Source of the DNA: a bacterium
GTDB taxonomy: Bacteria > Patescibacteriota > Microgenomatia > Levybacterales > UBA12049
Reading direction: 5' to 3'
DNA: 35,776 nt
Assembly (NCBI GenBank): GCA_021813145.1
Contig: JAKALS010000003.1
Location: 70,114 to 105,889 of the forward strand
Part shown: piece by piece, positions 1 to 35,776 of the stretch
Layout: the number at the start of each line of letters is the position of its first letter
Numbering within the stretch: position 1 is the first letter of the stretch
Notes under the pieces: model-generated
Seen by the model: the letters and a program-made list of their open reading frames with translations, nothing else
What the model was told of the DNA's origin: nothing
Database searches by the model: none
Made by a program: the position numbers and the translations under genes

Positions 1-798
1 TACAACGACTGGCTTTCAAAACACTATTTTGTCTCCATAGACTGGAATTTAAGGCTTTCGCGCGAAATTCCAAATCTGGTTAAGGTTTTTAAAAAAGAGA
101 AGGTGACCGATATATTGGATGTAGGATGCGGAATAGGGATGCATTCAATAGCATTGGCGAGAGAGGGCTTTAGTGTCTGCAGCTTTGAAAGAAGCGAACT
201 TATGATAAGAGAAGCAAAAAGGAGATTATCGGAAGAACCGAAAGAGGTAAGAGAAAGGGTGAGATTTTTTGCCGGAGAGTTCGAAGAAGCTATAAAAAAC
301 AGCGGTAAAGAATGCCAGGCGGCAATATTTATGGGAAACAGCATAAGCCATAACCCGGATAACTACAAAGAAATTATATCTCTTGCTTCCAAATCCTTGA
401 CAAAAAAATCGGTTATGGTTTTTCAAATAAGAAACTATAAAAATATTTTTAAAAAAAATGGCAGAATTTCGCAGTTCAGATTTGCGAAGGGAGGTATTTT
501 CCCCGAGCATGCCTTTGTTGAATATTATGATTTACCTAAAAACGGAAAAACGCTTAAGACATCAGCGATATTCGATTTCGACGGGAACAGATGGAAATTT
601 TACGGATTAAGAAATACGGTTTTTGCTTATATAACAAAAAACGATATCGAAAAAATTCTTGAGAAGTTAAGGTATACAAAGATCGATTTTTACGGTTCTT
701 ATTCGGGAGGAAAAATGGATAAATGGGACTACCTCTTTTCAAAACCATTTAAAGAAGCGGAAAGCGACTGGTTGAATATCCTGGCGAAAAGGACTTAG
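1..798 (+). CDS. SAM-dependent class I methyltransferase, 5' end truncated by window edge
   Basis: The reading frame is open back to position 1 (YNDWLSKHYFVSIDWNLRLSREIP...). Motif I is ILDVGCGIGMHSIALA. Confidence 0.85.
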   Translation, partial: YNDWLSKHYFVSIDWNLRLSREIPNLVKVFKKEKVTDILDVGCGIGMHSIALAREGFSVCSFERSELMIREAKRRLSEEPKEVRERVRFFAGEFEEAIKNSGKECQAAIFMGNSISHNPDNYKEIISLASKSLTKKSVMVFQIRNYKNIFKKNGRISQFRFAKGGIFPEHAFVEYYDLPKNGKTLKTSAIFDFDGNRWKFYGLRNTVFAYITKNDIEKILEKLRYTKIDFYGSYSGGKMDKWDYLFSKPFKEAESDWLNILAKRT

Positions 799-836
799 TA
801 TAAAATTATCCCGGGCTGTTGTATAATTGTTAGATA

Positions 837-1385
837 ATGAGAAAGATTTTATTAGGTTTTTTGGTTTTGGCGATGTTTTCTTTTTCTACGGGCACCGGTT
901 TTGCCCAAAGCCCAAGCCCGTCTGCTACGCCTACGACCGTTGATTACACTCTTCCATACCCCGGGATACTACCCGATAACCCGCTCTATTTCATAAAAGC
1001 GTTAAGAGATCAAGTTATTTCATTTTTCATCTCGGATCCGCTCAAAAAGGCGCAATTCGATTTGCTTATGTCTGATGTAAGGCTGAACGCAGCGGTTTAT
1101 CTTTACGCAAAAGGGGAGAGCAAATATAGTCTTGCCGAAACTACGGTTTCCAAAGGTGAAAATTACTTTTTTAACGGAGTTCAGATGTTGCAAAGCGCTA
1201 AGCAACAGGGCATGGACATTTCAAGCGTCACATCTACGATGATTACTTCTTCTAAAAAACATCAGGAGGTAATTACGCAGCTTTTGGCCAAATCATCGGG
1301 AGATATAAAGTCCAGGCTTAAGGGAGATCTGAAAAGAGCTCAGGAATTGCAAAAAACAGTAGAAAGTCTAAAGCCTAAACAATAA
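837..1385 (+). CDS. DUF5667-like secreted protein
   Basis: N-terminal signal peptide followed by LPYPGILPDNPLYFIKALRDQVISFFISDPLKKAQFDLLMSDVRLNAA. Confidence 0.7.
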   Translation: MRKILLGFLVLAMFSFSTGTGFAQSPSPSATPTTVDYTLPYPGILPDNPLYFIKALRDQVISFFISDPLKKAQFDLLMSDVRLNAAVYLYAKGESKYSLAETTVSKGENYFFNGVQMLQSAKQQGMDISSVTSTMITSSKKHQEVITQLLAKSSGDIKSRLKGDLKRAQELQKTVESLKPKQ

Positions 1386-1430
1386 GATAAATTTTAATAA
1401 AAGGATAAATTTCTTGTTCAGGCTTTAAAG

Positions 1431-1459
1431 ATACACTTTTAAAAAGGTGTATTTTTTTT
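1431..1459 (+). terminator. Rho-independent terminator
   Basis: ATACAC-TTTTAAAAAG-GTGTAT followed by a T8 run. Confidence 0.7.
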
Positions 1460-1542
1460 ATTCTTTTTTTAAGCAAATTTTAAGAGAACTTTAAATTGAG
1501 GCTAAAAAACAAGTTGACATTTTTTGATATAGATGTTAATAG

Positions 1543-1594
1543 TTGACACTGTAGATCTAGTGTCATACTATGCTTCTTGGCACTACAAGTAGTG
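1543..1594 (+). promoter_or_regulatory. nrdR promoter with two NrdR-like palindromic boxes
   Basis: TTGACA (1543-1548), 17-bp spacer, TACTAT (1566-1571). Box 1 is GACACTgtagatctAGTGTC (1545-1564). Box 2 is CACTACaaGTAGTG (1581-1594). The centres are 33 bp apart. Confidence 0.7.
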
Positions 1595-1610
1595 ATTTAA
1601 GGCGGAATTT

Positions 1611-2060
1611 ATGAAGTGTCCATATTGCGGAAGCAGCGATACAGAAGTAGTAGAAACAAGAGACAGCGAAGATTTGGAGACGATACGAAGGAGAAGAGCC
1701 TGCCTTAAATGCGAGAAGCGCTTCACCACTTACGAAAGAGTAGAGAACGTAAATCTGGTTGTCATAAAAAAAGACGGAAGACGGGAGCAGTTTAACAGAG
1801 ATAAATTAAAAAACGGAATTATAAGGTCTTGCGAGAAAACGACGGTTTCCGTAGACGACATAGAAAAAATAGTAACAGAGGTAGAAAGAGAATTAAGGGG
1901 AGCCGATTCGGTCGAAGTGGAAAGCAAAAAAATAGGGCAATTGGTTGCGACAAGACTTAAGAAACTGGACAAGGTTGCATACATAAGGTTTTCGAGTGTT
2001 TTCAGAAGATTTGTAGATGTAGAAGATTTCGAAAAAGAGGTAAAAAGGCTTATCAAATAG
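1611..2060 (+). CDS. nrdR: Transcriptional repressor NrdR
   Basis: MKCPYCGSSDTEVVETRDSEDLETIRRRRACLKCEKRFTTYERVE: zinc ribbon plus ATP-cone. Confidence 0.96.
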   Translation: MKCPYCGSSDTEVVETRDSEDLETIRRRRACLKCEKRFTTYERVENVNLVVIKKDGRREQFNRDKLKNGIIRSCEKTTVSVDDIEKIVTEVERELRGADSVEVESKKIGQLVATRLKKLDKVAYIRFSSVFRRFVDVEDFEKEVKRLIK

Positions 2061-2077
2061 GGATTTATTTTAAAATT

Positions 2078-4459
2078 ATGAAACTTGACGGAATAAGAGA
2101 AAAAGTATTTTTGGACAGGTATGCGCTAAAAGATGCAAAAGGCAACCCCGTTGAAAAAACCCCTGAAGAGATGTGGAAAAGAGTAGCAAAAGGAATCGCG
2201 GGAGTGGAAAAACAAAAAAATAGGAAAAAATGGGAGAAAAAATTCTACGATGTAATGACAGATTTCAAGTTTTTGCCGGGAGGAAGGATTCTTGCCGGAG
2301 CAGGAACAGGCTTTGACGTTACTTATTATAACTGTTTTGTTATTCCAAACCCTCCCGATTCAAGAGGCGGAATAATGCAGAACTTAACCCAGATGATAGA
2401 AATCATGGCCCACGGCGGAGGGGTAGGACTTAATCTTTCGGGTCTTAGGCCAAGAGGGTCGAGAGTTAAAAAGGTAAACGGATTTTCCTCCGGCCCGATG
2501 AACTGGGCAGAGCTTTATTCTTTGGCTACAAAAGATATTGTCCAACAGGGCGGTTCAAGAAGAGGTGCCCTAATGTTGATGCTCCATGATTGGCACCCCG
2601 ATATAGAAGAGTTTATTACGGTAAAACAGGACCTTAATAAAATAAACGGGGCAAACCTTTCGGTTTGTGTGTCGGACGGATTAATGGAAGCGGTCAAAAA
2701 AGATACAGACTGGGATTTGGTCTACCCCGATCTGGATGACCCCAAATACGACAAGAAATGGAACGGCGATATAAATGACTGGAAAAAAATCGGAGGTAAA
2801 GTAGTAGTTAAAAAAACAATCAAAGCAAGACAACTCTGGAACCTTATTTGCGAGGCTGCATGGAGGTCTGCCGAGCCCGGTCTTCATTTCCTTGAAAGAA
2901 GCAATAAGAGAAGCAACACCTGGTATTTTGAAAAACTTATAGCCACAAATCCCTGCGGGGAACAGCCTTTATCCGCATGGGCGGTCTGCAACCTTGGAGC
3001 GATGAATCTTTCCGCTTATGTAAAAAACAAAAAATTCGATTATGAAAATTTTGCAAAAGACGTCCAGGTGGCAGTGAGGTTTCTGGATGACGTAATCGAC
3101 GATACAAATTATTTTATAGAAGAGAATGAAAAAGTGGCAAAAGATATAAGAAGGCAGGGGCTTGGAATACTAGGCCTTGCGGATGCTCTTATAAAAATGG
3201 AAATAAAATACGGTTCGGACGAATCCCTTAAAGTTATAGAAAAAATATTTAAAACATTAAGGGACAATGCATACAGTGCTTCTTCGGATATTGCCAAGGA
3301 AAAAGGTTCTTTCCCTAAATTTAATAAAGAAAAATATCTCCAGGGATGGCATATAAAAAGACTTCCCGAAAACATAAGGAAAAAAATCGCCAAACAGGGA
3401 ATAAGAAACGCTGTTCTTTTGACGATTGCCCCTACCGGAACAACATCCCTTATTTCCGGAGTTTCTTCTGGGATAGAGCCAGTATATGAATTTGAATTCG
3501 TAAGACGGGACAGGCTTGGAGAGCACATGATGTATCATCCCTTATACGAAGAATGGAAAAAAGCAAATCCCAGGGAAGAAAAACCGGAGTATTTTGTTTC
3601 GGCAAACGATTTGACGCCGGAAGAACACGTTAAAGTACAGGCTGTTGCCCAGGAGTTCATAGATTCGTCTATTTCAAAAACCGTGAATGCTCCCAAAACC
3701 CATACCGTTGAAGATGTTAAAAAATTATATGAAATGGCGTACGACATGGGGCTTAAAGGAATAACATATATGAGGGACGGTTCAAGGCAGGGAGTACTGG
3801 AAAGGGTAGAGGATAAAAAGGAAGAGAAAAAAGAGGAAGTTAAAGCTCCGATAGCTCCCGTTATTCCAAGGCCTATGATGGTGGAGGGAGTTACGTATCA
3901 GGCGGAAACACCTGTGGGCAAAACCTATATAACAATAAATCACAACGAAAATAACGAACCTTTTGAAGTATTCATAACCGTCGGAAAATCAGGTTCGGAT
4001 GTAGCAGCAATGGCGGATGCTTTAGGCCGGATGATATCGCTAAACTTAAGGTTGGTAGGACACTTGACTCCGAGAGACAAAGTGAAACAAATTGTAGCCC
4101 AATTAATAGGAATAGGAGGAGCAACAAGCGTGGGATTTGGGGAAAACAGGGTAAGGTCTCTTCCTGACGCGGTAGCAAAAGTTTTATCGAGGCACTTTGA
4201 ATTTAGGGTAAACGGGGTAGTCGAAGACAGACACCCTGCAAACGGAAACGGACTTCATTCAAACGGCCATGCTCCAATAGCAGCGGACCAGCCCGTAAAA
4301 GAGGAAATAGTAAAAATAGAGCAGCTGACTCTTCAGACTCCGAAGTTGTCGGAGCCGGCGACCGGGCTTCATGACCTTTGTCCCGAGTGTGGCGGAGCAA
4401 CCCTTGCTTACGAAGAAGGCTGCAGAAAATGCTACGCCTGCGGCTATTCAAAGTGCTAA
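2078..4459 (+). CDS. nrdJ: Adenosylcobalamin-dependent ribonucleoside-diphosphate reductase (class II)
   Basis: RNR core (NPCGEQPLSAWAVCNLGAMNLS, TIAPTGTTSLISGVSSGIEPVYEF) with the C-terminal CPECGGATLAYEEGCRKCYACGYSKC. Confidence 0.95.
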   Translation: MKLDGIREKVFLDRYALKDAKGNPVEKTPEEMWKRVAKGIAGVEKQKNRKKWEKKFYDVMTDFKFLPGGRILAGAGTGFDVTYYNCFVIPNPPDSRGGIMQNLTQMIEIMAHGGGVGLNLSGLRPRGSRVKKVNGFSSGPMNWAELYSLATKDIVQQGGSRRGALMLMLHDWHPDIEEFITVKQDLNKINGANLSVCVSDGLMEAVKKDTDWDLVYPDLDDPKYDKKWNGDINDWKKIGGKVVVKKTIKARQLWNLICEAAWRSAEPGLHFLERSNKRSNTWYFEKLIATNPCGEQPLSAWAVCNLGAMNLSAYVKNKKFDYENFAKDVQVAVRFLDDVIDDTNYFIEENEKVAKDIRRQGLGILGLADALIKMEIKYGSDESLKVIEKIFKTLRDNAYSASSDIAKEKGSFPKFNKEKYLQGWHIKRLPENIRKKIAKQGIRNAVLLTIAPTGTTSLISGVSSGIEPVYEFEFVRRDRLGEHMMYHPLYEEWKKANPREEKPEYFVSANDLTPEEHVKVQAVAQEFIDSSISKTVNAPKTHTVEDVKKLYEMAYDMGLKGITYMRDGSRQGVLERVEDKKEEKKEEVKAPIAPVIPRPMMVEGVTYQAETPVGKTYITINHNENNEPFEVFITVGKSGSDVAAMADALGRMISLNLRLVGHLTPRDKVKQIVAQLIGIGGATSVGFGENRVRSLPDAVAKVLSRHFEFRVNGVVEDRHPANGNGLHSNGHAPIAADQPVKEEIVKIEQLTLQTPKLSEPATGLHDLCPECGGATLAYEEGCRKCYACGYSKC

Positions 4460-4506
4460 ATTCGGATCTCCCGAATGGATTACTGCCAACAGATATTCAA
4501 ATTAAT

Positions 4507-5043
4507 ATGAGTGTATATACCAGATTCGGCGATAAAGGGAAAACTTCACTTTACGGGGGAAAAACAGTCTCCAAAGGAAGCCTGAGAATAGACGCCTACG
4601 GAAGCATAGACGAACTAAATAGCTGGATAGGAGTCGTTGCCGCCGAAGTGAAAGACACAAAAATAAAAAAAGAGCTTTTTGTTATCCAAAACGATTTATT
4701 CGAGATGGGAGCAAGTCTAGCAAATCCTTCCGAGAGCAAAAAATACGACTATTTTTCTAAAAGAGTAAAAGAATTTGAAAAGCAGATAGACGAATTAACA
4801 AAAAAACTTCCGCAGCTTTCCAACTTTATACTTCCGGGGGGGAAAAGGGCGGGTTCAAGGCTTCATGTTGCAAGAACAGTCTGCAGAAGGGCAGAAAGAA
4901 GAGTAGCGCAGCTGTCAGAAAAAGAAGAAGTAAATAAAGAAATTTTAGTTTACATAAACAGGCTCTCAGACTTGCTTTTTACCTTTGCCAGGTATATAAA
5001 TTACAAAGAAAAGAAAAAAGAAATCCTCTGGAAAACCAGATGA
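4507..5043 (+). CDS. Cob(I)yrinic acid a,c-diamide adenosyltransferase (PduO type)
   Basis: MSVYTRFGDKGKTSLYGGKTVSKGSLRIDAYGSIDELNSWIG...RTVCRRAERR. The longer ORF start at 4378 overlaps nrdJ and is unlikely. Confidence 0.93.
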   Translation: MSVYTRFGDKGKTSLYGGKTVSKGSLRIDAYGSIDELNSWIGVVAAEVKDTKIKKELFVIQNDLFEMGASLANPSESKKYDYFSKRVKEFEKQIDELTKKLPQLSNFILPGGKRAGSRLHVARTVCRRAERRVAQLSEKEEVNKEILVYINRLSDLLFTFARYINYKEKKKEILWKTR

Positions 5044-5192
5044 TTTCCGGGTGAATGAAGGCGTAATTCCTTCGCTGTGCCGCAACCGTATAGCCGGAAC
5101 CCCGTCATATCCGCCATCCGGCGGACTTCCGAGCAGAAGTGCATTTTTTGTGCAACTCCTCGGATACCCTAAGGGTAAAGAGGAGTTTTTTT
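5041..5192 (+). promoter_or_regulatory. Cobalamin riboswitch with downstream terminator/RBS expression platform
   Basis: ATTCCttcGCTGTGCCGCAACCGTatAGCCGGAaccCCGTC core. It is followed by a CCGCCatccGGCGG hairpin and the terminator AACTCCTCggaTACCCTaaGGGTAaaGAGGAGTTTTTTT (about 5154-5192) abutting the ATG at 5193. Confidence 0.85.
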
Positions 5193-6293
5193 ATGGTAGA
5201 AAACGTAGCATACCAACCGAGTTTTGACAGAGAGGCCTATATTGACTCTTTTAATTTTTCCGAAAGAGAAAAAAGAAACCGCGACTTGTATACAAGAAGA
5301 CAGGTCGAGACTCATATAGGAGAAAGGTTTAATGTATTGCTTTCCAAAACAAAGTACGAAATAAAGGACGGGCAAATTTATGGAGAAAATACGGAAGAAC
5401 CATTCATAGAGATAGTCCAAAGAGGAGTTGAATACAGAAAAAGATTCGGCAATTCTGAGGATTGGCCCAGGGAGCAAGCAGAACTCGAGGGATTTATTCA
5501 GATTGAAAAAACACTGGCGGGGGAAAACTCAAAACCCGGAGACATGATGCTTTCTGTTTCCCCTTCCGGAGGAAGTTACGACCATAATTTTTACGATATT
5601 TTTACTCTAAAAGAGGAAGAAGGGGAAAGATATATAGAGGGAAGAAGATACAGTTCTTCTTTAAGTTCAAAGGAAACCGGGGAAAGACTTAAAAAAGTAG
5701 GTTTAATGCCTGAAAAAGCAGAAGACTCTCCCGAATATTTCTTATCTCATCCTATCAGGATTGAGCATTCAAAAGCAGGCTTTACAAATGCGGAGAATAT
5801 TCATAGATACCTCCACATGGAGCACGATTATGCAACCGAGGAGGAATTTTTAGAGGTTATAAAAATATGTTCGCCTCTTATTACAAGTTATATAAATACA
5901 CTTTCCGAAAGCCCTATTGACGAAAGAATGCAGCTTCTGACTTTTAATGCAATTTTAAATAAGGCAGACATGGCAATGTATCACGTAAGAAGCGGAAGAA
6001 AAACGCCTTATATAGATAAATTTGTATTAACAGACATGAAAACAGAAATTATGGCTTTAGGTTCGGTAAAAGTGAGAGAAGTTAAAACAGGATGCGGCTC
6101 ATCGGGAGGATTTGAACTATCCAAGGGCAAGGGAAGTGGGGTATTCAGTGTCGGAGAATACGGAAATAAAGAATGGTTTATCTGTCCAAAATGCAATTAT
6201 AAAGCAGACGGGCCGGTGGGAAATACCTGTCCCGGCTGCGGTCTTACAAAAGAGGCTTATGCACAGGAATCGGGAGAGCCGGTTTGCGATTAA
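5193..6293 (+). CDS. Uncharacterised protein with C-terminal zinc ribbon, under riboswitch control
   Basis: The ORF starts MVENVAYQPSFDREAY directly after the terminator. The C-terminus is WFICPKCNYKADGPVGNTCPGCG. I recognise no known enzymatic domain. Confidence 0.85.
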   Translation: MVENVAYQPSFDREAYIDSFNFSEREKRNRDLYTRRQVETHIGERFNVLLSKTKYEIKDGQIYGENTEEPFIEIVQRGVEYRKRFGNSEDWPREQAELEGFIQIEKTLAGENSKPGDMMLSVSPSGGSYDHNFYDIFTLKEEEGERYIEGRRYSSSLSSKETGERLKKVGLMPEKAEDSPEYFLSHPIRIEHSKAGFTNAENIHRYLHMEHDYATEEEFLEVIKICSPLITSYINTLSESPIDERMQLLTFNAILNKADMAMYHVRSGRKTPYIDKFVLTDMKTEIMALGSVKVREVKTGCGSSGGFELSKGKGSGVFSVGEYGNKEWFICPKCNYKADGPVGNTCPGCGLTKEAYAQESGEPVCD

Positions 6294-6362
6294 TTTTTGT
6301 CAGCTTACCGTAAGGTTAATTTCATTGTCGAATAGCCACAATAGTGTTATTATTTACTTAAT

Positions 6363-6779
6363 ATGGATCCGGATAAAGATTTAAACCAGACTCCTCAATC
6401 GCAACCTACGAATCAGGTGTCTTCAACTCCTAACAAAGAAGGTGCGCCAGTCAGAGTGTCCGAAGCCGGAGTAATCGCTTCGCAGCCCGAGCTTAATATC
6501 CCCAATGAGGTAAGAGAAATCGGAGTGGAAGCCGTTCCGGAAGCGCCTGTCTTAAGCGGGCAGGATTTTACAGCGGGATTGCAACATTCGGGGCCCGCAG
6601 TTCCGGTAAGAACAGAGCCGGAAGGGACGGTAACTGTTCCCGGACTTCATTTAACAAAAGAGGAAGCACAATCCGCTTCAAAAGGCGATATCTCCAATTC
6701 CAGAACCTGGCTTGCGACTTTGGCGGTTATGGTATATCAAAAAGTCCAGAGATTAAAATTGAAAGGAGCAAAAGTTTAA
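6363..6779 (+). CDS. Hypothetical low-complexity protein
   Basis: 138-aa ORF with a start/stop junction shared with the next ATPase gene (TAATG-type overlap at 6779). Confidence 0.6.
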   Translation: MDPDKDLNQTPQSQPTNQVSSTPNKEGAPVRVSEAGVIASQPELNIPNEVREIGVEAVPEAPVLSGQDFTAGLQHSGPAVPVRTEPEGTVTVPGLHLTKEEAQSASKGDISNSRTWLATLAVMVYQKVQRLKLKGAKV

Positions 6780-9163
6780 TGTTTTTATATGGAGCAAGCG
6801 CTCTTACAATACCAAATTTAACTTCTATTTTTATATCGCTTATTATCGCCCTTTTCGCTTCCGTTTTTTTGGTTCTTCTGGGCGTTATTTTGGCTTATAT
6901 TTTTGTTCTCTGGTACCGGAATAAGGAAAGAGAATCGGAGTCTTTGGATTCGACGCTAATACAGGTAGCGGTACCGAGGGACAACGAAATAAAAATAGAC
7001 GCCGCCGAACAGCTTTTTTCAAGCCTTGCTTTTATGAGAAAAGGCGGAAGATTTTCTTTCCTCAAACTTCAGCCCCATTTGTCTTTTGAAATAGTCGGAT
7101 TGCCGGGGGACATAAGATTTTATGTAAATACTCCCAATAAATATAAAGATTTGGTGGAGAAGCAGATAAACGGAGCATATCCGGATGCGGAGATAAAGGT
7201 TGTAAACGAAAAAATGCAAAAAGAGGGATTGGTTGTAGGCAATGAATACAATATCTTTTCGGATACAGGCAAAGTTGCTTTTGCAAGCCTAAGGCTTAAA
7301 AGCTCAAATTATATGCCGATAAAAGTCTATAAAGATTTGGCGGTTGATCCCCTTTCTTCCATTACTTCCGTTCTTGCAAAAATGACTCCCGGGGAAGGTG
7401 CGGCAATACAGGTTCTGTTGAGTCCTTCCGACAATAAATGGAAAAAACAGGGAAGGGCATACATAGCAAGGACAAAGAAAAACGAATCAAATCCCGAAAC
7501 CGCAAAATATTCCGCAGACCCCAAAGAGCTCGAGGGTATAGAAAATAAGATTGGAAAGCCCGGCTTCGATACGGTCATAAGGATTGTTGTTTCTTCGAGC
7601 TCCGAGGAATCTGCAAAAGCACATCTGGAAAACATAGTAAGCGCATTTACACAATTTTCGGGAGGAAACTCGTTTACCAAAAACAAACACAGATTTAAGG
7701 GAATGTTTATGACAGATTTTATCTATAGGTTTATGCCCATGCGGGGACAGACAGCCGTTTTATCAAGCGAAGAACTTGCGACGGTATTTCATTTTCCCAA
7801 CAAAAGTATAACCACACCGCATATTTTCTGGATTTCTTCAAAAAGAGCTCCTGCGCCCGCACAGATTCCCGAAAGCGGGCTTTACCTCGGCATGAGTACA
7901 TACAGGGGGCTTAGCAAACCTGTTTATATGCAGGACGACGACAGAAGAAGACATATGTATATAATCGGAAAAACAGGTGTGGGAAAGTCCGAGCTTTTAA
8001 AGCAGATGATCCTCCAGGATGTAAGGGAAGGAAAAGGCATCGGAGTCATTGATCCTCACGGAGACTTGATAGAGGATATTTTACAATTAATACCTCCTCA
8101 AAGGGCCGAAGATGTTATTCTTTTTGACCCCTCCGATACGGACAGGCCTATGGGTCTTAACATGCTTGAGGCAAATACGGAGTCCGAGAAACATTATGTT
8201 GTTTCTTCTATTGTCGGTCTAATGTACAAACTTTATGATCCCAACAAAACGGGAATAATAGGTCCAAGATTTGAACATGCAATAAGAAATGCGATGTTAA
8301 CCGTAATGGCAGAGAGGGGAAGTACATTTATAGAAGTGGTAAGGGCTTTAACGGACGCTTCTTTTGTTCAGGAGCTTTTGCCCAAGGTCCAGGACCCGAT
8401 TGTAAGAAGATACTGGACCGACCAGATTGCCCAGACAAGCGATTTCCACAAATCCGAAGTATTGGATTATATTGTTTCCAAATTCGGCCGCTTTGTAACC
8501 AATAAGATGATGAGAAACATCATAGGACAATCGGAGTCTGCCTTTGATTTCAGAAAAGTAATGGACGAGGGTAAAATTCTTTTGGTTAATTTATCAAAGG
8601 GAAAAATCGGCGAAGAAAACGCAAGCTTTTTAGGCCTTGTCCTTGTTCCAAAGATCCTTGTTGCCGCTATGTCAAGGCAGGATATGCCCCAGGAACAAAG
8701 AAGAGACTTTTATCTTTACGTTGATGAGTTTCAGAATTTTGCCACTCCGGATTTTGCCCAAATTCTTTCGGAAGCAAGAAAATACAAGCTGAACCTTATT
8801 GTTGCCAACCAGTTTATAGGACAGATGGAAGAAGAGGTTAAAAATGCCATATTCGGAAATGTAGGAACCCTCGTATCTTTCAGAGTGGGAGTTACCGACG
8901 CAAATTATCTACAGCACGAATTCCAGCCGGTATTTACGGAGGCAGATCTTATAAACGTTGACGTATTTAATGCTTATATAAAAACAATCGTAGGAAACGA
9001 ACCCGTTCCTCCCTTTTCTTTGGATACGACAAAAGATATGACAGCGGAAAAAGCAATGATGAATCCAAGAGTCTCGGAACTCATCAAAGAACTTTCGAGA
9101 CTGAAATTCGGAAAAGATGTCAGGATGATAGAAGAGGAAATAGGAGAAAGAGCAAGACTCTAG
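6779..9163 (+). CDS. VirB4/TraD/HerA-like membrane-anchored ATPase
   Basis: N-terminal transmembrane segment, Walker A YIIGKTGVGKSELLKQM, Walker B-like GIGVIDPHGDLIEDIL, and LYVDEFQNFATPDFAQILSEARKYKLNLIVANQF. Confidence 0.85.
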   Translation: MFLYGASALTIPNLTSIFISLIIALFASVFLVLLGVILAYIFVLWYRNKERESESLDSTLIQVAVPRDNEIKIDAAEQLFSSLAFMRKGGRFSFLKLQPHLSFEIVGLPGDIRFYVNTPNKYKDLVEKQINGAYPDAEIKVVNEKMQKEGLVVGNEYNIFSDTGKVAFASLRLKSSNYMPIKVYKDLAVDPLSSITSVLAKMTPGEGAAIQVLLSPSDNKWKKQGRAYIARTKKNESNPETAKYSADPKELEGIENKIGKPGFDTVIRIVVSSSSEESAKAHLENIVSAFTQFSGGNSFTKNKHRFKGMFMTDFIYRFMPMRGQTAVLSSEELATVFHFPNKSITTPHIFWISSKRAPAPAQIPESGLYLGMSTYRGLSKPVYMQDDDRRRHMYIIGKTGVGKSELLKQMILQDVREGKGIGVIDPHGDLIEDILQLIPPQRAEDVILFDPSDTDRPMGLNMLEANTESEKHYVVSSIVGLMYKLYDPNKTGIIGPRFEHAIRNAMLTVMAERGSTFIEVVRALTDASFVQELLPKVQDPIVRRYWTDQIAQTSDFHKSEVLDYIVSKFGRFVTNKMMRNIIGQSESAFDFRKVMDEGKILLVNLSKGKIGEENASFLGLVLVPKILVAAMSRQDMPQEQRRDFYLYVDEFQNFATPDFAQILSEARKYKLNLIVANQFIGQMEEEVKNAIFGNVGTLVSFRVGVTDANYLQHEFQPVFTEADLINVDVFNAYIKTIVGNEPVPPFSLDTTKDMTAEKAMMNPRVSELIKELSRLKFGKDVRMIEEEIGERARL

Positions 9164-9228
9164 GAATTAATAAATAGAAATTGATTTGTTGCCTCTTTAA
9201 ATCTGCTTTGGTATAATTTTGTGCGTTA

Positions 9229-9300
9229 GGGTCAGTAGCTCAGCGGTAGAGCGCTACTCTTATAAAGTAGATGTCCTTGGTCCGAGTCCAAGCTGACCCA
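9229..9300 (+). tRNA. tRNA-Ile, anticodon UAU (AUA-decoding)
   Basis: GGGTCAG TA GCTC-AGCGGTA-GAGC G CTACT-CTTATAA-AGTAG ATGTC CTTGG-TCCGAGT-CCAAG CTGACCC A. All four stems pair. CCA is not encoded. TATAAT lies at 9212-9217. Confidence 0.93.
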
Positions 9301-9339
9301 CAAGAAAAAACCGGTATCAAAAATCAGAGTTGTTTAGCT

Positions 9340-10206
9340 TTAGAGTTCGGTGAGGGGAGTTCCTTCTTTCGTCTTTCCTATATCGCCTACATACTGAAGA
9401 TATCTTTCCGTAGTTGAAAGTCTTTTATGTCCCAAAACTTTCGAAAGAACAACCAGGGAAACTCCGTGTTTTAAGTGGTGGGCTACAAATGTGTGCCTTA
9501 AGTCGTTGACCTTAGCGCCTTTTATTTCCGCAAGCCTGAAGTACCTTTCAACCGCTGTTCTTATATTTCTTATAAGGAAAGGTTTTCCGGATTTTGTTAC
9601 AAATAAATGGTCCTCGGATACATTAGGTCTTACTTTCATATAATTGCTCAAAGCTTCCTGGGCTCTTTTGTTAAGAGGGACAACTCTCTCTTCGTGTTTT
9701 TCAAAGCTTGCTATATGAAGACTATCTTTTTTAACATCGGAAATTCTAAGATTTGCCAATTCTCCTATTCTTATTCCTGTTTGAAGCAGCAACTCAATTA
9801 TGGCGTACATTCTAGGGTCGTTTCTCGCCGCGTCTCTTAAGGCTCTGTATTCCGTTGGGGTTAAAATTCTGGGCGGAGCAAGCTGATATTTGGGGTGGGC
9901 AACGAGAAGAGAAGGGTCATCGGTCACATATTCGTTGATCTTCAAAAACCTGTAAAAAGTTCTTGTAGAGTTTATTTTCCTCGAAATGGATTTGGGCGTA
10001 TAGCCTTCGTTACTCATTTTGGCCAAAAAAGCCTCTATGTCCTCTTTTGTTACTTCATGGACCTGGTTTCTTTGAAGTTCTTCCAGGAACGAGATTAACT
10101 GGTCTATGTCCTTTCCGTAGGCAATTACGGTAGAATTGGACCTGTTATTGGATTTTAAATATTTTTTAAACTCTTCGTGGGCATCTCTAAGTTTTACAGG
10201 TTTCAT
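9340..10206 (-). CDS. Tyrosine recombinase (XerC/XerD family)
   Basis: LLQTGIRIGELANLRISDV...LRHTFVAHHLKHGVSLVVLSKVLGHKRLSTTERYLQY (catalytic R..HxxR..H..Y). Confidence 0.92.
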   Translation of the reverse strand: MKPVKLRDAHEEFKKYLKSNNRSNSTVIAYGKDIDQLISFLEELQRNQVHEVTKEDIEAFLAKMSNEGYTPKSISRKINSTRTFYRFLKINEYVTDDPSLLVAHPKYQLAPPRILTPTEYRALRDAARNDPRMYAIIELLLQTGIRIGELANLRISDVKKDSLHIASFEKHEERVVPLNKRAQEALSNYMKVRPNVSEDHLFVTKSGKPFLIRNIRTAVERYFRLAEIKGAKVNDLRHTFVAHHLKHGVSLVVLSKVLGHKRLSTTERYLQYVGDIGKTKEGTPLTEL

Positions 10207-10330
10207 AATTATTCCTTTCGTGAAAATAAGGGAATTAATGGTGTCCTATAATATCACCAAAAATGAAATCAGTCAAGGTGAAAAATCGAGCCTTAAATTA
10301 TGATAAGATATATTTGTATATAAAAAGATT

Positions 10331-10666
10331 GTGAAAAAAGCTTTTTTTATTGTTATAGTAATAGTTCTTTTGGTTGTGATAAATAACCTTATCCGTTCTA
10401 TTTATAATCTCTGGAGCAAACAGGATTTGCTTTATCAGGCACAAAATGAGCTAAAAAATGAGCAACAGACAAACAAAAAACTGAAGGGGGAATTGTCCTA
10501 TGTTCAGACACCCCAATTTATTGAAAAGGAAGCGAGAAACGAACTCTTTCTGGTAAAACCCGGAGAGCAGGATGTATTAATTCCGCAGACTTCTTCTATT
10601 CAGGCCGGACAACAGGAGGCAAATAATATTCCAAACTGGCAAAAGTGGATAAAGCTATTTTTTTAA
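10331..10666 (+). CDS. FtsB/DivIC-type septum formation initiator-like protein (GTG start)
   Basis: One transmembrane segment, a coiled coil, then the FIEKEARNELFLVKPGEQDVLIP motif. Confidence 0.75.
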   Translation: MKKAFFIVIVIVLLVVINNLIRSIYNLWSKQDLLYQAQNELKNEQQTNKKLKGELSYVQTPQFIEKEARNELFLVKPGEQDVLIPQTSSIQAGQQEANNIPNWQKWIKLFF

Positions 10667-11439
10667 GCTGCTCTTTCTTGGGGCTTGAGCCTTGAGGGAT
10701 ATTCAACTACGTTTGATTCTTTTTCGTTTCTTTTAGGCAGTCTGAATTTATCTATTCTCCAGAAAAAATCGTTTATTGGTTTTGTCCTCGCATTTTTATT
10801 TGCTTCTTCGAGGGGCTGATATGTAAATCCTGGTCTATGCATGAGTATCCATTTTAAGGCTTCATAGGCAAAATAGGGAACAGAATATCTTTTGGAGAAT
10901 CTTCTTCTTACGTCAACTATCCTATTATCGTCATTCTGCAAGATGCTTTCCACCGATTTGCAGTCAACTTCAAGATTGGAAGGCCCTACGCCCGCAAGCT
11001 CTTTACTTCTATATATACCCGGGATAGTCATATGATGTTGACTAAAGGCAATATCAAGGATTTTTGTCCAATTGTTTTGTTTTGCCAGCTCAAGTCCTGC
11101 TTTAACTTCACCATATGTGCTATAGGCATCTTCTTTTAAGATTATTGCTTCTCTTGGGACATGATATTTATTGGTTAAGGTATCTGCTAAAACTTTTCCT
11201 TCTGAAGGGTATTTGGGGCCCCATAAATGACCAAGGTCTACAACTATTTTTCCTGCTCCTCTTCCGCCGTTCCAGGCTAAAGCAGTTGCTCTTGCGGCAA
11301 AATGAGTTCTCATTGCAGGTGCGGTGTGTTTTCCTTTTTGAGTCATCCAATAGCCGTGAACTAAAATTGCGTCATATCTTGGCAGAATTTTTTCAGGGGT
11401 ATTTCTTCTTTCAGAGAGATTAATTATTTCAGCAGGCAT
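10663..11439 (-). CDS. YdcF/DUF218-like protein
   Basis: YDAILVHGYWMTQ..., VPREAIILKEDAYSTYGEVKAGLELAKQNNWTKILDIAFSQHH. Confidence 0.6.
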   Translation of the reverse strand: MPAEIINLSERRNTPEKILPRYDAILVHGYWMTQKGKHTAPAMRTHFAARATALAWNGGRGAGKIVVDLGHLWGPKYPSEGKVLADTLTNKYHVPREAIILKEDAYSTYGEVKAGLELAKQNNWTKILDIAFSQHHMTIPGIYRSKELAGVGPSNLEVDCKSVESILQNDDNRIVDVRRRFSKRYSVPYFAYEALKWILMHRPGFTYQPLEEANKNARTKPINDFFWRIDKFRLPKRNEKESNVVEYPSRLKPQERAA

Positions 11440-11537
11440 AACAGGATTATAGTACCCGGCTTATAAGAAGTAAAATGAATTATATCTCTTGACAGCGGTT
11501 ATTCTTTGTCTGTAAACTGGAATTCCAGGGGAGCAAA

Positions 11538-11657
11538 ATGTTTACCTGGATTTTTTTTAGGAAAAGATACAAATTAAAATCTTCTTTTTATTTTAAAAGA
11601 GCCGAAAGGCTCTTTTTTTTGATTTCAGCGGAAAAGAAGGGAGGTGAGGTTAAATGA
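11538..11657 (+). CDS. Possible 39-aa leader ORF
   Basis: GGGGAG upstream of an ATG. It encodes MFTWIFFRKRYKLKSSFYFKRAERLFFLISAEKKGGEVK, reads through the terminator hairpin, and ends in an ATGA overlap with the next start codon. Confidence 0.3.
   Translation: MFTWIFFRKRYKLKSSFYFKRAERLFFLISAEKKGGEVK
11595..11620 (+). terminator. Rho-independent terminator
   Basis: AAAAGAGCC-GAAA-GGCTCTTTTTTTT. Confidence 0.85.
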
Positions 11658-11839
11658 CAATGGAAAGAGAAGTAATGGTCCCAAGAATAGAAAATGATTT
11701 GGGAAAAGTAGCAAGATTTGTAGGGGTGCCACAGGCAGAATTAACAGATACCCAGATCGTTGATGCTTTGCCAAAACTCGGTCATGATTCAAGCGTAGTG
11801 GTTTGGGAAAGAAGGGAAGCGGTCAGTAACCAAGCCTAA
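11654..11839 (+). CDS. Small hypothetical protein
   Basis: 61-aa ORF with a strong Shine-Dalgarno (AGAAGGGAGGTGAGGTTAA-ATG). Confidence 0.6.
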   Translation: MTMEREVMVPRIENDLGKVARFVGVPQAELTDTQIVDALPKLGHDSSVVVWERREAVSNQA

Positions 11840-11856
11840 GAGGAAATAAAAATATG

Positions 11857-12114
11857 TTGCGGGGCTAGGAGTTGCGCCTAGCCTATGAGATTATGCGATC
11901 TGTTTCTCCGATTACTCAGAGTGTCGGACTATATTATTCCCCTCTTTATAGAGTAGGGGATCTGGCGTGTAGTCTCTACGGGATCTTTTTTTAGACTTCC
12001 CTCGGTGTTGCCCTAAAACTTGCAGGGGTTCACCGATATAGCCAGATTCTATTCTAATATTACTATTAAAACGGCCCATTATTAAGCCTCATGTGCACTG
12101 TACACTACCCCGCG
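11857..12114 (-). tRNA. Intron-containing initiator-type tRNA-Met (CAU). Exons: complement(12085..12114) and complement(11857..11895)
   Basis: Spliced product: CGCGGGG TA GTGTACAGTGCAC A TGAGG CTCATAA TCTCA TAGG CTAGG CGCAACT CCTAG CCCCGCA A. It has the C1/A72 mismatch, an anticodon loop CUCAUAA, and a minus-strand promoter TTGACC-17-TATAAT immediately upstream. Confidence 0.82.
11896..12084 (-). ncRNA. Group I intron (tRNA type, IC3-like), 189 nt
   Basis: P1 GGCU/GGCC with U.G at the 5' splice site. P2 TAATA-GUAA-TATTA. P3 ATCTGGC/GCCAGAT. P4 CGGTG/CACCG. P5 CCCT/AGGG. P6 GGGA/TCCC. P7 GACTA/TAGTC (GTAGAGACTACACGCC...ATATAGTCCGA). P8 CTCT-ATAA-AGAG. P9 CTCTGA-GUAA-TCGGAG. Terminal omega-G at 11896. 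Confidence 0.92.
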
Positions 12115-12123
12115 CGTACTTGA

Positions 12124-12152
12124 ATTATAACAGGATCGAAAGCTATGGTCAA
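12124..12152 (-). promoter_or_regulatory. Sigma70-type promoter for the intron-bearing tRNA
   Basis: Minus strand TTGACC-ATAGCTTTCGATCCTGT(17)-TATAAT, about 9 nt before the tRNA 5' end. Confidence 0.75.
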
Positions 12153-12558
12153 TAAAGTAGCCTTGACAAAAAAGCGAACATACAATATGGTACGAGTACT
12201 TAGCACTGTCGGTTATTCGTTTAGCAATTCAGATCCTTTAATAATTCAATTTTTTATCGCCTGGTTAAAAAAATACTTTTCAATAGAAACTAAGGATTTA
12301 CGTTGTTATATTGGAATTAATAAAATTCATTTAAATAGAGAGATGATAGTCAAACGTTATTGGTCGAACATTACGACTGTTCTTTTATCGCAATTCACAA
12401 AAATTAGCTATAAGAAATCTAAAAATAAAAAAGTTTACGAAAACTTTGATTCTCATTATGGAACTGCTACTATTAGAGTTCTGCAGCCTTCCAGATTTTA
12501 TGGTAAAATCATTGGGTTAATTAATGGTTTAGCTAACGCGAAAACTATGCCAACGTAG
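12145..12558 (+). CDS. LAGLIDADG-like (homing-endonuclease-fold) protein, tentative
   Basis: Pattern resembles LAGLIDADG-like small proteins: VLSTVGYSFSNSDPLIIQFFIAWLKKYFSIETKDLRCYIGINK...NREMIVKRYWSNITTVLLSQFTKISYKKS...YGTATIRVLQPSRFYGKIIGLINGL. Confidence 0.5.
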   Translation: MVNKVALTKKRTYNMVRVLSTVGYSFSNSDPLIIQFFIAWLKKYFSIETKDLRCYIGINKIHLNREMIVKRYWSNITTVLLSQFTKISYKKSKNKKVYENFDSHYGTATIRVLQPSRFYGKIIGLINGLANAKTMPT

Positions 12559-12620
12559 CTCAGGGGTAGAGCGGGCGTTTCATAAGCGCCATGTCGTAGG
12601 TCCGAATCCTACCGTTGGTA
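12549..12620 (+). tRNA. tRNA-Met, anticodon CAU, uninterrupted (probably elongator)
   Basis: GCCAACG TA GCTC-AGGGGTA-GAGC G GGCGT-TTCATAA-GCGCC ATGTC GTAGG-TCCGAAT-CCTAC CGTTGGT A. Canonical D- and T-loops. No encoded CCA. Confidence 0.92.
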
Positions 12621-12643
12621 CTTTCCCCCTAAATACCCCATAG

Positions 12644-12823
12644 GAAAAGAAGACAAAAGACTATCAGTTCCAGAGAGCTGTGGTAATCGTAACTCCGGAT
12701 TTTTTGGAATTTGGACAGAATTTCTTTGATCAAGATCCTCTTAAGGTCATAATGGCAAAATTTGAAGTGGAGAGTTATAAAGGCAACTGGTCTTACCAGA
12801 ACAAGGTAGTGTTGTATAATTAA
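12644..12823 (+). pseudogene. Start-less coding remnant
   Basis: Open frame after TAG at 12641: EKKTKDYQFQRAVVIVTPDFLEFGQNFFDQDPLKVIMAKFEVESYKGNWSYQNKVVLYN*. It has protein-like composition but no ATG near its beginning. Confidence 0.35.
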
Positions 12824-12827
12824 GCCC

Positions 12828-13622
12828 ATGGACAAACCCATAGGCGTTATTGATTCGGGATTAGGAGGATTAAGCCTAACAAAAGTTTTGGTAAAAACTC
12901 TCCCTAAGGAGTCGATTGTTTACATTGCAGATTCAAAAAATTGTCCATACGGAGGGAAGACTGAGGAAGAAATATATAGATTAACCAGAAGAATGGTTAA
13001 GTATCTTCTAAAAAGAAAAATAAAGCTTCTCATTGTTGCCTGCAACACGATTACCGTTACTTCAATTAATGATTTAAGAGAAGAATTTAAAGACATTCCC
13101 ATTGTTGGAATGGTTCCTGTAATAAAAACAGCTGCACAAAAAACAAGAAATGGCAAAATTGGCGTGTACTCAACAGTTGTTACTTCTAAAAGCAAATATC
13201 AAAAAGATTTAATCAATAAATTTGCTAGTGGAATTGATGTGATAAATATCGGTTCATCAGCTCTTGTTTCGTTAATAGAGAAGGGAAAGGATAAGGAAAT
13301 AGAAAGTGTTTTAAGAGAAGAACTGAATATTTTCAAGGAAAATAATATAGGTACTCTTGCTTTAGGTTGTTCACATTTCCCTCTTATTAAAAGACAAATT
13401 GCAAAAATTTTACCGGAGGTTTTAATATTAGATTCATCGGGTGCTGTTTCAAGACAGGTAAAAAGAATTTTGGAAGCAAACGGAATGCTTCCAACTTCAA
13501 AGGATTCGGTTTATAATTTTATTACAACTGGAAATAAAGATTTTTTTGAAAAGTTTGTCAAAAAAACATTGGGAAAAAAATTGACAAACAAGGCAAAAAT
13601 TGAGAGAATTTCGCTTCAGTGA
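12828..13622 (+). CDS. murI: Glutamate racemase
   Basis: PIGVIDSGLGGLSLTKVL...VACNTITVTSI...LALGCSHFPLIK. Confidence 0.95.
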   Translation: MDKPIGVIDSGLGGLSLTKVLVKTLPKESIVYIADSKNCPYGGKTEEEIYRLTRRMVKYLLKRKIKLLIVACNTITVTSINDLREEFKDIPIVGMVPVIKTAAQKTRNGKIGVYSTVVTSKSKYQKDLINKFASGIDVINIGSSALVSLIEKGKDKEIESVLREELNIFKENNIGTLALGCSHFPLIKRQIAKILPEVLILDSSGAVSRQVKRILEANGMLPTSKDSVYNFITTGNKDFFEKFVKKTLGKKLTNKAKIERISLQ

Positions 13623-14932
13623 TTAATTTCAAAGGCAAAAAAATTGCAGTAGTAGGATTTGGTCTGGAAGGGGAGGCAAGTGCAAAATACCTTAAAGAGC
13701 ACGGAGCCGACGTTACGGTTTTGGACAAAAAGCAGGGAGAGGACTATCTTGAAAACCTTAATCAATACGATTTAGTTGTAAGAAGCCCCGGCGTTAAAAT
13801 TTCAACCCTTGCCCAATATGTTCAGTCAGAAAAGATTTCTTCCCAAACAAAACTTTTTTTTGATTTGTGCCCTTCAAAAATAATTGGAGTTACGGGAACT
13901 AAAGGAAAAGGTACAACGGCCTCACTTATATATGAAATGCTCAAAAAACAGGGAATTGATGCATACTTAGGGGGAAATATAGGAAAGCCTCCTTTTGAAT
14001 TTTTGGATAAATTAAGTCCCCAATCAGTAGTTGTTCTTGAATTGTCCAGTTTTCAGCTTTTGGATTTGGAAAAAGGTCCTCATATCGCAGTTATGCTTAT
14101 GACAACAAGCGAACACCTTGATTACCATAAAGATGTTGAAGAATATATTAACGCGAAGAGAAATATTCTAAGGTTTCAGGAGCCGGATGATATTGCGATA
14201 TTAAACAGGGATTATCCCGCTACCAACGAATCCGATATCTATACAAACGGAAGAGTTTTTTACGTCAGCACTGAAAGAGGAGTAAACGGAGAAGGATGCT
14301 ATGTAAAAGATAAGGCGGTTCGGCTTTACATAAATGGGGAAGAAGAAAAAATAATAGATTCAAAAGAGGTGCTTTTACCGGGGCGTCATAATTTGGAAAA
14401 TGTCTGCGCAGCCGTTCTTGCCGCAAGGCTTTCCGGCGTATCAAAAGCTAATATTGTTTCGGTTCTTAAGACGTTTAAAGGATTAGAACACAGGCTCGAA
14501 TTGGTTTCTACGGTTAAAGGCGTAAGATTTTTCGATGACTCTTTTTCTACAACTCCGGAAACGGCAATTGCGGCAATCCAGGCATTTAAAGAACCGGAAA
14601 TTTTAATTTTAGGAGGTTCAAGCAAGAACTCGGATTTTTCGGAACTTGGGCAAGTAATCTCAAAAGCGGAAAACATAAAGGCAATCATAGGGATCGGATT
14701 AGAATGGGAACGGATTAAATCAAAAATCAAAAATCATGAATCAAGAATCATGGTTATTGAAGGAGCAAAAGACATGAAAACTGTTGTTGCCGCCGCTTCT
14801 AAAATAGCTCTTCCCGGAGACGTTGTCCTTCTTTCTCCGGCGTGTGCTTCTTTCGATATGTTTAAAAACTATAAAGACCGCGGCGAGCAGTTTAAAGAAG
14901 AGGTGATGAGGCTGGCCGAGATTAAGGATTAA
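13619..14932 (+). CDS. murD: UDP-N-acetylmuramoylalanine--D-glutamate ligase
   Basis: VVGFGLEGEASAKYL, GVTGTKGKGTTASLIYEML, DDSFSTTPETAIAAI, LLSPACASFDMFKNYKDRGEQF. Confidence 0.95.
   Translation: MINFKGKKIAVVGFGLEGEASAKYLKEHGADVTVLDKKQGEDYLENLNQYDLVVRSPGVKISTLAQYVQSEKISSQTKLFFDLCPSKIIGVTGTKGKGTTASLIYEMLKKQGIDAYLGGNIGKPPFEFLDKLSPQSVVVLELSSFQLLDLEKGPHIAVMLMTTSEHLDYHKDVEEYINAKRNILRFQEPDDIAILNRDYPATNESDIYTNGRVFYVSTERGVNGEGCYVKDKAVRLYINGEEEKIIDSKEVLLPGRHNLENVCAAVLAARLSGVSKANIVSVLKTFKGLEHRLELVSTVKGVRFFDDSFSTTPETAIAAIQAFKEPEILILGGSSKNSDFSELGQVISKAENIKAIIGIGLEWERIKSKIKNHESRIMVIEGAKDMKTVVAAASKIALPGDVVLLSPACASFDMFKNYKDRGEQFKEEVMRLAEIKD
14719..14753 (+). repeat. In-frame period-7 tandem repeat inside murD
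   Basis: ATCAAAA|ATCAAAA|ATCATGA|ATCAAGA|ATCATGG. Confidence 0.8.
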
Positions 14933-14940
14933 CGATTAGT
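14920..14940 (+). repeat. Period-7 repeat spanning the murD stop codon
   Basis: GATTAAG|GATTAAC|GATTAGT. Confidence 0.7.
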
Positions 14941-14942
14941 AA

Positions 14943-16154
<1,212 letters not shown>

Positions 16155-16166
16155 TAATATAAAGTT

Positions 16167-17165
16167 ATGAAAAGGATTCTAACGGGAGATACTCCTACCG
16201 GTAAACTTCATTTAGGCCATTTTGTCGGTACTTTGGAGAATAGGGCTAAACTTCAAAATGAATACGAAATCTTCATTCTCTTTGCGGATACACATGCTTT
16301 AACTACCCTAAGCTCTTCCCCAAAGCTTATTGCAGACTATACAAGAGAGGTACTTTTGGACAATTTGTCAGTGGGGCTTGATCCTAAAAATGTTACTTTT
16401 TTTGCAGAATCAGCAATTCCCCAGATCTATGAAATAGCGGCAATTTTTAGTATGTATGTTTCCCACAACCGCGCTTTAAGAAACCCTACCATAAAAGATG
16501 AGATTATCTCTAAGGGATTGGGAGATCAATTTAGCCTTGGTTTTATAAATTATCCCATCTATCAGGCGGCGGATATACTTTGCGTTAAAGGACAACTTGT
16601 TCCCGTCGGAAAAGACCAGGAAGCCCACCTTGAGCAAACAAGAGAAATCGCAAGAGAAATAAATAAATTAACCGGTTTTGATATTTTTCCGGAACCTCAG
16701 GCTTTAATAGGAAGAGTCGGAAAGCTGGTCGGAACGGACGGCAATCCTAAAATGGGGAAAAGTTTAAACAATACAATTTATCTCTCCGATTCAAAAGAAG
16801 AGGTAGAAAAGAAAGTTATGAATATGTATACAGACCCCAATAGAATTCATCCGACAGACCCCGGGAAAGTCGAAGGAAACCCCGTTTTTATTTATTTAGA
16901 TAATTTTTCTCCGGGAAAAGACAAAGACAAGATTGAAGAGTACAAAGATAAATATAGAAAGGGGCAGGTAGGAGACGTGGAAGTTAAAAAATTCTTAGTT
17001 GATGTTTTAAATGAGTTTCTTGGTCCCATTAGAGAAAGAAGGGAAACATACAAGAACAAACCGGATTTACTCGCATCCATTTTAGAAGAGGGAAATTCTA
17101 AAGTAAGAAAAATCTCAACTGAAACTCTTGAAGAATTAAAACAGAAACTGGGCTTTGCTTTTTAA
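16167..17165 (+). CDS. trpS: Tryptophanyl-tRNA synthetase
   Basis: ILTGDTPTGKLHLGHFVGTLENR...KMGKSLNNTIYL. Confidence 0.95.
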   Translation: MKRILTGDTPTGKLHLGHFVGTLENRAKLQNEYEIFILFADTHALTTLSSSPKLIADYTREVLLDNLSVGLDPKNVTFFAESAIPQIYEIAAIFSMYVSHNRALRNPTIKDEIISKGLGDQFSLGFINYPIYQAADILCVKGQLVPVGKDQEAHLEQTREIAREINKLTGFDIFPEPQALIGRVGKLVGTDGNPKMGKSLNNTIYLSDSKEEVEKKVMNMYTDPNRIHPTDPGKVEGNPVFIYLDNFSPGKDKDKIEEYKDKYRKGQVGDVEVKKFLVDVLNEFLGPIRERRETYKNKPDLLASILEEGNSKVRKISTETLEELKQKLGFAF

Positions 17166-17218
17166 TTTCCCCGGAAAGTATGGCTTTTTAGCTTCGGCTG
17201 TGGTATACTTTGCTTCCT

Positions 17219-19084
17219 ATGGCAAACGGAAAAAAGAGCAAAAACTTAAAACGGGTAAAGTTAAAAATGAATTTTTCATGGAAAAACATGATCATTTATG
17301 TTTTTCTGTTTCTTTTCATCGCCTTTATATTTTTAGGCCTTAACCAGTCTGCCAGCCCCACTCTTACCGAGACAAAAACGGTACCTCTTTCTACGGCAAT
17401 TTCCGATGTTAAGGCGGGGAAAATAACAAGTATGGATGTTTACCCAGATAAGCTTGTCTTGCACGAGAAAAATGGAACAGACATTCAAAGTTCTAAAGAA
17501 ACTACCTCAGACGTATACCAACTTTTTAAAAACGCCGGTGTTTCTTTGGCAAATACAAAAGTAACGGTAAATAACGATACTACCTTAAATAACTGGCTTA
17601 ATATTCTCGGAACCGTTTTACCGGTTCTTTTGATGATCGGATTTTTCTACTTTATTTTCAGACAGGCAAGGGGGGCCCAGGAGAGCGTTTTTTCTTTCGG
17701 TCAGTCGAAGGCCAAGGTATTCAGCAAAGACAATCCAAGAATTACTTTTAACGATGTTGCCGGAGTAGACGAAGCAAAACAGGAACTTTTTGAAGTCGTA
17801 GATTTTTTAAAGAATTCGGCAAAATATAAAGCTATGGGAGCAAGAACTCCAAAAGGGGTTTTAATGGTTGGCCCTTCCGGTACGGGAAAGACTCTTTTGG
17901 CAAGGGCAACGGCAGGAGAAGCGGGAGTTCCTTTTTTCTCTATGGCAGGATCGGAATTTATGGAAATGTTAGTCGGAGTCGGAGCGTCAAGAGTAAGAGA
18001 TTTGTTTAATAACGCCAAAAAAGCACAACCGGCTATTATATTTATAGACGAAATAGACGCAATCGGAAGACAGAGGGGAGCGGGCTTAATGGGAGGCCAC
18101 GATGAAAGGGAACAGACTCTAAATCAGATATTGGTTGAAATGGACGGATTTTCTCCTACCGAACAGCTTGTTGTTATTGCCGCTACAAACAGACCGGATG
18201 TTTTAGACCCTGCCTTGATAAGGCCGGGAAGGTTTGACAGGAGAGTTGTCTTGGATATGCCGGATGTTAACGGAAGAAAAGCAATACTTGCGATACATGC
18301 AAGAGGAAAACCTTTTGACAGGCAAGTTGACTGGGACAGAATTGCAAGAAGAACCGTAGGTTTTTCAGGAGCAGACCTCGAGAACATGTTAAACGAAGCC
18401 GCAATTTTGGCTGCGAGGTTAGGTAAAAAAGCCATAGATATGAAAGATCTCGAAGAAGCTGCAACGAAAGTTAAGTTAGGACCCGAGAAAAGAAGGCTTC
18501 AAACAGAAGAAGACAGAAGAATGACGGCATATCACGAAGCGGGACACGCTCTTGTATCCTGGTATATGCCCGGGATGGATCCGGTGCACAGGATTTCCAT
18601 AGTTTCAAGAGGAATGTCTTTGGGCCACACAATGATGGAGCCGACAGAACATGTGCACGAAACAAAAACGCATCTTTTGGAAGAAATAGCAGTAATGCTT
18701 GGGGGCAGGGCGGCAGAAAACCTTATATTTAAGGAAATGACCACGGGAGCCTCAGATGACATAGCAAAAGCGACTGAGGTTGCAAGAACGATGGTTGTCG
18801 AATACGGAATGAGTGATCTGGGCCCCATAAATCTTGATTCCGAGTCGAGAAGAAACCCTTATGAATCTGTCCAAGTCTCTCCGGAAATGGCCGCAAGAAT
18901 AGACGGTCAGGTAAAAAAAATTACGGACGAAGCGTATAAGAACGCTTCGGATATTCTTAAAAAACTAAAAGACAAACTGGACCTTTTGGCAAGCGAGCTT
19001 CTTAAAAGGGAAACTCTTGAGGCAGAGGATTTTGCAAAAATAATGGGCCCCAAAAGAGCTCTACTCCTTAAAGTAAAAGCTTAG
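17219..19084 (+). CDS. ftsH: ATP-dependent zinc metalloprotease FtsH
   Basis: [34 protein letters not shown]+ motifs, [11 protein letters not shown]. The ATG at 17219 (MANGKKSK) is preferred over the upstream TTG. Confidence 0.96.
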
Positions 19085-19125
19085 TTGACAAGAAAATACA
19101 TTAGTGAGATTATAAAAAGGAATTT

Positions 19126-19776
19126 ATGCCGACAAAGAAGAATGCTCAATCTTCTGCCAATCCTCGATTTTTTGCAAGGGAAGCCGTAAACTTCGGTTTT
19201 GAAACGGCAAAAGACAATTTATTTTATTTTATAACCCTTTTTATAGTTGTTATTCTTTTGTATGCTGTAATGGGGATATTGCAGGGAATTTTTACTTTTA
19301 GGCTAAACGCAATTTTGGCACTCTTAGTCATTCTCTTAAGAATAGTAGTGAGCCTTATTATCTCTATGGGTCTTATAAAAATATCCATAGAATTTGTTGA
19401 AAAGAAAAAACCTCAATTGTCGGATCTATTTTATACAAAATCACTTCTGAATTTCTTTCTTGTGTCATTTGTAAGAGGATGTATTATCTTAATCGGTCTT
19501 GTTCTATTGATTATTCCGGGGATAGTATTTGCAGTAAAACTTCAATTTGCGGAATATCTCGTTGTTGATAAAGATGAGGGTGTGGTTGAAGCTTTGAGCA
19601 AATCTTGGGATATGACCAGAGGGAATATTTGGAAACTTTTCTTTTACGGTATTCTCTTATTTCTCATAAATGTTTTAGGCTTCATTGCTCTTTTGGTAGG
19701 CCTTTTTATAACGGTACCTCTTACTATGCTGGCAACAACTTTTGTTTACCGCAAGCTCCTGGCTCAAAGTCACTAA
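19126..19776 (+). CDS. Multi-pass membrane protein (GDPD-membrane-domain-like)
   Basis: Several hydrophobic helices, plus VVDKDEGVVEALSKSWDMTRGNIWKLF. Confidence 0.6.
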   Translation: MPTKKNAQSSANPRFFAREAVNFGFETAKDNLFYFITLFIVVILLYAVMGILQGIFTFRLNAILALLVILLRIVVSLIISMGLIKISIEFVEKKKPQLSDLFYTKSLLNFFLVSFVRGCIILIGLVLLIIPGIVFAVKLQFAEYLVVDKDEGVVEALSKSWDMTRGNIWKLFFYGILLFLINVLGFIALLVGLFITVPLTMLATTFVYRKLLAQSH

Positions 19777-19825
19777 TTAATGGCGTACCGGCTATAGTTC
19801 TTGTATAATCTACCCTATATATCTT

Positions 19826-20746
19826 ATGGAAAAATTAATTATTATTGACGGAAACGCAATCATTCACAGGGCTTATCACGCTTTGCCTCCCATGAATACA
19901 AAAGAAGGCCTTCCGACAAACGCCGTTTACGGATTTTTTTCAATGCTTTTAAAGCTTCTTGCCGAATTAAACCCCGATTATTTAATCGTCTGTTTTGACA
20001 GAGCAAAACCGACCTTCAGAAAGCAGTTATATGTAGGCTATCAGGCTAAAAGGCCCAAGATGTCGGACGACCTGGTTCCGCAGATAGAAATGGTTCATAG
20101 CGCGTTAGACAGGTCAAAAATAACACATTTCGGAATTGACGGGTACGAAGCGGACGATCTTATAGGAACACTTGCCAAGCAATCGGGAGAGTTGGATTTG
20201 GAAACAATAATAGTAACCGGAGACAGGGATTTGCTTCAGTTGGTTAACCGTAGGGTAAAAGTTCTGGCACCGGTTCTTGGAATAACAAAAATGGTGTTGT
20301 ATGACGAAGAAAAAGTCAAAGAAAAATACGGCTTGAAGCCTTCGCAGTTTATCGATTACAAAGCTTTGGTGGGAGATAGTTCCGATAACTACCCGGGCGT
20401 CTCGGGTATCGGGCCGAAAACGGCAAGCGAACTTTTAAATAAATACGAAGATTTTGAAAACCTTTATTTGCACATTTCTGAATTACCGGAAAAACTCGGT
20501 ACAAAACTGGCACAGGACGCCGAACAGGCCGCTCTTGCAAAAAAACTTGCGACAATTGCAACAGATGCGCCTGTAAAGCTGGAACTTGAAAAAGTAAAAA
20601 CCGCAGATATTGACAAAAAGGGACTCATCGAAGCATTCGAAGAATTAGGCTTTAAGAGTCTAACGGTAAGAGTCGGGGATAACGGACAAAAGACAATAGA
20701 CAATAAACGGGAAAGGAAAAAAGAAGAACAATTAGAGCTCATTTAA
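19826..20746 (+). CDS. Stand-alone 5'-3' exonuclease (PolA N-terminal domain type)
   Basis: IIDGNAIIHRAYHALPPM...GIDGYEADDLIGTLAKQ...GDSSDNYPGVSGIGPKTASELL. No polymerase domain. Confidence 0.9.
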   Translation: MEKLIIIDGNAIIHRAYHALPPMNTKEGLPTNAVYGFFSMLLKLLAELNPDYLIVCFDRAKPTFRKQLYVGYQAKRPKMSDDLVPQIEMVHSALDRSKITHFGIDGYEADDLIGTLAKQSGELDLETIIVTGDRDLLQLVNRRVKVLAPVLGITKMVLYDEEKVKEKYGLKPSQFIDYKALVGDSSDNYPGVSGIGPKTASELLNKYEDFENLYLHISELPEKLGTKLAQDAEQAALAKKLATIATDAPVKLELEKVKTADIDKKGLIEAFEELGFKSLTVRVGDNGQKTIDNKRERKKEEQLELI

Positions 20747-20749
20747 TAG

Positions 20750-20847
20750 CAAATATGCAAATTATAAATAAGCAAATAAATGAAAAAATGAATAAAAGAT
20801 TTAATGATAAACATGTGAAATTTGCCTATTTGTTTATTTGTTTATTT
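20750..20847. repeat. Inverted arrays of A-rich octamer repeats in an intergenic region
   Basis: Left: AAATATGC|AAATTAT|AAATAAGC|AAATAAAT. Right arm, reverse complement: AAATAAAC|AAATAAAC|AAATAGGC|AAATT. AAATAAGCAAATAAA (20766-20780) pairs with TTTATTTGTTTATTT (20833-20847). Confidence 0.75.
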
Positions 20848-20849
20848 TA

Positions 20850-22016
20850 ATGAAGGTAGCATTGGTGCACGATTATATAAAGGAGTATGGAGGAGCGGAG
20901 AGGGTTTTGGAGGCGCTTTGCGAAATTTATCCCGATGCCCCTATATATACGGCTTTTTATAAAAAAGGTTCTGTTGCCTACGAACATTTTAAAAACAGAA
21001 GAATTATCGCCTCGTGGGCTCAGTATTTCCCTTTTTTTGCAAAACTTGCGAGCCCTTTAAGATTTTTGACTCCGCTTATTTGGGGCAGCTTCAACTTTAA
21101 AGACTACGATTTGGTAATTTCTTCTGCCAGCTGGTACATAACGAAGGGCTTTGGACAGGGTCCAAAAACTCCAAATTCCAAATCTCAAATTCAAAATAAA
21201 CCGATAGAAATATGTTATTGCCATACGCCTCCAAGATGGCTTTACGGATATACGACTTCGGTTAATTTTCAAAAACATAAAATAGTAAGGGTATATGCAA
21301 GAGTAGTAGGACATTTTTTAAGGCTTTATGATTACGAAAGGGCGCAGAAAGTAAATTATTTTATAGCAAATTCAAAAGAAGTTGCGGGAAGAATTAAGAA
21401 ATTTTACGGAAGAGATTCAACGGTAATATATCCGCCGGTATCGCTTCCGCATGCAGATTCCAAATCACGAATTGCGAATTCCAAAAACAGGGATTACTTT
21501 TTTATCGTTTCGAGAATTGTAGGAGCAAAAGGGCTGGATTTGGCAGTCGATGCTGCGTTAAAAGCGGATTTTAAGCTTAAAATTGCAGGTTCTCCTGCCG
21601 GTTATTATTTTGAACACGAAAAACTGGTAAATAAAGCAGGTTCAAAGTCAAACATTGAATTTTTGGGCCAGGTTTCCGATGAAGAACTTGCATTCCTTTA
21701 CTCCGGAGCAAAAGCATTTTTGGCTTTATCTAAAGACGAGGATTTCGGAATAACACCCGTTGAGGCAATGCTCTTCGGGACTCCCGTTATCGCATTTAAC
21801 GGAGGAGGCTATAAGGAAACGGTGGTAGAGGGTAAAACAGGGGTTCTTTTTGATGATTATTCGGTAAAAGGCCTTATAGAAGCAATCAAAAAATTTGACA
21901 AGTTAAGTATAAAAGATGTAGATTGTACGTCCCAAGCAGAAAATTTTTCCAAGGAGAAGTTTAAAAGAGAAATAAAGGAGTTTGTAGAAAAAAATGCCAG
22001 AATTGCCGGAAGTTGA
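20850..22016 (+). CDS. Glycosyltransferase family 4 (GT-B) protein
   Basis: MKVALVHDYIKEYGGAERVLEAL...GAKAFLALSKDEDFGITPVEAMLFGTPVIAFNGGGYKETV. Confidence 0.92.
   Translation: MKVALVHDYIKEYGGAERVLEALCEIYPDAPIYTAFYKKGSVAYEHFKNRRIIASWAQYFPFFAKLASPLRFLTPLIWGSFNFKDYDLVISSASWYITKGFGQGPKTPNSKSQIQNKPIEICYCHTPPRWLYGYTTSVNFQKHKIVRVYARVVGHFLRLYDYERAQKVNYFIANSKEVAGRIKKFYGRDSTVIYPPVSLPHADSKSRIANSKNRDYFFIVSRIVGAKGLDLAVDAALKADFKLKIAGSPAGYYFEHEKLVNKAGSKSNIEFLGQVSDEELAFLYSGAKAFLALSKDEDFGITPVEAMLFGTPVIAFNGGGYKETVVEGKTGVLFDDYSVKGLIEAIKKFDKLSIKDVDCTSQAENFSKEKFKREIKEFVEKNARIAGS
21168..21195 (+). repeat. In-frame period-7 repeat in the glycosyltransferase, locus 1
   Basis: ACTCCAA|ATTCCAA|ATCTCAA|ATTCAAA. Confidence 0.75.
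21457..21484 (+). repeat. In-frame period-7 repeat in the glycosyltransferase, locus 2
   Basis: ATTCCAA|ATCACGA|ATTGCGA|ATTCCAA. Confidence 0.72.
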
Positions 22017-22857
22017 AACTATCAGGTTAGGATTACAGAAGTATCTTGTAGGACACAGGATTGTAAATGTGCAGGTAAGGGCCCCAAAGCTTTTCCAGGG
22101 CAATCCCGAAGACGTTATCGGCGCAAAAGTCAAAGACATAAGAAGAGTCGGTAAAGGCTTAATAATTGATTTGGATAACGGCTTTTCTATGGCAATCCAT
22201 ATAAAACTTACGGGTCAGCTAATTTATAGGGGAGATGAAACAAAAAATGTCCAGGTTTCAAAAGAAAAAGTTGGACAAGTGCCTTCGAATGCTACCCATG
22301 TAATTTTCACTTTAGATAAAAAAGCCGTCCTTTACTACAACGACAGAAGAAGATTCGGATGGATTAAGGTACTTGCGACGGACCAGGTGGGAAACCTTCC
22401 TTTTTTTAGGGAAATGGGGCCTGAACCTCCGGTTGCCAAAGAGATGGAAGGAAAGGCACTTACTTTAGAAAAGTTTAAAGAGATTCTTACAAAATCAAAT
22501 ACAGCGGTAAAGCCCCTTATTATGGACCAGAAAAAAATAGGGGGAATAGGAAATATTTACGCAAACGATGCCCTTTTTATGGCAGGTATTGACCCGAGAA
22601 GAAAAGCAAATACCCTAACGGCAAAGGAAATGGAAGCACTTTATAAAGCCATACTCTTTGTAATGGAAAAAAGTTTTAAATACGGAGGGGCCAGCGAGCT
22701 TAATTTTGTTAATGCTTTGGGACAGGAGGGGGAATACCAGAATCACGCCTTAGTCTACGGAAAAGAGGGAGAAAAATGCCCTAAAGACCAAACGGTAATT
22801 AAAAAGTTTTTTCTGGGCGGAAGAGGAACTTACATGTGCTCTTATCATCAGAAGTAA
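21994..22857 (+). CDS. mutM: Formamidopyrimidine-DNA glycosylase
   Basis: MPELPEVETIRLGLQKYLVGHRI...GGIGNIYANDALF...; the C-terminal zinc-finger cysteines are degenerate (GEKCPKDQ...RGTYMCSYHQK). Confidence 0.93.
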   Translation: MPELPEVETIRLGLQKYLVGHRIVNVQVRAPKLFQGNPEDVIGAKVKDIRRVGKGLIIDLDNGFSMAIHIKLTGQLIYRGDETKNVQVSKEKVGQVPSNATHVIFTLDKKAVLYYNDRRRFGWIKVLATDQVGNLPFFREMGPEPPVAKEMEGKALTLEKFKEILTKSNTAVKPLIMDQKKIGGIGNIYANDALFMAGIDPRRKANTLTAKEMEALYKAILFVMEKSFKYGGASELNFVNALGQEGEYQNHALVYGKEGEKCPKDQTVIKKFFLGGRGTYMCSYHQK

Positions 22858-22894
22858 ATTTGATTTTTTTTCTTCTTGATGATAGTATAAGAAC

Positions 22895-22942
22895 CTAGCG
22901 CACGTTTGCGGATTGAGCAAAGTGAAAAAGGCTAGTTTTTTT
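22895..22942 (+). promoter_or_regulatory. Attenuator-like 5' leader hairpin abutting the UMP kinase start codon
   Basis: CTAGCgCACgTTTGC-ggattga-GCAAAGTGaaaaaGGCTAG followed by T7 and then ATG at 22943. TAGTAT/TATAAG lies just upstream. Confidence 0.6.
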
Positions 22943-23644
22943 ATGGCTTATAAAGATAAGATTGTAATGTCCATAGGAGGTTCTCTTATCGTTCCCGACG
23001 GGGGAATTGATACTAAGTTTCTTTCGGAACTTAATGCTTTTATCCGCAAACAACTGGCGAAAAATCGAAACCGCCAGTTTTTTTTGGTTGTAGGGGGAGG
23101 AACTATTGCCAGGCATTACAGGGATGCGGGAAGAGACGTAATAGGCCACGAACTTACAAGAGATGATTTGGATTGGTTAGGTATACACGCAACAAAACTT
23201 AATGCTCATCTTGTAAGAACAATATTTAGGGACATTGCCCATCCTTACATAATCAAGCATTATGAAATAATAAGAAAGGCTCATGAGCAGGTAGTAGTTG
23301 CGGCAGGATGGAAGCCGGGTTGGTCTACCGATTACGACGCAGTCCTTCTTTGCGAAGATTACGGAGTTAAAGAGATAATAAATTTAAGTAACATTTCCCA
23401 GGTTTTTAATAAGGACCCCAGAAAATTCAAAGATGCAAAGCCAATAGACAAAATTTCATGGAAAGAATTCCGAAAACTTGTAGGGGATGAATGGATACCC
23501 GGAATGAATGCGCCTTTTGATCCCGTTGCCGCGCATAAAGCGGAAGAAGAAGGGGTAAGGGTTGCCGTTTTATCCGGGCATGATTTTAAAAATCTTGAAA
23601 AGTATTTTAGAGGCGAAAAATTCGTGGGCACTGTGATAGAATAA
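22943..23644 (+). CDS. pyrH: UMP kinase, archaeal-like
   Basis: KIVMSIGGSLIVPDGGIDTKFL...FFLVVGGGTIARHYRDA...GWKPGWSTDYDAVLL. Confidence 0.85.
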   Translation: MAYKDKIVMSIGGSLIVPDGGIDTKFLSELNAFIRKQLAKNRNRQFFLVVGGGTIARHYRDAGRDVIGHELTRDDLDWLGIHATKLNAHLVRTIFRDIAHPYIIKHYEIIRKAHEQVVVAAGWKPGWSTDYDAVLLCEDYGVKEIINLSNISQVFNKDPRKFKDAKPIDKISWKEFRKLVGDEWIPGMNAPFDPVAAHKAEEEGVRVAVLSGHDFKNLEKYFRGEKFVGTVIE

Positions 23645-23652
23645 CCTCAAAA

Positions 23653-24717
23653 GTGTTAAAAAGTTTATCTTTACAAAACTTCCGAAGCTATAAAAAAGCC
23701 GATTTTGAATTCATAAGTAAAACTACCGTTATTATCGGGCCTAATACTTCCGGCAAATCCAATCTAATTGAAGCAATCTTTCTTCTTGCAAGCGGGAAGA
23801 GTTTTAGGACGGACAAAGATATGCAGATGATATCTTTTGGGGAAGCGTTCGGAAGAGTTAAGGCCGAAGCGGAAGATAATGAGCTTGAGATTATTGTGAC
23901 AAACGGACAATTAAACGGCAAAACTTCACAATTTAAAAAATTTCTTGTAAACGGAGTGCCCAAAAGAAGGGTAGATTTTGTAGAAAACTTTTCGGCCGTT
24001 TTATTTTCTCCCGAAGATCTTGATATTATAGTTGATTCACCGTCTCTTCGAAGAAGATTTTTGGATAATGTCTTAGAGCTGGTAGACAGGGAATACAGGA
24101 TTTCCACTGTCGCTTATTCAAAAGCCTTAAGGCAGAGAAACGCCCTTTTGGAAAATAAAAGGGAGACTGGAATAAGAAACGAAAAACAATTTGAGTACTG
24201 GGATAATCTTGTAATAGAAAACGGAGGAATAATAACAAAGAAGAGGGAGGAGTTTATAGAATTTGTTAATAACGAGACAAAAGACATTTTTGATTTTGTA
24301 GCCTATTACGACAAAAGCGTAATTTCAAAACAAAGGCTTTTGCAGTATAAAGATGCGGAAGTGGCGGCAGGAGTAACGCTTGTTGGCCCTCACAGGGACG
24401 ATTTTTCAGTTTCGATGTTTAATAACTCAAGATCCGACATCCATGATGTTAAGTCCTTCGGATCAAGGGGCCAGCAAAGGCTTGTTATATTACAGCTTAA
24501 GATGCTTGAGCTGTTGTTTATAGAAAAGAAGCTCGGCAAGAGGCCGGTGCTCCTTCTTGATGATATTTTTTCGGAATTGGACGAAGGACATATAGAGTTA
24601 ATTCTGGAAATGTTGGGTCTTCAGCAGACAATAATTACCACAACACACAGAGAATTTATCCCGGAAAGTGTATTAAAGAAAACCCAAGTGATAAAATTTA
24701 CCAAGGAGGATAAATGA
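23653..24717 (+). CDS. recF: DNA replication and repair protein RecF
   Basis: LKSLSLQNFRSYKKADFEF...VIIGPNTSGKSNLIEAI...RGQQRLVILQLKMLE...LLLDDIFSELD. Confidence 0.93.
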   Translation: MLKSLSLQNFRSYKKADFEFISKTTVIIGPNTSGKSNLIEAIFLLASGKSFRTDKDMQMISFGEAFGRVKAEAEDNELEIIVTNGQLNGKTSQFKKFLVNGVPKRRVDFVENFSAVLFSPEDLDIIVDSPSLRRRFLDNVLELVDREYRISTVAYSKALRQRNALLENKRETGIRNEKQFEYWDNLVIENGGIITKKREEFIEFVNNETKDIFDFVAYYDKSVISKQRLLQYKDAEVAAGVTLVGPHRDDFSVSMFNNSRSDIHDVKSFGSRGQQRLVILQLKMLELLFIEKKLGKRPVLLLDDIFSELDEGHIELILEMLGLQQTIITTTHREFIPESVLKKTQVIKFTKEDK

Positions 24718-25562
24718 TTAAGGAGTTTAATAAAGAAGATTTAAAAAAATTATTTATTCCAAAGGCTTCCAGCCATAAGGGAGATAATGGAAAACTGATG
24801 ATAATAGGAGGCTCTGTCCTTTTCCATGCGGCATCCCTTTGGGCCTTGGAAATTGCATCTAAGATTGTTGATATGGTATTTTATTCCTCCGTTGTTTCGA
24901 ATAACGAAATTGTCCAAAAAGAAAAAGAGGAATTTAGAAACGGAATAATAGTTCCGAGGGATAAAATTTCCCATTATATTGAAGAAGCGGACGCTATTCT
25001 CATAGGCCCCGGACTTCCAAGAGAAGACGGAGTCGAGAAAGGCGATGACGATACAAAGGAGCTTTCACAGGGACTTTTGGAAAAATATAAAAATAAGAAA
25101 TGGGTGATAGACGGAGGCTCGTTGCAAGTAATAAAACCCGAAATTTTACCCAAAGGTTCTATAATTACTCCTCATCATAAAGAGTTTTCAAAACTCTTCA
25201 ATTTTAAGTTTCCGGTCTCCGGTCAAACGACAGAAATTCAAAACTTTGTAGAAGAAACGGCAAAAAAATACAACATCATTATTCTGTTGAAAGGGGAAGT
25301 GGATATTGTATCGGATGGGGCAAATACGGTTCTAGTTAGGGGAGGAAATGCGGGAATGACAAAGGGCGGAACAGGAGACGTACTTGCCGGATTGGTCGGA
25401 TCTATTTATTGTAAAAACAGCGCATTTCTTTCCGCTTGTGCGGCTTCTTATATAAATAAAAAAGCAGGGGACGAGCTTTTTAACAAAACAGGCTTTTATT
25501 TTAATTCTTCCGACCTTGTTAATCAAATTCCTTCCGTAATGAAGAAACTTTTACTTATTTAG
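24714..25562 (+). CDS. NAD(P)H-hydrate dehydratase (NnrD/YjeF C-terminal family)
   Basis: KGDNGKLMIIGGS...ADAILIGPGLPRED...VIDGGSL...GNAGMTKGGTGDVLAGLVGS. Confidence 0.9.
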   Translation: MIKEFNKEDLKKLFIPKASSHKGDNGKLMIIGGSVLFHAASLWALEIASKIVDMVFYSSVVSNNEIVQKEKEEFRNGIIVPRDKISHYIEEADAILIGPGLPREDGVEKGDDDTKELSQGLLEKYKNKKWVIDGGSLQVIKPEILPKGSIITPHHKEFSKLFNFKFPVSGQTTEIQNFVEETAKKYNIIILLKGEVDIVSDGANTVLVRGGNAGMTKGGTGDVLAGLVGSIYCKNSAFLSACAASYINKKAGDELFNKTGFYFNSSDLVNQIPSVMKKLLLI

Positions 25563-25860
25563 AGGAATCGGGGGAAACCCTTTCCAAAACTTTAGAAAGT
25601 TGATACGTGATAAAAACAGCAATAAAAGTTATTACCAGAGCATAAATAAGCAGAGAGATTATTCCGCTGTTTGCAGGAAAATATTTTTTAATATAGGAGT
25701 TTACGAATTCCTGGATAAGACTGTTCCATGCAAGAGCTGCCACCAAGCCGAATCCGCTGGTTGCCAATGTAAGCATCTGTCTTACGAGTTCGGTATGCAA
25801 GGCTTTTTTCTTTGGCGCCACTTTTTTTGAAGTTTTCTTTTGACTATTGGGCATGTGCAT
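25555..25860 (-). CDS. DUF5654-like membrane protein
   Basis: LVRQMLTLATSGFGLVAALAWNSLIQEFV...; two transmembrane helices. Confidence 0.65.
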   Translation of the reverse strand: MHMPNSQKKTSKKVAPKKKALHTELVRQMLTLATSGFGLVAALAWNSLIQEFVNSYIKKYFPANSGIISLLIYALVITFIAVFITYQLSKVLERVSPDSSK

Positions 25861-25964
25861 ATGATACTAAAATTAAACCTATAATTCAAACTCTTCGGGA
25901 AATCCTCGGAATATTTGTTATAATACAATAAGCATGGGTTTTGTTTTAAAACTAGAATTAAAGC

Positions 25965-27008
25965 ATGTTTGAGCCAAAATTTACAATTACAAATAAAATA
26001 TTGAAGAATATAGGAAGTATAGAAGCCTCTAAGGAAATAATAGACCATGCTCCGCTTTTGCCTTATTACGAAAAAGAATTTCAAAAAGACGCCCTTGTTC
26101 GCTCGGTGCACTTTGGAACCCACATAGAAGGAAACGAGTTGAATTTTACCGAAGCAGAAAAAGTGCTTGAAGGGAAAGATATACCGGCCAGAGACCGGGA
26201 TATCCAGGAGGTAATTAATTACCGCAAGGTTATGGAGTTTATAGGGCATCTCGGAAAAGAAGAGAAGCTGAGAATCAACGAGCAGCTTATAAAAGAAATC
26301 CACAAATTAACGGTAGAAAAAATCCTTCCGCAGGAACAATGCGGGGAGTTAAGAAAAACACAGGTAGTTGTTAAAAATAGTGTTACGGGAGAGGTTTCTT
26401 TTAAACCTCCCCTGGCCGTAGCAGTACCTTTTCAGATCAAGGACCTTATAGATTTTCTTAATTCTTCCCAGGACTTGCACCCTGTTTTAAAAAGCGCAAT
26501 TTCCCATTATGAGCTTGTAAGGATTCATCCTTTTATTGACGGCAACGGCAGGGTGGCAAGAGCTCTTTCAACGCTTATTCTTTTTATGGAAGGATACGAT
26601 ATAAGAAGATTTTTTTCTTTAGAGGAATATTTTGATTCGGATGCAGGAGCTTATTATGGGGCTCTTCAGAGTGTAACCGAAAATGAAGGAGACTTAACGG
26701 GTTGGCTGGAGTATTTCAGCCTCGGGCTTTCTATAGAGCTTTCGAAAATCAGGCGAAGAGTTGAAAATATTTCAATAGATGCAAAGCTTAAGGAAAAACT
26801 CGGAGGAAAGCCTCTTCTTTTGTCAGACAGACAGCTTAGGATTATCGAATACATACAAAAAACCGGATACCTTCAAAATCAGGCTTTCGGACAGCTTTTT
26901 CCCATGGTTTCGGAAGATACAATACTTAACGAATTAAAGTCTCTTGTTAAGTCCGGAATAATCAGGAAACACGGAGTAACCAAAGGCGCAAAATACATTA
27001 TGACATGA
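25965..27008 (+). CDS. Fic family protein
   Basis: HPFIDGNGRVARALSTLIL Fic motif, THIEGNELNFTEAEKVL, and a C-terminal winged-helix-like region. Confidence 0.93.
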   Translation: MFEPKFTITNKILKNIGSIEASKEIIDHAPLLPYYEKEFQKDALVRSVHFGTHIEGNELNFTEAEKVLEGKDIPARDRDIQEVINYRKVMEFIGHLGKEEKLRINEQLIKEIHKLTVEKILPQEQCGELRKTQVVVKNSVTGEVSFKPPLAVAVPFQIKDLIDFLNSSQDLHPVLKSAISHYELVRIHPFIDGNGRVARALSTLILFMEGYDIRRFFSLEEYFDSDAGAYYGALQSVTENEGDLTGWLEYFSLGLSIELSKIRRRVENISIDAKLKEKLGGKPLLLSDRQLRIIEYIQKTGYLQNQAFGQLFPMVSEDTILNELKSLVKSGIIRKHGVTKGAKYIMT

Positions 27009-27056
27009 GAAAAAACTTCCAATCAATGTTCGTGAATTTAAATATTGAAATTCATT

Positions 27057-27084
27057 GAAAACCGAAAACTAAAAATTTAAAATT
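27057..27084 (+). repeat. Period-7 repeat upstream of the DNA ligase gene
   Basis: GAAAACC|GAAAACT|AAAAATT|TAAAATT. Confidence 0.7.
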
Positions 27085-27089
27085 AACCT

Positions 27090-28823
27090 ATGTTATTTTC
27101 AGAATTATCTAAATACTTTGAGAAGCTGGAATCGACGTCTTCTAGACTGTCTTTGATAGAAATTCTGTCGGAGCTGTTCAAAAAGACGGATTCTAAAGAA
27201 ATAGACAAAATCACATATCTATTACAGGGAAGAATAGCTCCCTTTTTCGAGCCGCTGGAAATCGGTATGGCAGAAAAAAACGTAGCCCAGTCTCTGGCAA
27301 ATGCTTACGGTTCCACAAAGGAAGATGTGCTCAGGCTCTATCAGAGACTCGGAGATATGGGAAAAACAGCACAGGAATTAAGTCAAAACTCAAAATTCAA
27401 AACTCAAAATTTAAGCGTTGAGGAGGTATTCGAAATCCTCACCAAAATTGCCAAAACATCAGGAGAAGGGACCGTTGAGAAAAGACAGAAACTTTTTACG
27501 GATTTATTAAAAAAGCTCGATCCCGTATCCGCAAAGCATCTTGTAAGGATTCCCCTCGGAAATACAAGACTTGGGGTGGGGGACCCGACAGTCTTGGACG
27601 GGTTGGCTTTGGCAAAACTGGGGGATAAATCAAAACGAAAAATGCTTGAAGGTGCCTACAACAGAACTTCGGATTTGGGTTTAATTGCAAAAACCCTTTG
27701 GGAAAAAGGACTCCCTGCGGTTGAAGAACTCAAGGTAAGAGTCGGTGCTCCCATCCGTTCCGAACTTTGCGAAAGGCTCCCGACACCCCAAAAAATAATA
27801 GAAAAAATGGGTGAGGTAGACGCCCAATATAAATACGACGGATTCAGGGTTCAGATCCACAAAAACGGAGAGGATGTTAGAATGTTTTCGAGAAATTTGG
27901 AGGAGATGACCCATATGTTCCCGGAGCTAATAGAAGCCGCAAGAAAACAGATAAAAGCGCAAAGCGTAATCCTTGACTCGGAAGCCCTGGCTTATAACCC
28001 GGAATCCGAAGAATTTTTGCCTTTTCAGGAAACAACGAAAAGAAGAAGAAAACACGGGATAGAAGAAATGGCAGGAAAACTTCCTCTAAAGGCTTTTGTT
28101 TTTGACATACTTTATAAAAACGGCAAATCTTTAACAGAAAAGCCCCTTAAAGAAAGGATGGAAATTTTAAAAGAAACTTTGCCCGAAGATGACGTTTTAA
28201 TAAGGACAAAAAACCAGACTATAAAAGAACCTAAGGTTCTTGGAGTTTTACTCGAAGATGCAATATCAAAAGGGCTGGAGGGACTGGTTGTAAAAAAGCT
28301 TGAAAGCCCCTACGAGGCGGGAGGACGGAATTTTAACTGGGTAAAACTTAAGAGGCATTCGGGAGGAGAATTGAACGATACAATTGACTGTGTAATCCTG
28401 GGTTATATTGCGGGAAAAGGCAAAAGAGCCGAGTTTGGAGCAGGAGCTTTATTGGTGGGACTCTATGACAGCGAGAAAGACGAATTTGTAACCGTTTCAA
28501 AAATAGGGACAGGATTATCTGATGAAGAGTGGAAAGAGATCCATAAACGGGCAGACAGGATAAGGGTAGATAAAAAACCGGCAAGGGTAAATTCTCTGAT
28601 TACCCCTTCCGTTTGGATTAAGCCCGAGATTGTAATAGAAGTTCTGGCAGACGAGATTACAAGATCTCCCATTCATACCGCAGGTAAATATGGGGAAGAA
28701 GCGGGATACGCTTTAAGATTTCCAAGGCTCGTTTCCTTTAGGGGTTCGGATAAAAAGGCCGAAGACGCAACAACGGTTAAGGAATTAATAGAAATGTATT
28801 CCGATCAGGGGAAAAAAGATTGA
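27090..28823 (+). CDS. ATP-dependent DNA ligase (archaeal/LigI-like)
   Basis: QYKYDGFRVQIHKNGEDVRMFSRNLEEMT...LDSEALAYN...EGLVVKKLESPYEAGGRNFNWVKLKR. Confidence 0.94.
   Translation: MLFSELSKYFEKLESTSSRLSLIEILSELFKKTDSKEIDKITYLLQGRIAPFFEPLEIGMAEKNVAQSLANAYGSTKEDVLRLYQRLGDMGKTAQELSQNSKFKTQNLSVEEVFEILTKIAKTSGEGTVEKRQKLFTDLLKKLDPVSAKHLVRIPLGNTRLGVGDPTVLDGLALAKLGDKSKRKMLEGAYNRTSDLGLIAKTLWEKGLPAVEELKVRVGAPIRSELCERLPTPQKIIEKMGEVDAQYKYDGFRVQIHKNGEDVRMFSRNLEEMTHMFPELIEAARKQIKAQSVILDSEALAYNPESEEFLPFQETTKRRRKHGIEEMAGKLPLKAFVFDILYKNGKSLTEKPLKERMEILKETLPEDDVLIRTKNQTIKEPKVLGVLLEDAISKGLEGLVVKKLESPYEAGGRNFNWVKLKRHSGGELNDTIDCVILGYIAGKGKRAEFGAGALLVGLYDSEKDEFVTVSKIGTGLSDEEWKEIHKRADRIRVDKKPARVNSLITPSVWIKPEIVIEVLADEITRSPIHTAGKYGEEAGYALRFPRLVSFRGSDKKAEDATTVKELIEMYSDQGKKD
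27383..27410 (+). repeat. In-frame period-7 tandem repeat inside the DNA ligase gene
   Basis: TCAAAAC|TCAAAAT|TCAAAAC|TCAAAAT. Confidence 0.85.
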
Positions 28824-28828
28824 TCCTC

Positions 28829-29191
28829 TTACCTGATTGCGCTAAAAACCAGGACTGCGGCTTTCCTTAAAATTCCATTCGGTCTTTTTGGTTTTTCTTC
28901 TTTTTGTCCGTGTCTTTGCAGCTCATCTTGAACGGTTTCGTCTAAATAAGCATTTATATCCCTATAACCCTGAACTTTTACCGTTCCGTCCGGATAAAAA
29001 GATTCCCGATAGACAGGATTTGTCGAAACTTCTTCTTTTTGGCTATTAAGTGCGGTAGGTCCATCTATCGCCCTGTTCCAAGAGCGGGCGGCCGAAACAA
29101 CAGCCTTTTCCAAAGTGGGAATAATCTCAATTTCTCTCGATAAAGACATGGATAACATAATTATTATCACAGGCGTTTTTTTGAATTGCAA
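28829..29191 (-). CDS. Hypothetical protein
   Basis: ORF on the opposite strand between + genes. The start is uncertain (a later ATG giving MLSMSLSREIEI is plausible). Confidence 0.5.
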   Translation of the reverse strand: MQFKKTPVIIIMLSMSLSREIEIIPTLEKAVVSAARSWNRAIDGPTALNSQKEEVSTNPVYRESFYPDGTVKVQGYRDINAYLDETVQDELQRHGQKEEKPKRPNGILRKAAVLVFSAIR

Positions 29192-29293
29192 GAAGCAATT
29201 TTAGACTTGGTATTGATTTTTAAGGGTATTTGAGCTAATGTTAAATTAATTATCCCTCTTTTTTTAAGCTCGAGGGCGAAGGGAGGTGAAAAT

Positions 29294-29734
29294 ATGGCAG
29301 AAGCAAAAACAAAAGCTTTCATGGCCACATTGGAGGATACTTTTGCAAAACTTCCTCCGCTCTCGCCTAGTGTCCGCGAAGTTATAGTCACAATTGCTCC
29401 CTGGCTCGCTTTAATATTTGGAGTGTTGGGAGTGTTGGGTTCACTATCGGCTTTCGGTCTTGCCGCAGTTTTTTCTCCCGTGGCGGCACTGGGAGGAGGA
29501 GTAGGCATGGCAACTACTTTTATGGTGGCTGCGGTCCTTTCTCTTATTTATAGCGTAGCAATGCTGGTTGCTACACCGAGTCTTTTTAAAAAGAAGGCCT
29601 TCGGTTGGACACTATTATTTTGGTCCGAGGTGGTTTCATTGGTTGCACAGGTCCTTTATTTTTCGGTCGTGGGAGTTTTAATTTCTCTAATAGCGTTCTA
29701 TTTCTTATTTCAAATAAAAAGTTATTATAAATAA
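29294..29734 (+). CDS. Hypothetical four-helix membrane protein
   Basis: Strong Shine-Dalgarno GGGAGGTGAAAAT-ATGG and several hydrophobic segments. Confidence 0.65.
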   Translation: MAEAKTKAFMATLEDTFAKLPPLSPSVREVIVTIAPWLALIFGVLGVLGSLSAFGLAAVFSPVAALGGGVGMATTFMVAAVLSLIYSVAMLVATPSLFKKKAFGWTLLFWSEVVSLVAQVLYFSVVGVLISLIAFYFLFQIKSYYK

Positions 29735-29753
29735 GAGATAGAGGCATTAATAG

Positions 29754-29784
29754 AAGGGCTATTCCAAAATGGGTAGCCCTTTTG
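29754..29784 (+). terminator. Rho-independent terminator
   Basis: AAGGGCTA-ttccaaaatggg-TAGCCCTTTTGTTTT. Confidence 0.8.
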
Positions 29785-29893
29785 TTTTCGGGTTAGGCGC
29801 TTTGCCTTGTCAAACAAGCGGACTCCTTCGTCCCTGCTTCACCCTTGGTTATTACGTAATCAACAATTTTAACGGGGTGTATAATATGGCCAA

Positions 29894-30535
29894 ATGTTTC
29901 AAGACAGAGAAGATGCAGCAGTCAGATTATCCAAAAAACTAAAAAACGTTGTTAACAAAAACACCGTGGTTATTGCTTTGACAAGGGGAGGGGTGATTTT
30001 GGGGAAGGTGATAGGTGATTACTTTAGTATTGCCTGGGGAGCGATAGTAGTAAAAAAGATAACAGCCCCTTTTAACAGCGAATTGGCTATAGGAGCCGTT
30101 GCTCCTAATAATATTGTTTACTGGAATGAAAAACTCTGCAAAGAACTGGGAATAACTAAAGAAGAAAAGTTAAGGCTTAGGGAAAGAAAAGAAGTTGAAA
30201 GGATTAGTCAGGAAATAATATTCAAAAAACCGGGAATTCCTTTTAAAGGCAAAGACGTCATCCTTGTAGATGACGGAGTGGCAACCGGAGCAACGGTTAA
30301 AGCAGCCTCCAGGTATCTGAAGAAAAAAAAGGCAAAAAAAATATTGCTTGCAGTGCCTGTTGTTTCAAAAGGAATAATACGAGATATTAAGACATATTTT
30401 GATACTATTATATCTTTGTCCGAACCGAAAGATTTTTATGCAGTAGGAGAATTTTATAAATATTTTCCTCAAGTCACAAATAGGGAAGTAATAAATTTAC
30501 TGGATACTAGAAATTACACGATTAAAAATTTATAA
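29894..30535 (+). CDS. Phosphoribosyltransferase family protein
   Basis: KDVILVDDGVATGATVKAASRYL PRPP motif. Confidence 0.88.
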   Translation: MFQDREDAAVRLSKKLKNVVNKNTVVIALTRGGVILGKVIGDYFSIAWGAIVVKKITAPFNSELAIGAVAPNNIVYWNEKLCKELGITKEEKLRLRERKEVERISQEIIFKKPGIPFKGKDVILVDDGVATGATVKAASRYLKKKKAKKILLAVPVVSKGIIRDIKTYFDTIISLSEPKDFYAVGEFYKYFPQVTNREVINLLDTRNYTIKNL

Positions 30536-30545
30536 TGTTAAAACT

Positions 30546-31169
30546 ATGAAAATTATAGTGGGTCTCGGTAATCCGGGAGAGAAATACGAAAAGACAAGAC
30601 ATAACCTCGGTTTTGTAGTGCTTGACCATTTTTTAAAGAGTTTTGAACCGGTAAGGGAAGGAGATTGGGCGGAATCAAAAAAATTTAAAAGTGACGTAGC
30701 TCAGATTTTGTGGCAGCCCAAATCCGGAAAAGAGGAGCAGGTTTTACTCATCAAGCCCCGAACCTATATGAACAATTCGGGAATGGCCGTAAAAGCGGTA
30801 AAGGACTTTTATAAGGCGCAAGATTCCGATATATGGGTTGTTCACGACGACGTTGATTTGGCTTTAGGCCTTATGAAAATAAGGCTGGGAGGGGCTTCGG
30901 CGGGACATCGAGGCGTAGACTCGATAATTGAATCTTTGGGCTCAGATAAATTCTGGAGATTCAGACTGGGAATAGGACATCCAAGGCAAAATCCAAAAGA
31001 AGGCGGAAAAGCTATTTACTTTAGGGGAGTAGACGATTATGTCTTAGGCGAAATGGCGGGGCAGGATTGGAGTAAAGCCAAGGTCCTTGTTAAAAAAGCA
31101 GTAGAAGCTATTGAAACAGCCCTGGAAAAAGATTTGACGGTTGCAATGAATAGGTTCAATTCAAAATGA
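30546..31169 (+). CDS. pth: Peptidyl-tRNA hydrolase
   Basis: MKIIVGLGNPGEKYEKTRHNLGFVVLD...KPRTYMNNSGMAV...HDDVDLALG...GGASAGHRGVDSI. Confidence 0.96.
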   Translation: MKIIVGLGNPGEKYEKTRHNLGFVVLDHFLKSFEPVREGDWAESKKFKSDVAQILWQPKSGKEEQVLLIKPRTYMNNSGMAVKAVKDFYKAQDSDIWVVHDDVDLALGLMKIRLGGASAGHRGVDSIIESLGSDKFWRFRLGIGHPRQNPKEGGKAIYFRGVDDYVLGEMAGQDWSKAKVLVKKAVEAIETALEKDLTVAMNRFNSK

Positions 31170-31247
31170 GTCCCGTTAGAAAGTTCTCTTTTAATCTAGA
31201 TTTTATATTTTTAAAGCACAGCCTTGAAAGGAGGTCTCTTTGACGGG

Positions 31248-31514
31248 ATGAAGTCTGTTAACCAGGTTCTAAAAAAATTTAATCCCGTACAGGATAAATA
31301 TGTTTCAAGGGATTTCCAGGCCTTCGGAATATACTTAGCGGAGGAACTGGATGACTACAAGCACAGAAGTCTTTACATAAAACTTGCTAAGACTGTTCAC
31401 CGTTCTGTTCTTGAAAAAGCCCTTTCTTTTGTTTCCGACTCAAATGCAAACAACAAAGGCGCCCTTTTTATGTGGAAACTGAAACAATTAAGAACGCAAG
31501 CCCAACAAAAATGA
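31248..31514 (+). CDS. Conserved hypothetical protein
   Basis: ATG at 31248 preceded by AAAGGAGG. Sequence MKSVNQVLKKFNPVQDKYVSRDFQAFGIYLAEELDD. Confidence 0.7.
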   Translation: MKSVNQVLKKFNPVQDKYVSRDFQAFGIYLAEELDDYKHRSLYIKLAKTVHRSVLEKALSFVSDSNANNKGALFMWKLKQLRTQAQQK

Positions 31515-32038
31515 CCAGAAATAAACCCCTTTTTATTTTTTTCCTATTTTTTTCTTTTCTTTTTTCGATGGGCCTTTTTATTTTTAGGGACGTTTTTAAA
31601 GATGCTGCAAGTCTTGGCTTATTAGGCATTTTTATAATCAATTTTATAGCAAGTGCCAGTTTCTTTGCATCAGGTCCCGCTTTTCTAACAATAATAGCGG
31701 GAGGCTCTCTCTATCCTCCTCTGTTTGTCGCTTTGGCTTCGTCCTTAGGTTCGGCAGCCGGAGATCTGATTTCTTATGTTTTCGGTCTTTCGGGAAGGAA
31801 TATAACAATAGAGAGGCTTAAGAAAAAGCTTTGGTTCACTATTTTGGAGGGCTTATTCAAAAAATATGGAATTCTCTTTATATTTTTATTTGCTTTATTG
31901 CCTAATCCTTTTTTTGATGCGATAGGTCTATTCGCCGGAGCATTGGGTTTCCCGTTAAGAAAATTTTTTATTTTCATTTTTGCCGGTAGATTTATCAGGT
32001 TTGTATTGCTTGCTCTAATTGGAGCTCGGTACTATTAA
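31511..32038 (+). CDS. VTT/TVP38-DedA-like membrane protein
   Basis: ATGA overlap with the previous gene. Sequence GPAFLTIIAGGSLYPPLFVALASSLGSAAGDLISYVFGLSGR. Confidence 0.75.
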   Translation: MTRNKPLFIFFLFFSFLFSMGLFIFRDVFKDAASLGLLGIFIINFIASASFFASGPAFLTIIAGGSLYPPLFVALASSLGSAAGDLISYVFGLSGRNITIERLKKKLWFTILEGLFKKYGILFIFLFALLPNPFFDAIGLFAGALGFPLRKFFIFIFAGRFIRFVLLALIGARYY

Positions 32039-32042
32039 GCTT

Positions 32043-32312
32043 ATGCAGGCACACGTTTTTGTTCATGGTTTTGTACAAGGTGTAGGCTACAGACAAGCTG
32101 TAAAAAGAAAAGCCAAGTCCTTGAGGCTTACGGGATGGGTAAAAAATCTTGGGGATGGAAGGGTAGAAGCACTCTTTTGTGGCGATAAAAAGGTGATAGA
32201 AGAAGTGCTTGGATTTTGCAAAAAGGGCCCTTTTTTTTCGGAAGTTAAGCACGTAGAAGTGGAATGGGACGATAAAAATAGTGATTTTAAAACCTTCGAG
32301 ATAGTCCGCTAG
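32043..32312 (+). CDS. acyP: Acylphosphatase
   Basis: QAHVFVHGFVQGVGYRQAVKRKAKSLRLTGWVKNLGDGRVEALF. Confidence 0.94.
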   Translation: MQAHVFVHGFVQGVGYRQAVKRKAKSLRLTGWVKNLGDGRVEALFCGDKKVIEEVLGFCKKGPFFSEVKHVEVEWDDKNSDFKTFEIVR

Positions 32313-33415
32313 CTTATTTTTTTAGAAACCGCAAGGCTTGCTATTATTGTCACAATCGGTACGGAGAGAATAAGTCCCACGCTTCCCGCGATTATTCTTA
32401 TTATTTCGTCTGCGATTATTTCATTGTTTAAAATAACCCAATAGGGAAGGTGGGCGGGATTAAGCGCAAGAAAAATAAAAATAGCGAGAGAGCTTCCCGC
32501 ATATGCCAAAACAAGCGTATTAACAAGAGATGCTATGTGTTCTTTTCCGACAATCAGTCCTTTTTCCGCAAGCTGAGTAAATCTTAATTTGTCGTTTGCA
32601 TCTTTAAGTTCAAATATGGTTGCCGCCTGTGTCGTTGTTATGTCGTTTAGGGCCCCCAGGGTTCCGATTATTATTCCGCTTAAAAAGAGCCCTTTTATAT
32701 TAATAAAACTTGTCGTTCCCGTTTGAAGAGTAGCAAAATCCTCGTTGCCAAGACCGGTAAGCTTGGCAAAACTTATTGCAAGAATAGAAAAAGCGGCGGC
32801 AAGCATAAGAGCAGTAAGAGTAGAAAATAGTGCGATAGTGGTTTTCTTGGATATCCCATGAGCGAGGAAGGTGCTTACGATAATAATTACAACGGAGCCT
32901 ATTACGGTAACCGTAAGAGGATCGCTTCCCGAAAGAATATTAGGTACTATAAAAAGCATAATAACTGTAAGGCTAAAAAGCATACCAAAAAGCGAGCCAA
33001 GACCCTTTAATCCTGCGACGACCAAAATAAGTACAACAAATACGACGGCAAGTATTATTAAAGGAGTAATTCTATAGGCATCGTAAATTGAATAAGAAGT
33101 TTTTCCCTGGGTATCCTTTATTTTTGTTAAGACGACGTCTTCTCCCGCACTCACTTCCTGGCCTTTGGTTATTTGTGTTGTTTTCCCGTAGTCTATGGTT
33201 ATGCTTTTTCCGGTGTCCGGCCCGGATGTAACTTTTACAATAAGGGTCTGATAAAGAGCTTTATACCCCATTATTTCGGTTTGTCCTGAAGAAATTATTT
33301 TTTCGACTTTTCCTAAATAGTATTGCTGGGAGGGAATAGAGGTTTGGGCAAAAACTTTCGGTATAAAAACAAAAAATGCAAGGAAAGAAAAAAGTATAAG
33401 CCACAACTTTTTCAT
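32309..33415 (-). CDS. YibE/F-like membrane protein
   Basis: Signal peptide, OB-like N-domain, multiple transmembrane helices, and GIIIGTLGALNDITTTQAATIFEL. Confidence 0.9.
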   Translation of the reverse strand: MKKLWLILFSFLAFFVFIPKVFAQTSIPSQQYYLGKVEKIISSGQTEIMGYKALYQTLIVKVTSGPDTGKSITIDYGKTTQITKGQEVSAGEDVVLTKIKDTQGKTSYSIYDAYRITPLIILAVVFVVLILVVAGLKGLGSLFGMLFSLTVIMLFIVPNILSGSDPLTVTVIGSVVIIIVSTFLAHGISKKTTIALFSTLTALMLAAAFSILAISFAKLTGLGNEDFATLQTGTTSFINIKGLFLSGIIIGTLGALNDITTTQAATIFELKDANDKLRFTQLAEKGLIVGKEHIASLVNTLVLAYAGSSLAIFIFLALNPAHLPYWVILNNEIIADEIIRIIAGSVGLILSVPIVTIIASLAVSKKIS

Positions 33416-33465
33416 TCTTGAGATTATACCAAAAAATTATTTAAAAGAACTGAATAAAACGGATA

Positions 33466-33494
33466 TTGACAAATGCAACTAAGTTGCATATAAT
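33466..33494 (+). promoter_or_regulatory. Promoter with embedded 17-bp perfect palindromic operator
   Basis: TTGACA (33466-33471), 17-bp spacer, TATAAT (33489-33494). ATGCAACTAAGTTGCAT (33473-33489) fills the spacer. Confidence 0.82.
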
Positions 33495-33502
33495 TCATCT
33501 CT

Positions 33503-33889
33503 ATGGATTTAAAAAGTACTCCGGCAAGAGATGCAATATTATGCTTTTTAAAAAGCTCAAAGTCTCCGGTGGACGTAGAACAAATAATTGAATATTTAAG
33601 GTCTAATAACTTAAATACCAATAAAGTAACAGTTTATAGAAACATAGAGCGTCTTTATAAAGACGGGGAAGTGGAAAGACTGGAATTTGGAGAGGGAAAG
33701 TTTAGATACGAGCTTAAGAAAAATCATCATCACCATTTAATATGTACAGGTTGCGGAAAAATAGAGGAAGTTGAGGGTGATTTCTTGAATAAAATGGAAG
33801 AAGAAATATACAGGACCGGGGGATTTAAGGTAAAAAATCATGTTTTGGAATTCTACGGACTGTGTAGAAAGTGCCAAATAAAAAATTAA
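33503..33889 (+). CDS. Fur-family metalloregulator (Zur/Fur/PerR-like)
   Basis: TPARDAILCFLKSSKSPVDVEQIIEYLRSNNLNTNKVTVYRNIERLYKDGEVERLEFG...HHHHLICTGCGKIEEV...GLCRKC. Confidence 0.94.
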   Translation: MDLKSTPARDAILCFLKSSKSPVDVEQIIEYLRSNNLNTNKVTVYRNIERLYKDGEVERLEFGEGKFRYELKKNHHHHLICTGCGKIEEVEGDFLNKMEEEIYRTGGFKVKNHVLEFYGLCRKCQIKN

Positions 33890-33890
33890 T

Positions 33891-34619
33891 ATGGATGCGG
33901 TTTTATTGTCATTTCTTACTTTTGTTTCTACGTCTTTAGGCGGGATTTTTGCCCTAAAAAACAGAGATAAACTCCATCTTATAATGAGCCTGACCGCAGG
34001 GGTTTTGATGGGAGTTGTGTTCTTTGACTTAATGCCTGAAATTTTTAATCTCTCAAAACAAAACAATTTTGATATTACCCCTACGCTAATAGCCCTAATT
34101 TTTGGTTTTTTCCTTATTCACATTCTTGAGAAATTTGCACTGATCCACAGCAGAAGGCATGAAGAAGAATACGCTTCCCATCGTCATCCCACAGTAGGAT
34201 TGATCAATGCTACCGGACTTTCTTTCCATAGTTTTTTAGATGGAGTTGGGATAGGTTTAGGATTTCAGGTAAGCGTAAGCGTTGGCCTCATTGTAGCTCT
34301 AGCGGTAATAGCACACGATTTCTCGGACGGATTAAATACCGTTACTTTAATGCTTAGTCATAAAAACAGCGTCAAGCGTTCATCAATTTTACTTTTAGTG
34401 GATGCTACTACTCCTATATTAGGTGCCTTATCCACCTTGCTCTTTTCCATTTCCGATAATATACTCATGCTTTATTTAGGTTTTTTTGCAGGGTTCCTTC
34501 TTTATATAGGGGCAAGCGATTTGCTTCCAGAAGCACATAGCGAAAAGAGTTCTTTCAAAATGATTGGCTTGACGCTAATGGGAACTTTATTTATATTTAT
34601 AGTCACGCGGTTTACTTAA
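33891..34619 (+). CDS. ZIP family metal transporter
   Basis: SFHSFLDGVGIGLGF and VIAHDFSDGLNTV ZIP helix motifs, and multiple transmembrane helices. Confidence 0.9.
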   Translation: MDAVLLSFLTFVSTSLGGIFALKNRDKLHLIMSLTAGVLMGVVFFDLMPEIFNLSKQNNFDITPTLIALIFGFFLIHILEKFALIHSRRHEEEYASHRHPTVGLINATGLSFHSFLDGVGIGLGFQVSVSVGLIVALAVIAHDFSDGLNTVTLMLSHKNSVKRSSILLLVDATTPILGALSTLLFSISDNILMLYLGFFAGFLLYIGASDLLPEAHSEKSSFKMIGLTLMGTLFIFIVTRFT

Positions 34620-35151
34620 TTTTGCAAAATTTGCCCTCGTAGATACTTCTTAAGCTGTAAAATACGGAAAAAATAAGAAGGGCGATCACTATTATATGTA
34701 ATCCCAATGCTCCAAAAGGAATAAATGACAAAGAGGCGGAAAGTCCTACGAGAGAGAGAAGTGAGAATCCGCAGGAAGAGCAACCTGCGACCGCAAATCC
34801 CACCAAGGCGCTTCCTCCGACAGTAAAACTTACCTTCCCCCTTTTATTTTCCAAAGATGCTATGGTCTTAATAATCAATAAAATATTCATGCCTACCAAA
34901 AGAGAAGTTATAACAAGAAGAACAAAGTCCAGGTAAGAAAAAGCGGTGATTGACCCTTCAAGAAGAGCAAGAACGATGGAAGTTTTATAGTTAACGGGAA
35001 AGTTTCCGGTGATAGTCCGGTAAGTCAGATTGTAGTTTAAAATAAGCACGGAAAAAGCAAAATAAATAAAAGAGAAGAGAAGAATATAGAAAATTGATTT
35101 AAAAGAGAAGATTTCTTCTTTTGCCGTTGTGCCGTAAGAGGATAAGGGCAT
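34612..35151 (-). CDS. Uncharacterised multi-pass membrane protein with a GCSSCG motif
   Basis: GGSALVGFAVAGCSSCGFSLLSLVGLSASLSFIPFGALGLHIIVIALLI; multiple transmembrane helices. Confidence 0.75.
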   Translation of the reverse strand: MPLSSYGTTAKEEIFSFKSIFYILLFSFIYFAFSVLILNYNLTYRTITGNFPVNYKTSIVLALLEGSITAFSYLDFVLLVITSLLVGMNILLIIKTIASLENKRGKVSFTVGGSALVGFAVAGCSSCGFSLLSLVGLSASLSFIPFGALGLHIIVIALLIFSVFYSLRSIYEGKFCKIK

Positions 35152-35152
35152 G

Positions 35153-35776
35153 TTATTTTGCTTTTGCCAGTTCCTGATCTATAAGAGTTTTAAATGCGCT
35201 GTAGGGTTGTGCTCCTACCACCGATTGTCCGTCTACAAAGCTTGTCGGCGTTCCGCTTACTCCCGCAGCCTGTCCTTCTTTTACATCATTTGCAACCTGG
35301 GAAGCATATTTATCCGTGTCGAGACAATTGTTGAATTGTTGTGTATTTAAGCCCAGATCTGCTGCAAACTGTTCGAGGTTTGCCTTGCTGAACGCCCCCG
35401 AATTCTCTGCCCCCTGGTGTTTATAAAGGTAATCATGGTAATCCCAGAATTTACCCTGATCGTTTGCGCAATAAGCGGCTTCGGCCGCCCATGTCGATTC
35501 CTGTCCCAGGAAAGCATAGTTTCTGAATGCAAATTTAACTTTTCCGGTATTAACGTAGTCTTTTATCAAAGGAGCTTCTACATTTGAAAACCATTGTTCG
35601 CAGAAAGGGCACTGGAAATCGGCAAATTCGACCACGGTCACTTTTGCATTTTTATCGCCTAAAACAGGGAAGGGACCAGTGCTTACATTTACTTTGGCTC
35701 CCGGAGCCGGAGTTGCACCGGGTGTCCCCTGTACCGCTACCTGCTGATTACCCGCAGAGCTCTGACCTTCAAGATA
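35153..35776 (-). CDS. DsbA-like thioredoxin-fold protein, N-terminus beyond window edge
   Basis: VTVVEFADFQCPFCEQWF active site and GVSGTPTSFVDGQSVVGAQPYSAF. The frame remains open to 35776 (YLEGQSSAGNQQVAVQGTPGATPAPGAKVNVSTGPFPVLGDKNAK). Confidence 0.92.
   Translation of the reverse strand, partial: YLEGQSSAGNQQVAVQGTPGATPAPGAKVNVSTGPFPVLGDKNAKVTVVEFADFQCPFCEQWFSNVEAPLIKDYVNTGKVKFAFRNYAFLGQESTWAAEAAYCANDQGKFWDYHDYLYKHQGAENSGAFSKANLEQFAADLGLNTQQFNNCLDTDKYASQVANDVKEGQAAGVSGTPTSFVDGQSVVGAQPYSAFKTLIDQELAKAK

Follow-up and report, generated by a model that had tools for sequence, protein, structure and literature searches.

Here, we report that the only initiator tRNA gene found in the genome of a bacterium of the Levybacterales (Patescibacteriota) is split by a small group I intron that has no ORF and is very probably spliced out to leave a divergent initiator tRNA specific to the lineage. 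As read from the joined exons, this predicted mature tRNA lacks the three consecutive G-C pairs of the initiator anticodon stem (3GC) and has an elbow built with A18 and G55.

The interrupted gene and its boundaries

The window, by which we mean the whole 35,776-nt stretch of DNA that was analysed, carries on its minus strand a tRNA(CAU) gene that is interrupted between U33 and C34 (Table 1). The Rfam group I model RF00028 (Intron_gpI) was matched over its whole length at 12094-11905, scoring 68 bits (E=2.9e-17) and so exceeding the curated cut-off of 50, which answers the check by covariance model that had been proposed in the initial annotation of this DNA. The choice of scan filter matters for this match: the intron was found with permissive filters and missed with the fast filter over the whole window. 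No long ORF is present in the intron, the longest being of 55 aa. Folding of the 258-nt precursor gave -85.9 kcal/mol, which is 4.9 standard deviations below shuffled sequences, and none of 200 shuffles was equally stable.

When the two exons are joined the exon sequence is restored exactly, and ARAGORN, another check proposed at the outset, recognized the product as a tRNA-Met(CAT) of 70 nt. The joined exons folded alone as a cloverleaf. An empty site is found in a genome of the same genus (G001, locus L117:101-170), where the uninterrupted gene has exactly the 70 nt that splicing is predicted to yield. Because of this identity the intron can be delimited to exactly 189 nt, 12084-11896, between U33 and C34, and the predicted splice sites are settled on comparative grounds by the intronless gene. 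The last base of the intron is a G (omega-G) directly before C34; this G, the length of 189 nt and the position of U33 opposite a G in P1 were all confirmed as they had originally been read.

Between the promoter-like site and the 5' end of the tRNA lie 9 nt, and CCA is absent from the encoded 3' exon. The neighbouring gene is an elongator-type tRNA-Met in divergent orientation, and the same divergent initiator and elongator pair is also present in L077, L083 and L088. Elsewhere in the window, an AdoCbl-II riboswitch (5037-5111, plus strand, 40.1 bits) lies downstream of two ORFs that were named from their translations, a large one that is ribonucleotide-reductase-like and one that is cobalamin adenosyltransferase-like. 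A tyrosine-recombinase ORF (9340-10206, minus strand) adjoins the 3' end of the tRNA-Ile(UAU) gene (together 9229-10206), and could be a housekeeping XerC/D-like gene.

Table 1. Features of the interrupted initiator tRNA gene and its surroundings, in window coordinates and in the order of the minus strand, followed by the divergent neighbour.
Feature	Position	Strand	Evidence
Promoter-like site, TTGACC-17-TATAAT, TG before the -10	12124..12152	-	11/12 consensus matches; consensus match only
5' exon, tRNA positions 1-33, ends in U33	12085..12114	-	Empty-site comparison with L117; ARAGORN on joined exons
Group I intron, 189 nt, omega-G end	11896..12084	-	RF00028 match; covariation; ORF length
P1, GGCUUA/UGGGCC, U33-G wobble at 5' splice site	12073..12088	-	U-G in 30/30; P1 100% paired
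P2, GUAA cap	12051..12072	-	Double changes in 9/9 pairs
P3 5' strand, pairs with 11960-11966	12041..12047	-	Double changes in 4/7 pairs; 1/7 not conserved
P4 5' strand, pairs with 12002-12007	12031..12036	-	100% paired, nearly invariant
P5	12011..12027	-	Double changes in 4/5 pairs
P6	11980..12001	-	First two G-C pairs invariant
P7 (guanosine-binding helix), 5' strand GACUA, pairs with 11927-11931	11970..11974	-	Invariant in 30/30
P3 3' strand	11960..11966	-	Same 30-intron count
P8	11939..11959	-	Double changes in 7/7 pairs; 67% of cells paired
P7 3' strand UAGUC	11927..11931	-	Same 30-intron count
P9, GUAA cap	11906..11921	-	100% paired; double changes in 4/6 pairs
3' exon, C34 to A73	11857..11895	-	Direct reading; ARAGORN; L117 comparison
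Elongator-type tRNA-Met(CAU), divergent neighbour	12549..12621	+	Rfam, ARAGORN; sole other CAU tRNA found in genome

Conservation of the intron fold

Thirty homologous introns, each with 10 nt of both exons, were aligned with MAFFT, and the 58 pairs of a hand-drawn P1-P9 structure were counted in the alignment. Paired cells amounted to 87.2%, compared with 79.1% when partners were shuffled and at most 46.1% in slid versions of the structure. The number of doubly changed cells was 190, against 74 in the shuffles and no more than 59 in the slid versions. Covariation across the 30 relatives thus supports the group I fold. Of the core originally proposed, P3, P4, P7 and P8 are present, as are P2 and P9, each with its GUAA loop; the outermost P3 pair (A-U) did not hold up, being paired in only one of the 30 relatives. 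As aligned, P6 and P8 show pairing in only 67-68% of their cells, for P6 with the loss in the outer pairs, and this probably reflects misalignment of variable tips. Of the elements that bear on a possible membership of subgroup IC3, which is marked by the peripheral contacts L2-P8 and L9-P5, the GUAA loops of P2 and P9 were observed. The AUG of the internal guide sequence is able to pair with the CAU of the exon as a possible P10.

Distribution and known relatives

Exactly one copy of the 5' exon pattern was found in 56 of 73 genomes of the family, and a reversed-pattern control gave 0 matches. In 25 of the 56 the gene carries the intron, while in 31 it is uninterrupted. When 85,462 species genomes were scanned for an initiator 5' exon with a directly adjoining intron-like start, 112 loci were found, on contigs whose titles include cyanobacteria, Omnitrophota, Chloroflexi, relatives of Rhodothermales and Lewinella, Planctomycetota and Shewanella, as well as Levy-, Davies-, Chisholm- and Uhrbacteria. 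Joining the exons at the same U33|C34 site gave a tRNA-fMet for 73 of the first 80 loci, whose introns measure 182-693 nt. The intron is accordingly of a known and widespread kind, the same site being interrupted in many phyla. A tree built from 74 introns places that of the window among 29 of the Levybacteria type, which form a clade with a support of 0.90 and to which those of the Chisholmbacteria type are nearest. The window intron had been expected to be among the smallest; this did not stand, and size as the main novelty was dropped, 189 nt being ordinary for a clade whose homologues measure 182-208 nt. Two loci, L223 on a contig titled Chlamydiae and L234 on one titled Paceibacterota, hold Levybacteria-like initiator genes with the intron, by misbinning or by transfer.

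The compact, ORF-less group I intron of about 205 nt in the anticodon loop of Azoarcus tRNA-Ile(CAU) resembles the present one in compactness, lack of an ORF and location; its host tRNA is different and the intron described here has 189 nt. The host gene is shared with the cyanobacterial introns, and the contigs L157, L169, L181, L187 and L206 yield tRNA-fMet on joining at the same U33|C34. They differ in length (240-693 nt in the copies found here), some are described in the literature with an ORF, and they sit in a canonical host tRNA that has 3GC and normal loops, unlike that of the Levybacteria type. Synechocystis and Gloeobacter are known to carry introns in tRNA-fMet (PMC8450103), for which the works of Biniszkiewicz et al. 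(1994) and Paquin et al. (1997) are cited in PMC8450103 and PMC5733544. A preprint by Nakagawa et al. 2025, going by the title cited in PMC12641178, concerns group I introns in tRNA genes of Patescibacteria at a 'novel insertion site', that is, the same phylum and the same class of element. The window intron may be among their cases, and that insertion site may or may not match the one reported here.

Group I introns occur also in another tRNA of these bacteria. The tRNA-Asn gene of the host genome, G000 (L132 = G000:C6:1-2500, minus strand), also contains a group I intron, which has a coding sequence for an HNH-like protein and an apparent insertion site between U35 and U36; no other tRNA-Asn was found in the genome. 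In relatives, apparent tRNA-Asn(GUU) genes are interrupted by group I introns, for example at L049, L050, L055, L056 and L060.

A divergent initiator tRNA

The initial annotation had likened the spliced tRNA to a classical bacterial tRNA-fMet. In agreement with this, it shares with the canonical molecule the C1xA72 mismatch, the acceptor stem CGCGGGG/CCCCGCA and the loop CUCAUAA; in its anticodon stem, its D stem and its elbow, and by being short, it departs from it. A purine at position 11 facing a pyrimidine at 24 in the D stem is a feature of bacterial initiators. The pair is here U11-A24, in the elongator orientation (D stem GUGU/GCAC). Initiators are also described as having G-C at three consecutive positions of the anticodon stem, 29-41, 30-40 and 31-39 (PMC11497404). 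Of 55 canonical-type initiators in the genome scan, 43 kept all three, whereas the corresponding pairs are here A-U, G-C and G-U, and the same holds for 33 of the 34 distinct related ones. The D loop, ACAGU, has 5 nt and the T loop reads CGCAACU; in the elbow, A18/G55 replaces the canonical G18-U55, and G19-C56 is retained. A subset of the family initiators with an AAGG D loop (L088, L089, L104, L115 and others) has an apparent T loop of 6 nt, TTCGAT.

The exchange at positions 18 and 55 is not confined to the initiator. Three of 45 tRNAs in the host genome have A18, namely the initiator, tRNA-His (C5:2804-2875) and tRNA-Tyr (C2:23083-23167), and exactly the same three have G55 (loops assigned by eye; Fisher p=7e-5, such p-values for 18/55 being inflated by shared ancestry). 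In the family, tRNA-His alternates between the two states even inside a genus, and among 30 sequences 13 have A18/G55 and 17 have G18 with U or C55, with zero exceptions. The 34 distinct initiators divide likewise into 14 with A18/G55 and 20 with G18 and U or C55, a count that includes one T-loop parse (G18/'G55') corrected by eye, most likely that of L109, which reads TTCGA. Across the family the two positions thus covary perfectly in the initiator and in tRNA-His, and the third species, tRNA-Tyr, for which a pattern search found four sequences, matches. Since three tRNA species have undergone the swap, at least three events are required.

Four other tRNAs of the host genome (Ile-UAU, Met, Pro-UGG and Val-CAC) have C55. 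No match to TruB_N (PF01509) was found in this 100%-complete genome, while all 14 control genomes were positive. Position 55 may therefore be free to change because TruB, the pseudouridine-55 enzyme, is absent, as judged from one genome. On balance we lean, by a small measure, towards a history in which the loss of TruB freed position 55 and positions 18 and 55 then changed together, so that in Levybacteria-type initiators, which are without 3GC, the G18-pseudouridine55 contact gave way to A18/G55 with G19-C56 kept, as in the tRNA-His and tRNA-Tyr of the host genome.

The probable initiator of the genome and its proposed splicing

The host genome consists of 954 kb in six contigs, is 100% complete and has 43 tRNAs found by Rfam, among which the divergent neighbour at 12549, assigned by ARAGORN, is the one other tRNA with a CAU anticodon. 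With Rfam and ARAGORN, no other initiator tRNA was found in these 954 kb, and there is only a slight chance that a second one is hidden in a gap of the six-contig assembly. The interrupted gene combines the anticodon CAU with C1xA72, both features of initiators, and the same acceptor stem is present in undoubted initiators that carry introns at the same site. A peptide deformylase gene (def) is followed by one for methionyl-tRNA formyltransferase (fmt), whose match of 193.4 is just below the NCBIfam equivalog cut-off of 201.5. G1338 and A1339 of 16S rRNA and the KR tail of ribosomal protein S9, which inspect the initiator stem, are unchanged. Since the single other CAU tRNA is of the elongator type, and given the C1xA72 acceptor, def and fmt, the promoter-like site and the conserved divergent pair, the gene is very probably the sole initiator of the genome, with a predicted use in initiation. 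That a group I intron resides in an initiator-type tRNA, as first claimed, was borne out by the RF00028 match, the covariation in 30 relatives, the empty site and this argument from a sole copy.

From these comparisons we infer transcription of the gene, self-splicing of the intron, and formylation and use in initiation of the product. Standard two-step group I splicing would be the best explanation of the structure, on the basis of homology and fold. A precursor would be transcribed from the sigma-70-like promoter just upstream, and its intron would fold into P1-P9. Exogenous guanosine in P7 would attack after U33, held opposite G in P1, and the freed U33 would attack after the omega-G while P10 holds C34-A35-U36 on the internal guide, to produce the CUCAUAA loop. 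CCA would then be added, and the tRNA would be charged, formylated (C1xA72) and used to start translation.

Alternative explanations

Judged by textbook standards the 3GC stem is degenerate, as are the loops of both the D and the T arm, and even an intact homologue is invisible to the Rfam tRNA model, as might be expected if the two tRNA halves belonged to a pseudogene in decay, with the true initiator encoded elsewhere or otherwise supplied. Such decay is highly improbable, given that a complete genome was searched and no other initiator was found, that the gene is single-copy and strongly conserved in the family with compensating changes in the T stem, anticodon stem and elbow, and that an intact intronless copy is present in other genera. 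Still less credible is a tRNA-Ile2, in which CAU would be read as lysidine-AU: the anticodon would suit it and two of three classical initiator features are missing, but the acceptor stem with C1xA72 is that of a bacterial initiator and is identical in the undoubted initiators mentioned above, AUA is already served by the tRNA-Ile(UAU) at 9229, and the genome would be left without an initiator.

The gene is hence best regarded as the probable initiator, and a more serious question concerns the autonomy of its intron. Protein helpers are required by some group I introns, and the small size and AT-rich P2 of this one would be compatible with an obligatory protein cofactor in vivo. The intron being real, such a dependence, or a role of splicing in regulating the supply of initiator, appears unlikely on the whole without being far-fetched; the core helices are retained in relatives, and the lack of the intron in the 31 family genomes with an uninterrupted gene argues against a regulatory need for it. 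Splicing by the intron itself is therefore the reading we prefer.

Implications for annotation and biology

The intact initiator gene of G001, which has no intron, escaped the Rfam tRNA model even at E=1; that of L115 was also missed, and the G18/U55 relative L129 was found with 41.5 bits. ARAGORN found most of the intact copies and missed L131. Such genomes therefore appear to be initiator-less because of the intron and, separately, because of the divergent tRNA, which explains the apparent lack of an initiator under standard models.

Through the patchy occurrence of the intron within one family, the same tRNA is available in matched forms with and without it. It is also seen once more that an essential single-copy gene, here the only initiator found, can depend on an RNA element. 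The tRNA nevertheless matters more than the intron, in that it does without both the 3GC pairs associated with start-site selection and the G18-U55 contact linked to the fold of nearly all tRNAs, and yet is conserved with compensating changes.
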